Of a stretch of 64,000 nucleotides of DNA, positions 1 through 64,000 are shown in pieces. The DNA lies in the NCBI RefSeq assembly GCF_002980555.1, contig NZ_PVBT01000010.1:62001-126000 (forward strand), read 5' to 3'. The notes beneath the pieces are model-generated. The model searched no databases, had not been told where the DNA came from, and saw only the letters and a list, made by a program, of their open reading frames with translations. Source of the stretch: Phyllobacterium myrsinacearum (GTDB taxonomy: Bacteria; Pseudomonadota; Alphaproteobacteria; Rhizobiales; Rhizobiaceae). Position numbers and translations under genes: made by a program. Each line of letters begins with the position of its first letter. Within the stretch, counting starts at the first letter, position 1.

Positions 1-169
1 CACCTGGGCTGCAACAGGCAATCTCGCTTATGAACTGGTTCCCGGTTTCACCATCACGCCTGAAGTCAGCTACACCAAGTTCGATGGCGCCCGTAAGGAT
101 TACTCCATCTCCAAGGGCGGCAACGACGATGCATGGGGTGGTATGATCCGCTTCCAGCGCAACTTCTAG
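1..169 (+). CDS. Porin, 3' end only (partial)
   Basis: This is the last 55 codons of an outer-membrane porin; the gene begins before the window. The visible protein reads as alternating beta-strand residues ([10 protein letters not shown], then [11 protein letters not shown]) and ends in a terminal phenylalanine, the usual C-terminal signature that the BAM machinery recognises in outer-membrane barrels. The pattern fits the alphaproteobacterial porin family (Omp2b/RopA-like), general diffusion pores for small solutes. The reading frame starts at base 2 and stops at 169. A strong hairpin terminator follows about 95 bases later. Family assignment is inference from a short tail. Confidence 0.75.
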
Positions 170-263
170 GATCTGACACAGATCTGACGAGGTTGGTAGT
201 GACATAGCAACGTCGTCCGATAGCGGACGCGGTTTTGACCTCCAGTCAAGTCGTTCGCAGGAA

Positions 264-291
264 ACGGTGGGGTTCGCCCCGCCGTTTTTTT
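264..291 (+). terminator. Rho-independent terminator after the porin gene
   Basis: A nine-base stem (ACGGTGGGG pairing with CCCCGCCGT, one G-U pair) encloses a TTCG tetraloop and runs straight into seven T residues. The stem, the stable UUCG-type loop and the T-run are the textbook features of an intrinsic terminator on the plus strand. Confidence 0.9.
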
Positions 292-504
292 GTGCGCTGG
301 TTCCGCCGATGCGGACAATGAACAAGGCGCCGGCGGGTGCGCGCGGAACCGTCCAGCCCAAAGGATCAGGGCTAATGCCATAGATGCGCCGCAATATGCG
401 ATTTTATGCGGTTCCGGGGGCATTTTAACAACAATTGCATTGACACGGCGGTCGTACCAAATTCGATTTGCCGCAACCTCGCTCCTGTTTGGATTGCAAC
501 GACA

Positions 505-690
505 ATGTTGAGAATGCTCGTTATCGCAATATCCGCCCTTACCCTAGCAAGCTTTGTGCTTGCCAGCACGGCTGAGGCCGCACGATTTGGACTGAGTTTC
601 GGCGGCCCCCGCAACAGCGGCAAAGAAAGCGGCAAGGCAAAGGGCAACACCCAGGGCAAGGGAAACTCCCGCGGCGGTCACAGGCGATAG
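505..690 (+). CDS. Small secreted glycine/lysine-rich protein
   Basis: A 61-residue protein with a clear Sec signal peptide: a hydrophobic stretch of about 18 residues ending in the cleavage-like motif STAEA-A. The mature part is short, basic and rich in Gly, Ser, Lys and Asn, ending SRGGHRR. An upstream in-frame ATG at 406 would bury the signal peptide behind 33 unlikely residues, so 505 is preferred. A TTGACA hexamer at 440-445 could be its -35 box, but the matching -10 is poor. I do not recognise a family; a small cationic periplasmic protein is the most that can be said. Confidence 0.5.
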   Translation: MLRMLVIAISALTLASFVLASTAEAARFGLSFGGPRNSGKESGKAKGNTQGKGNSRGGHRR

Positions 691-716
691 TTTAGCGGCA
701 AAAGCCGCGATACAGA

Positions 717-1193
717 TCAGGTGCAGACCCATTCGCGGATCTTGCATGCCTGCGCCTCACCGCCGCACAGATGCGTCGCCTTCTCCTCTGCCTTGCGCCG
801 GGTCGCCTCCGAGGCGGCACCCCAGGCGGACAGTCCACCGGACGCCTTGCCGACCGACAGGGCAGCACAATGCTCATAGGGAAAGCCCGTCCCGTCATCG
901 TCATTCCAGTGGCGATGATTGCGGAACACCGTCACGATTTTGCAGCTCTTTCCGTCTGCGTTCTCGCAATGTTTGAGCGCGCTGTTTTCCGCTTCGTCGC
1001 GCTTGTCCGCACCCCAGAAAAAGCCGTGCCGGTTATCCCCGGCGGAATAGGCGATTGCGCCCCAGATTCCTTTCTCGGCAAGGGCCGGTTCCGGAATGGA
1101 TTCGGGCGCAGACATATCGGCCGCCTGGCTTGCGGGAGAAAAACCGACGACCATTGCGAGCAGTCCGATCAAAAGGGCACGATTGGCATGCAT
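717..1193 (-). CDS. DUF4189-domain secreted protein
   Basis: A 158-residue exported protein. After a signal peptide ending near ASQAAD comes a DUF4189-like domain: WGAIAYS near the start, repeated cysteines (KHC, KSC, EHC, HLC, QAC, WVC at the C-terminus) and the EHCAAL core. DUF4189 proteins are small, disulfide-rich periplasmic or secreted proteins of unknown function. It is the last gene of the adhesin operon. Two starts are possible: an ATG at 1247 that overlaps the upstream stop (ATGA), and the ATG at 1193 with GGAG seven bases upstream. I chose 1193 because it gives a normal-length signal peptide; 1247 would allow translational coupling. Confidence 0.7.
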   Translation of the reverse strand: MHANRALLIGLLAMVVGFSPASQAADMSAPESIPEPALAEKGIWGAIAYSAGDNRHGFFWGADKRDEAENSALKHCENADGKSCKIVTVFRNHRHWNDDDGTGFPYEHCAALSVGKASGGLSAWGAASEATRRKAEEKATHLCGGEAQACKIREWVCT

Positions 1194-1243
1194 ATGAATG
1201 CTCCATTGTCTGGGGGTTGCACTATGGAAGCGCGGCGCGGTTT

Positions 1244-1912
1244 TCATCCCGCCACGCTCCCGACGGACACAACCACGCAGCTGTTGCCCGAGGCGATCAG
1301 CAGGGCTTGGCCGCCATTGTTTGCGAGATTGTAGTACGGTGTTCCGGAAAGGGTTTCAGCAAGCGTGCTTCCCTGCGGCAGGGTCGTGATGACCTCCTGG
1401 CAGGGCTTTTGAAACGGCGCCACCCGGACAAAGGTCCCTTCACATCCGGAAGCGGTCGGGGAGGCCACCACAACACCGGCCGCCTGTTCCTTGTACTCGG
1501 GGGTGTCATAGCTCATTCCGGCAACGGCCTGCACGGGATGCGCATCCGGGGACGTCTTGTTCCATTGGGTATTGACGGCATAGGTGGAGCCGAAGGTCAG
1601 CGCCTGTCCGAGCGCGGGGAAAAGATTGGCACAGGTGCGGATGCCGGCCTGGCTGATATGGGTGCGAAACGGCGTATCGTCGTTGGCTCCGGCGGGGGCC
1701 TGCGCCTGCGCGGTAGCGGCGGCCGGGAACACCGACCCCATAGGCGGATAGAACTGAAAAGCCAGCGCCGCTCCCGCAACGGCAACAGCCCCGATGCCGG
1801 CGAACCATTTGAGGCGGCCCGGCCGGGGCAGCCCGGAACCGGCGGGTTCTCCCTCGCCTCCCCCGTTCTCGGAACGCGACAGGATACGATCATTGATCGA
1901 TTGCTTGGCCAA
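1244..1912 (-). CDS. Membrane-anchored periplasmic protein, unknown
   Basis: A 222-residue protein. Residues 1-34 are charged and cytoplasmic-looking, residues 35-54 form one transmembrane helix (WFAGIGAVAVAGAALAF), then comes an Ala/Pro linker and a periplasmic domain of about 140 residues with three or four cysteines (RTCANL, SGCEG, KPCQEV, NSCVV) that may form disulfides. No family is recognised. It lies 15 bases downstream of the IalB-like gene and its stop overlaps a possible start of the DUF4189 gene, so it is almost certainly co-transcribed with the adhesin. That suggests an envelope role connected with the adhesin, but this is context only. Confidence 0.6.
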   Translation of the reverse strand: MAKQSINDRILSRSENGGGEGEPAGSGLPRPGRLKWFAGIGAVAVAGAALAFQFYPPMGSVFPAAATAQAQAPAGANDDTPFRTHISQAGIRTCANLFPALGQALTFGSTYAVNTQWNKTSPDAHPVQAVAGMSYDTPEYKEQAAGVVVASPTASGCEGTFVRVAPFQKPCQEVITTLPQGSTLAETLSGTPYYNLANNGGQALLIASGNSCVVVSVGSVAG

Positions 1913-1927
1913 TTTGGTTCTCTCCCG

Positions 1928-2488
1928 CTACTTGATCGCCGACAGGGCAGCCGCCAAACCTTTGAACGGGGCCTCGATGCTGACGTTTTCACCCGAATTC
2001 AAAGAGTACGACACCCGCGCTGTTGTCTGTTTACCGATTTGCTGGCGCAGGACCGGGCCGACCGGCAGATAACCGATGCAGACGGCCGTGTCGCAGGCCT
2101 TCACCTCGACACCGACATCGCGGTCCATTCCGGCAAGCCCCAGCAAAATCTTGCTGCCAGCGCCGATCACTGCCGGAGCCCGCAAGATCATGAAGGGCTT
2201 GCCATCCACATTTGCCGCCAGGGACCAGCTGAACACCGGCGTTCCCTGCTCATCGGTGAAGGACTGGCTGATGTTGCATACCTTGCGCCGGGTCTTCAGG
2301 TTCTCGTCGCAAATCAGGGTCCAGTTCTCGAAGGGATGAATGATCCGGCGGTATTTGCCGATCGGCACCCCCTGCGGCACGAGCACATCCGATGGCTTGA
2401 CCTTGTAGCCTGCCGCCACGGCCTGGCTGCCTGTAAGGAGCAGGCAAACCAGAACCCTTGATAGTGACGGAAGTCTCGCACGTGCCAT
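1928..2488 (-). CDS. Invasion-associated locus B (IalB) family protein
   Basis: A 186-residue exported protein with a signal peptide ending near SQAVAA. The mature region fits the IalB family: an N-terminal WTLIC segment, paired cysteines (CDENL, KVCNIS, KACDTAVCIGYLP) and the ILLGLAGMDRDVGVEVKAC stretch. IalB proteins are periplasmic or surface proteins named for Bartonella invasion of erythrocytes and are widespread in Hyphomicrobiales, mostly of unknown biochemistry. It starts 13 bases after the adhesin stop, so it is probably translated from the same message. The pairing suggests a folding, secretion or surface partner of the adhesin, which is inference. Confidence 0.8.
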   Translation of the reverse strand: MARARLPSLSRVLVCLLLTGSQAVAAGYKVKPSDVLVPQGVPIGKYRRIIHPFENWTLICDENLKTRRKVCNISQSFTDEQGTPVFSWSLAANVDGKPFMILRAPAVIGAGSKILLGLAGMDRDVGVEVKACDTAVCIGYLPVGPVLRQQIGKQTTARVSYSLNSGENVSIEAPFKGLAAALSAIK

Positions 2489-2501
2489 CGCGTCAGCTGT
2501 C

Positions 2502-5500
2502 TCAGTTGAGGGTTACGCTGACACCCGCGCCGACGCCCACACTGCCGCCGGTCGTGGCGCCGGACAGGTTGGCGCGCACGCGTCCATTCTCGCTGGTGTA
2601 ACCGGCGCCGAAAGCCAGGGCGCCTTCATTGCGCCAGTAGCCGCCGCCCATCGACACGCTGAGCTTGCCGGGGCGATCATCATAGCGCAGCGACGCGGCA
2701 GCCAAACCAATGGCAGCGGCCCGTCTGGCCTCGCTTCGCACCTCACCGATATCATTGTTCAACTGGCCCAGCTTGGAGTCCGTATAGGCATTGGCGCTGT
2801 TGAGCGTCGTCGCGCCAACCTGATCGGTGTAGGCCTTGGAGTCGGTGAATGTCGTGCTCAGCCCGTCCTTCAGTTGTTTGACATTCACCGCATCCGTATT
2901 GGCAACGCCGGTCGCAACATTGCTGATCAGCACAGGGGCATTGGGATCACCGCCCTGGAGCGTGATTGTATTTGTCTTGCTGCCATTGTTCGTGTCGTAC
3001 TGGACCGCGGAGTTTCCCAGGTTGGTAATGCCGGTCGAGAGCGATGCAATCGACTGATTTGTTGCATAGAGCTGGCTGCCGTTGATGGCGTCAGTCGATG
3101 CTGCATTGATCTGGCCCGCCGCCACATTGGTGATCGTCCGTTCCGCACCGGCACTGCCGACACTCACTGTTGACGTCGGATTGGTGCCTGCAAAATTATA
3201 GGTCTTGCCGTTGATGGTGGTGCTGGTGGTTGCAACCACGGCCGAGGTGGTTGAGCCGGCACCCAGCGCGACGTCCCCGGCTTGCGAGGTGGCCTGCGCG
3301 CCCGCGCCAAGCGCCACATTGGTCGCATAAGTTGTCGAGGCTCCGGCACCCAGCGCCATGGACTGGATGCCGTTCGCCTGCGCATTGGTGCCCAGGGCGA
3401 CTGAATCGGCAAAATTGACCGTGGCATTCTGACCGAGAGCGATGCCCCCCGGAGCCGTTTGCTGGACAAGTGCGCCATTGCCGATGCCGATGCCATTGTC
3501 GCCATTGACGACGGTCGATGGGCCTACCGCCACGGAATTGGTGCCCACGGCCAGCGAATCCGCCAGAGTGGAGTTGGCATGGAAATATTTTGTTGTCGTG
3601 GTGGCAAACGAAGTGAGGGCGCCGGAAAGCTGGCGGATCGTCACTGCATCGCTTGCCTGCGTGCCATCGGCAACATTGGTGATCTGGCGATAACCGGTGG
3701 CATTGCCGACCGAGACGGCGCCGAGCAAGGCAAGGTCGGTGGTGTTGTAGGGAATGAAGGTGCCGATCGTACCTGTCGCTGGCGCGAGGGCGCGGCCGGA
3801 TACCGAGCCCGCACCGAGTGCGACACCGCCGAGCACCGTGGCCTGGGTATTGTAGCCGAGGGCCAATGAATCGGCGGCCGTCGACGAGGCGGCAACGCCC
3901 GCCGCCAGCGAATTGATCCCGGTGGCACCGTTATTGGTGTAGTTTGCCTGCTGCGTGCCGCCATCATTGAAGCTGTAATAGTGCGTGAGCTGTCCCGATA
4001 CGGCCTCGATCGATTGGTTCGTTGCGAAGAGCTGCGAGCCGTTGATCGCGTCCGTCGAAGCCGCGCCGATCCGGCCTGCCGCCAGATTGGTGATCGTGCG
4101 CTCAGCGCCCGCTGCACCGACACTGACCGTGGAGGTCGGGGTGGTTCCCTGAAAGCTGTAGGTCGTGCCGTTGATGACAATGCCGGGCGTGCCGACGGCC
4201 ACGGCGGTGACAGAGCCGGAGCCCAGCGCCACGTCGCGGGCATTGTTCGCTATGGCCGTATCGCCAAAAGCCAGCGAACCGGCACCGAGTGCACTGCTGG
4301 TGTTGCCGAGCGCGACCGACCCCTGGCCGATGGCCCTGTTGGAGTTGCCGATAGCCACAGCACCATTGGCCGCATTTGCAGCCGTTGCGCTCGCTGTCCC
4401 ATCTGAATTGGCAATGTTGTTGGCGCCGCCGGTGAAGGCGCCCGTGCCGCTGGCATAGCTCGGATCGCCGATGGCAACCGCACCGTCACCATAAGCGGTA
4501 TTGCCGGCGCCGATCGACACTGCCTTGCCACCGGTTGCCGTTGCGCCGGTGCCGATGGCCACGGCGTCGGCCGAATCGGCCTTGGCGCTCGTACCGAAGG
4601 CGATGGCGTCCTGCGCGCTCGCATTGGCCGACTTGCCGATCGCGCTGGCGTTCACACCGCTCGCCGTGGCACCCAGTCCCACAGCGGTTGCACTGGCGGC
4701 GGTCGCCGTGGCGTTGTTGCCGAGTGCGGTGGTGGAGACGTTCGTGGCCTGGGCTCCAGAGCCGGTTGCAACGGAACCTGCTCCACTGGACACGGATTGA
4801 TTGCCCAGAGCCAGGGAGAAATCACCGGAAGCCTTGGCGACATTGCCAAGTGCTTGCGCGTTTAAACCTGCGGCATTGGCCTGGGAGCCGATGGCGACGG
4901 CATTTTGCCCGGCGGCGTTGGCGAGATAGCCCATGGCTGCGGTCCCCACCCCGGAGGCACTTGCCCCGTTGCCGACCGCCGTGGACTGGTTCGCCGATGC
5001 GGTGGCGGAGGTTCCGAACGCACTGGCCCCGGTCCCGGTGGCCGAAGAGCTCGAACCGACTGCGGCCGACCATGCTCCCGTTGCGGTTGAAGCCGTCCCG
5101 AGCGCAACGGCCTCGAACGTGAAACCAGCAGGCGCGGTGCCGCTTGCATCGGCATTCGTGCCAATGGCAACGGGAGAACCGCCGCCCGTTCCAGCGTTTG
5201 CCTTGGCGCCGACGCCCATAGCTATGGCGGAGCCGTTTGAAGATGAAGCGTTGGAGGACAATCCAATCGCCACCGAGGCACCGCCCGAAGAGCTGGCCGT
5301 CGAGCCAAGGGCGATGGCGTTTGCCCCGTTTGCCGTGGTGTTGACACCAAAGGCTGATGCTCCGTCCGCAAGTGCGCGGGCGTTGCCGCCTACGGCAAGT
5401 GCATTGACACCGGTGGCATTCGCGAAGACACCCACGCCTATGGCGTTGAGGCCACTGACGCCCATCGAATAGCCGATGGCAATCGAAGCATCGCCCGTTG

Positions 5501-5924
5501 CGGTGATAGCGGTGCCCAACGCCACGCCATTATTGCCATTCACATGGGCGCCAGCGCCGATGGCGGTTGAGGCGGCGCCGGGAGCGGTGCTGCCACATCC
5601 GATCGCTGTGCTTTGCCCCCCTGCGGAGGGAGTCGTGCAGTTCGCGACGTTGGTCAGAACGCCGTTGCCAATGACAACCTGCGCGAAGGCCGCCTGCGGA
5701 ATCATGATCCCTGCCACGACAAGCTGCGCCCCAAGCACCCCGCCGGCACCGAGCGTGCCCAGTCCCAGCCGATTGCGTTTGATACCAAGAACACGGTGGG
5801 CGGACCGCAACACCGCCATCAGACGGCGGCGCACCGAGCGGTTGCCGTCAACCGCTCCCGGCAGCCAATGTCCAGTGGAACGGGCAATCCTGCGAAGAGC
5901 AGTAACGCATGACAGAAGCATCAT
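2502..5924 (-). CDS. Trimeric autotransporter adhesin (YadA/BmaC-like)
   Basis: An 1140-residue trimeric autotransporter. Residues 1 to about 81 form a long basic signal region ending QAAFAQ. A YadA-type head of roughly 14-residue repeats (variants of AIGxxAxAxGxxA) fills about residues 95-580. Neck motifs follow near residues 590-640, 745-760, 910-960 and 995-1015 (ITNLAAG, ITNVADG, ITNVAAG, ISNVATG), with a second head-like block between them and a short coiled stalk. The last 80 or so residues form the YadA anchor domain (AAAIGLAAASLRYDDRPGKLSVSMGGG). Such proteins bind host matrix or other surfaces; Brucella BmaA/B/C are relatives. RBS AGGGA lies eight bases before the ATG. It heads a run with IalB-like and DUF4189 genes. 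Confidence 0.93.
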   Translation of the reverse strand: MMLLSCVTALRRIARSTGHWLPGAVDGNRSVRRRLMAVLRSAHRVLGIKRNRLGLGTLGAGGVLGAQLVVAGIMIPQAAFAQVVIGNGVLTNVANCTTPSAGGQSTAIGCGSTAPGAASTAIGAGAHVNGNNGVALGTAITATGDASIAIGYSMGVSGLNAIGVGVFANATGVNALAVGGNARALADGASAFGVNTTANGANAIALGSTASSSGGASVAIGLSSNASSSNGSAIAMGVGAKANAGTGGGSPVAIGTNADASGTAPAGFTFEAVALGTASTATGAWSAAVGSSSSATGTGASAFGTSATASANQSTAVGNGASASGVGTAAMGYLANAAGQNAVAIGSQANAAGLNAQALGNVAKASGDFSLALGNQSVSSGAGSVATGSGAQATNVSTTALGNNATATAASATAVGLGATASGVNASAIGKSANASAQDAIAFGTSAKADSADAVAIGTGATATGGKAVSIGAGNTAYGDGAVAIGDPSYASGTGAFTGGANNIANSDGTASATAANAANGAVAIGNSNRAIGQGSVALGNTSSALGAGSLAFGDTAIANNARDVALGSGSVTAVAVGTPGIVINGTTYSFQGTTPTSTVSVGAAGAERTITNLAAGRIGAASTDAINGSQLFATNQSIEAVSGQLTHYYSFNDGGTQQANYTNNGATGINSLAAGVAASSTAADSLALGYNTQATVLGGVALGAGSVSGRALAPATGTIGTFIPYNTTDLALLGAVSVGNATGYRQITNVADGTQASDAVTIRQLSGALTSFATTTTKYFHANSTLADSLAVGTNSVAVGPSTVVNGDNGIGIGNGALVQQTAPGGIALGQNATVNFADSVALGTNAQANGIQSMALGAGASTTYATNVALGAGAQATSQAGDVALGAGSTTSAVVATTSTTINGKTYNFAGTNPTSTVSVGSAGAERTITNVAAGQINAASTDAINGSQLYATNQSIASLSTGITNLGNSAVQYDTNNGSKTNTITLQGGDPNAPVLISNVATGVANTDAVNVKQLKDGLSTTFTDSKAYTDQVGATTLNSANAYTDSKLGQLNNDIGEVRSEARRAAAIGLAAASLRYDDRPGKLSVSMGGGYWRNEGALAFGAGYTSENGRVRANLSGATTGGSVGVGAGVSVTLN
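3043..3222 (-). repeat. Internal duplication in adhesin, C-terminal copy
   Basis: This stretch encodes NPTSTVSVGSAGAERTITN, then AAGQINAASTDAINGSQL and ATNQSI: a neck module whose protein and DNA sequence closely repeat the copy at 4009-4182. The two differ by scattered, mostly silent changes. Direct repeats of this size within one gene allow recombination that would delete or duplicate the roughly 1 kb head block between them. Confidence 0.75.
4009..4182 (-). repeat. Internal duplication in adhesin, N-terminal copy
   Basis: The partner of the repeat at 3043-3222, encoding TPTSTVSVGAAGAERTITN, then AAGRIGAASTDAINGSQL and ATNQSI. Both copies are preceded by similar INGTTYSF/INGKTYNF segments, so the duplicated unit is a complete neck module rather than a chance motif. 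Confidence 0.75.
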
Positions 5925-6004
5925 TTTGCAGTCCCTCTCAAATTAGCGGCGGCAGGTTCTTCCGCGAACCCCGCGTTCATTTCCGATGCACAGTGATATG
6001 GATG

Positions 6005-6493
6005 TCAGTTCTGAATGGCAGCGGCGCCACCGGCACCGGCGTATCGGGCAAAGAACTCCCGGCCATCCTTGCGGCCGATGGCTTCAATGGGATCAAGAGC
6101 GTTTGCATACCAGTCGTCCCCGTCGGGCGGCGTGGCAAGAAGCGCCTGGGTCATCCGGTCGGACGGCATCACGTGCGCGAGACGGTCGCGGATCGCGTCA
6201 AGATGCCGGTCGGGCGGCCCGTTTTCGTAAAAGGGGGCCGTAAGACCCAGCGCATAGGTTGCAAGCAGAAGATCGCATCGGGGATCAGGCTGCTCCGTCT
6301 GCTGCCGCTGCTTCAATGAAGCGGCGACAACTTTTATCCTGCGGTCAATGTCATCAAGCAGGGATTGCGGCAAAGCGGATGCGGGCTCCCCCTGCAACCC
6401 GTTTCCTGCCGGCAGGCAACCGGCCATCCCGCTCGACGTTCCCGGCCAAAAACGTTTACGAAGAGTGGCGATCTGAGTTTCCACGAGTGACAA
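6005..6493 (-). CDS. Hypothetical protein upstream of the adhesin
   Basis: An open frame of up to 162 residues with no signal peptide, no transmembrane helix and no recognised motif. The middle (LLDDIDRRIKVVAASLKQRQQ) looks helical and charged. It lies 80 bases upstream of the adhesin on the same strand and downstream of the AT-rich control region, so it may be the first gene of the adhesin operon. The start is uncertain: TTG at 6493, GTG at 6484 or ATG at 6427, none with a convincing ribosome binding site. A cytoplasmic protein at the head of a secretion operon could be regulatory, but nothing in the sequence shows that. Confidence 0.45.
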   Translation of the reverse strand: MSLVETQIATLRKRFWPGTSSGMAGCLPAGNGLQGEPASALPQSLLDDIDRRIKVVAASLKQRQQTEQPDPRCDLLLATYALGLTAPFYENGPPDRHLDAIRDRLAHVMPSDRMTQALLATPPDGDDWYANALDPIEAIGRKDGREFFARYAGAGGAAAIQN

Positions 6494-7004
6494 GATGTAT
6501 CGCTCCCACTTGCGATCTATGCGGCGCGATCATTCATTTCACGGATTTCAACCAAGTAAACTAGCTAGAAATTGGGAGCAATATTTTATTCTTTACTTAA
6601 AAATCAAAGTACATAAAATTATATGCAAGAAAAATATTGATATATCAATGGGATTGTCGGAATAATTTCAAAAATCATTCAAATATAGAAATAAATATTG
6701 GCGAATAGTGAGTATTTTATACCGCCAGAAGCCGAAAAGAAAAATACTATTCCAGACAGCGACTGGGACATGAGCAGTGAGATTCGCGAAAGCCATGCAT
6801 TCCCGCCCAGACTCAAGCGAGCGTTGCCGCGTCATGCAGCAGGCAAGCGCTTGAGTGTCATGAACACCCGTTAAGACAAGGACCCTATGCAGCAGCGTAT
6901 AGCGATATATGCTCTTGCGTATCGAAAATTAACCGCGCAACCTTGTTCTTCCAGCGTTCGAAGAACCACCGGCATGCCGTGTCGGCGTTTCACATGGAGC
7001 CAAT
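6494..7004. promoter_or_regulatory. AT-rich intergenic control region with palindrome
   Basis: Some 510 bases without a credible gene separate the adhesin operon from the divergent peroxidase/encapsulin genes. The part at about 6560-6730 is far more AT-rich than anything nearby, with many TA steps and A/T runs, and holds a perfect 14-base palindrome ATTGATATATCAAT at 6636-6649. In Hyphomicrobiales such AT-rich, TA-step-rich regions are typical binding targets of MucR/Ros-type silencers. The region presumably carries promoters for both directions; I see no clear -35/-10 pair. Confidence 0.5.
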
Positions 7005-8063
7005 ATGGATTCACCGATACCCTCATCTGTTTCACAACCGGTCGTGGCAAAGCTGACACGCGCCGCAATATTTCTTGTCCTCACGGTCAAGCCCGGACAG
7101 GCCGCCGCAGCAGCAACGCGTGCACTGTGCGGCGATCTCTCGGGGCTTCTGCGCGCCGTGGGTTTCCGCGATCTGGAGAGCGGCCTTTCCTGTGTCATGG
7201 GCTTCGGCTCCGATGTCTGGGACCGGCTCTTCGGGGATCCCAGACCGAAGGATCTGCATCCCTTCCGCGAAATCCGCGGCCAGCATCACGCCGTTTCGAC
7301 ACCGGGCGACATTCTCCTGCACATCCGGTCGACGCGCATGGATTTGTGCTTTGAAATGGCCACGCAGATCATGGCACGGCTTGATGGCGCGGTTGCCAGT
7401 TCGGATGAGGTGCACGGTTTCAACTATTTCGATGACCGCGATCTGATCGGCTTCGTTGACGGAACGGAGAACCCTGTTGACCAGGCGGCCCAAAGAGCCA
7501 CGATCATCGGCGAGGAAGACCCGGCCTTTGCGGGCGGGAGCTATGTCATCGTGCAAAAATATCTGCATGACCTGAAACGGTGGAACGATGTGCCCGTTGC
7601 TGAGCAGGAGAATATCATCGGCCGGACCAAGCTTTCCGACATTGAACTTGACGATGCCGTGAAACCGACTTCTGCCCATAACGCGCTCACGACCATTATC
7701 GAAGACGGTGAACAGCTCGAAATCCTGCGGGACAACATGCCGTTCGGCGATGCGGGCAAAGGCGAGTTCGGCACCTATTTCATCGGCTATGCGCGTTCGC
7801 CGCACCGAATTGAACAGATGCTCGAAAACATGTTCATCGGGCGGCCGCCTGGCAATTACGACCGGCTGCTCGACTTCAGCCGTGCGGTAACCGGCACGCT
7901 GTTCTTCGTTCCCACCGCGACGTTCCTGGACAATGTCACGCCCGAGGGCGCGGCCTCTGCCATCGCCGCCCCGGCTGGAGACAGCTCCGGACCGCAAGAT
8001 ATCGTCAAACCACAACAACCCCGGAGCGACGGTTCGCTCGGCATTGGTTCGTTAAAGAAGTGA
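7005..8063 (+). CDS. DyP-type peroxidase, encapsulin cargo
   Basis: A 352-residue heme peroxidase of the dye-decolorising (DyP) family, type B. It shows the family motif GFVDGTENP with the catalytic Asp at about residue 152, the proximal heme-ligand His near residue 225 (SAHN) and the distal Arg near 242 (LRDNMPFG). It oxidises dyes, phenols or other electron donors with peroxide. After the enzyme core a flexible Pro/Ser-rich tail ends in DGSLGIGSLKK, which matches the cargo-loading peptide (core SLxIGSLK) that docks DyP inside encapsulin shells. The encapsulin gene follows immediately. GGAG lies five bases before the ATG. Confidence 0.95.
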   Translation: MDSPIPSSVSQPVVAKLTRAAIFLVLTVKPGQAAAAATRALCGDLSGLLRAVGFRDLESGLSCVMGFGSDVWDRLFGDPRPKDLHPFREIRGQHHAVSTPGDILLHIRSTRMDLCFEMATQIMARLDGAVASSDEVHGFNYFDDRDLIGFVDGTENPVDQAAQRATIIGEEDPAFAGGSYVIVQKYLHDLKRWNDVPVAEQENIIGRTKLSDIELDDAVKPTSAHNALTTIIEDGEQLEILRDNMPFGDAGKGEFGTYFIGYARSPHRIEQMLENMFIGRPPGNYDRLLDFSRAVTGTLFFVPTATFLDNVTPEGAASAIAAPAGDSSGPQDIVKPQQPRSDGSLGIGSLKK

Positions 8064-8071
8064 GGCAGACA

Positions 8072-8872
8072 ATGAACAATCTTCATCGGGAGCTCGCTCC
8101 GATCTCCGCCAGTGCCTGGGAGCAAATCGAGGAAGAGGCGTCACGCACCCTGAAACGTCATTTGGCGGCCCGCCGGGTTGTGGATGTCGCCGGCCCGAAG
8201 GGTGTTGATTTTTCCGCCGTGGGCACCGGCCATGTGAAGCCGATCCAAGGCCTTGGCGAGGGAATCCAGTCGGTCCAGCGCGAAGTCAAGCCGTTGGTCG
8301 AGGTGCGGGTTCCCTTTGAACTCACGCGGCAGGCCATTGACGACGTCGAGCGTGGTTCGACGGATTCGGACTGGACCCCAGTCAAGGACGCGGCGCGCAA
8401 GCTCGCGTTCGCCGAGGACCGGTCGGTTTTTGACGGGTTTGCCGCGGCAGCCATTCAAGGCATCCGCGAAGGCAGCAGCAATGCGCCCGTGCCGCTCCCG
8501 CCGATTGCCACAGGCTACCCGCAGGCCGTGGCGCAAGCGGTCAGCCAGCTGCGGCTTGCCGGCGTGAACGGCCCCTATGCGCTCGTTCTCGGTGCCGAAG
8601 CCTACACCGCCGCGAGCGGCGGAAGCGACGAAGGCTATCCCGTCTTCCACCATATCGAGCGCGAAGTCGACGGAGGTATCATCTGGGCGCCTGCTCTGGC
8701 AGGCGGATTTGTGTTGACCACCCGCGGCGGTGATTTTGAGCTGGATATCGGCCAGGACATTTCCATCGGCTATCTCAGCCATTCCAGCACGGCAGTCGAA
8801 CTTTATCTGCAGGAAACCTTCACATTCCGCATGCTGACGGCAGAAGCGGCCGTTGTCTTGTCCGCCGCATGA
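8072..8872 (+). CDS. Encapsulin nanocompartment shell protein
   Basis: A 266-residue encapsulin (linocin-M18/CFP29 family), a protein with the HK97 phage capsid fold that self-assembles into a hollow shell around cargo enzymes. Typical features: N-terminal NNLHRELAPISASAWEQIEEEA, which lines the inner face and holds the cargo peptide, the E-loop-like VPFELTRQAIDDVERGS, and the C-terminal YLQETFTFRM. A GTG at 8060 is also in frame, but GAGG at 8062-8065 sits correctly for the ATG at 8072. It follows the DyP stop by eight bases, so cargo and shell are co-expressed and probably form an anti-oxidant compartment. Confidence 0.95.
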   Translation: MNNLHRELAPISASAWEQIEEEASRTLKRHLAARRVVDVAGPKGVDFSAVGTGHVKPIQGLGEGIQSVQREVKPLVEVRVPFELTRQAIDDVERGSTDSDWTPVKDAARKLAFAEDRSVFDGFAAAAIQGIREGSSNAPVPLPPIATGYPQAVAQAVSQLRLAGVNGPYALVLGAEAYTAASGGSDEGYPVFHHIEREVDGGIIWAPALAGGFVLTTRGGDFELDIGQDISIGYLSHSSTAVELYLQETFTFRMLTAEAAVVLSAA

Positions 8873-8954
8873 CGGTGCGTTGCGCGTGCCGTCGCTGGAG
8901 CCGCCGCGGCAAATCAATCGGGCAGGACGCGTTTCACTGAAAAGGAGCATGGAC

Positions 8955-9251
8955 ATGAGCGAATCGATCACTCTCACCGACCATCAGGCAATCCGGGACT
9001 GGGTTTCGGCGCGGGCCGGATCTCCGGCCATCATCGACACCGCGCCGGAACCCGAGGGAACGCCGGTGCTCCGCATCGTCTTCGAACCGGAGTTTGTTGC
9101 GGATGTTGACCAGCCCCTGGACGCCGGTGGCCTCGAAGTGGTCGAATGGGATGATTGGTTCCGCCTGTTCGATGCGCAGAACATGGTTTTTCTGATCGCC
9201 AAGGACGAACCGGGCAAGCTCGATATGTATCACCAGATCCTGAAGGCCTAG
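8955..9251 (+). CDS. Small acidic protein, third gene of encapsulin cluster
   Basis: A 98-residue soluble, acidic protein with no signal peptide and no motif that I recognise. It carries a WVSARAGSPAIID segment, an acidic middle and an aromatic WDDWFRLFDAQNMVFLIA core. It starts 82 bases after the encapsulin stop on the same strand. AGGAG at 8943-8947 is too close to the ATG at 8949 and well spaced for the ATG at 8955, so 8955 is chosen. It lacks the SLxIGSLK-type tail, so it is not an obvious second cargo. Its position suggests a link to the compartment, for example regulation or electron supply, but that is unproven. Confidence 0.65.
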   Translation: MSESITLTDHQAIRDWVSARAGSPAIIDTAPEPEGTPVLRIVFEPEFVADVDQPLDAGGLEVVEWDDWFRLFDAQNMVFLIAKDEPGKLDMYHQILKA

Positions 9252-9342
9252 GCCAGGGGCATACGCACAGAAATCTCTCTGATACGACAAAAGAACGGCA
9301 ACGTCCCTTGTGCCGCTCCCTGTGGCAAGCCTATGATAGCCG

Positions 9343-10368
9343 ATGAAAAACACCTCTCCCACTTTTGAAGCTGGATTGAGCGGCCGCGCATGGCCGAAAA
9401 TCCTTTTGAATTACCGCAAACCGCACCGTGGCCGCAGCATTTTCGAGCTTGCAGTGACCGTCATCCCCTTCGCCATCCTGTGGGCGGTGTGCTGGGCTGC
9501 GGTCCATTACGGCTTCTGGTGGGGATTGCTGTTTATCATTCCGGCGGCAGGCTTCCTGCTGCGCCTGTTCATGATCCAGCATGATTGCGGCCATGGCTCC
9601 TTTTTCGCTCACAGGCATTCGGATGACTGGACAGGCCGGGCAATCGGCGTTCTCACTCTGACCCCCTATGATTACTGGCGGCGCGCCCATGCGCTGCATC
9701 ATGCGTCGGCCGGCAATCTGGATGAGCGCGGTGTCGGCGATATCACGACCCTGACCGTCGCCGAATACCGGGCTCTTTCCCGCTGGGGCCGCCTTGGCTA
9801 CCGGTTGTATCGGCATCCGGTGATCATGTTCGGCATCGGACCGGCATGGCTTTTCATTTTCAAGCAGAGATTGCCGTTCGGCATGATGCGTTCCGGGGCG
9901 CAGCCGTGGATTTCCACCATGGCGACGAATTTTGCCATTGCGCTGCTGGCGGCCATCCTGATCTGGCTGGTGGGTGTCATTCCCTTCCTGATGGTGCATC
10001 TGCCGATCGTCGTTCTCGCCGGGGCTGCAGGCATCTGGCTGTTCTACGTGCAGCACCAATTCGAGGAAACCCATTGGTCGCAAGGTGCTGACTGGCAGTT
10101 CCAGGAAGCCGCCCTGCACGGATCCTCGCATTACGTCCTGCCGCTTCCCCTCAGATGGCTGACCGGCAATATCGGCATCCACCATGTCCACCATCTCTCC
10201 AGCCGGGTGCCCTACTACCGGCTGCCGGAAGTTCTGCGGGACTATCCCGAACTCGGCAATGTCGGACGCATCACCATTCTGCAGAGCCTGCGCTGTGTCA
10301 AACTGGTGCTGTGGGATGAAGGCCGCAAGAGACTGGTCACGTTTCGCGAGGCACGCAACCTGGCCTGA
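9343..10368 (+). CDS. Membrane fatty acid desaturase
   Basis: A 341-residue integral-membrane di-iron desaturase. The three histidine boxes are visible: HDCGH starting at residue 80, HALHH at 116 and HHVHH at 280. Hydrophobic spans lie near residues 36-75 and 190-235. The GIHHVHHLSSRVPYYRLPE stretch matches the delta-12/omega-6 type acyl-lipid desaturases (DesA/FAD2-like), which add a double bond to membrane-lipid acyl chains using oxygen and ferredoxin-type electrons. No redox partner gene is adjacent. Regiospecificity cannot be read from sequence. The ribosome binding site is weak. It may follow the encapsulin genes in one transcript (gap 91 bases). Confidence 0.9.
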   Translation: MKNTSPTFEAGLSGRAWPKILLNYRKPHRGRSIFELAVTVIPFAILWAVCWAAVHYGFWWGLLFIIPAAGFLLRLFMIQHDCGHGSFFAHRHSDDWTGRAIGVLTLTPYDYWRRAHALHHASAGNLDERGVGDITTLTVAEYRALSRWGRLGYRLYRHPVIMFGIGPAWLFIFKQRLPFGMMRSGAQPWISTMATNFAIALLAAILIWLVGVIPFLMVHLPIVVLAGAAGIWLFYVQHQFEETHWSQGADWQFQEAALHGSSHYVLPLPLRWLTGNIGIHHVHHLSSRVPYYRLPEVLRDYPELGNVGRITILQSLRCVKLVLWDEGRKRLVTFREARNLA

Positions 10369-10507
10369 CCGCGGCAGGTTCTCCGGCAATCTCCTCCCCG
10401 GCAAATGCATCTTTCCTGCCTTGCCCGGCAGACAAAAAGCCCTGTAGAAAGCAGGGATCGATCCGTCGCGGATGACGGACGCAATCCAAATTGGTGAGGA
10501 CGACAGC

Positions 10508-11011
10508 GTGCCGAGATTGTTTTCAAGTGTGGTCTTGTTCGGGTTGGCTCTGACAGCGGTCAGCGCGATTGTTCCGGTTTCCGGCGCCAGCGCGGCGCCA
10601 TCGGCCGCACAGTGCAAAAAGCTCGACCCGAACGGGCGGGATATGGGCGGCGACACGCATTTCAGCATCGCCATCCGCGACAAGAAGGCCGATCTTGTCG
10701 CCAAGATGCTGGCCTGCGGCGCCGACGTGAACCAGAAAACCCAGGAGGGCTGGGCGCCACTGCACACCGCAGCCTATTACGGCCCGGCAAGCGTCATCGA
10801 TCTGCTGGTTTCCAAGGGCGCAAAGGTCAACATCGTCGGTGACTACGACAAGATGACGCCGCTTCACATGGCGGCTAGCTACAGCGATGATCCCGCCGTG
10901 GTTCAGGCTCTGCTCAAACACGGAGCGGATAAATCAGCCAGGACTGCAGGCGGCAAAACTGCACTGGAACTGGCGGCCGACAAGCCCGCCATTGCCGCAC
11001 TGTTGAAGTAG
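10508..11011 (+). CDS. Ankyrin-repeat periplasmic protein
   Basis: A 167-residue exported protein: a signal peptide of about 28 residues ending SGASAAP, then roughly three ankyrin repeats (THFSIAIRDKKADLVAKML, then APLHTAAYYGPASVIDLLV, then TPLHMAASYSDDPAVVQALL) and a partial capping repeat. Ankyrin repeats mediate protein-protein contacts; small periplasmic ankyrin proteins such as AnkB are linked to oxidative-stress defence in some bacteria, though no catalase is adjacent here. The start is GTG at 10508 with GTGAGGA upstream; the ATG at 10472 would place a polar extension in front of the signal peptide. Confidence 0.82.
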   Translation: MPRLFSSVVLFGLALTAVSAIVPVSGASAAPSAAQCKKLDPNGRDMGGDTHFSIAIRDKKADLVAKMLACGADVNQKTQEGWAPLHTAAYYGPASVIDLLVSKGAKVNIVGDYDKMTPLHMAASYSDDPAVVQALLKHGADKSARTAGGKTALELAADKPAIAALLK

Positions 11012-11097
11012 AGGGAAGCGGCCCTGTGCCCTTCCCCCTTGTTGCGGGCCGGTCAAGCTCCTAGGTTTCGGGCATGCGGTCGGAAATCGTTTAAGCA

Positions 11098-12096
11098 ATG
11101 TTAGCGTTCGCCAAAAAGCTGCGGGACGAAGTTGGAGGGGGCGTCCTGACGTCCCTCGCCCTGCATCTTTTGGTTGCGGCATTGCTGTTTCTCCAGCTTC
11201 CCCAGTGGAAAACCACACCGCCAGAGCCGGAAAGCGTGGAGGTGAAGGTCGTTCCGCCGCCCGAACCGCAACCAAAACCCGAACCTGAACCGGAAAAAAA
11301 GGAAGAGAAGGCGGAGGCGCCACAGCCGCAGCCCGCCCCGGCCCCCGCCGCCGCGGCGGCTTCGTCGCGAGCTACTTTTCCAATCTTGCCCAGGTCCGAG
11401 AAGGAATCGACGGAAGAAAAAAAGCCAGCTTCCGGCGAGGGTACAACACAGAATGAGGCGTCAACGCCGCAGAGTTCTGACGCTGAAACGGCAAAGACGG
11501 ATGCCGGTCAGAGTGCTTCTCCCATTGAAGCCAAACCGGTGACGCCGGATATTGCTGAATCACAGTCTTCCCCCAAGCCCAGCGAGACTGCTGGACAGGC
11601 AGAGCTACAATCCCCCACTCCTACCATGTCCCTTGAAAATGCAGCGGTATCTCAACAAAAATCGCAGCCTGTTCCTAAGAAAATAGAGCAGCAATCTAAA
11701 CCCGACGGATCCAAAGCAATGAAAAGCTCTAACCCGTTCGCAAATTTGAGCCAGAAGTTCTTACCAAATCCAAGGCTCGATCCAAGAATGGGTCGGGTTG
11801 TCACACATCTTTCACCACAAGGGCGTCTCAAAAGCCTCTGTACAGCGGAGGCAATTGGACAATTGGGTTTGGGACAGAACGACGCGCTGGTCCTTACAGG
11901 ACCTTCAAGCGGGTTTGTATCAAATACTTCCTACAAGGGCGTCGGCGTATTTTTTCGCCGTAACGGGAACTGGTACAACTGGGACTTTCAGTGTTCCGCC
12001 GATTCTAACGTCACTCGTGTCTCATCATTCCAATTCAAAATCGGCAACGCTATTCCAAGCAGTGAGGTGCGTAAGCGCGGCCTGCCAATGGATTAG
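11098..12096 (+). CDS. DUF930-domain protein with TonB-like N-terminus
   Basis: A 332-residue protein anchored by one helix (residues 18-36), followed by a long Pro/Glu/Lys-rich segment (PEPQPKPEPEPEKKEEK) like the periplasm-spanning arm of TonB, a Ser/Thr/Gln-rich linker, and a C-terminal domain of about 100 residues starting near RLDPRMGRVVTHLS. The RLKSLCTAEAIGQL motif and later Cys match the DUF930 family of rhizobia and brucellae, whose function is unknown. The N-terminal coding DNA is GC-rich but from about 11,580 onward it becomes visibly AT-richer, so the gene may be a mosaic or have an old foreign 3' half. Confidence 0.75.
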   Translation: MLAFAKKLRDEVGGGVLTSLALHLLVAALLFLQLPQWKTTPPEPESVEVKVVPPPEPQPKPEPEPEKKEEKAEAPQPQPAPAPAAAAASSRATFPILPRSEKESTEEKKPASGEGTTQNEASTPQSSDAETAKTDAGQSASPIEAKPVTPDIAESQSSPKPSETAGQAELQSPTPTMSLENAAVSQQKSQPVPKKIEQQSKPDGSKAMKSSNPFANLSQKFLPNPRLDPRMGRVVTHLSPQGRLKSLCTAEAIGQLGLGQNDALVLTGPSSGFVSNTSYKGVGVFFRRNGNWYNWDFQCSADSNVTRVSSFQFKIGNAIPSSEVRKRGLPMD

Positions 12097-12173
12097 CAAG
12101 TACAAATCTTCCCAATTGCCCCAGCGCGGCACGAATGCCACGCTGTTCATCCCAAAACGCAGGCGGTTTCAGT

Positions 12174-12431
12174 TCAGGCGGATCTGTTGCCGGTGATTGC
12201 GTGATAGAGCCAGAGCACGACGACGGAACCGATAACGGCGACAATCAGGCTGTAGATGTTGAAACCCGTGACGCCGGTGGCACCGAACAGGCTGAAGATA
12301 AATCCGCCGGCGACAGCGCCGACAATGCCCAGAACGATATCAAGGATAAAACCCTGGCCGCTCTTGTTGACGATCTTGCTGCCAATAAATCCCGCAACAA
12401 GTCCAAGTACAATCCAACCGATAACAGACAT
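12174..12431 (-). CDS. GlsB/YeaQ/YmgE family membrane protein
   Basis: An 85-residue protein with three hydrophobic helices and glycine zipper-like patterns (WIVLGLVAGFIGSKIV, then DIVLGIVGAVAGGFIFSLFG, then YSLIVAVIGSVVVLWLYH). This is the transglycosylase-associated / GlsB-YeaQ-YmgE family of tiny inner-membrane proteins, often stress-induced and of unknown mechanism. The chosen ATG at 12431 begins MSVIGWIVLGLVAG, the family's usual N-terminus; a longer frame back to 12527 would add an unrelated leader. It is divergent from the YidB-like gene, with about 160 bases between. Confidence 0.88.
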   Translation of the reverse strand: MSVIGWIVLGLVAGFIGSKIVNKSGQGFILDIVLGIVGAVAGGFIFSLFGATGVTGFNIYSLIVAVIGSVVVLWLYHAITGNRSA

Positions 12432-12592
12432 GCGAACATTCCTTCCTATCCATTGGCTTAATGTCGTCATGTTTTCGCATAGATTGAATAAAAGCAAGAT
12501 GGTTGTGCTTTCTCCCGGAATGAACAAATATCTTTGCGGGGGAGAACGACAGATTTCGAGCTGAAACCGAGCAACGTTGAAGGGAGATCGAG

Positions 12593-13054
12593 ATGGGAAT
12601 TTTCGATAATGCGGTACCAGGCGGAAATATATCGAAGCCGCTGATCATTGCGCTTGGAGCACTTCTGGTTGGAAAAATGCTGAGCGGCGGTTCGAGCCAG
12701 CCCGCGCAGGCTCCCGACAATCCGCAGACGGCGGACAACGGCAATACCGCGGCTGGCGGCGGGCTCCTTGGCGGGCTCGGCGGGCTCCTGAACAGCCTGA
12801 CCAATGCGGGCCATGGCGAAACGGCAAACTCCTGGCTTCAGCCGGGTGAAAACAAGCCCATCGCTCCTGGCGACCTCGGCAGCGCGCTTGGCCAGAAAAC
12901 CATCAGCGAGATCGCCCAGCAAACCGGCATGAGCGAACAGGACCTGCTCGCGCAGCTGTCGAAGATCTTGCCCGGCGTGGTCGACCAGCTCACGCCGAAC
13001 GGTCAGGTACCAAGCACGCAGCAGATTGCGTCGCTTCTGAAATCCTCGTCATAA
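12593..13054 (+). CDS. YidB family (DUF937) protein
   Basis: A 153-residue protein of the YidB/DUF937 family. It has a short N-terminal hydrophobic stretch (PLIIALGALLVGKML), a Gly/Asn-rich linker with GGGLLGGLGGLLNSL, and a C-terminal helical domain (NSWLQPGENKPIAPGDLGSAL, ISEIAQQTGMSEQDLLAQLSKILPGVVDQLTP). That C-terminal half is the typical DUF937 signature. Function is unknown. A GGGAG-like ribosome binding site precedes the ATG (gaaGGGAGatcgag). A perfect hairpin follows the stop. Confidence 0.85.
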   Translation: MGIFDNAVPGGNISKPLIIALGALLVGKMLSGGSSQPAQAPDNPQTADNGNTAAGGGLLGGLGGLLNSLTNAGHGETANSWLQPGENKPIAPGDLGSALGQKTISEIAQQTGMSEQDLLAQLSKILPGVVDQLTPNGQVPSTQQIASLLKSSS

Positions 13055-13061
13055 AGTTCAA

Positions 13062-13092
13062 ACCGGCCGCAACGGTATTGGTTGCGGCCGGT
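13062..13092. terminator. Perfect 12-bp hairpin between convergent genes
   Basis: ACCGGCCGCAAC and its exact complement GTTGCGGCCGGT flank a seven-base loop in the gap between the YidB-like gene and the convergent MFS gene. The stem is very stable and its position is right for a shared terminator, but no T-run follows on the plus strand and only a weak one on the minus strand. It may act as a Rho-assisted terminator or an RNA end-stabiliser. Confidence 0.6.
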
Positions 13093-13112
13093 CTTGACCC
13101 GGCCGCCTGGGA

Positions 13113-14288
13113 TCAGGCAACGGAAAGTTCGGTCTTGCGCGCGCCAACGCTGGCGAGCCGCATCACGACAAGCCCGAGCAGCGGGAAGGCGCCGCCGATC
13201 CAGCCGAGATAATCAAGGCCGAGATTGGCGATGATCAGGCCGCCGATGAACGATCCCGAGGCAATGCCCAGATAAAGCGCCGAACCGTTGAGCGACAGCG
13301 CGAGCGGCGCGCTCTCCGGGGCGATCGCCAGAATCCGGCTGGCCTGCGCGGGCGGGAACATCCAGGCGGCAATGCCCCAGAGAACCATGATCGTCATGAG
13401 CGCCGGACCGGCAATTTCATGCGGCCATTGCATGATCCAGCTGATCGCCATCAGTGACGCCGCATTGAGGAAGGAGGCGGCGATCACCGTGCGCGTCGGG
13501 CCGAAACGGTCCGATAATTGTCCGCCGGCAACATTGCCAAGGGCAGCACCAAGACCGAAGGCCAGCAGAACCAGCGGCACCATCGCGCGGGAAAGACCAG
13601 TGCCCTGCACCGCGATGGCGGCGATATAGGTGAAAACAATGAAGCCGCCGGCCATATAGAGCAGCATGGTGACAAGCGCGGGAAAGAGCCCGGGATGGCG
13701 GATCACACCGAGCCGCTGGCGCAGGGTCAAGCGGTCGGCGCGCAATCCGCGCGGCAGGAGAAACCAGACGAAGGTTGTCGCGGCGGCGCCGATCAGGGCA
13801 ATGAAGATATAGGTGCCGCGCCAGCCGGCAAATGATGCGATCAGCGCCCCGAGCGGTGCGCCGAAGGCCACCGCCAGTGTGGTCCCGCCGACGATGACGG
13901 AAATCGCCCGTGCCCGGTGGTGCGATTCAGAAATGGCGACGGCCGTGGCCTGTGCCGTGGCCGCATAGAGCCCTGCCGACATGCCGATCAGCAGCCGGGC
14001 GGCTGTGAGAAACGCGTAGGACGGCGCAAATGCCGCCAGAATCGCTCCGATGACGAAAGTGGTGGCACTGCCCGCCAGGATGAGACGGCGGTCTGCCGAT
14101 CCGGTGAGGGCGGCAAGCAGCGGCGCGCCCAGCGCATAGGCGAGCGCGAACATGACCACGAGATAACCGGCTTGAACCAGCGTCACGCCGGTGTCTCCGG
14201 CGATCTGCGGCAGAAGGCTGGCGACGACAAAACCTTCAATGCCAATGACGAATGTACCCAACGCCAGGCCGACAAGGCGAATGTCCAT
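13113..14288 (-). CDS. MFS efflux transporter (AraJ/YdhP type)
   Basis: A 391-residue major facilitator superfamily protein with 12 predicted helices, of the drug/sugar-efflux type (DHA1, AraJ-like). Motifs: GYLVVMFALAYALGAPLLAALTG in helix 2 with the loop GSADRRLILAGS, and GNVAGGQLSDRFGPTRT in the second half. It probably exports small toxic molecules by proton antiport. The ATG at 14288 follows AAGGA; an earlier in-frame start at 14348 would overlap the operator DNA. Two palindromic operators lie between it and the divergent ArsR gene, so the pump is probably repressed by that regulator. Confidence 0.9.
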   Translation of the reverse strand: MDIRLVGLALGTFVIGIEGFVVASLLPQIAGDTGVTLVQAGYLVVMFALAYALGAPLLAALTGSADRRLILAGSATTFVIGAILAAFAPSYAFLTAARLLIGMSAGLYAATAQATAVAISESHHRARAISVIVGGTTLAVAFGAPLGALIASFAGWRGTYIFIALIGAAATTFVWFLLPRGLRADRLTLRQRLGVIRHPGLFPALVTMLLYMAGGFIVFTYIAAIAVQGTGLSRAMVPLVLLAFGLGAALGNVAGGQLSDRFGPTRTVIAASFLNAASLMAISWIMQWPHEIAGPALMTIMVLWGIAAWMFPPAQASRILAIAPESAPLALSLNGSALYLGIASGSFIGGLIIANLGLDYLGWIGGAFPLLGLVVMRLASVGARKTELSVA

Positions 14289-14302
14289 GGGAGATATCCT
14301 TT

Positions 14303-14328
14303 GTTCAATGATCCTTGAACTATTGAAC
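14303..14328. promoter_or_regulatory. Operator copy 1 (GTTCAA-N6-TTGAAC plus half site)
   Basis: GTTCAATGATCCTTGAAC at 14303-14320 is an interrupted palindrome and is followed at once by a third half-site TATTGAAC. It sits 15 bases upstream of the MFS start codon. The same arrangement recurs at 14356-14380. Confidence 0.75.
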
Positions 14329-14355
14329 TCACCAGCATGTGAAGTCAAGAATAAA

Positions 14356-14380
14356 GTTCAACGATTATTGAACATTGAAC
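14356..14380. promoter_or_regulatory. Operator copy 2 (GTTCAA-N6-TTGAAC plus half site)
   Basis: GTTCAACGATTATTGAAC at 14356-14373 followed by ATTGAAC repeats the element at 14303-14328. The two copies start 53 bases apart, close to five DNA turns, so bound dimers would lie on the same face. It lies 30 bases before the ArsR start. ArsR-family proteins bind imperfect palindromes of this size. Confidence 0.75.
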
Positions 14381-14410
14381 TTTTCGTACGCACTTGCTAG
14401 GTAGGAAGGC

Positions 14411-14791
14411 ATGACCCACCCGCTGTTTCATCCGGATGCTGAAGAGATTTCGCTTCCCGCCATCTTCACCGCGCTCGGCGACGAGACGCGCTTGAACATT
14501 ATCGCCATTCTCGCGCGCAACGGTGAACGCGCCATGACATGCGGGCAATTCACCGAACTTGGTTCCAAAACAGCCCTGAGCTATCATGTCGCCAAGCTGC
14601 GCGAGGCAGGGGTGATCAATGTGCGGCCCGACGGAACGAAACGATTTCTGACCCTGCGCCGTGCCGATCTCGACAATCGCTTTCCCGGCTTTCTCGACTC
14701 GGTCATTGCTTCGGCGAGCACGATCCCTTTGCCTGAAAACCAGTCTCCGGCCGGTCCGGCCGAAACCCCGGGAGAAACCGAATGGACATAA
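14411..14791 (+). CDS. ArsR-family transcriptional regulator
   Basis: A 126-residue winged-helix regulator. The ArsR signature is clear: [16 protein letters not shown] (residues 18-33), the recognition helix region [18 protein letters not shown], and the beta-wing [15 protein letters not shown]. No CxC metal-binding motif is present, so it is likely a non-metal member that senses an organic or redox signal, or acts without ligand. It is divergent from the MFS pump with twin operators between, and its 3' end overlaps the cupin gene by ten bases. Auto-repression and control of pump and cupin are the natural inference. Confidence 0.9.
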
Positions 14792-15183
14792 AATCGAGCG
14801 GCTCCATACCCACCCGCCGCGCGCCGGAAGAATGGTTCACCGGCACGGTCTGGCAGGACCCGATCATCCAGGCGCCCTCCCCGGCGCGGCTGATCTCCGT
14901 CGTCGTGCATTTTGAACCGGGCGCCCGCACCGCATGGCACACCCATCCGCTTGGCCAGACGCTCTATGTGGTTTCAGGCGCAGGCCTTGCCCAGGTCTGG
15001 GGCGAGGAATTGCGTGAAATCAGGGCTGGCGACGTCATCTGGATTCCGCCTGGCGAAAAGCACTGGCATGGCGCGGGCCCGGCAAATTCCATGTCGCACA
15101 TCGCCATGCAGGAAGCCCTGGACGGCAATGCCGTCGAATGGATGGAAAAGGTTTCCGATACGCAATATTCCGGCACGGAATAA
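14782..15183 (+). CDS. Cupin-domain protein
   Basis: A 133-residue single-domain cupin. The metal-binding motifs are visible: cupin motif 1 as [21 protein letters not shown] (His, His and a Gln in place of the usual Glu) and motif 2 as [17 protein letters not shown] with the fourth ligand His. The fold suits small oxygenases, isomerases or binding proteins and resembles the cupins near carboxymuconolactone decarboxylase-type enzymes. GGGAG lies seven bases before the ATG and the start overlaps the end of the ArsR gene, so the two are co-translated. It may modify or sense the substrate of the adjacent pump. Confidence 0.87.
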
Positions 15184-15244
15184 TCTGCTAGCATGCGTGC
15201 GGGCATCAAAACCCGGCTTTGCAGTGGCGTTGAAAGGAAAACCC

Positions 15245-15433
15245 ATGGCGTTCGAAGACATCAAGGCACAGATTGCGCTTCTGCTCGAAGAGATGGTGCA
15301 ACGGCCTGCCGATGCCCATGAAATCCACGAGACCCTGCGCGAACACCTGAACGAACTGAAGGCCATGGGCATGCCGCTCCCCGAGGACCTTGTCGCCCTC
15401 GAGAAGCAGCTGGAAGTCGACTTTGATTCCTGA
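15245..15433 (+). CDS. Small conserved-looking protein, unknown
   Basis: A 62-residue acidic, helical protein with no signal or membrane segment: MAFEDIKAQIALLLEEM, then HEIHETLREHLNELKAMGMPLPEDLVALEKQLE. The regular heptad-like leucines suggest two short amphipathic helices. The ATG at 15245 follows AAGGAAAA. It is 61 bases downstream of the cupin on the same strand and could be the third gene of that operon. I have seen proteins of this shape in rhizobial genomes but cannot assign a function. Confidence 0.65.
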   Translation: MAFEDIKAQIALLLEEMVQRPADAHEIHETLREHLNELKAMGMPLPEDLVALEKQLEVDFDS

Positions 15434-15442
15434 GCGCCACGC

Positions 15443-15679
15443 TCAGACGGGTCCTTTGAAAACATCCTTCTTCAGACCGGCGTGCGGCGGGAAGATATCG
15501 CCGCGCCCGGGACGGCCATCCCGCATGCCGATATCGCGCAGCATGTGATCGGAGAAATCCCCGGCATTGACGGTGATTGGCACGGATGGCCTTGCCAGCG
15601 CCCGTCTCAGGGTTGTGAACCAACCCCAGCGGGATCCGGGGTTGTCGATGGATGTGCAGTGTGATGGTGAGGGATTCAT
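15443..15679 (-). CDS. DUF1127-domain small protein
   Basis: A 78-residue protein whose middle and end (WGWFTTLRRALARP, then DHMLRDIGMRDGRPGRGD) carry the DUF1127 pattern of a basic helix followed by LLRDIGL-like and an Arg-rich tail. DUF1127 proteins are small, basic, RNA- or stress-related proteins; in Brucella and Agrobacterium some are direct targets of the LysR regulator VtlR. The ATG at 15679 has GGAG eight bases upstream. It is divergent from a LysR gene with a large palindrome in between, so the same regulatory logic may hold here. Confidence 0.72.
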   Translation of the reverse strand: MNPSPSHCTSIDNPGSRWGWFTTLRRALARPSVPITVNAGDFSDHMLRDIGMRDGRPGRGDIFPPHAGLKKDVFKGPV

Positions 15680-15767
15680 GACCTCAACTCCGTTTGGTAT
15701 GCGACGTTCATGTCTTGGGTGGGGATTCAATGCGCCTGTTCGCGCTTGTTTTCCAACAAAACGGCGA

Positions 15768-15800
15768 GTATGATTCATAAGTACCCCTTATGGATCATAC
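15768..15800. promoter_or_regulatory. 14-bp inverted repeat upstream of LysR gene
   Basis: GTATGATTCATAAG and CTTATGGATCATAC form a 13/14 inverted repeat around the five bases TACCC. It ends two bases before the LysR start codon and about 90 bases upstream of the DUF1127 start. It contains the T-N11-A type symmetry of LysR sites, so it is a candidate autoregulatory and activator site. As RNA it would also fold over the LysR start region. Confidence 0.65.
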
Positions 15801-15802
15801 CG

Positions 15803-16690
15803 ATGAATCTTCCGCCCCTTGCCGCTATCCGTGTCTTCGAGGCTGCCGCCCGCCATGGCAATTTCACCAAGGCGGCGGAGGAACTCGGCATGACGCAGGC
15901 GGCCGTCAGCTACCAGATCAAACTGCTGGAAGAGCGGGTGGGATCGCCGCTGTTTTTGCGGCTGCCGCGCCAGGTTGTCCTGACGGAAATCGGGGCGCGG
16001 CTGGCCCCGGCAACGACGGAGGCATTTGAAATCCTGCGTGCGGCCTTTGCAACGACGCGCGAAAGTGCCGACGGTATCCTGACCATCGCCACGATTCCGA
16101 CCTTTGCCGCCACATGGCTGGTACCGCGGCTGGGTTCGTTCCAGATGGAGAACCCCGCGCTGGCTGTCCGGCTGAAATCCGGCCGCGAAATGACGGATTT
16201 CGTGCGTCAGGAGGCGGATGTCGGCATTCGCAGCGGTACAAAGGAATGGGCCGGTCTTGTTTGCCACAAGCTCTTCCAGGCCAATTTCACCCCGATGCTG
16301 TCACCCGCCCTTGCCGCCTCGATTGGCGGCGTGAAGACACCGGCCGACCTGCTCAAACTGCCCATTCTCGATCCCAGCGACCCATGGTGGAACATCTGGT
16401 TCAGCCTGGTTGGCATCGAAAAGCCGGCCCTGCGCGGCGACCTGCGCAACCGGCTGGGCGACCAGCATCTGGAAGGGCGGGCGGTGCTGGCCGGACAGGG
16501 CGTGGGCATATTGACACCCTTCTTCTTCCAGCCGGAGCTGCAACAAGGACAGCTTATCCAACCCTTCGATATTGTGGGATCGTCCGAGCACGCCTACTGG
16601 CTGGTTTATCCGGAGGCGCGGCGGAATGTTCCGAAAATCCGCGCGTTCCGCGACTGGATGCTGGGGCAGCTCGGCGAGGCAACGGCGTAG
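15803..16690 (+). CDS. LysR-family regulator (GcvA/VtlR-like)
   Basis: A 295-residue LysR-type regulator. The N-terminal winged helix is classic: LAAIRVFEAAARHGNFTKAAEELGMTQAAVSYQIKLLEERVG at residues 5-46 in outline, followed by the linker helix and a substrate-binding domain (LTIATIPTFAATWLVPRLG). The N-terminus resembles the GcvA subgroup, to which the Brucella virulence regulator VtlR also belongs. The ATG at 15803 gives the standard N-terminus; an upstream ATG at 15770 lies inside the palindrome. No strong ribosome binding site is seen. The divergent neighbour is a DUF1127 gene, a known target type of VtlR. Confidence 0.88.
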   Translation: MNLPPLAAIRVFEAAARHGNFTKAAEELGMTQAAVSYQIKLLEERVGSPLFLRLPRQVVLTEIGARLAPATTEAFEILRAAFATTRESADGILTIATIPTFAATWLVPRLGSFQMENPALAVRLKSGREMTDFVRQEADVGIRSGTKEWAGLVCHKLFQANFTPMLSPALAASIGGVKTPADLLKLPILDPSDPWWNIWFSLVGIEKPALRGDLRNRLGDQHLEGRAVLAGQGVGILTPFFFQPELQQGQLIQPFDIVGSSEHAYWLVYPEARRNVPKIRAFRDWMLGQLGEATA

Positions 16691-16742
16691 GTGTGACAAT
16701 AGTGTCGCGAAGCGAGCAATACCCAAACACCTTTTAGCAGAT

Positions 16743-17357
16743 TTAAAACGCCTGCTGAAAGAGCACAAATAATCCGATAACGACTAAACTAAAACCCGCT
16801 GCCCTGACCAATCCAAGACGAACACGCGACGTTAAGAACTTGCTCCCGTAAGCCGCCGCGAAGATATAAGCAAAGTCTGTCAATAGCCCCACAACCAAGA
16901 AACATACCCCTAGAACTGCAAATTGCACTTCAAATGATTTTTCAGACGATATGAACTGCGGCAACAATGTAATAAAAAAAAGAATGCCTTTTGGATTGAG
17001 GGCAGTGGTCAAGAAACCGGTTACAAATTGTTGCCATCCCCACCCTCCTGACATTGCGACGCTGTTGATCTCTCTGTTTGAGACGAACATCGTTACTCCC
17101 AGAAGGACCAAATACATACCGCCCCCGATCCTAATAATATCAAGCATGAGCGCGGAAGTAGACAACGCAGCGGTTGCGATCGCGAAAGCTGCTATTATCA
17201 ATGTCGTGTCGCCGATAAAAATTCCGGGCATAAGATAAATTGCCCTTCTGGGCCCATATGCGATGCTTGTCGTCACCAATAATGAAACGGTCGGCCCAGG
17301 ACTTGCGGTTTGTATTCCTGCTACCAGAAGAAAAGATAACCAAACGGAAAGTGTCAT
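16743..17357 (-). CDS. LysE/RhtB-family exporter
   Basis: A 204-residue inner-membrane exporter with about six helices. Family features: SPGPTVSLLVTTSIAYGPRRAI at residues 19-40 in outline, the GGMYLVLLGVTMF helix, and FVTGFLTTALNPKGILFFITLLPQF. LysE/RhtB proteins export amino acids or related small amines by proton exchange. The start ATG overlaps the stop of the methyltransferase-like gene (ATGA), so both are translated together and the exported substrate may be that enzyme's product. Codons are AT-rich compared with the flanks, marking recent acquisition. Confidence 0.88.
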   Translation of the reverse strand: MTLSVWLSFLLVAGIQTASPGPTVSLLVTTSIAYGPRRAIYLMPGIFIGDTTLIIAAFAIATAALSTSALMLDIIRIGGGMYLVLLGVTMFVSNREINSVAMSGGWGWQQFVTGFLTTALNPKGILFFITLLPQFISSEKSFEVQFAVLGVCFLVVGLLTDFAYIFAAAYGSKFLTSRVRLGLVRAAGFSLVVIGLFVLFQQAF

Positions 17358-18358
17358 CGAATTCCCCTGTCTTCGTCGAATTTTGCCAGCGACAAAGGGG
17401 TATCAACATAGACATATTCGTTGGGAATGGCCGGCTGCCCCAACAAAATTATTAACCTCTCGATATTCTTTATGTTATTTCCTGCAACTAATGTGTAAAA
17501 GTTACCGCTATTCCAAGTGATGCAACAATTCGTAAAACGTCTGGAGACTGCCGCAGCCATTTCACTAAGCGTACATTGATTCCGGCCCATTACAGTCAAG
17601 ACATCCCGCGCTTTATTTTCGATTTCACTACGTTTGAAGAATCTAGCTTTAAAGCCATAATCCTTTTGACGCTCACGCTTGATATATTCGTCAGCACAAT
17701 CATGATGAAATTTTTCTACAAAAAGGAACAGACCATCCGGCTTCAGATGCTGACTTACAAACTCAATCTGCCCCACGCGATTGGCCGAATACATCTGGAA
17801 GGTGGTATCTTCTAGAATAATATCGAACCCGGCCTCAAAACGAAGCAGATCACGATCCGCCCTCAATGTTTCTTTCGTCAAGCGATGAAATGACCCAAGG
17901 AAGAACTGCGCGTTGGGAGGCATTCCATACGCACAAAAACTGTCAAAATTTTCCCTATTTGGACTGCATGATAGCGTCTCAATTACGCCGTCTGCCAATT
18001 CTGAAATTACCCGCGCCATGGTCCCTTCAGCGGTACCCAAGGTATAGACTTTAAGCGAAGATATTTTTGGAGTTAGCTCAAGTCCATAGGAAAGGATTGC
18101 AGTCCCTAGACGGCATTCTTCCTCTAGTCGATAGGGAATGCTGCTGTGATAATGAAGATCAAATGGACCACATCTTTGAGAATGTAACTCTATAAATTTT
18201 CCTAAAAGGCTATTGCTTTCAAACAGTCTCCGATCAACTCTTGGTTTGTGAATTGGTTGGCCCGTTTTCCCTGCGGCGGTATTCGCAAAAAATCCTGCTA
18301 ATTGATTAAGTCGCGGAGCACGGTCACATTCTTCGATGAACGCTGCAAAGCTATCCAT
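17354..18358 (-). CDS. Methyltransferase-like enzyme coupled to the exporter
   Basis: A 334-residue soluble protein. Its middle reads like a class I SAM-dependent methyltransferase: VYTLGTAEGTMARVISEL (glycine-rich motif I region, near residue 104), an acidic/polar strand end, then FDIILEDTTFQMYSANR (motif IV) and LKPDGLFLFVEKFHHD (motif VI, near 230). The N-terminal 90 residues and C-terminal 90 residues match nothing I recognise. Motif I is degenerate, so catalysis is not certain. It is AT-rich and translationally coupled to a LysE-type exporter. A joint role in making and exporting a small methylated or modified metabolite is my inference. Confidence 0.6.
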   Translation of the reverse strand: MDSFAAFIEECDRAPRLNQLAGFFANTAAGKTGQPIHKPRVDRRLFESNSLLGKFIELHSQRCGPFDLHYHSSIPYRLEEECRLGTAILSYGLELTPKISSLKVYTLGTAEGTMARVISELADGVIETLSCSPNRENFDSFCAYGMPPNAQFFLGSFHRLTKETLRADRDLLRFEAGFDIILEDTTFQMYSANRVGQIEFVSQHLKPDGLFLFVEKFHHDCADEYIKRERQKDYGFKARFFKRSEIENKARDVLTVMGRNQCTLSEMAAAVSRRFTNCCITWNSGNFYTLVAGNNIKNIERLIILLGQPAIPNEYVYVDTPLSLAKFDEDRGIR

Positions 18359-18595
18359 TTTCTTACTCTGACCTTGTTATTTGGACAGCATTCCTCAGCG
18401 CGGTTTTTTGATACCCAATATGGCTTTGCCTGCTCCTAACCAGTGTAGTCCGAAAACTTGGCGCAGCTTATGAATGTTCAGAAAGCGTTGAGACAGCCTC
18501 GAAATGTCCTGCCCTAAAAAGTGATTAAAACTAAACGAAAAATTTATAAATTATTAATAGCAGCAATAATCAGCACACGATAAATCCAAGAAATC
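18359..18595. other. AT-rich non-coding gap at island edge
   Basis: No credible gene is seen. The right half (about 18,480-18,590) is strongly AT-rich with A/T runs and TA steps. It probably holds the promoter of the minus-strand methyltransferase/exporter pair. No tRNA, integrase or clear direct repeat marks an island boundary here. Confidence 0.5.
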
Positions 18596-18631
18596 TTGAT
18601 CGCAAGACCAAACTTGCGATCAACAATTTTT
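18596..18631. terminator. Perfect 11-bp hairpin terminator
   Basis: TTGATCGCAAG pairs exactly with CTTGCGATCAA around a six-base loop. On the plus strand CAATTTTTC follows; on the minus strand GATTTCTT follows. It lies 26 bases after the stop of the small minus-strand membrane gene, so it most likely ends that transcript and may act in both directions. Confidence 0.72.
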
Positions 18632-18656
18632 CTAGTCCAACCAGCGGAACGAATGG

Positions 18657-18818
18657 CTAGAAGACTGCGAGATAGCGCAGCAGCGAGATAATGCCGATCA
18701 CCACGACGATCACCTGGACGATCTGCTTGGCGCGGCCGTCAAGCGGCAGCATCTGGACGAGATAAAGCACAAGAAAGATCACCAGAACGGTGATCAAAAG
18801 GCTGATAAGAAGGGACAT
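18657..18818 (-). CDS. Thivi_2564-like tiny membrane protein
   Basis: A 53-residue protein with two hydrophobic helices separated by a short polar turn: MSLLISLLITVLVIFLVLYL, then PLDGRAKQIVQ, then VIVVVIGIISLLRYLAVF. This layout matches the Thivi_2564 family of small membrane proteins with a conserved LP-D-R-KQI turn. Function is unknown. The ATG at 18818 is chosen because it opens directly into the first helix; longer frames add a hydrophilic leader. A strong hairpin follows the gene. Confidence 0.75.
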   Translation of the reverse strand: MSLLISLLITVLVIFLVLYLVQMLPLDGRAKQIVQVIVVVIGIISLLRYLAVF

Positions 18819-19034
18819 TGCAAGTTTCCTGTTTTCGGGATCGGAACAATCGTAGCGTGGCAAAACTCTTTGCTGGCTCTTTTTGTTCCATGAAAACGCC
18901 GCACCGCGCACGACCAGTATCCAGGCGCACCGCCAGCCGAGAATGCTGCGTACAATTTCGAACCACCGTGCATTGCATTGCCCGTTCAGTTGCTGATAGC
19001 TTCGCCATCATCCCCGTTTCCCAGGATTCTCCCC

Positions 19035-19448
19035 ATGCGCTCGCTGTTTCATCTTGCCTACCATGTCCATGATCTCGACAAGGCGCGCGGCTTCTACGGC
19101 GACATCCTTGGCTGTGCGGAGGGGCGAAGCACCGACAGCTGGGTGGATTTCGATTTCTTCGGCCACCAGATCTCCCTGCATCTCGGCAAGCCGTTCGAAA
19201 CGGCCAACACCGGCAAGGTCGGCGATCACATGGTGCCCATGCCGCATCTTGGCGTCATTCTGCCCCTCGAAGACTGGAATATTCTTGCGGAGCGGCTCCA
19301 AGGGGCAAAGGTCGACTTCGTCATGCCCCCGGTGGTGCGGTTCAAGGGTGAACCGGGCGAACAATGGACCATGTTCTTCCGCGATCCCTCGGGCAACCCG
19401 ATTGAAGTGAAGGGCTTTGCCGATTTCGCCAGCGTCTACGCAAAATAG
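19035..19448 (+). CDS. VOC-family (glyoxalase/dioxygenase) protein
   Basis: A 137-residue protein of the vicinal oxygen chelate superfamily. It shows the two beta-alpha-beta-beta-beta modules: FHLAYHVHDLDKARGFYGDIL with the metal-ligand His near residue 7-9, and the second module ending MFFRDPSGNPIEVKGF with the conserved DPSGN-x-IE and metal Glu. Such proteins are glyoxalases, extradiol dioxygenases or fosfomycin-resistance-type enzymes; the length fits a single-domain subunit of a dimer. Substrate is unknown. An EamA transporter starts eight bases downstream on the same strand. Confidence 0.88.
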   Translation: MRSLFHLAYHVHDLDKARGFYGDILGCAEGRSTDSWVDFDFFGHQISLHLGKPFETANTGKVGDHMVPMPHLGVILPLEDWNILAERLQGAKVDFVMPPVVRFKGEPGEQWTMFFRDPSGNPIEVKGFADFASVYAK

Positions 19449-19456
19449 CGGGCATT

Positions 19457-20338
19457 ATGGAATTCAAGCCATCAAACCTGAAGGCGGCGTTCTGGATGTC
19501 CGGGTCGCTGGCCGCCATTCTCATGATGGCGATCTCCGGCCGGGAGGCCTCGAAGGAACTCAACGTTTTTCAGATCATGGAAATGCGTTCCCTGATCGGG
19601 CTGGCCATGCTCTATCCGCTGATCCGGTCGTCCGGCGGCGTGCGCGCCATGAGGACCGGCCGCATCTGGCAGCATATCGGACGCAATACCGCCCATTATG
19701 CCGGCCAGTTCGCCTGGCTGCAGGCGCTGTCCATGATCCCGCTGGCGCAGGTGATCGCCATTGAATTCACCACACCGGCCTGGACGGCGGTCATGGCCGT
19801 CGCCTTTCTCGGCGAGCGGTTCAATCTCTGGCGCACGCTGACGATTCTCCTCGGCATCGTCGGCGTCGTCATCATCGTGCGCCCCGGCGTCGGGTCGATC
19901 GAAATGGGACAGCTGATCGTGCTCGGCGCGGCCTTCACGTTCGGTATTTCCTTCACCATGGTCAAATCCCTGACCCGCACGGAAAGCGTGGTGAAAATCA
20001 TCTTCTGGATGCTGGTGATCCAGTCAGCCATCGGATTGCTGCCGGCGCTGCATGTCTGGCAGTGGCCGACCCTGCAGGCCTGGCCCTGGGTGGTGATTAT
20101 CGCCTTCACCGGCACGTTCTCGCATTTCTGCATGGCGAAGGCCCTGCTCTATGCCGATGCCACCGTGGTGATCCCGATGGACTTTTTGCGCGTCCCGCTC
20201 ATGGCCGTGCTGGGCTGGCTCATCTATGCGGAACGGATCGATATCTACACGGCGCTCGGCGCAGCCCTCATCCTGTCAGGCAACCTGCTGAATCTGAAAA
20301 ACAAGAGCGTGCCGGCAAAGGCCGTACAAGCGGATTGA
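19457..20338 (+). CDS. EamA-family (DMT) transporter
   Basis: A 293-residue protein with ten hydrophobic helices arranged as two five-helix EamA repeats (first about residues 10-135, second about 150-285). The repeat ends carry the typical EFTTPAWTAVMAVAFLGERF and PMDFLRVPLMAVLGWLIYAERID patterns. Drug/metabolite transporters of this type export amino acids, purines or other metabolites. It starts eight bases after the VOC gene, so they are probably co-transcribed. No strong ribosome binding site is seen before the ATG, consistent with coupling to the upstream gene. Confidence 0.9.
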   Translation: MEFKPSNLKAAFWMSGSLAAILMMAISGREASKELNVFQIMEMRSLIGLAMLYPLIRSSGGVRAMRTGRIWQHIGRNTAHYAGQFAWLQALSMIPLAQVIAIEFTTPAWTAVMAVAFLGERFNLWRTLTILLGIVGVVIIVRPGVGSIEMGQLIVLGAAFTFGISFTMVKSLTRTESVVKIIFWMLVIQSAIGLLPALHVWQWPTLQAWPWVVIIAFTGTFSHFCMAKALLYADATVVIPMDFLRVPLMAVLGWLIYAERIDIYTALGAALILSGNLLNLKNKSVPAKAVQAD

Positions 20339-20374
20339 AACGTTTCATCCGCTTAAAGCCGCTGCAAGCCACGC

Positions 20375-21013
20375 TCAGGCCACGCCGAAAAGCGTCGGGG
20401 CATCGCCCACCTGCCATTTCGGATATTTCAGCATCACCGCGTCGAAGCGGCCGGATGACACGAATTCACCCAGCCACCGCTTCACATGCGGCCGGGCCAG
20501 CCCGCTCCACCAGTCCGCATCCACGCTGGCAAACTGCCGGACAAACGGCAGGATCGCCATGTCGGCAAGCGACGGCGTCGCGCGGAAGAGACAGCGCGAC
20601 CAGGCCAGCCGTTCCTCGTATTCATCAAGAATTGCCACGGCTTTTTCGCGTTCCGCCAGCGGATCGGTTTTATCAAAGCGCGTGGGATATTTGTAGCGGT
20701 CAAGGCTGCGCTTGAACGGTCCGTCATTGCGCGCAATCCAGCCGCCATCATCCACCTCGAGCCAGTGTTCCGGATCGTGCCGGGTCAAGGCCCAGCGCAT
20801 GATGTCGAGGCTTTCATCGATCACCGTGCCATCGGGGAGAAGCAGCATCGGCACCGTTCCGGACGGCGAGACGCCAAGAAATTCCGGTGCCTTGTCTCTC
20901 AAAACGATTTCCCTGAGTTCACAGAGCTGGTGCGCGGCCTGAATAGCAAGGCGCGCCCGCATGGCATAGGGACAGCGGCGAAAGGTATAAAGAACTGGCA
21001 AAGCATGTGTCAT
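20375..21013 (-). CDS. Glutathione S-transferase family protein
   Basis: A 212-residue GST-fold protein. The N-terminal thioredoxin-like domain has YTFRRCPYAMRARLAI, where the CPYA cysteine is at the position of the catalytic Cys of beta/omega-class GSTs and glutaredoxins, followed by cis-Pro GTVPML and the glutathione-contact DESLDIMRW. The C-terminal helical domain has the N-capping-like PSLADMAILPFVRQF. It probably acts as a glutathione-dependent reductase or dehalogenase. GAGG lies six bases before the ATG at 21013. It converges with the EamA gene. Confidence 0.9.
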   Translation of the reverse strand: MTHALPVLYTFRRCPYAMRARLAIQAAHQLCELREIVLRDKAPEFLGVSPSGTVPMLLLPDGTVIDESLDIMRWALTRHDPEHWLEVDDGGWIARNDGPFKRSLDRYKYPTRFDKTDPLAEREKAVAILDEYEERLAWSRCLFRATPSLADMAILPFVRQFASVDADWWSGLARPHVKRWLGEFVSSGRFDAVMLKYPKWQVGDAPTLFGVA

Positions 21014-21236
21014 GGAAGGCCTCGGTTGACACAAGTTTTCATGAAACCGGCGCCGATAACAAGCTTCGCGCGTGAATTGCCTCGATCCATGAATTCAATT
21101 CATGATTATCCCGCTATATCACACGATTATCAATGGAATGCGCTTCGACCATATTCAGCGCAACCGGATTGCCATCCGTCATCATTCCATTCACGGGCCG
21201 GATCGACATCCCGCCTGCCATTTAAAGGACAAGACA

Positions 21237-22421
21237 ATGCCTCTCGCACTTCTGGCGTTGACAATCAGCGCCTATGCCATCGGCACGACAGAATTCGTGA
21301 TCGTCGGCCTTCTACCCACCGTTGCCGGCGATCTCGGCATCACCCTGCCGCTCGCCGGTCTCATCGTCAGCGTCTATGCGCTGGGCGTCACCTTCGGCGC
21401 ACCGGTTCTGACCGCGCTCACCGGCAAGATCGAGCGCAAGCCGCTCCTGCTCGGGCTGATGGCGCTTTTCATCGTCGGCAATACCGCTGCCGCACTTTCG
21501 CCGACCTATGAACTCCTGCTCGTCGCCCGCGTGCTGAGCGCCTTCGCACATGGCGTGTTCTTCTCGGTTGGTGCCACCATTGCCGCCGATCTGGTCGCGC
21601 CCAACAAGCGCGCATCGGCCATCGCCATGATGTTCCTCGGCTTGACCGTCGCCATCGTCACCGGCGTTCCGCTTGGTACCTTCATCGGCCAGCAGCTGGG
21701 CTGGCGCGCAACATTCTGGGCGGTTGCCGCACTTGGCGTCATCGCGTTCGCCGCCATTGCCGTGCTTCTGCCCGCAACCATCGCCAAGGCCGCTCCCGCG
21801 CGCCTGATCGATCAGGTTCGCGTGCTGGGCAGCGGCCGCCTGCTGCTCGCCTTCGCCATGACCGCACTCGGCTATGGCGGGACCTTTGTGATGTTCACAT
21901 TCCTTGCCCCGGTGCTGCAGGAAATCACCGGCTATGCAGGCTCGACGGTCAGTCTCATCCTCGTGCTGTATGGCCTGTCGATTGCCGTGGGCAATATGGT
22001 TGGCGGACGCGTTGCCGATGGCAACCCGGTTGGCGCGCTGGTTGTGATGTTTGCCCTGCAGGCTCTTGTGCTGGCCATCTTCACCTTCACGGCTGTCTCG
22101 CCGGTCTGGTCGCTGGTCACGCTGGCCGTGCTTGGTGCACTCTCCTTCTCGAATGTCCCCGGCCTGCAGCTTTACGTGGTGCAGCTGGCCAAGATCCATA
22201 CGCCGGAAACCGTCGACGTTGCCTCGGCGCTCAACATCGCCGCGTTCAACCTTGGCATTGCCGGTGGTGCCTTCCTTGGCGGCATCATCGTGGCCTCCCC
22301 CCTCGGTCTTGGCGCAACACCGTGGGTCGGCGCCATTCTCGTGATCGGTGCCCTTGGCCTGACACTCTGGAGCCAGGCGCTTGACCGCCGTGCAGCAACG
22401 CAGGTTCTGGCGACTTGCTAG
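21237..22421 (+). CDS. MFS efflux transporter (YdhP/AraJ type)
   Basis: A 394-residue 12-helix major facilitator protein. Its start, LALTISAYAIGTTEFVIVGLLPTVAGDLG in outline, is typical of the arabinose-efflux/NepI/YdhP branch of DHA1, and the helix 2-3 loop TALTGKIERKPLLLGLM and the helix 4-5 region AFAHGVFFSVGATIAADLV fit. Substrate is unknown; these pumps export drugs, nucleosides or sugars. AAAGGA sits well before the ATG at 21237. It is a paralogue of the pump at 13113-14288 but lacks an adjacent regulator gene. Confidence 0.9.
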   Translation: MPLALLALTISAYAIGTTEFVIVGLLPTVAGDLGITLPLAGLIVSVYALGVTFGAPVLTALTGKIERKPLLLGLMALFIVGNTAAALSPTYELLLVARVLSAFAHGVFFSVGATIAADLVAPNKRASAIAMMFLGLTVAIVTGVPLGTFIGQQLGWRATFWAVAALGVIAFAAIAVLLPATIAKAAPARLIDQVRVLGSGRLLLAFAMTALGYGGTFVMFTFLAPVLQEITGYAGSTVSLILVLYGLSIAVGNMVGGRVADGNPVGALVVMFALQALVLAIFTFTAVSPVWSLVTLAVLGALSFSNVPGLQLYVVQLAKIHTPETVDVASALNIAAFNLGIAGGAFLGGIIVASPLGLGATPWVGAILVIGALGLTLWSQALDRRAATQVLATC

Positions 22422-22492
22422 AGCGGTTTGCGGCGGGGTGACAGACCCTGCGATTTTGATAAAGTCCGCATGAGATTCGCAGGGAATTGATC

Positions 22493-23791
22493 ATGCTGGC
22501 CGAAGTGATGCTGCCCCTGAAGCTGACATTCCGGCTGTGGCTGAAATACTGGCCACAGCTTTTTGCCGTCGTGCTGCTCGGGGTCATCGCCTCGCACATG
22601 CTCATGCAGTTGGCCGTCGATGCCGCCTACATCAATCACTACGCCGGTCTGGCAGTCCTGACGCTGGTGGCCCTTGCCCAACTCGTGACAACCGTTTCCA
22701 TGATCCAGATCGTCCGGCCCGGCCTGCCGGCATTGAACGCGGCGCAGGAGAAAATCCAGACAGGAAACGATAGCGGCGATGCGCGCGGGGGATTTTCCGG
22801 ATTGGCGGCCATGGTGTCGGTCGCGCTCATCCCGTTCTTTGCCTATTACGCCGCCTGGGGCTTTCTCGGCAATACGGTGCGGCAGTATTCGCGCACGGCT
22901 TTGGCGCAGATGCCCTTCGGCGAGAGTGGCGGCAATGTGCTTGACGTGCTGGATTCGAGATGGCTGCTCCTGTCCGTTGCGATCTCCTGGATCATCCGCA
23001 AGCTGGCAAAAGCCATGAAGGAAAAGACCGGCCGTTCCATCTGGCAGATCATCATGGTGGTGTGCGAGACAAACTGGGTTTTCATCGGCCTCTTCATCAT
23101 CAGCCGCTGGAAGGATAGCTGGATGAAGGCCCTGAGCGAGGGCAATCTCTGGACCTATATCAAATCCCTGCTTGCCGGTCTGCCGGAGCTGGTCGCATCG
23201 GCCCATTCAGCAGCGCTCATACCCGTCGAACAGGTTCCCGAGACGTTCGGCACCGTCGCAATCGGCCTGTTCTTTTATGCGCTTATCCCGGTGATCTGGC
23301 TTGTGATGGTGGCCCTGGTCTATGGTTATAATGTGCGCGACGAAAAGGAACTTTTGCATCTGCACCGCCGCTTCGAACAGTTCGGCACGCGCTACGCATC
23401 GATCCCGAAATTCCTGCGCGACTTCATCGAACATTTCATCGGCGGCTATCGCTCGCGCTATCTGCCCATTGCCAATGGCGTCAAGCTGACCCTCAACTCC
23501 GGGCTGCTGCTCATCCTCACGCTGATCCTCGGATATCGTTTCATCGAATGGGCGGCCGCATGGATGTGGCTGGGGACCGCCCGGCTCATCGGTCCGCATT
23601 CGCTGGATATCTGGCAGGCTCTTTCCAACGGCGTCAGCTTCCTGTTTGGCAGTCCCCTGCAGGACTCCTCGACCGGAATACTGGTCGAACCGCTGCGCAT
23701 CTGCTTTCTGGCGGCGATTCTGGAAACGGCGTTCTCGATGCGGCGCAATCCGCAGAGCGTAGAGGCGCAACCGGCCGCAGCCAGCAGCTAA
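22493..23791 (+). CDS. Multi-pass membrane protein, unknown
   Basis: A 432-residue integral membrane protein with about eight hydrophobic segments (for example LFAVVLLGVIASHMLMQLAV, LAAMVSVALIPFFAYYAAW, VAIGLFFYALIPVIWLVMVAL, LTLNSGLLLILTLILGY). A long amphipathic region around KLAKAMKEKTGRSIWQIIMVV lies in the middle. No known family motif is evident. ATG 22493 with AGGGA upstream is preferred over a TTG two codons earlier. It converges with a three-gene minus-strand operon of single-pass proteins whose last stop is five bases away, so a joint membrane complex is possible but unproven. Confidence 0.7.
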   Translation: MLAEVMLPLKLTFRLWLKYWPQLFAVVLLGVIASHMLMQLAVDAAYINHYAGLAVLTLVALAQLVTTVSMIQIVRPGLPALNAAQEKIQTGNDSGDARGGFSGLAAMVSVALIPFFAYYAAWGFLGNTVRQYSRTALAQMPFGESGGNVLDVLDSRWLLLSVAISWIIRKLAKAMKEKTGRSIWQIIMVVCETNWVFIGLFIISRWKDSWMKALSEGNLWTYIKSLLAGLPELVASAHSAALIPVEQVPETFGTVAIGLFFYALIPVIWLVMVALVYGYNVRDEKELLHLHRRFEQFGTRYASIPKFLRDFIEHFIGGYRSRYLPIANGVKLTLNSGLLLILTLILGYRFIEWAAAWMWLGTARLIGPHSLDIWQALSNGVSFLFGSPLQDSSTGILVEPLRICFLAAILETAFSMRRNPQSVEAQPAAASS

Positions 23792-23796
23792 TCCTG

Positions 23797-24372
23797 CTAT
23801 TCCGGACGGGCAAAACGCAAGTAATAGGGACGCTCGCTGCGCATGCCGATGGTCGGCCTCAACTCCCCAACGACATTGGCGGGGACAAGATAGGTCTCCT
23901 CGACCACCCGCCGCGTGCCCTGGCTGACCCCGGCAAAGATGGTGGAGGTGCAGGTTTCTATCCCCTCGGCAGGACGCGGCAGGCCCGGCACCGCTGCTGG
24001 CGACCAGGAGCGCCCGGATGCGTCCACAAGCCTGACCGAACACATCAGCCAGAGGTTTTTCAGGTCGGGATCACCGATTTCAACGATGAAACGCGCAATG
24101 ACCGGAACAGCGTTTTGCGGCAGCGATCCGGGTTTTATGCCTTCGCTGACGGTGCGCAGTTCGATGAATTGCCAGTCGCTGCCGCCGTAGCGGGCACTCT
24201 GGCCGGCAGCGACGTCAACCGGCAGGAAATTGCCGCTTTTTCCCATTTCCCTGACATCGCTGTACGACATGACGAACAGCGCCAGAGGAACGAGCAGCAC
24301 CAGTGCCCACAGGCTGCGCCGGCGCCAGCGGCGTTGCGAAAGATCCGGCGTCTGGTCAAGCGTGAGGGTCAT
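23797..24372 (-). CDS. Single-pass periplasmic protein, operon gene 3
   Basis: A 191-residue protein with a basic N-terminus (SQRRWRRRSLWA), one transmembrane helix (about residues 22-40, LWALVLLVPLALFVMSY) and a periplasmic domain of about 150 residues rich in beta-strand patterns with two cysteines (LMCSVRLVD, ETCTSTIFAG). The YLVPANVVGELRPTIGM end looks like an immunoglobulin-type strand pair. No family recognised. It starts four bases after the stop of the preceding gene, so it is translationally coupled to it. Confidence 0.65.
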   Translation of the reverse strand: MTLTLDQTPDLSQRRWRRRSLWALVLLVPLALFVMSYSDVREMGKSGNFLPVDVAAGQSARYGGSDWQFIELRTVSEGIKPGSLPQNAVPVIARFIVEIGDPDLKNLWLMCSVRLVDASGRSWSPAAVPGLPRPAEGIETCTSTIFAGVSQGTRRVVEETYLVPANVVGELRPTIGMRSERPYYLRFARPE

Positions 24373-24376
24373 GCAA

Positions 24377-24964
24377 TCAGTTCCCTGAAACAGGCACGGG
24401 TTTTGAAAGATCATAACTGTCGGCTATCAGCGGCTGGCCGTCGTTGAACTTTCTGAAATCATCGATGGCGATGCGCGCCTCGGAATCAAGCCGCGGCACC
24501 ATTTGACTGGATAGCGTGAACGTTGCCCCATTCACCTGATCCGGCAGGATTTCGAAGACGAACCGCACCTTCCTCGGCATGCCCGGATCAAGCATTGGCG
24601 GCATTTGACTGCTGAGCATCCCGACACGGTCGGTTTTTTCATACCGCAGGCCTGCAGGCCCAAGCCATGCGGCGGCAGCAACCGTTGTCGACGCGGCCGT
24701 CGCCGCCAATTCTGTTGTCGCAACCGCCCAAAGGCCCGATGTCGTCAGCGTCTTGCGTTGCCCATATTGCGTGAATGTCAGCTGGCGGGCAAAATCCACC
24801 TGCTCCAGCTTGAGGTCGACCAGCCGGGTATGAACCGTTTCATGCATCCGGCCATAGGCCGGGATGGGACCGGTCAAATCCATATAATGCGGCATTGTCC
24901 GCTGCATCGCATAGAGCACGATGACAGCAGCACATACCGCCAGAATATTGACGACCGGGCGCAT
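24377..24964 (-). CDS. Single-pass periplasmic protein, operon gene 2
   Basis: A 195-residue protein: an N-terminal helix (VVNILAVCAAVIVLYAM) acts as a membrane anchor or uncleaved signal, followed by a periplasmic domain with HETVHTRLVDLKLEQVDFARQL near the start, a Gly/Ala-rich second hydrophobic patch and a strand-rich C-terminal part (KVRFVFEILPDQVNGATFTL). The DUF4352-like style of an extended beta-sandwich is similar in genes 1 and 3 of this operon. Its ATG overlaps the upstream stop (ATGA). Function unknown. Confidence 0.65.
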   Translation of the reverse strand: MRPVVNILAVCAAVIVLYAMQRTMPHYMDLTGPIPAYGRMHETVHTRLVDLKLEQVDFARQLTFTQYGQRKTLTTSGLWAVATTELAATAASTTVAAAAWLGPAGLRYEKTDRVGMLSSQMPPMLDPGMPRKVRFVFEILPDQVNGATFTLSSQMVPRLDSEARIAIDDFRKFNDGQPLIADSYDLSKPVPVSGN

Positions 24965-25548
24965 CAGCCCTCTCCTCCGGCAAGGGCCAGACTGGCTTTG
25001 GCTGCCGTGTAAGCGTTGAACCATCCGGGCATGCCGTACAGATTATCGCGCGGTTTGAACTTCTCTGCCTCGATGCTGAAATCGATCCGGCCTTCAGGTG
25101 CCGCAGCCGCCGGCATCAACCAGACATAGGCCATTTTTTCCGCAAGACCCGGCTGGAGCGACGGCATCAGCGCGTCATCCCGCGCAAGATAGATCATCGG
25201 TTTTTCCGCCTTTGCCTCAATCGCGGGAGGCAGATGGACTGTGCCGTAATAGCCCTTGTCCGACCGCGCCGTCCGGTTCATCAGCTCGACCTCAAGAACC
25301 AGCGCCTTCTGATCCGGCTTTGGCGTGAGGCCATAGATTTTCTGATTCGTCACCCAGGCTTTCAGGGGCCTGATGCGCCACTTACCGGCATCAAACGGCT
25401 GTCCGGGAAGAATCTGGCTGACGGCTGCCTGCGGCTGCGCTTCAAAAACCCCGAGGGCTACCGCGACAGCCAGCGCGGCAAAGGTGCCGAGGCCGGCGGT
25501 TATCCAGGCGCGTGCCTTGCTGGAAAGATTGCGCACATAGGACCACAT
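24964..25548 (-). CDS. Single-pass periplasmic protein, operon gene 1
   Basis: A 194-residue protein with one N-terminal helix (residues 15-36) and a periplasmic beta-rich domain. The segment KALVLEVELMNRTARSDKGYYG resembles the core of DUF4352-type immunoglobulin-like domains, which are extracytoplasmic and often of unknown role. It is the first gene of a tightly packed trio (overlap of one base with gene 2, four-base gap to gene 3). All three share the same build, suggesting subunits of one envelope complex or an old duplication. Confidence 0.65.
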   Translation of the reverse strand: MWSYVRNLSSKARAWITAGLGTFAALAVAVALGVFEAQPQAAVSQILPGQPFDAGKWRIRPLKAWVTNQKIYGLTPKPDQKALVLEVELMNRTARSDKGYYGTVHLPPAIEAKAEKPMIYLARDDALMPSLQPGLAEKMAYVWLMPAAAAPEGRIDFSIEAEKFKPRDNLYGMPGWFNAYTAAKASLALAGGEG

Positions 25549-25662
25549 CGGGCGATCTTCCTCCGATCAGCGCCTTGTCATTGCGCTAAATTCTGAGTCG
25601 CATTCCGCAGAACCATGCAACGTATGCGCGCTGCATGGCAAGTCCTGCCGGTGTAGGGCGGA

Positions 25663-26541
25663 TCAGCGCGAGGCGGCCATGGACAGATAGCTGTGAACCA
25701 GATCGACGACCTGCTGGTCGCGCGCTTTTGCCGTGTCGCCCCCCATCACCACCGCAACGAGCTTGCGTCCGTTGTCGTTGACCGATGTGACGATATTGAA
25801 GCCGGAGGCGCGCACATAGCCCGTCTTGATGCCGTCGGCGCCATTGAGCTTCGCCAGGACGCGGTTGTGGCCTTCAACGAGTTTCCCGTTGAACATGAAC
25901 TCATGCAGTGAAAAATAATAATATTGCTGCGGGAAATGCCTGCGCAGTGCCATGCCGAGCAGCGCCATATCGCGGGCGGTGGTGACCTGCAGCGGATCGG
26001 GCAGGCCCGAGGCATTGTTGAATGTTGTGCCCTTCATGCCAAGCTGCCGGGCCTTGGCTGTCATCAATGCGGCAAACTGCGGTTCGGAGCCGCCAATGGC
26101 TTCCGCAAGCGCAACGGCGACATCATTGGCCGACTTGACCACGATTGCCTTGATCGCCGTATCCACATCGATGGACTGACCCGGCTTGAAGCCGAGCTTG
26201 CTCGGCGCCTGCGACGCCGCGTGGGCGGAAACGGGAATGACGGTATTCTTGGTGAGACGGCCGGATTCCAGCGCTTCGAATGTCAGGTACAGCGTCATCA
26301 TCTTGGTCAGCGAGGCCGGTATGCGCGGAAGGTCGGCGCTGGCCTGGTACAGCACGGCACCGGTGCTGCCATCGACGACGATCGAAGCAGATTTTTCCGT
26401 GATGGAAGCGGGCACGGTGGTTGCAACCGGCTGCAGCGCCGACGTGGTAGTGCAACCGCTCGCCATGCCAACAACCAGAACAAACAATGCCACACATTTT
26501 GACATCAGCGACAGAGGGTGAAAAACACGCGGCACGTTCAT
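25663..26541 (-). CDS. D-alanyl-D-alanine carboxypeptidase lipoprotein (S11)
   Basis: A 292-residue penicillin-binding-type serine peptidase of family S11. Catalytic motifs are intact: SLTK with Ser at residue 77, SAN at 137 and KTG at 239. It trims the terminal D-Ala from peptidoglycan pentapeptides. The N-terminus has a lipoprotein signal, VVGMASGC, so the enzyme should be tethered to the membrane rather than carry the C-terminal amphipathic anchor of DacA; the usual C-terminal PBP5 domain is absent. The start may be ATG 26541 or ATG 26505; neither has a strong ribosome binding site. It is divergent from a lytic transglycosylase lipoprotein. Confidence 0.9.
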   Translation of the reverse strand: MNVPRVFHPLSLMSKCVALFVLVVGMASGCTTTSALQPVATTVPASITEKSASIVVDGSTGAVLYQASADLPRIPASLTKMMTLYLTFEALESGRLTKNTVIPVSAHAASQAPSKLGFKPGQSIDVDTAIKAIVVKSANDVAVALAEAIGGSEPQFAALMTAKARQLGMKGTTFNNASGLPDPLQVTTARDMALLGMALRRHFPQQYYYFSLHEFMFNGKLVEGHNRVLAKLNGADGIKTGYVRASGFNIVTSVNDNGRKLVAVVMGGDTAKARDQQVVDLVHSYLSMAASR

Positions 26542-26900
26542 TTGGCGGTCTGATTTCCAGAGATATCGATGTGAGGTCTTTAGCGCATCATTGTTAATAA
26601 TCCGCTGCTCGGCCATCCTGTTAGCGGATTTCCGCCGCCAGACCAAGCGACAGCGTGACGGCAAATGGTCGCCGGGTGATCAAGCCGTCAGGAGGACCTT
26701 GACGCTGCGCGCAATGGGCGTGATCAGGCGCACCGGCGGGTGGCCGCGCATGGCTGAAAGAGGTCCGATAACCGCCCTGCAGGCCTGTGGAGACGGCATT
26801 TGTTACAGACTGTTGCGGAAAGTGATTGCCAGGGAAGCCGCCGAACAGGTTATGAGAAGAGATTAACAGGCCGTAAACGGTCGCTCAGAACTGGTGGACA
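26542..26900. other. Intergenic region between two peptidoglycan enzymes
   Basis: About 360 bases without a gene I can support separate the divergent carboxypeptidase and transglycosylase genes. An open frame of 91 codons on the plus strand has an Arg-rich composition typical of random GC-rich sequence and no ribosome binding site. The region must contain both promoters; a TTGTTAATAATC segment near 26,590 is the only AT-rich patch. No other structure is evident. Confidence 0.45.
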
Positions 26901-27707
26901 ATGGTTTCAAACATTCGATTGCTGCGCCCGCTGGCTTGTCTCGGTCTGGTGTTGACCCTGGCAGCCTGCGCCACGGCTAACCCGACATTGCCGACCAGCA
27001 CAGCGTCGATTCCTGTCCCTGCGGCCGCGCCGCGTACCACCGCACTGACCGTGACCGGTGCGCCTGTGCAGATGGCCTATGCCGGCCCCGCCGCCAATCC
27101 GGCGGCGCTCGCAACCACCAATGCCACGGCACAGGTTGCCGTCACCGAGGCCCCCAAGGCTGCCGCACCGGCAAAGACTGAGACTTACGGGCCCCGTGTC
27201 GACAATCTGATTTCACAATACTCGGCTGCCTATGCTGTGCCGGAAGCGCTGGTGCGCCGCGTCGTCCACCGTGAAAGTCGCGGCCGCCCGGAAGCCCGCA
27301 ACGGCAAGTATTGGGGCCTGATGCAAATTCTGCCGTCCACGGCGCGCGCCATGGGCCACAACGGCACCCCGAAGGATCTGCTCGATGCGGAAACCAACCT
27401 TAAATATGGCGTGAAATACCTGGCTGGTGCCTACAAGGTTGCCGACCGGAATTTTGACCGCGCCGTTCGCCTCTATGCCAGCGGCTATTACTACCAGGCC
27501 AAGCGCAAGGGCATGCTGGATGAAACCGGCCTGAAGGGCGGAACCACGCCCGTGCAGTCCACCCAGATCGCTTCGCTGCCCATGGCACCGGTGCCTGCGG
27601 TGAACCAGCCCGCCGCCACCGTGCAGACGGTGGCCTATCAGCCCGACCCGGCGCCTGTGCGTCCCGGCTTTATCGCCATTCCGGCGGATCGCCCCTACGG
27701 GTTATAG
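26901..27707 (+). CDS. Lytic transglycosylase lipoprotein (SLT domain)
   Basis: A 268-residue lipoprotein. The signal peptide ends in the lipobox LAAC (Cys near residue 22), then an Ala/Pro/Thr-rich linker runs to about residue 95. The SLT domain (about 97-210) has the catalytic Glu125 in HRESRG, followed by GLMQILPSTARAMG, LKYGVKYLAG and RLYASGYYYQAKRKG. This enzyme cleaves the MurNAc-GlcNAc bond of peptidoglycan to make anhydro-muropeptides. The C-terminal 55 residues are low-complexity. In the conserved AxNxG motif the Asn is replaced (YASGYY), a variant seen in some family members. Confidence 0.9.
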   Translation: MVSNIRLLRPLACLGLVLTLAACATANPTLPTSTASIPVPAAAPRTTALTVTGAPVQMAYAGPAANPAALATTNATAQVAVTEAPKAAAPAKTETYGPRVDNLISQYSAAYAVPEALVRRVVHRESRGRPEARNGKYWGLMQILPSTARAMGHNGTPKDLLDAETNLKYGVKYLAGAYKVADRNFDRAVRLYASGYYYQAKRKGMLDETGLKGGTTPVQSTQIASLPMAPVPAVNQPAATVQTVAYQPDPAPVRPGFIAIPADRPYGL

Positions 27708-27779
27708 ACCCCATCTAACAACGCCTAGTTGAATAATGAGCCGATTCATGGCGTTGTGTGCTCAATCTGGAGCACACGC

Positions 27780-30620
27780 ATGGTTTTTTCCGTCATTCTG
27801 TCGATCATCGCACTGGTTGTAGCGGCCACAGCGCGTCAGCAAGCAACCGCGCTGCGCAAGCAGGTCGAGGAATTGCGGCGGCAGATTGCGGAAGGCACGC
27901 AACCGGCACCGGTTGCCGGCGAAACCGTAAAACCGATTCGCCGTTTCCGGGCCGATGAGCCCCTGGCGGAGGCACCGGCACGCGCAGTCCCCCCGGCCGA
28001 GCCTGTGGGAACACCGGCACCGGCCATGGCGGCATCAGCACGGCTGGACCCAAAAAAAGTGGCGGAAATCATGTCGGGCAAGCCTTCGGCAATGCCTGTC
28101 ACCGTCCGCGCTACCCCTGCACCATCCACACCACCAGCGCGGCCAAAGAAATCCTACGGTGATTTCGAGCGGTCGCTTGGCCGCAACTGGCCCGTGTGGA
28201 TCGGCGGCGTGGCGCTGTTCCTTGGCGGCATCTTCGTCGTCCAGTACTCCATCGAAAACGAACTGCTCGGCCCCGGCATCCGGCTCTGCCTTGGCGCGAT
28301 TTTCGGCCTGCTGCTTCTGGGCGCGGGTGAATATCTGCGCCGCAAGGAAAAGCCGCTTGGCCTGTCCGTCGCTGGCCCGGATTATATTCCCGGCGTTCTC
28401 ACCGCTGCGGGATCAGCGGCCCTCTTTGCCGTCGTCTATGCCACCCACGGCATCTATGGCTTCATCGGCAGTTCGACCGCGTTCCTTGCCCTGGGCGCCG
28501 TTGGCCTCGCCACCCTCGCCCTTGCCATCAAACACGGTCCGTGGATTGCCGGCCTCGGCCTTATCGGCTCCTACCTGACACCGGCCCTGGTCAATGCGCA
28601 GGCACCGGCGCCCTACAGCTTCATGACCTATCTGTCGGTTGTAACCGTCGTGGCCGTTGTCCTCGCCCGGGCAAAGGCGTGGCCGCTGATCGGGGGTGCG
28701 GCAATCGTTCTCGCAGCGCTCTGGGGCGCGGCCTATACCGGGTTCGACCCCATGCCGAATGGCGGCGCGCTTGGCCTCCTCACAGCCAGCCTGCTGGCTC
28801 TTTCCGTCCTTAGCCATCTCAAGCCGGTGAACTACACCCTGTTCGACCGCACCGGAGAGCCCTGGTACGACCCCATCACCATAGCGGGTGCCGCCGGCGC
28901 GGTTTTTCTCGGTCTTGGCTACGTCTCACACGATCTTTTCGGGCTGGCGTCGTCGCGCTATCTGGTTCTGGCGGTACTCATCATTGCGGTATCGGCATTG
29001 GCGCCGCTGCTGGTACGCCGGGCCCTGCCCTTCCTGGTTCCGGCCGCCTTCATTGCGCTGGTGCCGCTGACGCGCGTGGACATGCATCAACTGCTGGACG
29101 AAAGCTTCGGCAGTTCGGGATTGTCGCTCTACGATCCGGCGAAATATCGCAGCTTCGCCATTGTCACCGCGCTTGCCTTCACCGCCATCGGCGTTCTCGC
29201 CGCAACCGTCTTTGCCCGCCTGCCGGATATCATGCGCGGTCTCGCCTACGCGGCGCTCGGAACCGCCGTTCCCCTCGTGATGATCACCATGATGCTCGCC
29301 ATCTTCGGCAACACGCCGGCTGCGACCGAAGAAATACTCACCATCGGGCTCGCCATCGCCGGTTTTGGCGCCGCGACATGGCTGACGCGCCTGTGGAAGG
29401 ATGATGTGAAGCCGGCATCCCCGGCCTGGTTGTTTGACGCCGCATCCATCGGCTTTGCCGTCCTTGCGCTTTTCGTGGTGTTCGACCCGCAATGGCGCGT
29501 TCTGGCTGCCTGTGTCCTGGCGGTTGTCTATGCCTTTGCCACCCGGACCCGCCCTGCGCCGGTGCTGCGCTTTGCTCCGGCAGTGTTTGCCGTGGTTATC
29601 CTCGGGCATATCCTCTTCGATCCGACGATCGTCGGCAGCGACCGTCTGTCGGCCACACCGTTCTTCAACCAGCTCCTGCTCAATTACGGCGGCTTCTTCG
29701 CCGCAATGGCTGTTGCGCAGATCGTGCTGGCGAAAGGGATCAGGGACACCGCCTACCGGCTTGCCCAGGCCCTTGCCGTCCTGGCGGGCTTCGTGCTCGT
29801 CAATATCCTCGTCCGCCACTGGATGAATGGCGGCACGCTCGACAGCGGCGGCGACGTGACGTTGAACGAGCAATCGCTCTATACACTTATCGCGCTCGGC
29901 GGATCATTGTCGCTGATGATGCTGAGCCGGGGCGGCCAGGACTGGCTTTACCGCACCGCCGCGCTCATTGTCGGCTATATCGGCATCCTGGTGGCCGTGA
30001 CGCAGCATTTCATTTTCCTCAATCCGCTGTTTGACGGCTCGGTTGGCGATGGCCTGATCTTCAACAGCCTGTTCATGGGCTACCTGCTGCCGGGCCTGCT
30101 GGCGGCACTCGTCGCGCTCAATGCCTTCGGCGAACCGCAGATAAAGCTGTTCGGCCTGCCGCTGGTCATGGCGCAGGCCAATCGTCCGCGGCACTACGCC
30201 ATGGCCCTGGCGATCCTGTCCGGCCTCATGCTGTTTACGTGGGTGACGCTCACCATCCGGGTGTTCTTCTGGGGCAGCAGCATTCATCTGTGGAAGGGTG
30301 TGGACTCGATGGAAATGTTCACCTACTCGGCCGTCTGGCTGCTGTTCGGCCTTGGCCTCTTCGGATTGGGCGCATGGCGGCAGAACAGGCCGTTGCGCCT
30401 GATCTCGGCTCCGATCGTGTTCCTTGTCATCGCCAAGGTCTTCCTGCTCGACATGTCGAACCTTGAAGGCATCCTGCGAGCCCTCTCCTTCATCGGATTG
30501 GGTCTGTCGCTGGTTGGCGTCGGCATGTTCTACCAGCGCATTCTCAATACAGGGGCGGCGGCTACGCCGCCCACCAGCGATGAAAATGGTGCACCGGGCC
30601 GCGCCCCCGACCCACATTGA
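27780..30620 (+). CDS. DUF2339 giant membrane protein
   Basis: A 946-residue integral membrane protein of the DUF2339 family. An N-terminal helix and a coiled segment (ALRKQVEELRRQIAEG) are followed by a Pro/Ala-rich linker, then FERSLGRNWPVWIGGVALFLGGIFVV at about residue 140, which opens the domain, and more than 20 transmembrane helices to the end. The C-terminal part KVFLLDMSNLEGILRALSFIGLG is also characteristic. Function is unknown; such proteins are often annotated as sugar- or envelope-related. ATG 27780 follows GGAG by seven bases. Its last 59 bases overlap the convergent thiD gene. Confidence 0.88.
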   Translation: MVFSVILSIIALVVAATARQQATALRKQVEELRRQIAEGTQPAPVAGETVKPIRRFRADEPLAEAPARAVPPAEPVGTPAPAMAASARLDPKKVAEIMSGKPSAMPVTVRATPAPSTPPARPKKSYGDFERSLGRNWPVWIGGVALFLGGIFVVQYSIENELLGPGIRLCLGAIFGLLLLGAGEYLRRKEKPLGLSVAGPDYIPGVLTAAGSAALFAVVYATHGIYGFIGSSTAFLALGAVGLATLALAIKHGPWIAGLGLIGSYLTPALVNAQAPAPYSFMTYLSVVTVVAVVLARAKAWPLIGGAAIVLAALWGAAYTGFDPMPNGGALGLLTASLLALSVLSHLKPVNYTLFDRTGEPWYDPITIAGAAGAVFLGLGYVSHDLFGLASSRYLVLAVLIIAVSALAPLLVRRALPFLVPAAFIALVPLTRVDMHQLLDESFGSSGLSLYDPAKYRSFAIVTALAFTAIGVLAATVFARLPDIMRGLAYAALGTAVPLVMITMMLAIFGNTPAATEEILTIGLAIAGFGAATWLTRLWKDDVKPASPAWLFDAASIGFAVLALFVVFDPQWRVLAACVLAVVYAFATRTRPAPVLRFAPAVFAVVILGHILFDPTIVGSDRLSATPFFNQLLLNYGGFFAAMAVAQIVLAKGIRDTAYRLAQALAVLAGFVLVNILVRHWMNGGTLDSGGDVTLNEQSLYTLIALGGSLSLMMLSRGGQDWLYRTAALIVGYIGILVAVTQHFIFLNPLFDGSVGDGLIFNSLFMGYLLPGLLAALVALNAFGEPQIKLFGLPLVMAQANRPRHYAMALAILSGLMLFTWVTLTIRVFFWGSSIHLWKGVDSMEMFTYSAVWLLFGLGLFGLGAWRQNRPLRLISAPIVFLVIAKVFLLDMSNLEGILRALSFIGLGLSLVGVGMFYQRILNTGAAATPPTSDENGAPGRAPDPH

Positions 30621-31362
30621 GCCCGTCGGCAGCGGCCATGGCTGCCGTCAGATACTCCTTTGCCTCGCCAATCGCCGTCTGCAGATCAAGGCCCTTGGCC
30701 AGCCCGCCGGCAATCGCCGCTGCCAGGGTGCAGCCGGTGCCGTGGTCATGGGTGGTGGCAAGCCGCGGCCCGTCAAAGCGCGTGACGGACGTGCCGTCGA
30801 ACAAAAGGTCGGTACTAAGGCTTGTATGCCCGTGACCGCCCTTGATCAGCACCGCCGCCGGGCCAAGCTTCAGCAACATCTCCGCCTGCATTGCCATCTC
30901 CCGTTCGGTTTCCGCCACGCTCGTGCCGGTCAGCAATGCTGCTTCCGGCAAGTTGGGCGTGAGCACGCTGGCCAGCGGCAGGAGCTGCGCGCGCAGCGCC
31001 TCCACCGCCTCCGGCTGCAGAAGCGGATCGCCCGACGTTGCCACCATCACCGGGTCAACGACCGCCTGGCGCTGCCAGCGGATCAAGGCCTCCGCAATAG
31101 TGCCGATGGTTTCGACCGTGGACACCATGCCGATCTTGATCGCTCCAACGGCGATATCCGAGAGAACGGCATCGATCTGGGCGCGGATGATGCCAGGGCT
31201 CAGGTTCTCGATGGCCGTAACGCCCAGCGTGTTCTGTGCAGTGATCGCGGTCAGCACACTCGTGCCATAGACACCGAGCGCCGAGAACGTCTTGATATCG
31301 GCCTGGATACCGGCACCACCGCCGCTGTCGGAACCGGCAATGGTCAAGGCAATCGCGGTCAT
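30562..31362 (-). CDS. thiD: Hydroxymethylpyrimidine/phosphomethylpyrimidine kinase
   Basis: A 266-residue ribokinase-family kinase of thiamin synthesis. ThiD phosphorylates HMP to HMP-P and then to HMP-PP in the cytoplasm. Motifs: [26 protein letters not shown] at the N-terminus, [14 protein letters not shown] around residue 100, and [13 protein letters not shown] with [19 protein letters not shown], the catalytic Asp-GTGC loop. It is the last gene of the TPP-riboswitch operon. Its start overlaps the thiE stop by four bases, and its 3' end overlaps the convergent DUF2339 gene by 59 bases, an unusually long tail-to-tail overlap. Confidence 0.96.
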
Positions 31363-32021
31363 GCGGTTGCCCTCAATGCCTCGTCGACGGCATCGCGAAG
31401 CACCTGTGCGGCGGCACGCGGATCGGCCTGACGGAAGATCGCCGAAATCACCGCAACCCCGTCGGCGCCCGCCCGAATAGCCGGGGCGACCCGGACGAGA
31501 TCAATGCCCGCGATGGCACCAACCGGCAGATCGGGCTTTGCGGCGCGGATCATGGCCGCCAGCCGGGCAAAACCGTCAAAGCCGATCGGACCGTCGGGAT
31601 TGTGTTTGGCAGGGGTTTCGAACAGGCCGCCCACGCAGGCATAGTCGATGGCAGAGCTTATGGCGGCCTGCGCATCGGCCTCATTCTTCACCGTCAGGCC
31701 GATGATCGCATCGGGACCGAGCAGCGTGCGGGCATCGGCGACCAGCATGTCCTCGCGCCCCACATGCACCCCCTCGACCCCCGCCACCAGCGCCACATCG
31801 ATGCGGTCATTCACGAGCAGGGGAATGCCTGTTCCCGTCAGGGCCGCATGGATGGCACGGGCGCGCTCCACCATCATGCGCGTCGGCGAATTCTTGTCGC
31901 GATACTGGATGATCGTCGCGCCGCCGCGCGCAGCCTGCAAAGCCAGCGCACCCAGATCGGCGTCACCGCCGATGGCATCGACGTCGACAATGGCGTTCAG
32001 GCGGAAATCTACTTTTGGCAT
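31359..32021 (-). CDS. thiE: Thiamine-phosphate synthase
   Basis: A 220-residue TIM-barrel enzyme that joins HMP-PP and thiazole phosphate to give thiamin phosphate. Family motifs: IIQYRDKN near the first third, [20 protein letters not shown], and [11 protein letters not shown] followed by PVGAIAGID and [12 protein letters not shown]. The diphosphate/Mg-binding Asp in NDR is present. The ATG at 32021 gives the family N-terminus with GGAG about ten bases upstream. It lies between the binding-protein gene (25-base gap) and thiD (overlap). Thiazole-branch genes (thiS/thiG/thiO) are not in this operon. Confidence 0.95.
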
Positions 32022-32046
32022 GGTCTTTTTCTCCGAATAAATCGTT

Positions 32047-33000
32047 TCACTGCAGTTCAACGGCAAGGTCATCCACCTTGGGGACGGATTTGATCAGCCC
32101 CGCCTCGTGCATGAACACGCCGAGCCGCTCGTAGCGGCTGCGGTCGAGGGCGGCGGGACGCTTGGCAAAACGCGGCAATGTATCGGTCCAGGCCTGCCGG
32201 TTGAGCGCATTGTCGAGATCGGGATAGGCCTTGATGAACAGCGACCAGGACTCATCGGGATGGTTGGTCAGGTAGATCGCCCCCTTTTCCACGGCGCCGA
32301 TGAAACGTTTCAAACGGTCGTCTTTCGCCAGGTCGGGATGCGTCAGGAAGATCAGCTCGTCATAGACGGGAACACCATGCTCCTCGGGAAAGAATGCCGT
32401 TCCCTTGTGGCCTTCCTGCGCCATCTGTGTCAGCTCGAAATTGCGATAGCCGCCCACGGTAGCGTCCACCTGATTTGCGATCAGCGATGCCGACAGGGCG
32501 AAGTTGACATTGATCAGCTCGACATCCCCAGCCTTCAGGCCTTCGGATTTCAGCATGGCGCCAAGCATGGCATCTTCAAAACCAGCCACGGAAAACCCGA
32601 CTTTCTTGCCCTTCAGGTCCTTCAGGCTCTTGATCGGACCATCGGCGAGGACCGTCACCGTGTTGAGCGGTGTTTCCACCAGAGTACCGAAGCGCACCAG
32701 CGGCAGGCCTTCATCATGGCTGAGATAAAGGTTGGGCTGGTAGCCTATGGCGACATCCGCCTGCCTGGCTGCAACAAGGCGCGGCGGCGCGGCCGGATCG
32801 GCCGGCGGGATCAGATCCACGTCCAGTCCCGCTGCGCTGAAGAAGCCCTTTTCACGGGCGACGACCAGCGGCGCATGGTCGGGATTGACGAACCATTCCA
32901 ATAGGACGGACAGCTTGTCTGCGGCGGCGGCTGGGGATGCGAGGAGCGACAAGGCGGCCAGGAGGATGATGGCGGGGGTAAACGCGCGGCGGCGAAACAT
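32047..33000 (-). CDS. thiY: ABC transporter substrate-binding protein, thiamin precursor
   Basis: A 317-residue periplasmic binding protein of the NMT1/THI5-like family. The signal peptide ends LASPAAAA; the mature part opens KLSVLLEWFVNPDHAPLVVAREKGFF, the hallmark of pyrimidine-precursor binders (ThiY, which binds formylaminopyrimidine), with GYQPNLYLSHDEGLPLV in the middle. It lies in a TPP-riboswitch operon between a permease and thiE, so it most likely delivers an HMP precursor for ThiD. AGGA lies about seven bases before the ATG. The gene symbol follows family and context, not proof of ligand. Confidence 0.88.
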   Translation of the reverse strand: MFRRRAFTPAIILLAALSLLASPAAAADKLSVLLEWFVNPDHAPLVVAREKGFFSAAGLDVDLIPPADPAAPPRLVAARQADVAIGYQPNLYLSHDEGLPLVRFGTLVETPLNTVTVLADGPIKSLKDLKGKKVGFSVAGFEDAMLGAMLKSEGLKAGDVELINVNFALSASLIANQVDATVGGYRNFELTQMAQEGHKGTAFFPEEHGVPVYDELIFLTHPDLAKDDRLKRFIGAVEKGAIYLTNHPDESWSLFIKAYPDLDNALNRQAWTDTLPRFAKRPAALDRSRYERLGVFMHEAGLIKSVPKVDDLAVELQ

Positions 33001-33038
33001 GGATATTCCTTTATCAACGGGACGGGAAAACGGGGTGG

Positions 33039-33782
33039 TCATGATGCCTGTACCCACGGCGTGAGACGTGCAGCGAAGGCATCAACGAGAAAACGCAGAA
33101 CGATGGTCAGAACGGCGAGGATGATGAGGGCGGCAAACAGCGTATCGGCCTGCATGCGGGCATTGGCCTGCAGCATGACAAAGCCCAGTCCGCGCGAGGC
33201 ACCGACCCATTCGCCGATCACCGCGCCAATGGGGGCAAAGACCGCCGCGACACGCAGGCCTGAACCGAGACCGGGCAAGGCGCTGGGCACGCGGATGAGG
33301 AACAGCGTGGCCAGCGGCGTTGCCTGCGTCAGGGCCGCGGCATCCAGCAGGTCCTGACTGGTCCGGCGCAGCGCATCGGCAAAGGACGAGGCGACGGGGA
33401 AGAAGATGACCAGGCTGGCCATGACAACCTTCGATGCGAGGCCGAAGCCGAACCAGAGAACCAGAAGCGGCGCAATGGCGAAGACCGGGAGCGCCTGCAG
33501 GACCAGCAGAAGCGGCCAGACGATCTGGCCAAAGCCCGGCAGGCCGGCCACCAGAAGCGCAACGAGAATACCGGCCATGACGCCAAAGAACAGCCCGAGC
33601 ACGATCTCCAGCAAGGTGATGGCGGCGTTGGTCAGAAGATAATGGTGCTGTTCGGCGAGGGCGGCAATGACCGAGCCGGGACCGGGCAGGATGAAGCGCG
33701 GCGGCTGCAGCGCCCAGACCACAAGCTGCCAGCACGCGAGCACGGCCAGCAGGGCACCGGCGATGCGGACAAGCATGCGCAT
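33039..33782 (-). CDS. thiX: ABC transporter permease, thiamin precursor (ThiX-like)
   Basis: A 247-residue inner-membrane permease with about six helices. The binding-protein-dependent transport motif for ATPase contact is FADALRRTSQDLLDAAALTQATPLATLFLIRVPSALP (outline of the EAA loop, residues 135-172). It belongs to the SsuC/TauC/ThiX group. It is the first gene after the TPP riboswitch. No ATPase gene (thiZ) is found in this operon or the flanking genes, so an ATPase must be supplied from elsewhere. A second ATG lies two codons in; no strong ribosome binding site is seen. Confidence 0.88.
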   Translation of the reverse strand: MRMLVRIAGALLAVLACWQLVVWALQPPRFILPGPGSVIAALAEQHHYLLTNAAITLLEIVLGLFFGVMAGILVALLVAGLPGFGQIVWPLLLVLQALPVFAIAPLLVLWFGFGLASKVVMASLVIFFPVASSFADALRRTSQDLLDAAALTQATPLATLFLIRVPSALPGLGSGLRVAAVFAPIGAVIGEWVGASRGLGFVMLQANARMQADTLFAALIILAVLTIVLRFLVDAFAARLTPWVQAS

Positions 33783-33904
33783 GACGGGCCGTCACAAACG
33801 GGATGATTGGCGGTTCAGCGAAAACGGCATCTGCAGGACTCCATCAAACGTGTGGAGATCCGGATATGTGCGAAGACAAGGCAGAGTGCGTGAAGAATGC
33901 TCAA

Positions 33905-33993
33905 TTCCCGTTCCTACGCCGGCATAACCCGGATCAGGTTCAAGGGTCCAGCTCGACGCTATCTCAGCACTGTACAGTGCCCCCCTCGGAATG
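33905..33993 (-). promoter_or_regulatory. TPP riboswitch (THI element)
   Basis: Read on the minus strand the region contains the conserved thi-box parts: CTGAGA at 33967-33962, the ACCC...GGGT stem with CTTGAACCTGATC between (33947-33926), and GCCGGCGTAGGAA at 33923-33911, the TPP-pyrophosphate-binding side. The GAGGGGGGCACTG strand at 33987-33975 starts the P1/P2 region. It lies about 120 bases upstream of the ThiX-like gene and should repress the thiX-thiY-thiE-thiD operon when thiamin pyrophosphate is abundant. Confidence 0.96.
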
Positions 33994-34052
33994 AAGTCAT
34001 GATGGAGCGGCGGGGGCGCAAAGTCAATCGCGCCGCTTGAGGATTGCCGGCA

Positions 34053-35000
34053 TTAGTTGGTCAATCGGACATTCTCGCCATCGACAGCTTTGCAGGTAGT
34101 GACAACAGTATAGAAAAAGTCCTGCTGATCCCAACCACCACCATCTTCCCAAGCATGCTGATGGGTGCCGGTGCAGCTGAGAATATCAAGGATTTTTGGT
34201 ATCTGGTTGGCGGGCAGCTGTTTTCCATCAACAAACAGATACTGTGCCTGCTTGTCGTTGTTGGTTTTCAACGTCAAATCATAATTCACCTGGCTGTTAT
34301 CAACGACACATTTCACATATCTGTCGTTTACGTTCGGGTTTCTATAGCCAAGAGCACATCCGTCATTTTTGACGTCCATTTTCAGATAAAGACCGTCATA
34401 TCCATCGAGATTGATTGTTGTCATCTGACTTTTAGTTGGAACGGTACTACCTGTGCCGCGCCCGTTCGCTCCCTTATGATCATAAGGATTGTAGACAACC
34501 GTTCCCAATGCTTTTTCCGTACCATTCCGCACCCCGACAATGGTCACACGTTTGAAATACCAGCCATAGACATCACCAACGGTGATCGATGCGCTGCTTG
34601 GTTTGAGCGGCGCAAAGGCAGAGGAGGTAACGCCAATCTGAACTTTATTCTGGTTCAGCAAATGCATAAATGCAGTGTTCGTCTGCCCTCCCAGATCAAC
34701 AGTGACTTTCTGATCCTTTGCGCTGAAATTGATACTAACCGCGCTGGCCTTGTCGCCAAGATTGGCCCGCAAAAAGGCCCGCGCCCTGTCTTCGGCAGCC
34801 TGTGCATTGCCGCCAGTGAAGATGGAGGCACCGGCTAGTGCCGCCGAATCCGCAGCATTCTGCAGATTGGCTCTTTCATTTGAGGCCATCGTATAATCAA
34901 CGGCAAGACCGGTTATGCCCAGAAGCGGGACCAGCAGCAGACCGAACGTCATTGCCGTGGCGCCACGCTTGTCTTTCAGGAATTGTTTGAAGTTTCTCAT
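34053..35000 (-). CDS. TadG-like pilus-assembly N-terminal domain protein
   Basis: A 315-residue protein with the TadE/TadG N-terminal signature: FLKDKRGATAMTFGLLLVPLLGITGLAVDYTMA, a short basic stretch, one hydrophobic helix and then RANLQNAADSAALAGA. In Flp/Tad systems TadG is an envelope protein associated with pilus assembly. Here no other tad genes are nearby and the C-terminal part (about 200 residues, with CALGYRNPN, VKCVVD, LSCTG and TTCKAV cysteines) shows no von Willebrand domain, so it is an orphan of unknown role. Codons are AT-richer than the neighbours. The gene stands alone between the riboswitch and ABC operons. Confidence 0.8.
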   Translation of the reverse strand: MRNFKQFLKDKRGATAMTFGLLLVPLLGITGLAVDYTMASNERANLQNAADSAALAGASIFTGGNAQAAEDRARAFLRANLGDKASAVSINFSAKDQKVTVDLGGQTNTAFMHLLNQNKVQIGVTSSAFAPLKPSSASITVGDVYGWYFKRVTIVGVRNGTEKALGTVVYNPYDHKGANGRGTGSTVPTKSQMTTINLDGYDGLYLKMDVKNDGCALGYRNPNVNDRYVKCVVDNSQVNYDLTLKTNNDKQAQYLFVDGKQLPANQIPKILDILSCTGTHQHAWEDGGGWDQQDFFYTVVTTCKAVDGENVRLTN

Positions 35001-35125
35001 AGCCCGCTCCGGTTGTTGAGCGGACCATGAAGGCCATGCCGTAAATGCCTGCTTAGCAAAATCGTTCAGATTGTCTCAATCTGCGATAAGTCGTGCGCCA
35101 TGGTAAAAATCCCATAAAGCACGGC

Positions 35126-35899
35126 TTAGGCGGCAGGCGTGCCCGGCCGCACGAATCCCTCGCTGGCGACGAGCAGATTGCGCGTATAGGCCTGTGTCAC
35201 CTTGCGGGCGGCAAGATCCGCGGCGGAAAGGCGTTCCACCTCGGCGCCATTCTGCATGACCATCAGCCGGTCGCACATGTGGGTGACCACCGCCAGATCG
35301 TGGCTGACCATCAGGAAGGTCAGCTTGCGGTCGCGGCGTATCTGTTCCAGCAGGTTCAACACTTCGGCCTGCACGGAGGCATCGAGCGCCGATGTCGGTT
35401 CGTCAAGCAGCAGGATCGACGGTTCCAGGATCAATGCCCGGGCGATGGCGACACGCTGGCGCTGGCCGCCGGACAGCTGATGCGAATAACGGAAGCGGAA
35501 GCTGGAGCCGAGCCCCACCTCATCGAGCGCGCGCAGAATGCGCTTTTCGATGTCGGCAAATCCGTGGACTGCCAATGGTTCGAGCAGCAGCCGGTCGACG
35601 GTCTGGCGCGGATGCAGCGAGCCATAGGGGTCCTGGAACACCATCTGCACTTCACGGTAGAACGCCTTGGTGCGCTTCCCGTCCAGCCGCTTGCCGTTCA
35701 CGCTGATCGAACCGCCGCTGGTCGGCGCAAGCCCGGCAACGGCCCGCAGCAAAGTCGATTTGCCGGAGCCGGACTCACCGACGAGCCCGAAGGATTCACC
35801 CGGCATCACGTCGAGGCTGACGCCCCGCAAGGCGCGGAAGCGATCGAACGTGACTTCAAGCTTGTCGACGACAAGCGCTTTGACGGGAGATGTTGTCAT
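35126..35899 (-). CDS. Peptide ABC transporter ATP-binding protein (DppF-like)
   Basis: A 257-residue ABC ATPase. Walker A GESGSGKSTLL near residue 44, Q-loop VFQDPYGSLHPRQTV, signature LSGGQRQRVAIARAL, Walker B ILLLDEPTSALD and the switch His in MVSHDLAVV are all intact. It is the second ATPase of a dipeptide/oligopeptide importer. Its ATG at 35899 overlaps the stop of the DppD-like gene. It ends the operon that begins with the dipeptidase gene at 41,447. It is slightly shorter than typical DppF because the C-terminal oligopeptide-binding extension is minimal. Confidence 0.93.
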   Translation of the reverse strand: MTTSPVKALVVDKLEVTFDRFRALRGVSLDVMPGESFGLVGESGSGKSTLLRAVAGLAPTSGGSISVNGKRLDGKRTKAFYREVQMVFQDPYGSLHPRQTVDRLLLEPLAVHGFADIEKRILRALDEVGLGSSFRFRYSHQLSGGQRQRVAIARALILEPSILLLDEPTSALDASVQAEVLNLLEQIRRDRKLTFLMVSHDLAVVTHMCDRLMVMQNGAEVERLSAADLAARKVTQAYTRNLLVASEGFVRPGTPAA

Positions 35900-36729
35900 G
35901 CTGCCCACTCCGGCTTGCGGTCGAGAACAGGCAGAGGATGGGTATCGGCACCAATTTTCGGCATACAGTTCAGAAGCCCCTGCGTATAGGGATGTTTGGC
36001 ATTGTGCAGATCCTTGGCGGCGATCTCCTCGACGATCCGGCCGGCATACATGACGATGACCCGGTCGCAGAACGACGAGACCAGCCGCAGATCGTGCGAA
36101 ATGAAGATCAACCCCATGCCGCGGTCCCGCACCAGATTGTCGAGAATGGCGAGAACATCCAGCTGGACGGTCACGTCGAGTGCCGATGTCGGTTCATCGG
36201 CGATCAAGAGTTCCGGGCCGGTGACCAGCATCATGGCAATCATGGCACGCTGTCCCATGCCGCCCGATACCTCGTGCGGATGCAGATCGAAGACGCGCTC
36301 GGGGTCACGGATCTGCACGGCGGCCAGCATGTCGAGCGCGCGCTTGCGCGCCTCGGATTTGCTGACCTTTTCATGGGTGCGCAGCGTTTCGACAATCTGC
36401 CGCCCGATGCTCATGACCGGATTGAGCGAATATTTCGGGTCCTGCAAAATCATGGCGATACGGTTGCCGCGCAGCGACCGCCGTTCGGCAGCCGAAACAT
36501 GCAGAAGATCGATCCCGTCAAAATTCAGCGTCTCGGCGGTGATTTTCGCATGCGGCGGCGTCAGCCCCATGATGGCACGCCCGGTCTGGGACTTGCCCGA
36601 ACCGGATTCGCCGACAATGCCGAGACGTTCGCGGCCGAGCGTGAACGATACGCCGCGCACGGCATCGACCACCCCTGTCCGCGTCGGAAACTGGACCCGC
36701 AGGTCCTTGACCGTCAAAAGCGTGCTCAT
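35896..36729 (-). CDS. Peptide ABC transporter ATP-binding protein (DppD-like)
   Basis: A 277-residue ABC ATPase with Walker A GESGSGKSQTGRAI near residue 40, Q-loop ILQDPKYSLNPVMSIG, signature VSGGMGQRAMIAMML, Walker B LLIADEPTSALDVTVQ and switch FISHDLRLV. The signature differs from the canonical LSGGQ (VSGGMGQR), as in many DppD proteins. The C-terminal HPYTQGLLNCMPKIG region is the usual oligopeptide-transporter extension. It overlaps its neighbours on both sides by four bases, so subunits are produced in balance. Confidence 0.93.
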   Translation of the reverse strand: MSTLLTVKDLRVQFPTRTGVVDAVRGVSFTLGRERLGIVGESGSGKSQTGRAIMGLTPPHAKITAETLNFDGIDLLHVSAAERRSLRGNRIAMILQDPKYSLNPVMSIGRQIVETLRTHEKVSKSEARKRALDMLAAVQIRDPERVFDLHPHEVSGGMGQRAMIAMMLVTGPELLIADEPTSALDVTVQLDVLAILDNLVRDRGMGLIFISHDLRLVSSFCDRVIVMYAGRIVEEIAAKDLHNAKHPYTQGLLNCMPKIGADTHPLPVLDRKPEWAA

Positions 36730-37661
36730 TGGTTGTTGCCTCGCGGATCAAGCGCATCGCGCAGGCCATCGCCCAACAGATTGAAGCCAAGGCTGACAAT
36801 CAGGATGGCAAAGCCCGGTGCTGCGGCAACCCACCACTGATCCATGATGAAACGGCGGCCCGACGCAATCATCGCCCCCCATTCCGGCAATGGCGGCTGA
36901 GCGCCGAGACCAAGAAAGCCAAGACCCGCGGCAATCAGGATAATACCGGCCATATCCAACGTCACACGGACAATCAGCGAGGACAGGCAGAGTGGCATGA
37001 TGTGCCGCAGGACGATGCGGACCGGCGAGGCCCCCATCAGGCGGACGGCGGCAATATAGTCGGAATTGCGAATCGTCAGTGTTTCGGCCCGCGCGATACG
37101 CGCATAGGGTGGCCAGGACGTCACCGCGATGGCAAAGACCGCATTTTCGATGCCAGGCCCCAGGGCTGCGACGAGCGCAAGTGCAAGAATAAGCTTTGGG
37201 AAGGCCAGAAAAATATCGGTGAGGCGCATGAGGATGGAATCGACCCAGCCTCCCGCATAACCCGCAGCGGTGCCGACGATCAGGCCAATGGGCGCTGCGA
37301 TGATCGCTACGAGGATCACGACATAGAGCGTGAGGCGCGAGCCATAGATCAGGCGTGAGAGAATATCGCGGCCCTGATCATCGGTGCCGAGCCAATAATC
37401 ACCACCGGGTGGCAACAGGCGCGCATTGCGCAGGTCGCCGATAACGGGTGAATGTGGTGCAAGAACATTGGCCAATGCTGCAACCACCAGCAGGGCGACG
37501 ATAATGGCAAGGCCGGCAAGCGCCAGCCGGTTGCTGGCGAAGCGCCCCCACACCAGATAGGCGCGGCCAAGCCTTGCCTGCAGGCGCGATTGCGGACGGT
37601 CACTCATCAGCCACTCGCGGCGTGACAAGGGTGGAGGCGGTGTATGGATCGTCTGGCTCAT
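36726..37661 (-). CDS. Peptide ABC transporter permease (DppC-like)
   Basis: A 311-residue permease with six helices. After a cytoplasmic N-terminus the first helix is LALAGLAIIVALLVVAALANVLAP, followed by the periplasmic LGTDDQGRDILSRLIYGSRLTL motif that marks DppC/OppC proteins, and the EAA loop AETLTIRNSDYIAAVRLMGASPVRIVLRHIMP (outline). It forms the channel with the DppB-like protein. Its start overlaps the dppB-like stop by four bases. Confidence 0.93.
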   Translation of the reverse strand: MSQTIHTPPPPLSRREWLMSDRPQSRLQARLGRAYLVWGRFASNRLALAGLAIIVALLVVAALANVLAPHSPVIGDLRNARLLPPGGDYWLGTDDQGRDILSRLIYGSRLTLYVVILVAIIAAPIGLIVGTAAGYAGGWVDSILMRLTDIFLAFPKLILALALVAALGPGIENAVFAIAVTSWPPYARIARAETLTIRNSDYIAAVRLMGASPVRIVLRHIMPLCLSSLIVRVTLDMAGIILIAAGLGFLGLGAQPPLPEWGAMIASGRRFIMDQWWVAAAPGFAILIVSLGFNLLGDGLRDALDPRGNNQ

Positions 37662-38725
37662 CGTGCGCGCGTCCGTGGGTCAAGCGCCTGATACAGAAGA
37701 TCAGACAGGAGATTGATGGCAATGAACACCGCGCCAATGATGATGGTGCCGCCAAGCACAGCGTTCATGTCGGCATTCTGCAGGGAATTGGTGATGTAGA
37801 GGCCAAGCCCCGGCCACGAGAAGACGGTTTCGGTCAGGACTGAACCTTCGAGCAAATTGGCATAGGACAGGGCAATGACCGTCACCAGTGGCACGGCGGC
37901 GTTGCGCAGGGCATGGGCCCAGATGATGCGGGTTTCCGACAGGCCCTTGGCACGGGCAGCAACGATATATTCCTGCTCCAGTTCATTGAGCATGAAACTG
38001 CGGGTCATGCGGCTGATATAGGCAAGCGAGAAATAACCAAGCAGCGACGCGGGCAGGATAATGAACGAGAAGATGTTCCAGAAGGCATCCCAATTGCCCT
38101 GCAGCACCGCATCAAGCAGATAAAAGCCGGTGATGGGGGTAAAGGTGTATTCATAGATGACGTCGATGCGGCCCGGCCCCGAAGTCCAGCCAAGCTTGGC
38201 GTAAAAGACCAGCAACGCCAGCAATCCGAGCCAGAAGATTGGCATGGAATAGCCAATAAGGCCGATAAGACGCACGATCTGGTCGATCAGGCTGCCGCGT
38301 TTGACGGCGGCAAGGACCCCAAGCGGTACACCAAAAAGGGTGCCGATGAGCGTGCCGAACGTGGCAAGCTCCATGGTGGCCGGAAACACCCGGCGAATAT
38401 CGGTCATGACCGGATTGGAGGTCAAAACCGAACTGCCGAAATTGCCCTGCAACGCGCCTTTCACATAGATGAAAAACTGCTCATAGAGCGGCAGGTTCAG
38501 GCCATATTCCTCGCGTACGCGCTCAACCACATGGGCAGGGGCACGGTCGCCGACGATCGCCAGGGCGGGATCGATGGGAATGACCCGTCCGATAAAGAAG
38601 GTCACGGCGAGAAGGCCGAGGAACGTGATCGCGCCGATCAGCACGAAGCGGCCAATAGCAATGGCAAGGCTGGAGGCCCAGGCGCCTGAACGCCTGGCCT
38701 CCAGTTGTGTTTCTGTGGTCGTCAT
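37658..38725 (-). CDS. Peptide ABC transporter permease (DppB-like)
   Basis: A 355-residue permease. Helix 1 (FVLIGAITFLGLLAVTFFIGRVIPIDPA) leads into the DppB N-terminal domain (VVERVREEYGLNLPLYEQFFIYVKGALQGNFG in outline), and the EAA loop EQEYIVAARAKGLSETRIIWAHALRNAAVPLV is clear. An insertion around residues 190-230 is longer than in E. coli DppB. It is 27 bases downstream of the substrate-binding-protein gene and feeds into overlapping permease and ATPase genes. Confidence 0.93.
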   Translation of the reverse strand: MTTTETQLEARRSGAWASSLAIAIGRFVLIGAITFLGLLAVTFFIGRVIPIDPALAIVGDRAPAHVVERVREEYGLNLPLYEQFFIYVKGALQGNFGSSVLTSNPVMTDIRRVFPATMELATFGTLIGTLFGVPLGVLAAVKRGSLIDQIVRLIGLIGYSMPIFWLGLLALLVFYAKLGWTSGPGRIDVIYEYTFTPITGFYLLDAVLQGNWDAFWNIFSFIILPASLLGYFSLAYISRMTRSFMLNELEQEYIVAARAKGLSETRIIWAHALRNAAVPLVTVIALSYANLLEGSVLTETVFSWPGLGLYITNSLQNADMNAVLGGTIIIGAVFIAINLLSDLLYQALDPRTRAR

Positions 38726-38752
38726 AATTTCAGCCTTGGGCGCTTGCCCTGA

Positions 38753-40363
38753 TCATTTCGATACGGTGAAAACGTAGTTGGTATCGAAAGATGGTCCGAG
38801 CTTGAAACCCTTGAGATTCGAGCGGATACCGGCAACTTCCGTCTGCTGGAACAGGAGTACGAACGGGCTGGTTGCCAGAACCTTCTTCTGCAGATCCTGA
38901 TAGGTCTGGGCGCGCTTGGCCGTGTCGCGCTCCAGCAGGGCCGACTTGGTTTCCTTGGTCAGATCCGGCACATCCCAGGCATTGCGCCATGCGAGTGTCT
39001 TGTTGGTGCCGGTATCGGCATTATCCGGATTGCTGGTGAAGGTTTCCGCATTGGAGTTCGGATCCCAGTAATCCACGCCCCACTGACCGATATAGATATC
39101 GTGGGTGCGGGCGCGGTACTTGGTCAGCGTCTGCTTGCCGTCGCCGGGGATGATCTCCAGCTTCACGCCGCCCTGGGCAAAGGTCTGCTGCACGGATTCG
39201 GCAATACCGGTGACCGGCTGGCCGTTGCGCACATCCATGGTCACCGAGAAGCCGTCCTTCAGGCCCGCCTTGGCCAGAAGTTCCTTGGCCTTGGCCACGT
39301 TGAGGGAATAGGGCTTTTCGTCCAGCTCGCCCAGGATGCCCTTCGGCAGGAAGGTCTGGTGGATTTCGCCGATGCCCTTGATCAGCTTCTCGCCGATGGC
39401 GTCATAATCGACGAGGTATTTCAGCGCTTCGCGCACTTCTGGCTTGGCCAGGTTGGCGTTCTTCTGGTTGAGGCTGAAATAATAGATCGTGCCCTTGGCT
39501 GCGCTGGTCGTCTTGATGTCGCTGTTCTTGACCACCTGTTCGAGATCGTTGGGCTCCAGATTGCGGGCGACGTCAATATCGCCCTTTTCCAGGAGCAGAC
39601 GCTGCGTGGCGCTTTCCTTGACATGGCGGTAGATCACGCGGTTGAGCGGTGCCTTGGTGCCGTAGTAATTGTCGTTGCGCTCCAGAACCAGGATTTCGTT
39701 GGCGCGCCAGTCGCGGATCTTCATCGGGCCGGAACCGGCATAATTGGTCTTCATCCAGGCATTGCCGTAGTCATTGTCGACCACATGCTGCGAGACCAGT
39801 TTCTTGTCGACGACGGATGCAACCGTCGATGTCAGGCAGTTGAGCACGAAGCTCGGCGCATAGGGCTGGTCGACGGTGAAGACGAAGGTGTTCGGGTCGG
39901 TCGCCTTGGCCTTTTCCGTGACATTGTCCGGCTTCAGGCCGAACTGGGTGAGGATGAAGGCTGGGCTCTTGTCGATCTTGATGGCGCGCTCGAACGAATA
40001 GGCGACATCATCGGCCGTCAGCGGATTGCCGGAGGCAAATTTCAGGCCCGGCTTCAGCTTGAACGTATAGGTCAGGCCATCGTCGGAAACCGTCCAGCTC
40101 TCGGCAACGTCCGGAATGATCTTCGAGGGGTCATTGATGTCGAGGCGCACCAGTTTGTCATAGGTATTGCCGTTGATCTCGCCCATGGTGAGCTCGAAGG
40201 CTTCGCCCGGATCAAGCGTAATCACGTCATCGATGGCGAAGGCTTCGACCAGCGTATCGGCTGGCGTTCCCGCCCATGCGGGCACACCGGATATCACGAG
40301 CGCGGAGAGCGCCGCACTTCCGACAAGCAGCCGGAACTTTGCATTTAACTGGTTGATCAACAT
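38753..40363 (-). CDS. Peptide ABC transporter substrate-binding protein
   Basis: A 536-residue periplasmic binding protein of family 5 (DppA/OppA). The signal peptide ends SGVPAWAG; the mature chain has the family features NTYDKLVRLD, PDVAESWTVSDDGLTYTFKLKPGLKFASGNPLTADDVAYSFER in outline, and GSGPMKIRDW. It delivers a peptide or similar cationic ligand to the permease pair. ATG 40363 follows AGGGGTGA. A membrane-dipeptidase gene sits 28 bases upstream in the same operon, which points to dipeptides as the substrate. Confidence 0.93.
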   Translation of the reverse strand: MLINQLNAKFRLLVGSAALSALVISGVPAWAGTPADTLVEAFAIDDVITLDPGEAFELTMGEINGNTYDKLVRLDINDPSKIIPDVAESWTVSDDGLTYTFKLKPGLKFASGNPLTADDVAYSFERAIKIDKSPAFILTQFGLKPDNVTEKAKATDPNTFVFTVDQPYAPSFVLNCLTSTVASVVDKKLVSQHVVDNDYGNAWMKTNYAGSGPMKIRDWRANEILVLERNDNYYGTKAPLNRVIYRHVKESATQRLLLEKGDIDVARNLEPNDLEQVVKNSDIKTTSAAKGTIYYFSLNQKNANLAKPEVREALKYLVDYDAIGEKLIKGIGEIHQTFLPKGILGELDEKPYSLNVAKAKELLAKAGLKDGFSVTMDVRNGQPVTGIAESVQQTFAQGGVKLEIIPGDGKQTLTKYRARTHDIYIGQWGVDYWDPNSNAETFTSNPDNADTGTNKTLAWRNAWDVPDLTKETKSALLERDTAKRAQTYQDLQKKVLATSPFVLLFQQTEVAGIRSNLKGFKLGPSFDTNYVFTVSK

Positions 40364-40391
40364 AGTAGTCACCCCTGTTTTTTGTATTGTT

Positions 40392-41447
40392 TCAGTTCGT
40401 TTCATGCCAGGCGGACCGCAGGACGCGCATCCAGTTTCCGTAGCAAATCTTTGCAAGATCCTCGTTTGAATATCCAGCATCTTCCAGCGCTTTGACAAGC
40501 GCCTGATTGCCTGCCGCGTCAGTGATTTCGCTGGGGATTTTAGCACCATCGAAATCCGAGCCAAGGGCCACGCAGTCAATTCCCATGCGATTGACCATAT
40601 AGTCGATGTGGCGGACCATATCGCTGAGCGGCGTGTCGGCATTCTCGCGGGCGTCCGGACGCAGCATCGCAACCGCATAGTTGAGGCCAACCAGCCCCTT
40701 GCGCTCGCGAATGGCATCGAACTGCTTGTCGGTCAGATTGCGCGCGACCGGCGTGAGCGCATGAACATTGGAATGGCTGGCAACCAGCGGCTGATCGCTG
40801 ATCCGCGCGACATCCCAGAAACCCTTTTCGGTGATATGGGCGAGATCCACGAGAATGCCGAGCCGGTCGCATGCCCTGACCAGATCCCCGCCCGCAGCCG
40901 TCAGGCCAGGACCGGTATCCGGGTCGGCGGGATAGGCGAAGGGAACGCCGTGGCCGAAAACATTGTTGCGGCTCCAGACTGGTCCGAGCGAGCGCAGCCC
41001 TGCCGCATAGAAAACCTCAAGTGCCGCCAGATCCGGCCCGATCGCCTCGCAGCCCTCGATGTGCAGAACCGCGGCGAACAGGTCCCTGGCCATCGACTCC
41101 TCGATATCGGCGGTGGAACAGCACAGTTTCCATCCGCCCGCCTGTTCCAGACGCAGCGCAATCGACGCCATTTCCAAGGAGATGTCGAGGGATGGTGCCC
41201 GTTCAAGCGGCGCAGCGAGCGGGGTAAAATAATGCCCCTTGGCGTCGGGCGCCTTGAAGGCAAGATCGCCTGACGGAACATAGATGGCGCACAGGCCGCC
41301 AATAAGTCCGCCCTTCAGCGCACGACTTTTGTCGATGTGGCCCGATGTGGTGCCTTCGATGAATTCGCGAACCGGGTCGGCGCCGTCTTTTGAATGTTTC
41401 CACAACCGGTAAAGCACATCGTTGTGACCATCAAAGACAGGCTGCAT
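40392..41447 (-). CDS. Membrane dipeptidase (peptidase M19)
   Basis: A 351-residue zinc dipeptidase of the renal dipeptidase family (M19). The N-terminal metal site DGHNDVLYRLW is present with His/Asp ligands, then the central Glu region, LVDLAHITEKGFWDVA and PLVASHSNVHALTPVARNLTDKQF with its His ligands, and the C-terminal GSDFDGAKIP. It hydrolyses dipeptides, often with a D-residue at the C-terminal position. There is no signal peptide, so it is probably cytoplasmic and processes peptides taken up by the adjacent Dpp-type importer. It is the first gene of that operon; ATG 41447 has GGGA upstream. Confidence 0.93.
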   Translation of the reverse strand: MQPVFDGHNDVLYRLWKHSKDGADPVREFIEGTTSGHIDKSRALKGGLIGGLCAIYVPSGDLAFKAPDAKGHYFTPLAAPLERAPSLDISLEMASIALRLEQAGGWKLCCSTADIEESMARDLFAAVLHIEGCEAIGPDLAALEVFYAAGLRSLGPVWSRNNVFGHGVPFAYPADPDTGPGLTAAGGDLVRACDRLGILVDLAHITEKGFWDVARISDQPLVASHSNVHALTPVARNLTDKQFDAIRERKGLVGLNYAVAMLRPDARENADTPLSDMVRHIDYMVNRMGIDCVALGSDFDGAKIPSEITDAAGNQALVKALEDAGYSNEDLAKICYGNWMRVLRSAWHETN

Positions 41448-41703
41448 TTCAATTCCCACTCAGGTTACCCGACAAGGCACACCCACCGATAAATCGTTTC
41501 ATCAACGTCCGGTGCCGCGCGCTTCTTCTTCGACAAAAGATCATGTCACGGAGGAACAGGCAAGATAGGAATTGTACAAAAGTATAATAGCAACCCCATT
41601 TGTGCCGAGCCACCTGTGTGGATGGATTGCAACCTGTGGATCGTGGCTGCGGATTGCCAAACTTGCTACCCATACGAAGGTGAAATATCGCCGGAGCGTT
41701 GGC

Positions 41704-41991
41704 ATGATTGACAATATCGGCGCCAAACTGATCTACCGGCACAAGAGCATATTCCCCGAAGGCTCCATCATGGAGATGATCATCTGGTTCGTTCCCATAC
41801 CGGTCAAAGGAAGCGTGCACCCTTACAAATACAGGCTCTTCTGGGGCCGGCGGATTGTCGGATATGACAATGAGAGAGGAAAAGGCGATCACTGCCATCT
41901 CGATGGGCGGGAATATCCGTATCGCTTCATCTCCGTCGAGACGTTGATCGCCGATTTTTATTCGGAAATTGACAGGAGAATAGCCAAATGA
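41704..41991 (+). CDS. TumE-like toxin (DUF6516 family)
   Basis: A 95-residue protein opening MIDNIGAKLIYRHKSIFPEG, with the strand-rich stretch MEMIIWFVPIPVKGSVHPYKYRLFW in outline and the charged RRIVGYDNERGKGDHCHLDG, resembling the DUF6516/TumE family of toxin components. Mechanism is unknown in this family as far as I can tell. GGAG lies seven bases before the ATG at 41704; a longer frame from 41572 adds an unlikely N-terminus. TATAAT at 41583-41588 may be its -10 box. The stop overlaps the start of an HTH gene (ATGA), the typical arrangement of this toxin-antitoxin type. Confidence 0.75.
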   Translation: MIDNIGAKLIYRHKSIFPEGSIMEMIIWFVPIPVKGSVHPYKYRLFWGRRIVGYDNERGKGDHCHLDGREYPYRFISVETLIADFYSEIDRRIAK

Positions 41992-42353
41992 GACGGGCAG
42001 CGATCCAGATATGCAGCGATACGAAAGCCGTCATGCGTGATGCTGCCGAGGAATTTACCAATACCTGGAACAAGGGGAGCGCCGATCCGGTTGCGACATT
42101 CACCTTCAGTTCCCCGGCCCAGCTGTTTTCAATCATCACGCCCAAACGTTGGGAACTGATCGAGCATTTGCAAAAGATTGGCCCGTCCAGCATTCGCGGT
42201 CTTGCCCGCTCGCTCCAGCGCGATGTGAAGCGGGTTCATGACGATGTAACGGCCTTGATCCATTGGGGTCTTGTCGAACGTACCGAGGATGCAAAGGTTT
42301 GCGTGCCGTTCGACATCATTCACGCCGATTTCGATCTGCGGGCGGTAGCCTGA
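41988..42353 (+). CDS. HTH antitoxin/regulator partner of TumE-like toxin
   Basis: A 121-residue DNA-binding protein. The C-terminal half has a winged-helix pattern (KRWELIEHLQKIGPSSIRGLARSLQRDVKRVHDDVTALIHWGLVERT in outline), as in the HVO_A0114/MarR-like antitoxins that pair with TumE. The N-terminal half is a helical, charged segment that could bind the toxin. It overlaps the toxin stop by four bases, so translation is coupled. In TumE-type systems the antitoxin follows the toxin gene, unlike most type II pairs. It converges with gyrB across a 33-base gap. Confidence 0.78.
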   Translation: MRRAAIQICSDTKAVMRDAAEEFTNTWNKGSADPVATFTFSSPAQLFSIITPKRWELIEHLQKIGPSSIRGLARSLQRDVKRVHDDVTALIHWGLVERTEDAKVCVPFDIIHADFDLRAVA

Positions 42354-42386
42354 CGGCAACGCCCGCAGCCGGGATTATGTCCGGGA

Positions 42387-44834
<2,448 letters not shown>

Positions 44835-44902
44835 TCAATCTTTTCTTGGCGCCGTGAACTGGCGTGAAGGACCCGGGCGAATCATGCCCGGCTACAGACC
44901 TA

Positions 44903-44931
44903 GATATAGTGGTTAATGTACATTTTTCCAA
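44903..44931 (-). promoter_or_regulatory. Candidate gyrB promoter
   Basis: On the minus strand TTGGAA (44931-44926) and TATATC (44908-44903) are separated by exactly 17 bases, a good sigma-70-type spacing. Transcription would begin about 70 bases before the gyrB start codon. It is the best promoter-like pair in the gap. Confidence 0.55.
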
Positions 44932-44935
44932 TTCT

Positions 44936-44949
44936 TAGCCTATAGGCTA
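44936..44949. promoter_or_regulatory. 14-bp perfect palindrome above gyrB promoter
   Basis: TAGCCTATAGGCTA reads identically on both strands. It ends five bases from the -35 box of the candidate gyrB promoter, the position of an activator or repressor site. Confidence 0.5.
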
Positions 44950-45099
44950 TCCACGGATCATGGCCAAAAAACGCCTGATTGACACGGAAATCTGTGCCTG
45001 AACCCTGCGGTATGGCGCAGATCAGGCGTGAGCAGGGCCAACCTTTTCCCGCAATTTGATCCGGACGCTATGGTCTGACCTGAAAGGTGACCGTGTGCG

Positions 45100-45528
45100 C
45101 TACCTGATCATCTGAATTCCCGCCGATTCCGGCTGTGCAATGGGAGACTGGGCGCCGAAAAACGCCTTGACCTCGGCAAAGTCGAGACTGCCGCTTTCGT
45201 CGCGATCGATTTCCCTGAAATGATCGGCAAAATAGCCAACACCGGCTTTTTCCGCCGAAGCGACGGTGACGCGCTGCGTGGCAGGGTCAGCAGCCCGGTC
45301 GAACAGAGAGCGGATACGCCGGTCGACAGCGCTGCCTACGCCCTCCGGCGTGATCGGCTCGGGACGTTCCCGTCCCGGCTGGTCATGCGAAGGAATGGCG
45401 CGCAGCATGCGCGTCCGCATGTCCGGATCCGGCCGGGTCAGATTGATGGAATCCCCGGCATGGGAAGCCGGCGCTTGAGCGCTGACGGCGAGCAAGACCG
45501 CGGTGATCCACAAAGCACATTTATTCAT
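45100..45528 (-). CDS. Secreted EF-hand protein, cassette copy 1
   Basis: A 142-residue exported protein: signal peptide ending ASHAGD, a Pro/Arg-rich middle, and one canonical EF-hand loop DRDESGSLDFAE at residues 108-119 with Asp at positions 1 and 3, Glu-Ser at 4-5, Gly at 6 and Glu at 12. The motif GYFADHFREID precedes it. It should bind one calcium ion. AGGAGG lies well upstream of ATG 45528, and the start overlaps the 3' end of the S10 peptidase gene by eight bases. A paralogue (53,457-53,825) sits next to the other S10 gene in the same order, so the two genes form a repeated cassette. Confidence 0.82.
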   Translation of the reverse strand: MNKCALWITAVLLAVSAQAPASHAGDSINLTRPDPDMRTRMLRAIPSHDQPGRERPEPITPEGVGSAVDRRIRSLFDRAADPATQRVTVASAEKAGVGYFADHFREIDRDESGSLDFAEVKAFFGAQSPIAQPESAGIQMIR

Positions 45529-47341
45529 GGCTATCCCCTCCTGCGAGCGGCGCATTCAACGCGGCAATCATGTTCGTCTGGGGCTGTGCATAGAATGCAT
45601 CGAGATCCTGCATGACATGTTCATAGGAACGGGTCTTGCCGGGCAGGATGCCGTGACCGCCCTCATAGGTTTTGACCGGCACCTTCACCGCCAAGCCAGC
45701 GCGCGTTATGTTCAGTTCCGTTTGATGAAACACGGTGTTGAGGTCGTAATAGCCGTGCTGGATGAGAACTTTCAGGCTGGGGTTCAAGGTCAAGGCAAAC
45801 GCCATATCCGGAAGACTGGTTGCGAACCTGCGTTCGGCACCAGGCAGCCTTGGATCAGGCAAGTAATTCCAGTTGTCGATGATGCGGCCGTTGAGACCCA
45901 GATACTCCGACGTCGGCTTGTAATTCATGAAACTGGCCTGATAGGTCTTTATGAAATCGTAATAAATATCAGTCCGGTCCAACATCGGATCGATTGTCTG
46001 CCTGGGCAAAAACTTCCGTCCGTCATTGATGAAAAGCTTACCCTGCGCCGGATCAAACCTTTCAAGGAATTGCAATGAATTGAGATTGGGGGTTTCGATC
46101 CAGGGATTGTCCTTGGGCATATCCCCTTTCTGGTACGGTTTGCCTATGCCGGTAAGCGTGTAGAGCCTATTGAGGAAATCTTCAGCATTGGGTTGACCTG
46201 CGTCCGAAACGGACCAGTTGGGTGCCTTGAGGTAAGCGTCCCAGTTGATTCGGTCAGAGGCCGCTTGCGAAACACCCGGGAATACGGCCCGATACAGACT
46301 GTTGAAAGTGGTGGCAAATGCGCGGACATCCGACAGGAATCTCGCAATCTTTGGGGCCACAGATGCTGGATCGGCCGTTGTCAGGTCCTCGGCCGTCAGA
46401 CCCTGACGTCCTGCGGGTTTGCCGTGATAGGCAGCAACCATGGCGTAGGTGGGCAGCGCTCCCCCGCAGGAGAAGTTGGATCGGCTGCAGTCTGTTTTAA
46501 TGTCCAGCATGGGCGAGTTCAGGATCAGTCCGGCAAGGATATTGGCCGGTTTGCCATCCGGGCCAGCCATATAGTCGCGGCTGCCACTTTCGATGAGCCG
46601 GCGCCCGATGATGGGCGCACGCAGACCGCCATAGGATACACCGTAAATATATTTCGGCGAGCTTTGCCGGCCGGTGAGGTTGACGTAACGGGTAATGAAA
46701 TCACGCAGGACTTCAGCATCGCTGTCGACGCCCCAGAAATCCGCATTTTCATGCGGCCGGATCGCTGTGGAATAGCCCGTGCCAACCGGATCGACAAACA
46801 CAAGATCGGTTTTGTCGAGCAGCGTATCAGGATTATCGAGCAGCCTCAGTTCCGGCGACACCGGATCGGCTTTCTTCGGCCCAAGGAAATCGAGATCCAG
46901 AACTGCAGATGCGCCGCCCGGCCCGCCATTGAAAACGAAGGTAACCGGGCGGGTTTCGCGCGGCAGGTCATCACGCGTATAGGCCGTATAGAAAATGGCG
47001 GCTTGCGCATCGAGCCCAGCCAGATCAGCTGGCTTCGGTGGGGCACTTTCCCAGTCATAGGCGATCATATGACCGGCGGTTGCGGTGAACGGAATGACGT
47101 TCCCCTTGAGGTTGATCGTCTGTGCCTTGCTGGAAGGCGTTTCGCTCACGGCCAGGCGGTCCACCGCATCGTGGAGCCCATAGGCAAAGACGGCACTCCC
47201 GGGCACCGGCTGTACAGGCTTGGGCGCCGGGGTGGTAAAAGTTCCTGACGAGGCGGTTGAATCGGATTTTCCGGAATCGGAACCGCCACTGCAGGACGCG
47301 AGAAACACCGCCAGCAGGAGCCAATACAGGCGAAAAGCCAT
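45521..47341 (-). CDS. Serine carboxypeptidase-like lipoprotein (S10), copy 1
   Basis: A 606-residue lipoprotein with lipobox LASC at about residue 18, then a Ser/Thr/Pro linker. The alpha/beta-hydrolase domain of family S10 shows the oxyanion motif FNGGPGGAS, the nucleophile Ser236 in VSYGG, Asp533 in GYYD and His563 in GGHG, so the triad is complete. S10 enzymes remove residues from peptide C-termini at acid pH or act as acyltransferases. GAGG lies upstream of the ATG. It is followed by an overlapping EF-hand gene. The nucleophile motif is VSYGG rather than the canonical ESYAG, unlike copy 2. Confidence 0.85.
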   Translation of the reverse strand: MAFRLYWLLLAVFLASCSGGSDSGKSDSTASSGTFTTPAPKPVQPVPGSAVFAYGLHDAVDRLAVSETPSSKAQTINLKGNVIPFTATAGHMIAYDWESAPPKPADLAGLDAQAAIFYTAYTRDDLPRETRPVTFVFNGGPGGASAVLDLDFLGPKKADPVSPELRLLDNPDTLLDKTDLVFVDPVGTGYSTAIRPHENADFWGVDSDAEVLRDFITRYVNLTGRQSSPKYIYGVSYGGLRAPIIGRRLIESGSRDYMAGPDGKPANILAGLILNSPMLDIKTDCSRSNFSCGGALPTYAMVAAYHGKPAGRQGLTAEDLTTADPASVAPKIARFLSDVRAFATTFNSLYRAVFPGVSQAASDRINWDAYLKAPNWSVSDAGQPNAEDFLNRLYTLTGIGKPYQKGDMPKDNPWIETPNLNSLQFLERFDPAQGKLFINDGRKFLPRQTIDPMLDRTDIYYDFIKTYQASFMNYKPTSEYLGLNGRIIDNWNYLPDPRLPGAERRFATSLPDMAFALTLNPSLKVLIQHGYYDLNTVFHQTELNITRAGLAVKVPVKTYEGGHGILPGKTRSYEHVMQDLDAFYAQPQTNMIAALNAPLAGGDSHE

Positions 47342-47622
47342 GGTCACAACCTCACAATATAAATCGATAAAATACTTAAACTATTGATATAATGAGATAA
47401 AAATTGAAAGCATATCTGGTTTTCGGCCGGCCGTTTCGACTGACTCACAAAAATGGCAGCCTATGGGATGAGTACACCCCGCCCGGCCATCCCTCGTCAA
47501 TTAGCCATTGGTCGATAGGCCAACGGCAAACCGGCGAAATGCCGGGGCATTGCAGGAATCAGGGTTGAATGGGTGGACATCGGGAAACACCATCCCCACA
47601 TTCCGGGTCTGGAGGCTGCCAT
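47342..47622. other. AT-rich divergent promoter gap
   Basis: A 280-base gap lies between the S10 gene and the divergent P450 gene. The 47,340-47,420 part is AT-rich and contains CTATTGATATAATGAG, similar to the ATTGATATATCAAT palindrome at 6636. No gene is seen. Promoters for both neighbours must lie here. Confidence 0.4.
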
Positions 47623-49002
47623 ATGGACACTGTCAGAACCGCATTCATTCCCCCCGCACCGGTGCCGCGCACGGGCCCGGTTGGTACGATCGAACTGATC
47701 CGCACCATTTACCGCAATCCGCTCGAATTGTGGGGAGAGCCGTCCTACAATGAACCATGGGTATCCATCGACTGGGCCTTCCAGCACACGATCATCGCCA
47801 ATGATCCCGGCCTGATCCGCCATGTCCTCGTCGACAACGCCAGGAATTACAAGATGGCGGCGGTGCGCCAGCGCATCCTGCGCCCGATCCTGCGCGACGG
47901 ACTGCTGACGGCCGAAGGCGAGACCTGGAAACGCTCGCGCAGGGCGATGGCCCCGGTGTTCACCCCGCGCCACATCAACGGTTTTGCCGCAGCGATGAAG
48001 CGGACCACGGAAAGCTTTGCCGAACGCTATGAAAGCGTGGCAGGCACCATCGACGTGTCCCGCGACATGACGATGCTCACCTACGATATTCTGGCGGAAA
48101 CCCTGTTTTCCGGCGAAATTGCCGGCGAACCCGATGAATTCGCTCATGAAGTCGACCGCCTGTTCGAGACAATGGGGCGGGTCGATCCGCTGGACCTCCT
48201 CGGCGCGCCGGGCTGGCTGCCGCGCTTCACCCAGATCCGCGGCCGCAGGGCACTGGCCTTCTTCCGCAAGATCGTTGCCGAGACGATCGTCCTGCGCAAG
48301 GCGCGCATGGACCGGGATGGCGATGCCGTTCCCAACGATTTCCTGACATTGCTGCTGCGCGCGGAAGGGCCGGACGGACTGTCGCGCGCCGAGATCGAAG
48401 ACAATATCATCACCTTCATTGGTGCCGGGCACGAAACCACGGCACGCGCGCTGGGCTGGACGTTCTATCTGCTGGCGCAGGCGCCATGGGAACGCGATCT
48501 GATCGAGCAGGAAATCGACGCCTTCATGCAGCAGGACCCGCTGCCGGCGCCGCATGACTGGCTGAACGCCCTGCCCTTGACGCGGGCCGCCTTCGAGGAG
48601 GCCATGCGGCTCTACCCGCCAGCGCCGTCGATCAATCGCGAACCGGTGGAAGACGACCAGTACAAGGATCTGCATATTCCCAAGGGGTCCGCCATTCTGG
48701 TCATGCCGTGGACGGTGCATCGCCATCGCCTCTACTGGGACAATCCTGAAGCCTTCGTGCCCTCGCGCTTCCATCCGGAAAACCGCGACAAGATCGACCG
48801 CTTTCAGTACCTGCCGTTCGGCGCCGGGCCGCGCGTGTGCATCGGTGCCAGCTTTGCGCTGCAGGAGGCCATCATCGCGCTGGCAACGCTGCTGCACCGC
48901 TACCGTTTCGATACGGTGGGCACCGCAAAGCCATGGCCGGTGCAGAAACTCACGACGCAACCCGATGGCGGACTGCCCATGGCGGTTTCGGCAAGGCGGT
49001 AG
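47623..49002 (+). CDS. Cytochrome P450
   Basis: A 459-residue P450 monooxygenase. Key motifs: I-helix AGHETT around residues 268-273, the K-helix EAMR at 326-329 (the ExxR pair), and the heme-binding FGAGPRVCIGASFA with the Cys thiolate ligand at 406. It lacks a membrane anchor, so it is a soluble bacterial P450 that needs ferredoxin and reductase partners from elsewhere. Substrate unknown. ATG 47623 follows GGAGG by seven bases. The neighbours give no pathway: a divergent S10 peptidase and a downstream toxin-antitoxin pair. Confidence 0.95.
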   Translation: MDTVRTAFIPPAPVPRTGPVGTIELIRTIYRNPLELWGEPSYNEPWVSIDWAFQHTIIANDPGLIRHVLVDNARNYKMAAVRQRILRPILRDGLLTAEGETWKRSRRAMAPVFTPRHINGFAAAMKRTTESFAERYESVAGTIDVSRDMTMLTYDILAETLFSGEIAGEPDEFAHEVDRLFETMGRVDPLDLLGAPGWLPRFTQIRGRRALAFFRKIVAETIVLRKARMDRDGDAVPNDFLTLLLRAEGPDGLSRAEIEDNIITFIGAGHETTARALGWTFYLLAQAPWERDLIEQEIDAFMQQDPLPAPHDWLNALPLTRAAFEEAMRLYPPAPSINREPVEDDQYKDLHIPKGSAILVMPWTVHRHRLYWDNPEAFVPSRFHPENRDKIDRFQYLPFGAGPRVCIGASFALQEAIIALATLLHRYRFDTVGTAKPWPVQKLTTQPDGGLPMAVSARR

Positions 49003-49036
49003 GGAATGGCTGCCAGACAACCAAAATCCTCACCCA

Positions 49037-49065
49037 TTGATTTCACCTGAAATTAAAGCTATATT
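49037..49065 (+). promoter_or_regulatory. Promoter of the RES/Xre toxin-antitoxin operon
   Basis: TTGATT (49037-49042) and TATATT (49060-49065) are exactly 17 bases apart. The transcription start would be near 49072, just ahead of the antitoxin start codon. Two operator-like palindromes flank this promoter. Confidence 0.65.
49041..49052. promoter_or_regulatory. TA operator copy 1 (TTTCA-N2-TGAAA)
   Basis: TTTCACCTGAAA overlaps the -35 box of the promoter. The same TTTCA-N2-TGAAA palindrome recurs 27 bases downstream, so a repressor dimer pair could cover both promoter ends. Confidence 0.65.
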
Positions 49066-49067
49066 CC

Positions 49068-49079
49068 TTTCAGATGAAA
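49068..49079. promoter_or_regulatory. TA operator copy 2 (TTTCA-N2-TGAAA)
   Basis: TTTCAGATGAAA lies over the expected transcription start and extends as CCTTTCA-GA-TGAAAGG (49066-49081). It also covers an in-frame ATG at 49074, which argues that translation starts at 49089. Confidence 0.65.
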
Positions 49080-49088
49080 GGTTTGGAT

Positions 49089-49472
49089 ATGTCGGCACTC
49101 ACCCAACGCACACCGGAACACACCAGCAAGACCGCCGTTGTTTCCAAGGCCTTGCTGCGGTCGTCCGAACTGCTCGGGCTGACCGCCAAGGAACTGTCGA
49201 CCGTGGTCGGCCTGTCGGAACCCAGCATTTCGCGCCTGAAGCGCAGCGAGGATGGCGCGCCGCTCACCGGCAAGAGTTACGAACTGGCGCTGCTTTTCAT
49301 CCGGCTCTATCGCTCGCTGGACGCCATTGTCGGCGGTGACGACAGCGTCGCCCGGCAGTGGATCCGCACCGACAACAGCATGCTGGGGGGCAAGCCGCTC
49401 AACCGCATCAAAACCATTGACGGTCTCGCCCATGTCCTTGCCTATCTGGACGCCCGACGCGCTCCGATCTGA
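49089..49472 (+). CDS. Xre/MbcA/ParS-type antitoxin (DUF2384)
   Basis: A 127-residue antitoxin. An N-terminal HTH-like half (VVSKALLRSSELLGLTAKELSTVVGLSEPSISRLKR in outline) precedes the DUF2384 toxin-binding half (LALLFIRLYRSLDAIVGG, ARQWIRTDNSMLGGKPLNRIKTIDGLAHVLAYLDARRAPI in outline), the typical layout of antitoxins that neutralise RES toxins. AAGG precedes ATG 49089; an upstream ATG at 49074 lies inside an operator. It is expected to repress its own promoter through the paired TTTCA-N2-TGAAA sites. Confidence 0.9.
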   Translation: MSALTQRTPEHTSKTAVVSKALLRSSELLGLTAKELSTVVGLSEPSISRLKRSEDGAPLTGKSYELALLFIRLYRSLDAIVGGDDSVARQWIRTDNSMLGGKPLNRIKTIDGLAHVLAYLDARRAPI

Positions 49473-50193
49473 GGCGCGCGACCGGCATGGCGCCTGCTGG
49501 CGTCTCGTCGAGGCACAACACCGCGTTTCCACCATGAAACTTGTCGATACGCTCGACGAGCAGGCTCTGCTTGAGGACGAGATCGAAGCGACCAAGCCGC
49601 CTTTGCCGCCGGATTGCGCCCGGCTCGATTATCTCCTGGCAACACCGTTCCGCTACGGCCGTTATCCCGGCAATTCCCGCTTCCGGCGCGAGGGCTATTC
49701 CCCCGGCGTGTTCTATGCCAGCGAAGCGGTTGAAACGGCAGTGGCCGAGACGGCATTCTACCGCCTCCTGTTCTTCAGCGAGAGTCCGGGAACACCTTGG
49801 CCGCGCAATGCGCTGGAATTCACCGCATTCGAAAGCCGCTATGCAACCAAGCGCGGCATTGATCTGACGGCAGCCCCCTTTGCCCGGCATGCGGAGTACT
49901 GGACCCACCTGACCGACTATTCGGCCTGCCTTGCGCTGGCCGACGCGGCGCATCAGGCAGGCATCGAGATCATCCGCTACCAGTCGGTGCGCGACCCCGC
50001 GGGCGGCGCCAATCTGGCCCTGCTCACATGCGGCGCCTTTGCCATGCCGCGCCCCACGCATACGACCACGTGGCGGCTGGTGTTTTCCGATTACGGCGTC
50101 AAGGCCATCTGCGACCAGCCGGACATCCGGCTGGGTTTCAGCCGCGCGATCTTTGCCCGCGACCCGCGCATGGCCGGGGTGCTGCGCCGTTAA
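49432..50193 (+). CDS. RES-domain toxin (NAD-degrading type)
   Basis: A 253-residue RES-family toxin. It has the typical N-terminus WRLVEAQHRVSTMKLVDTL, the ADP-ribosyltransferase-fold core FRYGRYPGNSRFRREGYSPGVFYAS with Arg and Tyr residues of the NAD pocket, and a second part VAETAFYRLLFF. RES toxins such as MbcT deplete NAD or modify targets with ADP-ribose, stopping growth when the antitoxin is lost. The start ATG lies 41 bases inside the antitoxin gene's 3' end, so production is coupled. It converges with fghA, overlapping by four bases at the stop. Confidence 0.92.
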   Translation: MSLPIWTPDALRSEARDRHGACWRLVEAQHRVSTMKLVDTLDEQALLEDEIEATKPPLPPDCARLDYLLATPFRYGRYPGNSRFRREGYSPGVFYASEAVETAVAETAFYRLLFFSESPGTPWPRNALEFTAFESRYATKRGIDLTAAPFARHAEYWTHLTDYSACLALADAAHQAGIEIIRYQSVRDPAGGANLALLTCGAFAMPRPTHTTTWRLVFSDYGVKAICDQPDIRLGFSRAIFARDPRMAGVLRR

Positions 50194-51029
50194 GACGAAC
50201 CGAGCCGCACGGCGTGCCAGGCGATATGATCGGCCATGAAGGTGGAAATGAAGAAATAGGAATGGTCGTAGCCATCGCGCATGTGGAGCGTCAGCGGAAT
50301 GTTGGCATGCCGGCACGCCTCTTCCAGGAGCCACGGGCGCAGGCCGTCATCGAGAAAGCCGTCGGCCTTGCCCTGATCCACCAACAGTTCCGGCACGCGG
50401 TGACCGTCCTCGATCAAAAGCACGCTGTCATAGGCGCGCCAGGCCGCCTCATCGGTGCCGAGATATTTTTCAAAGGCCGGACGCGACCAGCCCGCGACAC
50501 CCGGCCGGGCGATCGGGGCGAAGGCGGAAACCGAACGGTAACGGCCGGGGTGTTTCAACGCCAGCGTGATGGCGCCGTGCCCGCCCATGGAATGACCGAA
50601 AATACCCTGCCGCGCCATATCGACGGGAAAATTGGCGCCGATCAGCGCCGGCAGCTCCTGCGCGATATAGCTCGCCATGCGGTAGTTGGCGGCATAGGGC
50701 GCCTCGGTCGCATCCAGATAAAATCCGGCGCCGGACCCGAACTGCCAATTGTCCTTTTCATCCGGCACGTGATCGCCGCGCGGGCTGGTATCCGGGCAGA
50801 TGATGGCAACGCCGTGCGCGGCCGCCGCCCGGCGGTATTCGCCTTTATCCATGACGTTCTGGTGGGTGCAGGTGAGGCCCGAGAGATACCACAGCACCGG
50901 CACCGGGCCATCCTTGGCCTGCGGCGGCAGGAACACCGCAAAAGTCATGTCGCACTGGCAGACATCGCTGCGATGGCGGTAGACACCCTGCGTGCCGTCA
51001 AAACTTCTGGCGATCGATAGCGTTTCCAT
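50190..51029 (-). CDS. fghA: S-formylglutathione hydrolase
   Basis: A 279-residue esterase-D-type alpha/beta hydrolase that splits S-formylglutathione into formate and glutathione, the second step of glutathione-dependent formaldehyde detoxification. Motifs: LSGLTCTHQNVMDKGEYRR at residues 49-67 in outline, the nucleophile Ser147 in GHSMGGHG, and C-terminal GYDHSYFFISTF with the catalytic His. It is the last gene of the frmA operon, 27 bases after the DUF1345 gene. Confidence 0.96.
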   Translation of the reverse strand: METLSIARSFDGTQGVYRHRSDVCQCDMTFAVFLPPQAKDGPVPVLWYLSGLTCTHQNVMDKGEYRRAAAAHGVAIICPDTSPRGDHVPDEKDNWQFGSGAGFYLDATEAPYAANYRMASYIAQELPALIGANFPVDMARQGIFGHSMGGHGAITLALKHPGRYRSVSAFAPIARPGVAGWSRPAFEKYLGTDEAAWRAYDSVLLIEDGHRVPELLVDQGKADGFLDDGLRPWLLEEACRHANIPLTLHMRDGYDHSYFFISTFMADHIAWHAVRLGSS

Positions 51030-51056
51030 GACAATTCCCGTGGTTTTTTGAGCTGA

Positions 51057-51707
51057 TTACTGGCCGAGCGCGACAGCGACATTGACCGCCGCTGCGACAA
51101 GCACCGTGTTGAAGAAGAAAGAAACGATGGCGTGCAGCAGGTTGACCCTGCGCATTTCGGTGCTGGTGACCGCCGTATCGGAGGTTTGCGCGGTCATGCC
51201 GATAACAAAGGAGAAATACAGAAACTCGATGCCGCCCGGCTCCTTTTCGCCGGGGAAATCCAGCCCGCCCACATGTTTGCGCGGCTTGTCCTTGGTGCCC
51301 TCTACCGTTTCATCCGGCTGCCAGTAGAGATGGGCATAATGGATGGCGGCCATGGCATGGATGGTCGCCCAGCCCAGCGGCACGGCGGCCAGCGCGGGCA
51401 CAAGATTGATCAGCTGCGGGTTCTTGCCGCTGTTGATCAGCACGAAAAGCGAGCCCACCGCCACGACAACCGTGCCGAGGGTAACGGCAAAGATGATCGC
51501 CATGGGTTCGTCGGAACGGGCGGCATTCTTCCGGAGAAAATCCGCCGTCAGCCGGCGGATCTTGAACGCCGTCAGGATGAGATAGACGATGAAGAAGGTG
51601 TTTGCCCCGAGCACATAGGCAAGATGCGGATAAAACATCAGGGCAAGCGCCAGCGCGGCGAGACCGGCGATGGCGGCGATATAAAAGGGGTTGTGCCGGC
51701 GCAGCAT
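51057..51707 (-). CDS. DUF1345 membrane protein
   Basis: A 216-residue protein with about five transmembrane helices. The family signature includes FKIRRLTADFLRKNAARSDEP, HAMAAIHYAHLYW and GGIEFLYFSFVIGMTAQTSDTAVTSTEMRR in outline. DUF1345 proteins are conserved bacterial membrane proteins of unknown role. It lies between the elaA-like gene (seven-base gap) and fghA (27-base gap), so it is part of the formaldehyde-detoxification transcript, a placement not explained by any known function. Confidence 0.88.
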   Translation of the reverse strand: MLRRHNPFYIAAIAGLAALALALMFYPHLAYVLGANTFFIVYLILTAFKIRRLTADFLRKNAARSDEPMAIIFAVTLGTVVVAVGSLFVLINSGKNPQLINLVPALAAVPLGWATIHAMAAIHYAHLYWQPDETVEGTKDKPRKHVGGLDFPGEKEPGGIEFLYFSFVIGMTAQTSDTAVTSTEMRRVNLLHAIVSFFFNTVLVAAAVNVAVALGQ

Positions 51708-51714
51708 CGGCCGT

Positions 51715-52190
51715 CTACCGCGATGTCTGGGCCGTCACGGGCCGCTGCATGTCGACATGGGGAATACCGTCTTCCAGATATTCGCCCGATACCGGCAGAA
51801 AGCCGAAGGATTCATAAAACCGCTGCAGGTGGCTTTGTGCCGACAGCGCGATGGGGCGGCCGGGAAAGCGGGTTTCGCAGGCGGCAATGGCCTCTGCCAT
51901 CAGCGTCTCGCCGAGCCGCTGGCCGCGATGCGCGGGCGAAACGACGACCCGGCCGATGCGCGCCGCATCCATGCCGCCATGCGGCGGGCGCAGGCGGGCG
52001 CTCGCCACCAGCGCATCGCCCTGGAGAAGCCGCAGGTGCAGCGCTTCGCCATCCTTGCCGTCGAGTTCCGGATAGGGGCATTTCTGCTCGACCACGAAGA
52101 CATCGACCCGCAGGCGCAGCATGGCATAGAGATCGCGCGGGCTGAACGCATCCATCCCGCGCACATCCACCCTGTAGCCGTCACCGGCCA

Positions 52191-52191
<1 letters not shown>
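51715..52191 (-). CDS. GNAT acetyltransferase (ElaA family)
   Basis: A 158-residue N-acetyltransferase of the GNAT superfamily. The ElaA-type start LYAMLRLRVDVFVVEQKCPYPELDGKD in outline is characteristic, and the acetyl-CoA-binding loop follows as IGRVVVSPAHRGQRLGETLM near residue 80, then the FYESFGFLPVSGEYLEDGIPHVDM end. The acceptor is unknown. Its ATG overlaps the frmA stop by one base (ATGA), so the two are translated together. Confidence 0.9.
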
Positions 52192-53303
<1,112 letters not shown>

Positions 53304-53456
53304 GCGGATTCTCCCTGATGCGTCTTTCAAAGTGCGGTCTACTGATTTGCAGTTGTGCACTATCAGGATCACACCGGGGATCGTCAATCAAATCGGCGAC
53401 ATTTCTGGTCGGGGAAGGCGCTTCTTGACGCGCCTTGCTCCCGCAGCGGCTTTCTC

Positions 53457-53825
53457 TTACTCGACCACCTGCACCTTCTTTGCAGCCCTTGCTCTTGCTG
53501 CCGGGAGGGGCGAACGCGCATCAAGGAAGGTCTGCACATCATCGAAGGTAATGTAACCGTCCCGGTCCTTGTCGATCTGTGCAAAATGCTCGGCGATGAA
53601 GCCCCAGCCGGCGTTGCCTGCCGCTTGCGCAGTCAGAAGATGATTGGACGATGCAACTGCATCGAACTTGGCTCGCAGTTCCTGATCAAGCTGCCTCTGG
53701 ATCGAGATTGCATCCTGCTTGACTGATTTTGTGCCTGGCTCAGGACGCCAGACACGATCACCGGCTTGGGCTGACCCACCAGCCAGCGAGGTCAGGAGGA
53801 GCGAAATGAAGATTATGCGGGACAT
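53457..53825 (-). CDS. Secreted EF-hand protein, cassette copy 2
   Basis: A 122-residue exported protein: signal peptide ending GGSAQAGD, a helical region with QRQLDQELRAKFDAVASSN and one EF-hand loop DKDRDGYITFDD at residues 85-96. Position 12 of the loop is Asp rather than the usual Glu, which normally lowers affinity for calcium. Upstream, GWGFIAEHFAQID parallels GYFADHFREID in the other copy. It starts 11 bases after the S10 gene, so they are co-transcribed. The loop and flanks mark it as a paralogue of the gene at 45,100-45,528. Confidence 0.82.
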   Translation of the reverse strand: MSRIIFISLLLTSLAGGSAQAGDRVWRPEPGTKSVKQDAISIQRQLDQELRAKFDAVASSNHLLTAQAAGNAGWGFIAEHFAQIDKDRDGYITFDDVQTFLDARSPLPAARARAAKKVQVVE

Positions 53826-53836
53826 GGATCGCTCTC

Positions 53837-55849
53837 CTATTTGAGGGCTGCAGCGGGGATGGGTGCGGCGTCTTGCGACAATGCAGGACGCAAGGATTGA
53901 GCTTTGGCAATCGTCGGCCCGGTGCCATAGGGCGGCGCGTCGTAGAATTCATCGAGCGCCTTTATCAGCGATGGCCGCGATTCCTGGGCATAATAGATCA
54001 TGTGCCCACCCACGAAATTCTTTACCGGAACCCGTTTGTCGAGAGCAGCATCTTTAAGGTCAAGCTCTGAGCGATGGAAAGGCGTTATTGTGTCGTAGTA
54101 ACCATGCACGGTCAAAAGCTTGAGCGAAGGATCGCGCGCAATGGCCGCCACGATATTGGGCAAACCAGTTGCACCAGCCTTGTCTTGCCAAAGCTCGAAT
54201 GCCAGCTCTGGTCCTTTCACCGCATCCGGATCCGGCGTCTGCCAGGACGCATTGATATAGCGCGCGCGCGGCTTGTAGTTGACATGTGCCGGCAGGTAAC
54301 TGGTGATCCTGTTGTTCAAGGCATCTTCTTCGAAGTGATCGAAATTATACTTCAATGCCTTAAAGCCCAACTTCGGATATTTCGGATTTAATTCTTTTAG
54401 TTTTACATGCATTCGCCCATCATAGGCATTGAAATCATAGCCGGGCATCAAGGCTGCAGCGTACGGTTTGAAATTTAGTTCGCCCCCGGAGTAGGCGGGT
54501 ATTCGCTTCGGAAGGCCTGTATAGGGCGAGGCGATAAAAGTTAGGTCGCGGGCGTATTTTGCGGCAATATCCCCGAGGGTTGCGGCGTAAGACTCAAGCG
54601 AGGTCTCTTTGCTGCGCGCGGTGGATTTTCCCAGAGCGTCGGCGACCATGGCAAAGGTGGGAAAGTCGCCGTCGATCTGATCCGCACTGCTGTAGTCGAA
54701 CACAGGTGAATGGAACACAGATCCAGAGAGGGCCTTGAATTTGGATTTGTCGGCACCTTCGGCCTTCTCATAACCGTCAGTGCCTGCATCCACCAATGCC
54801 AGGGTGAGTTTGGGCACGCGGATGCCGCCGGCATAGGATTCGCCATAGAGATATTTCGGCGATTCCTGCCGACGATTGAAATTGATGTAGCGCGTGATGA
54901 ATTGCCTGGAAAGTTCAACGTCCTTGTCAGTCGCCCAGAAGGTCAGATTGGTATTTGGGGCGATGGCTTCGGAAAATCCGCTGCCCGGAACAATGTCGAC
55001 AAAGACGAGATCGGTCCTGTCGATCAGCGACTCCTGACTGTCGATGAAGGGAAATTCCTGCGGCCGCCCGTCGGCCCACACATCCGGCACGTTGAGCGCA
55101 TCGATGACAACATGTTTGGGTGCCCACGAGGCGAGATGCAGATAGACTGATGAAGCGCCCGGCCCACCATTGAAGAAGAAGGTGACAGGACGATTTTCCT
55201 TCGACAAATCGTCGCGCGTATAGGCTGTGTAGAAGATTGACGCCTGTGGATACTGCTTTTCCGGATTCTTGGCATAGGCGGTCAGATGACCGGCCGACGC
55301 GGTGTACCAGAAGCTTTGCCCGTTCAGCGTCATCTTATGGTGCATCACAGCGGGTTTTTCATCGATAGCTGCAGCAAGATAAGCACGCGGGAGGCCGCTA
55401 TATTTGGCGTTGTCTTCGAGCACATAGTCCGCGGGCGCGTAGAGCTTGTACGCTTCCTCGTCCAGACCAGCTCTTGCATAGAGCGCCGCCACGGCCTTTT
55501 TAGGCGCAATCTTCGTTAGTTCACCGGCCGCCTCCGCAATCTTGCCCTCAACCAGGAAGGCCTCAACCGTACGCAGCAAGCTATTTTCCACAGTCAGACC
55601 AGCGGCTTCGAAAATTTTGGCAGCGTCGATAAAATGTCCCGCTTCGATCAGATCGTCGGCACGAATATGAGCAGTTTCAAGCGATACTGCTTCGGGCTGG
55701 ATTTTAGCTGTGGGCGCTTCATTCGATTCCACAGCAGCAACGGGCACCGCTTCGGACGCAAACGTGCTTTCGGAAACGGGACTGTCGGCACTGTTGTTGC
55801 AGGCGGCCAATGCAGCCAGCATTGACAGCGAGAGAATTCGTAATTTCAT
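53837..55849 (-). CDS. Serine carboxypeptidase-like lipoprotein (S10), copy 2
   Basis: A 670-residue lipoprotein with lipobox AAC at about residue 16 and a linker of about 45 residues. A region of roughly 110 residues (about 60-170) with a repeat-like helical pattern (AHIRADDLIEAGHFIDAAKIFEAAG) precedes the peptidase domain; copy 1 lacks it. The S10 domain has FNGGPGASSVY, the nucleophile Ser338 in the canonical GESYAG motif, Asp586 in GYYD and His616 in GGHM, a complete triad. It may remove C-terminal residues from peptides in the periplasm. It is paired with an EF-hand gene just downstream. Confidence 0.87.
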   Translation of the reverse strand: MKLRILSLSMLAALAACNNSADSPVSESTFASEAVPVAAVESNEAPTAKIQPEAVSLETAHIRADDLIEAGHFIDAAKIFEAAGLTVENSLLRTVEAFLVEGKIAEAAGELTKIAPKKAVAALYARAGLDEEAYKLYAPADYVLEDNAKYSGLPRAYLAAAIDEKPAVMHHKMTLNGQSFWYTASAGHLTAYAKNPEKQYPQASIFYTAYTRDDLSKENRPVTFFFNGGPGASSVYLHLASWAPKHVVIDALNVPDVWADGRPQEFPFIDSQESLIDRTDLVFVDIVPGSGFSEAIAPNTNLTFWATDKDVELSRQFITRYINFNRRQESPKYLYGESYAGGIRVPKLTLALVDAGTDGYEKAEGADKSKFKALSGSVFHSPVFDYSSADQIDGDFPTFAMVADALGKSTARSKETSLESYAATLGDIAAKYARDLTFIASPYTGLPKRIPAYSGGELNFKPYAAALMPGYDFNAYDGRMHVKLKELNPKYPKLGFKALKYNFDHFEEDALNNRITSYLPAHVNYKPRARYINASWQTPDPDAVKGPELAFELWQDKAGATGLPNIVAAIARDPSLKLLTVHGYYDTITPFHRSELDLKDAALDKRVPVKNFVGGHMIYYAQESRPSLIKALDEFYDAPPYGTGPTIAKAQSLRPALSQDAAPIPAAALK

Positions 55850-56002
55850 GTGTGAAAAATTCCCCAGTTTTAAAAATGCTTTTGAAAAAGGCCAAGCTGT
55901 CAAATGGGATGAGGTGCTGTCAATTGAGCGAAAGTCTCAACAACCGGAGAAACGTTGAGAGGTTGTGACCGCCCGCATCCCTCCGTCACCACAGAGAAAA
56001 GG

Positions 56003-58510
56003 ATGGACTTAACGCCACAAACCTTGTCAAAACGGCCGGAGATTTCACCACTGGATTTTGCCGTGCCTGACCTGCCCCTCCTGCCCGTGACCGAGATTTT
56101 TCCCGCGCTGGACGGTGCGCTGGCGGGCGGCACGGCGGCGGTTGTGGTGGCGCCGCCGGGCGCCGGCAAGACCACGCTCATTCCGCTGCATCTCCTCCAT
56201 GCGCCATGGCGCGGCGACCGGACCATCATCCTCCTCGAACCGCGCCGTCTTGCCGCCCGCGCTGCCGCCAGCCGCATGGCCAGCCTGCTGGATGAGGAGG
56301 TGGGTGCCACCGTCGGTTACCGCATGCGGCTGGAAAACAGGGTGTCGGCGAGGACGCGCATCCTCGTGGTGACCGAAGGCGTGTTCGCCCGCATGATCCT
56401 CGACGATCCCGATCTTGCCGGTGTCGCCGCCGTGCTGTTCGACGAATTTCACGAGCGCAGCCTCGATGCCGATTTCGGCCTGGCGCTGGCGCTCGACGTG
56501 CAGGCGGCGCTGCGCCCGGACCTGAAGCTTCTCGTCATGTCGGCCACGCTCGACGGCGCACGCGTGGCGCAGCTTCTCGGCGATGCGCCGGTGCTGGAAA
56601 GCAAGGGCCGCTCCTTTCCCATCGAAACGCGCTATCGCGAGCGCAGGCCGGATGAGAAGATCGAAGAGGCCATGGCGCGGGCGATCCGCGATACGCTGGC
56701 AACGGAAACGGGCAGCATTCTGGCCTTTCTTCCCGGGCAGCGCGAGATCGAGCGCACCGCCGAAGCGCTGGAGGGGCGCGTGGGCGCCGATACGCTGATC
56801 GTGCCGCTTTACGGCGCGCTGGAGGGCCGCGACCAGGATGCGGCGATCCGCCCGGCGCCGCCGGGCAGGCGCAAGGTGGTGCTGGCGACATCCATCGCCG
56901 AGACCTCAATCACTATTGACGGCGTGCGCGTCGTCATCGACAGCGGCCTGGCGCGGCTGCCGAAATTCGAACCGGCCACCGGCCTGACCCGGCTGGAGAC
57001 GGTGCGGGCGGCGCGCGCGGCGGTGGACCAGCGCGCGGGCCGTGCCGGACGCACGGAGCCCGGCATTGCCCTGCGCCTGTGGCGCGCCGAACAGACGGCG
57101 GCGCTGGAGGCCTTTGCCCCGCCGGAAATTCTCGAGGCTGATTTGACCGGCCTCGTGCTCGACTGCGCTGCCTGGGGCGTTGCCGACCCGCGCAGCCTGG
57201 CCTTTCTCGATGCGCCGCCCGCCCCCGCCATCCGGGAAGCCAAGGTCTTGCTCGACAATCTCGGGGCGCTCGATGGCGACCGCATCACCCCGATGGGCCA
57301 CGCCATGCGCGCCCTCGCCCTGCCGGCCCGCCTTGCCCATATGGTGCTGACCGCGCGGGAACGCGGACAGGGCGGGCGCGCGGCGGACCTCGCCGTGCTC
57401 CTCACCGAACGCGGACTGGGCGGCAATGACATCGACCTCGACGTGCGACTGGCACGTTTTCAGCGCGAACGCGGCGAGCGGGCAACGCGGGCGCGCGGGC
57501 TGGCAAAGCGGCTCGCCGGGCGGGATGCCGTGCAGGGCACGGAGCCGGAAAGTGCCGGGCGCCTGCTGATCGATGCCTATCCCGACCGCATTGCCAAGGC
57601 GCGCGGCAACGGCCAGTTCACGCTGGCCAACGGCCGCGGCGGCGACATGGATGCGGCGACCTCGCTGGCGCGCGCGCCGTGGCTCGTCGTCGCCGATCTG
57701 GCGGGCCGGGCCGGCAAGGCGCGGATACTGGCAGCGGCGGAGACAACCGAAGCCGAGATCCGCGACGCGCTCGGCGATCGCATCGTCAGCGGCCGGCAGG
57801 TCACCTACGACGCAAACCGCAATGCGCTGCAGGCGCGCGATGCCACCCGCATCGGCGCCATTGCCCTGGCGGAAAAGACGCTGCCCGCCCCCAGCGGCGA
57901 TCAGGCCAATCAGGGCGTCGTCGAGGCGGTGCGCAGCCATGGTCTTGATATCCTGCCCTGGCCGAAGGAGGCGACGATCCTGCGCCGCCGGCTTGCCTGG
58001 CTGCACAAGGGCCTCGGCGCGCCCTGGCCGTCGATGGCCGATGCCGACCTGATCGCCGCGCTCGACGACTGGCTGCTGCCGTTCCTGCCCGGCACGGCCA
58101 ATCTCAACCAGATCCCGGCGCATGTGCTTGTCGAAGGGCTGCGCGCGCTGGTGCCCCATGACCTGCAGCGCCGGATCGATGCACTGGCTCCGACGCATTT
58201 CGCGGTGCCGACCGGCTCGAACATTCGCATCCGCTACGATGCGGATGACCCGGTTCTCGCGGTGCGCGTGCAGGAACTGTTCGGGCTCGGGGTTCATCCT
58301 GCCATCGCCGGCGGAACCATCCCGCTGCTGCTCGAACTTCTCTCCCCGGCGCACCGGCCGATCCAGATCACCCGTGACCTGCCGGGCTTCTGGAAAGGCT
58401 CCTGGGCCGATGTGCGCAGCGACATGCGCGGGCGTTATCCCCGGCATGTCTGGCCGGAAGACCCGGCGCAGGCGCTGCCCACGGCCCGGGCCAAACCGCG
58501 CGGCACATAG
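56003..58510 (+). CDS. hrpB: ATP-dependent helicase HrpB
   Basis: An 835-residue DEAH-box helicase. Walker A GAGKTT near residue 55, the DEFHERS box near 150 and the SAT motif (VMSATLDGARVA) are visible, followed by motif VI QRAGRAGRTEPG, the HA2 region and the HrpB-specific C-terminus (ITRDLPGFWKGSWADVRSDMRGRYPRHVWPEDP in outline). HrpB proteins are RNA/DNA helicases of poorly known role in bacteria. The start ATG 56003 has only a weak AAAGG upstream. It is divergent from the S10/EF-hand pair and followed by regB after 63 bases. Confidence 0.95.
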   Translation: MDLTPQTLSKRPEISPLDFAVPDLPLLPVTEIFPALDGALAGGTAAVVVAPPGAGKTTLIPLHLLHAPWRGDRTIILLEPRRLAARAAASRMASLLDEEVGATVGYRMRLENRVSARTRILVVTEGVFARMILDDPDLAGVAAVLFDEFHERSLDADFGLALALDVQAALRPDLKLLVMSATLDGARVAQLLGDAPVLESKGRSFPIETRYRERRPDEKIEEAMARAIRDTLATETGSILAFLPGQREIERTAEALEGRVGADTLIVPLYGALEGRDQDAAIRPAPPGRRKVVLATSIAETSITIDGVRVVIDSGLARLPKFEPATGLTRLETVRAARAAVDQRAGRAGRTEPGIALRLWRAEQTAALEAFAPPEILEADLTGLVLDCAAWGVADPRSLAFLDAPPAPAIREAKVLLDNLGALDGDRITPMGHAMRALALPARLAHMVLTARERGQGGRAADLAVLLTERGLGGNDIDLDVRLARFQRERGERATRARGLAKRLAGRDAVQGTEPESAGRLLIDAYPDRIAKARGNGQFTLANGRGGDMDAATSLARAPWLVVADLAGRAGKARILAAAETTEAEIRDALGDRIVSGRQVTYDANRNALQARDATRIGAIALAEKTLPAPSGDQANQGVVEAVRSHGLDILPWPKEATILRRRLAWLHKGLGAPWPSMADADLIAALDDWLLPFLPGTANLNQIPAHVLVEGLRALVPHDLQRRIDALAPTHFAVPTGSNIRIRYDADDPVLAVRVQELFGLGVHPAIAGGTIPLLLELLSPAHRPIQITRDLPGFWKGSWADVRSDMRGRYPRHVWPEDPAQALPTARAKPRGT

Positions 58511-58573
58511 GCGCGCGGCAAACGATGCAAAACGAGAATTCCCTTTGCATCGGGTTTGTTCTAAAGCTCGCCC

Positions 58574-59878
58574 ATGGTTCAAGAATTCAGCATACGTTCC
58601 TCATACCTGTCGCGGCGGCTGCGGCTGACGACGCTGATCCGCCTGCGCTGGCTGGCCGTGGCGGGCCAGAGCATCGCGGTTCTCTTCGTCGCGCTCTATC
58701 TGAAATTTCCGTTCCCGGTCAGCATCTGCTTTGCGCTGATTGCCTGCTCGGCGTGGCTGAACCTCCTTTTGTCGTTTCGCTACCCGATCAACCACCGGCT
58801 TGAACCGCGCGCGGCCATCACCGTTCTCGCCTTCGATATCCTGCAGGTGGCGGGCCTGCTCTACATGACCGGCGGGCTGCAAAATCCCTTCGCCGTGCTG
58901 ATGATCGTCCCGGTCATCATCTCCGCAACCTCCCTGCCCGCCTCGTCGACCGTAACGCTCGGTGTCCTCGTGACGGTCTGCGCGACGGCCCTTGCCTATT
59001 TCCACCTGCCCCTGCCCTGGTATCCCGACCAGACCTTGCAGCTGCCGTTCGTGCTGATTGCAGGGGTGTGGTGTTCCGTTGTTTCGGCGCTGGTCTTCAC
59101 CGCCGTCTATGCCTACCGCGTTGCCGAGGAAGCCCGGCTTCTGGCGGATGCGCTCACGGCGACTGAACTCATCCTGCAGCGCGAGCAGCATCTTTCCGCG
59201 CTCGATGGCCTTGCCGCGGCGGCGGCGCATGAACTGGGCACACCGCTTGCAACCATTGCGCTTGTCGCCAAGGAAATGCAGCGGGCGCTGGCGCAGGACG
59301 ATCGCTTCGCCGAGGATATCGAGCTGTTGCGCTCGCAGACCGACCGCTGCCGGGAAATCCTGAAACGGCTGACCAGCCTGTCCTCCGAAAGCGAGGAACA
59401 CATGTCGCGGCTGAAGATTTCCTCGCTGATCGAGGAAGTCATCGAGCCCAACCGCAATTTCGGTATCGGCATCGAGGTGACGAAACTGCGCGGCGAAGGC
59501 AACGAGCCGGTCATCCGCCGCAATCCGGGAATCATTTACGGTCTTGGCAATCTGGTGGAGAACGCAGTGGACTTTGCCCGCGAAACCATCCAGGTCTCCT
59601 GGGGCTGGACCGACAAGACCGTGCAGATCGTCGTTGCCGATGACGGCAAAGGTTTCCCGGCTGATATTCTCGACCGAATCGGCGAGCCCTATACCACCGG
59701 GCGCGACCGCGAGAGCAATGAACATGGCGGCGGCCTCGGCCTGGGGCTGTTCATCGCCAAAACCCTGCTGGAGCGTTCCGGCGCCGCCATCACCTTCCGT
59801 AATCGCAATGATCCGGGGCAAGGCGCAGAAGTTGTCGTGACATGGCCGCGCAATCAACTTGATGAACAAAACGGATAA
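58574..59878 (+). CDS. regB: Redox sensor histidine kinase (RegB/PrrB/ActS)
   Basis: A 434-residue membrane histidine kinase. Six helices occupy about residues 28-185; the quinone-binding heptapeptide GGLQNPF is at 100-106. The H-box is AAAHELGTPLATI with the phosphorylated His at 219. The redox-active Cys259 sits in TDRCREIL, as in RegB, where disulfide formation shuts off the kinase. The N-, G1- and G2-boxes (NLVENAVDFA, DDGKGFP, GGGLGLGLFIAKTLLERSG) follow. It controls redox-dependent genes together with the response regulator downstream. Confidence 0.97.
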   Translation: MVQEFSIRSSYLSRRLRLTTLIRLRWLAVAGQSIAVLFVALYLKFPFPVSICFALIACSAWLNLLLSFRYPINHRLEPRAAITVLAFDILQVAGLLYMTGGLQNPFAVLMIVPVIISATSLPASSTVTLGVLVTVCATALAYFHLPLPWYPDQTLQLPFVLIAGVWCSVVSALVFTAVYAYRVAEEARLLADALTATELILQREQHLSALDGLAAAAAHELGTPLATIALVAKEMQRALAQDDRFAEDIELLRSQTDRCREILKRLTSLSSESEEHMSRLKISSLIEEVIEPNRNFGIGIEVTKLRGEGNEPVIRRNPGIIYGLGNLVENAVDFARETIQVSWGWTDKTVQIVVADDGKGFPADILDRIGEPYTTGRDRESNEHGGGLGLGLFIAKTLLERSGAAITFRNRNDPGQGAEVVVTWPRNQLDEQNG

Positions 59879-59946
59879 CCTTTGACTTTTTGTTCATTGC
59901 GAACCATTAACGGAGTATATTTATAAGAAATGAGCAGGAAACCCTG

Positions 59947-60510
59947 ATGGAACACACGGATCAGGACGATATTGCGGCCATAGGCGGCGATCGGACACTG
60001 TTGCTGGTCGACGACGACAAGCCCTTTTTGCAGCGCCTGGCGCGCGCCATGGAATCCCGCGGTTTCACCGTTGCAACCGCTGAATCGGTCGAGGCGGGAC
60101 TTGCCAGCGTCAAGACACATGCGCCGGCCTATGCGGTGGTCGACATGCGGCTGGGCGACGGCAACGGCCTTGATATCATCGAGGCAATCCGGGCGCGCCG
60201 CGAAGACACCCGCGCCATTGTCCTGACCGGCTACGGCAACATCGCGACAGCGGTCAATGCCGTCAAGCTCGGCGCCATCGACTACCTGTCCAAGCCCGCC
60301 GATGCCGATGAGGTGTTTGCCGCGCTGACCCGCCGCTCCGGCGCCAAGGTTGCCCCGCCGGAAAACCCGATGTCGGCCGATCGTGTCCGCTGGGAACATA
60401 TCCAGCGCGTCTATGAAATGTGCGACCGCAATGTTTCCGAAACGGCCCGCCGTCTCAACATGCACCGGCGTACCCTGCAGCGCATCCTTGCAAAGCGCGC
60501 CCCGCGCTGA
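59947..60510 (+). CDS. regA: Redox response regulator (RegA/PrrA/ActR)
   Basis: A 187-residue response regulator with an N-terminal receiver (LLLVDDDKPFLQRLARAM, phospho-acceptor Asp66 in VVDMRLGDGNGL, then LTGYGNIATAV and the Lys in YLSKPADADEV), a short Pro-rich linker and a C-terminal Fis-type helix-turn-helix (VRWEHIQRVYEMCDRNVSETARRLNMHRRTLQRILAKRAPR in outline). This fits RegA/ActR exactly, which activates photosynthesis, respiration, nitrogen or stress genes under low oxygen. It follows regB by 68 bases, an AT-rich gap that may hold an extra promoter. Confidence 0.97.
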   Translation: MEHTDQDDIAAIGGDRTLLLVDDDKPFLQRLARAMESRGFTVATAESVEAGLASVKTHAPAYAVVDMRLGDGNGLDIIEAIRARREDTRAIVLTGYGNIATAVNAVKLGAIDYLSKPADADEVFAALTRRSGAKVAPPENPMSADRVRWEHIQRVYEMCDRNVSETARRLNMHRRTLQRILAKRAPR

Positions 60511-60511
60511 C

Positions 60512-61006
60512 CTATTCCATATCCGTTTCGGGCAAGTGAATTCCGGACAATTCGGCCAGTGTCATGCGCGCCGCGCTGACCCGCGCAAAGCGCAGGGTCA
60601 TCGCCTTGCGCGTCGCCCCGGACAATTTGTGCTCGGGCGCCTCACGCAGGATTTCCGCGCCATAGCCATCCGACAGGATGAACCCGCAGTCCTGCGGGAA
60701 AATATCAGCGGGAACGCCGGGATGGGTGGCAAAGAACAGCCGGTCGCAATGGGCCCGGTAGTCCGGCCATTTCTTGTCGACCTTCCAGTCCTCGATCGAT
60801 GATTTGATCTCGACAATCCAGATCTCACCGCTGCGCGACACGGCAACCAGATCGGCGCGCCGTCCCGAAGCCAGCGGCAGTTCCGGCATCACCGCCAGAC
60901 CAAGGTCAAGAAACAGCCGCTGCACACCGCGGCGCACCAGCATGGCGTTCTCTGACTGACGACCATCGATGAGTGGGCTGGTCTGACCGGGAATCACAAG
61001 GGGCAT
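60512..61006 (-). CDS. MmcB family DNA repair protein
   Basis: A 164-residue protein of the MmcB (DUF1052) family, linked in Caulobacter to DNA repair. It carries a PD-(D/E)XK-like nuclease pattern: GRRADLVAVSRSGEIWIVEIKSS (outline) supplies the Asp, Glu and Lys, followed by DWKVDKKWPDYRAHCDRLFFAT. The fold suggests a DNA endonuclease-type role, but activity is unproven. It converges with regA, with only a single base between the stops. The plus-strand region upstream (61,007-61,180) is a 180-base gap. Confidence 0.9.
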   Translation of the reverse strand: MPLVIPGQTSPLIDGRQSENAMLVRRGVQRLFLDLGLAVMPELPLASGRRADLVAVSRSGEIWIVEIKSSIEDWKVDKKWPDYRAHCDRLFFATHPGVPADIFPQDCGFILSDGYGAEILREAPEHKLSGATRKAMTLRFARVSAARMTLAELSGIHLPETDME

Positions 61007-61186
61007 GGTGCAAGTATCGCTGAGATCGCTACAACCGAATACGGCAAAAATGCACCACTTGGTTGAGGATAAGTATGGTTAACAGAAAACTACGCTTTAC
61101 GGTTAATCAAGCATTAACAATAATGGCAGTAATGAGGGAAGACAACTGAATCGCCTTAGATTCGGCTAATACTTGATGGGGTGACT

Positions 61187-61804
61187 ATGCAACTCAAGAC
61201 AATCGTCCTGGCAGTTGGGCTGATGGGTGCAACTGCTCTGACCGGCTGTTCCACGATCGGCTTCAACTATTCCACTGCCTCCTACTCCTCCGTGACCGAC
61301 GCCGGTTATGTGCTTCCTGCCATTCCCCGCGCCAAGATTTCCCCGCAGTTCCTGCGTCAGGAAGTTCGCTATGATGGCGGTGAAGCCCCAGGGACAATCG
61401 TTGTCGATACCAAGGCAAAGTTCCTTTACTTCGTCCTCGGTGACGACCGCGCCATGCGCTACGGCATCGGCGTCGGCAAGCAGGGCTTTGAATGGCATGG
61501 TTCGGCACGCGTTGCCTTGAAGCGCGAATGGCCAACCTGGACGCCGCCGAAGGAAATGATCAAGCGCAAGCCTGAGCTGGCTGAGTTCCGCGACGGCATG
61601 GACCCGGGCCTGCAGAATCCGCTCGGCGCCCGTGCGCTCTACCTCTTCAACAAGGGCGGCGATACCGGCTATCGCCTGCACGGCACGCCGGAATGGTGGT
61701 CCATTGGCAAGGCCATGTCTTCGGGCTGCATCCGCCTGATGAATCAGGACATCATCGACCTCTTCAACCGTGCCGAGGTGGGTGCGAAAGTGGTCGTGCT
61801 GTAA
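61187..61804 (+). CDS. L,D-transpeptidase lipoprotein (ErfK/YbiS)
   Basis: A 205-residue lipoprotein with lipobox LTGC (Cys at about 22) and a YkuD-fold catalytic domain. The motif HGTPEWWSIGKAMSSGCIRLMNQDIIDL in outline carries the catalytic His and Cys181 in the SSGCIRL signature. Such enzymes make 3-3 peptidoglycan cross-links or attach outer-membrane lipoproteins to the wall. GGGG lies seven bases before the ATG at 61187. A strong terminator follows. With the S11 and SLT enzymes earlier in the window it is the third peptidoglycan lipoprotein. Confidence 0.93.
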   Translation: MQLKTIVLAVGLMGATALTGCSTIGFNYSTASYSSVTDAGYVLPAIPRAKISPQFLRQEVRYDGGEAPGTIVVDTKAKFLYFVLGDDRAMRYGIGVGKQGFEWHGSARVALKREWPTWTPPKEMIKRKPELAEFRDGMDPGLQNPLGARALYLFNKGGDTGYRLHGTPEWWSIGKAMSSGCIRLMNQDIIDLFNRAEVGAKVVVL

Positions 61805-61831
61805 TTTGCCGATCGACGATTTGCATGAAAG

Positions 61832-61855
61832 GGCCGCCCGCAAGGCGGCCTTTTT
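61832..61855 (+). terminator. Terminator after L,D-transpeptidase gene
   Basis: GGCCGCC and GGCGGCC form a seven-base GC-rich stem around a five-base loop, followed by five T residues. It ends the plus-strand transcript and abuts the stop of the minus-strand VapC-like gene, whose transcript may also use it. Confidence 0.88.
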
Positions 61856-62268
61856 CATATGTTCCAGGGATTGAGGGTCCGGACCCCTGCCGATGCAAAA
61901 TCCGCAATGTTGCGGGTTACCACAACCATGCCATGGACCAGGGCCGTTGCAGCGATAAGCGCATCGCGCTCCGATTGAGGATCAGGGACGTGAAGGTGCG
62001 CGCAGCGTTGTGCGACAGCCGTGTCCACTGCGAGAACTCTTCCCTCGAACCGCGGCAACACCCAATTGTCCCGCCACAGGCGCAGGATCGCTCCTTGTTG
62101 CATATCACGCCGCTCCACGAGCAGCAGACCCTGTTCAATTTCCAGTATCGTGATTGCCGAGATGAAAAAATGAGAGAATGGTATGGTCGACGCCCATGCC
62201 ATGACGTTCGCATCGGCTCTGTCCGGCCGGCGCATTTCGGAAATGAAATTGGTATCCAGAATAAACAT
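61855..62268 (-). CDS. PIN-domain toxin (VapC/FitB-like)
   Basis: A 137-residue PIN ribonuclease. Acidic residues for metal binding are visible: Asp5 in LDTN, Glu in TILEIEQG near residue 44, the Asp in SERDALIAATAL near 101 and Asp in RNIADF near the C-terminus. VapC/FitB toxins cleave specific tRNAs or rRNA to stop growth. Its ATG overlaps the antitoxin stop by one base (62268), the usual coupled antitoxin-first order. It is the third toxin-antitoxin pair of the window. Confidence 0.93.
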   Translation of the reverse strand: MFILDTNFISEMRRPDRADANVMAWASTIPFSHFFISAITILEIEQGLLLVERRDMQQGAILRLWRDNWVLPRFEGRVLAVDTAVAQRCAHLHVPDPQSERDALIAATALVHGMVVVTRNIADFASAGVRTLNPWNI

Positions 62269-62522
62269 CAGGACAGATCGGCTGGACGAAACCGTATATT
62301 CAGACTGGGTATGTCGAAATCAAAATCCGAAGGCTCTTGTTGCGCCAGCACATCGGCGAGGCTCTCCTGTCCTCCGGTGAGCTTCAGATATTCTTCCATG
62401 CTCAGGAGGACATGGGCAGGCCTGCCCCGATCCGTGATGAATACGGGGCCATTGTTTGCCGCCTTTTTGACGTCACTGGCATGCTGATTGAATTCTCTGC
62501 TCGAAACAGTTGTAATGCCCAC
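62268..62522 (-). CDS. Phd/YefM-family antitoxin
   Basis: An 84-residue antitoxin. The N-terminal TTVSSREFNQHASDVKKAANNGPVFITDRGRPAHVLLSMEEYLKL in outline is the Phd/YefM DNA-binding fold; the C-terminal 35 residues, acidic and flexible, would wrap the toxin's active site. It probably represses its own operon. A palindrome TTGTAG-N8-CTACAA lies 17-36 bases upstream of the start and is the likely operator. GAGGTG precedes the ATG. Confidence 0.93.
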   Translation of the reverse strand: MGITTVSSREFNQHASDVKKAANNGPVFITDRGRPAHVLLSMEEYLKLTGGQESLADVLAQQEPSDFDFDIPSLNIRFRPADLS

Positions 62523-62538
62523 AATGCACCTCTTTAAA

Positions 62539-62558
62539 TTGTAGATACGTTACTACAA
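62539..62558. promoter_or_regulatory. Operator palindrome of Phd/VapC-type pair
   Basis: TTGTAGATACGTTACTACAA is an inverted repeat of six-base arms TTGTAG/CTACAA with a central ACGT. It lies 17 bases upstream of the antitoxin start, the normal place for autoregulation by a Phd/YefM protein. Confidence 0.65.
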
Positions 62559-62632
62559 ACCGGAACTGCGGGCAAACATCATCCGGTTACCGCAATCTGA
62601 TTTATTTGCCGAACTGATTTTTGCCGTGTTGA

Positions 62633-64000
<1,368 letters not shown>

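Follow-up and report, generated by a model that had tools for sequence, protein, structure and literature searches.

The closest described relatives of the two peptidases reported here are KEX1, carboxypeptidase Y and wheat carboxypeptidase II (MEROPS S10/PF00450), with which they have the domain, the FNGGPG motif, the nucleophile elbow and the Ser/Asp/His order in common. In carboxypeptidase Y, the Glu of the GESY motif helps to bind the terminal carboxylate of the substrate. The proteins of our locus differ from these enzymes in that they are bacterial, carry a lipobox and a stalk-like stretch of variable length and have a separate EF-hand partner, and one of the two groups (S10a) has Val instead of the GESY Glu. 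Calpain and its EF-hand regulatory subunit likewise combine a protease with a small EF-hand protein, which in our case is a proposed subunit; calpain belongs to a different protease family, is cytosolic and has five EF-hands. The partner itself can be compared to EF-hand pairs of the S100/calmodulin type, since the structure model of one partner (EFb) resembles S100 and the first loop is non-canonical and the second canonical in both partners, as is the case in S100 proteins. In lipases with specific foldases, too, the gene of a secreted hydrolase is directly followed by that of a dedicated partner; lipase foldases are membrane-tethered helical proteins. To our knowledge, the target of many bacterial EF-hand proteins is not known. 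EfhP (available parts of PMC9132961, PMC4053335 and PMC11559002) and CaBP (available part of PMC13171946) are bacterial EF-hand proteins. No description of an S10-EF-hand pair was found in a limited search of the open-licence literature, where absence is no proof, in line with the preliminary description of this locus, which had considered the pair apparently undescribed. A term search of the available part of a review on rhizobacterial calcium proteins (PMC10574481) returned neither carboxypeptidase, peptidase nor Phyllobacterium. In the cassette described below, a bacterial protein of the EF-hand type is clearly linked, at the genetic level, to a defined enzyme.

The stretch of DNA that was analyzed (the window; 64,000 nucleotides of Phyllobacterium myrsinacearum) harbors two such cassettes, all features of which are located on the minus strand. 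The first one encodes an S10 carboxypeptidase with a lipobox (S10a, 606 aa, 45521-47341), identified by open reading frame, Pfam and alignment, with the triad Ser236/Asp533/His563 (codons 46634-46636, 45743-45745 and 45653-45655) and the lipobox LASC17 (Cys17 codon 47291-47293), and its partner, a small secreted EF-hand protein of 142 aa (EFa, 45100-45528). The second one encodes an S10 carboxypeptidase with a lipobox of 670 aa (S10b, 53837-55849), identified in the same way, with the triad Ser338/Asp586/His616 (codons 54836-54838, 54092-54094 and 54002-54004) and the lipobox LAAC17 (Cys17 codon 55799-55801), and as its partner the EFa homolog EFb (small secreted EF-hand protein, 122 aa, 53457-53825). 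Judged by eye, both partners start with a Sec-type signal peptide, which probably ends at SHA/GD in EFa (45457-45465) and at AQA/GD in EFb (53763-53771). The EFa and S10a genes share 8 bases, and between S10b and EFb there is a gap of 11 bases. Two S10 lipoproteins with complete triads, each directly followed by a small secreted EF-hand gene at this spacing, had been reported in the preliminary description, and their coordinates and strand were confirmed. Shine-Dalgarno-like sites lie directly 5' of the EF starts (AGGAGGGG for EFa, AGGAG for EFb) and the AGGAG site of EFb overlaps the S10b stop codon, which suggests that the EF genes are translationally coupled to the upstream S10 genes. A scan of positions 44800-47600 yielded one promoter-like site (1.6 expected) and no terminators (2.6 expected). 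The block around both cassettes further contains genes that, going by their sequence, we take to be similar to gyrB, fghA and frmA, as well as a P450 gene identified by Pfam. ORF families of this block recur near the cassettes of other genomes at up to 18 loci, a recurrence that mostly reflects synteny and includes many antisense shadow ORFs among the neighbors.

Both peptidases scored above the Pfam cut-off of the S10 family (PF00450, cut-off 21.9; S10a 53.2 bits, S10b 44.2 bits); a search against NCBIfam gave nothing above cut-off. They are 34% identical across 560 columns, and their Ser, Asp and His occupy the family positions in the alignment. KEX1 was the only solved chain that the S10 profile reached at E 0.01, and a structure model of the S10 protein came out at a pLDDT of 32.6. 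The nucleophile motif is GVSYGG in S10a and GESYAGG in S10b; Val replaces the Glu in front of the nucleophile Ser in all 15 S10a-type sequences, whereas the Glu is kept in S10b. S10b also has a longer N-terminal stretch between the lipobox Cys17 and the catalytic domain. These motif differences, including the extra N-terminal region of S10b and position 12 of the calcium loop (E in EFa, D in EFb), had been noticed before and hold, and judged from the sequences a division of labor between S10a and S10b is plausible. With a signal peptide and a lipobox Cys, both are predicted lipoproteins. The lipobox pattern was detected in 82 of 97 rows of the clade of partnered S10 genes (see below), to which Burkholderia rows absent from the tree were assigned by likeness, versus none of 56 rows outside it; nine of 13 misses inspected within the clade have a lipobox by eye. 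The distance between the lipobox Cys and the first catalytic motif ranges from 85 to 417 residues (66 measurable rows), and this variable stretch looks like a stalk. Three genes of the P. myrsinacearum genome exceed the S10 cut-off of Pfam, and its two EF genes are those of the window. In the third S10 gene (contig 4) the S10 domain is fused to a subtilase-type domain; this gene has no EF partner and falls outside the partnered clade. S10 enzymes had initially been introduced as best known from eukaryotic vacuoles, and the available part of PMC11878206 describes the family through eukaryotic members; they are common in bacteria too, as in the phylum 44 out of 299 genomes gave a match to the S10 profile.

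EFa and EFb are homologous (29% identity over 119 columns, E 4e-14 in a single comparison), a similarity on which the idea of a duplicated cassette had been made to depend. EFb reached 26.5 bits and EFa 18.9 bits with Pfam EF-hand_6 (cut-off 25). The second loop is canonical in both, with 12 residues and ligands at positions 1, 3, 5 and 12 (EFa: DRDESGSLDFAE, 45172-45207; EFb: DKDRDGYITFDD, 53538-53573). No 1/3/5/12 ligand set was found in the first loop of either protein: the degenerate region of EFa (AADPATQRVTVASAE, 45250-45294), which lacks the acidic ligand set, was located by alignment with EFb and by the EFb model, and that of EFb (VASSNHLLTAQAAG, 53616-53657) by alignment and model. 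In a Foldseek search with the EFb model, all of the 50 matches listed were EF-hand proteins, mostly S100, and the structure matches, including the penta-EF-hand of calpain-3, cover residues 39-108. From the alignment and the EFb model, which is of moderate confidence, the partner appears to consist of two EF-hands, the first with a degenerate loop. Together with the extent of the structure matches, these data fit such a pair better than the single EF-hand initially proposed; the latter was set aside.

The four-ligand rule for calcium binding was satisfied in 42 of 55 Phyllobacterium rows and in one of six Burkholderia-group rows, while the loops were degenerate in the other 13 and five, respectively. 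Calcium can therefore not be required everywhere, and a calcium switch as a constant function of the family is weakened. Both window proteins have the canonical second loop, and some lineages have lost the ligands. Outside the cytoplasm calcium is usually plentiful, so that an ion bound by the EF protein is more likely structural than a switch.

The association of the two families was then analyzed in related genomes. A search of 60 genomes with S10b matched the own genome, 18 of the 20 others of the genus and two of 39 genomes of other genera; with EFb, the own genome, 18 of 20 and none of 39 were matched. The same two Phyllobacterium genomes (G012 and G016) lacked a match to S10b and to EFb. 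A close relative of S10b is encoded at three named loci, all from Phyllobacterium. The neighborhoods inspected comprised 58 regions around matches and two regions of the own genome. Among the Phyllobacterium EF-family ORFs, 53 of 55 had an S10 ORF or S10 fragment no more than 1 kb away, a count that includes two ORFs matching both families (L061, L096) and neighbors that are S10 fragments; the remaining two lie at a contig end (L087) or represent a true orphan with a degenerate loop (L054). Seen from the enzyme, an EF gene follows in 49 of 76 Phyllobacterium S10 rows of at least 420 aa, at a distance of -71 to +57 bp in 43 of the 49 (most commonly -4 bp, 15 rows, and +11 bp, nine rows). The 27 rows without one consist of 13 that represent S10 types outside the clade, two cut by contig ends, one S10-EF fusion ORF, five tandem neighbors of a cassette, five with no EF gene near and one fragment (L094). 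On the clade tree, ten S10 genes have no EF gene of their own, namely the five tandem neighbors of another cassette and the five with none near (L052, twice, L068, L082 and L084). Several of these partnerless genes keep the triad; L084 has Thr at the nucleophile position. At L092 a truncated S10 gene lies beside an intact EF gene. In the only S10-EF fusion ORF (L061), the signal peptide is encoded in a different frame and Pfam detects S10 only; the ORF may be decaying, and its value as strong proof of contact is weakened by the misplaced signal peptide.

A conserved two-gene S10-EF cassette is thus well supported. The EF protein could also act on its own as a calcium sensor or buffer of the periplasm and simply be expressed together with the peptidase, roles in which the bacterial EF-hand proteins EfhP and CaBP are presented in the available parts of PMC9132961 and PMC13171946. 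Five weaker EF-family matches in other genomes (L102-L106) would fit such a role, being small EF-hand proteins with no S10 gene in loci of about 3.2 kb. As 53 of the 55 EF ORFs lie beside S10 sequence in many paralogous cassettes, and degenerate loops occur in copies that are otherwise conserved, we regard this reading as very improbable. We favor, with a probability of roughly one half, that each cassette encodes two subunits of one envelope enzyme, for which we infer contact, calcium binding, subunit role and substrate. The S10 protein would leave the cytoplasm, carry a lipid anchor and sit on a stalk whose length varies; as a serine carboxypeptidase or a near relative of one, it would act on peptides or proteins of the periplasm or the cell surface. 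The gene that follows it, probably translationally coupled, would give rise to a soluble secreted EF-hand-pair protein that may bind its own S10 enzyme as a dedicated stabilizing or regulatory subunit. In most Phyllobacterium copies its second loop would hold one calcium ion, with a function that is probably structural.

A tree of 130 S10 rows was calculated (rows of at least 450 aa, with six of the 30 Burkholderia loci L153-L182) by a quick method with a midpoint root, several long end branches giving rise to long-branch warnings. All 61 partnered rows fell into one clade of 74 (SH-aLRT 99), which further contains 11 rows without a partner and two that were not scored at contig ends; L172, counted among the unpartnered, does have a partner. 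None of the 56 rows outside this clade was partnered. The cassette idea had been said to fail if homologs of either gene usually occurred alone; within this one clade the outcome favors the cassette, since 53 of 55 Phyllobacterium EF ORFs are near S10 sequence and 61 of 72 scored clade rows are partnered, whereas S10 genes outside the clade have no partner. It is also conceivable that the EF protein serves as a dedicated folding helper (steric chaperone) of the S10 enzyme, by analogy to the lipase foldases, and need not stay bound to it. A gene directly downstream with its own signal peptide, the one-to-one pairing, the restriction to a single clade and the fact that S10 enzymes outside the clade manage without an EF protein would all be expected of a helper. 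Such a role leaves the calcium loop conserved in 42 of 55 copies unexplained, and several partnerless clade S10 genes keep the triad (L084 with its Thr at the nucleophile position); we consider it unlikely. As some natural variants have the calcium ligands, the tail or the partner and others lack them, the role of each part can be addressed in a laboratory strain.

S10a and S10b are found in separate subclades, each with members from several Phyllobacterium genomes, from which it follows that the two window cassettes are old. A recent duplication was rejected on these grounds; what had been called a duplicated cassette is one insofar as both genes are homologous between the copies, but the copies are old paralogs. 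The simplest history would be that the partner was gained once, that Burkholderia and Phyllobacterium share it by transfer or common ancestry, and that it was duplicated many times in Phyllobacterium and lost a few times. On the tree, the partner is found in one lipobox-carrying clade, and it was then retained through many duplications in Phyllobacterium and also in Burkholderia. Distances of S10 and EF proteins correlated in a mirror-tree analysis (r 0.769, n=57; permutation maximum 0.181 in 5000), also in Phyllobacterium alone (r 0.798, n=46; permutation maximum 0.224), pairs with gaps of more than 200 bp being excluded, as was the second enzyme where two share an EF protein. This correlation does not prove contact, because it is expected of any gene pair inherited as a block. 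Median dN/dS was 0.17-0.22 for S10a, S10b, EFa and EFb, with eight genes per group and finite values from only 12 of 28 S10a pairs and 21 of 28 EFa pairs.

Most Phyllobacterium EF partners end in V/I-Q-V/I-V/I-E after a linker of variable length. Among 55 proteins, V/I was found at -5 in 53, Q at -4 in 50, V/I at -3 in 47 and at -2 in 54, and E at -1 in 45. EFb ends in VQVVE (53460-53474) and EFa in IQMIR (45103-45117), with Arg as last residue instead of Glu. Over these five codons only, pN and pS were 0.03 and 0.32 in eight EFb genes and 0.18 and 0.77 in eight EFa genes; for the last five codons of the enzymes themselves they were 0.17 and 0.29, and 0.52 and 0.51. A conserved free C-terminus next to a carboxypeptidase invites the reading that the EF protein acts as inhibitor or pseudosubstrate, its pentapeptide entering the active site on a flexible linker. 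The conservation of the tail behind a linker of variable length and the scarcity of nonsynonymous changes, unlike in the last codons of the enzymes, speak for it; the tail is absent from all 33 Burkholderia-group rows (two of which, L101 and L160, represent one gene of genome G717), the window EFa terminates in Arg, and in the EFb model strands at 34-38 and 117-121 may pair internally, at low confidence. We find this reading distinctly unlikely, and the tail was not accepted as a proven active-site insert in view of the tailless Burkholderia partners and the possible internal strand; as judged from the model, the tail is no less likely to be a structural strand than a pseudosubstrate. Quite improbable is also the more elaborate version of a new two-subunit carboxypeptidase, in which a calcium-loaded EF pair docks on S10, the C-terminal pentapeptide forms a pseudosubstrate gate and the subfamilies are several parallel enzyme-gate pairs per cell.

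The distribution of the pair beyond Phyllobacterium was analyzed with profiles of both families. Among 397 genomes of the order, the EF-family profile matched the own genome only, and among 398 of the phylum it matched seven, again including the own one, at most 10 candidates per genome being scored in both searches. The strongest foreign genome (G717), which was taken as Burkholderia from its position near B. arboris on the tree, has two S10-EF cassettes, and 60 of 61 genomes of its genus matched the S10 profile. At 29 loci, one per genome, from the 43 non-own S10-matched genomes of the phylum (L124-L152), the EF profile found no partners, a search that diverged partners could escape. A regular expression for the canonical loop gave one match near 44 unpartnered S10 genes; as a control it is weak, recovering only 19 of 49 known partners. 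Of the best Burkholderia loci (L153-L182), 29 of 30 have the pair and L182 is cut by a contig end; these loci favor the partnered clade because they were chosen as best matches to the S10 profile. Twelve further Burkholderia regions picked by hand contain 13 S10 ORFs, seven of which are partnered, the partners at L184 and L189 sitting inside a longer overlapping ORF; no partner was found at L183, L187, L190, L192, L194 (contig end) and for the second S10 gene of L186. In Paraburkholderia, the pair was present at both loci read.

Finally, plasmids were inspected. The pair was absent from the plasmid regions read of Caballeronia (three), Burkholderia stagnalis, Sphingobium, Sphingomonas, Chloroflexota, Serratia, Deinococcus, Rhizobium and one Phyllobacterium, and present in four of the 15 regions (L108-L111). 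Searches of plasmid records with the EF proteins matched two and four records, the latter including Klebsiella and Cupriavidus, and the pair is also carried by plasmid-class replicons assigned by name to Burkholderia arboris and Paraburkholderia.

Between both S10-EF cassettes of the window lies a gene pair encoding an Xre/MbcA/ParS antitoxin and a RES-domain protein (49074-50193, plus strand), and ORFs resembling this pair were found again close to S10-EF cassettes in 17 loci.

In an ORF of locus L061 (7516-9657, minus strand), the S10 domain runs on into the EF partner domain and the C-terminal tail is retained. Since the signal peptide of the S10 protein lies in a different frame, this gene may be decaying. 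A short ORF matching both families (L096: 9449-10033, plus strand) is a remnant that looks like the product of an internal deletion. Three EF partners carry a fully degenerate second loop and retain the C-terminal pentapeptide (L044: 4488-4919; L057: 9381-9815; L054: 9639-10100).

In the S10 paralogue of L084 (9027-10994), Thr occupies the site of the nucleophile (GDTFDG); the sublineage to which this paralogue belongs is often without an EF partner of its own. On a Sphingobium yanoikuyae plasmid (L115), a gene annotated as TonB-dependent receptor is immediately followed by two S10 genes without EF partner; this position directly behind the receptor gene hints at a role of this S10 type in peptide uptake. 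Contig 4 of the own genome encodes a 956-aa protein combining an S10 carboxypeptidase domain with a subtilase-type domain (Pfam PF00082; L004: 6017-8887, plus strand), and a closely related S10 protein of similar length was observed in another genome of the comparison set (G004, L049).

In L102 and L103, from two genomes sharing family code f109 with the genome taken as Burkholderia (G717), genes for small EF-hand-type proteins are directly followed by what look like a response regulator and a sensor kinase gene.
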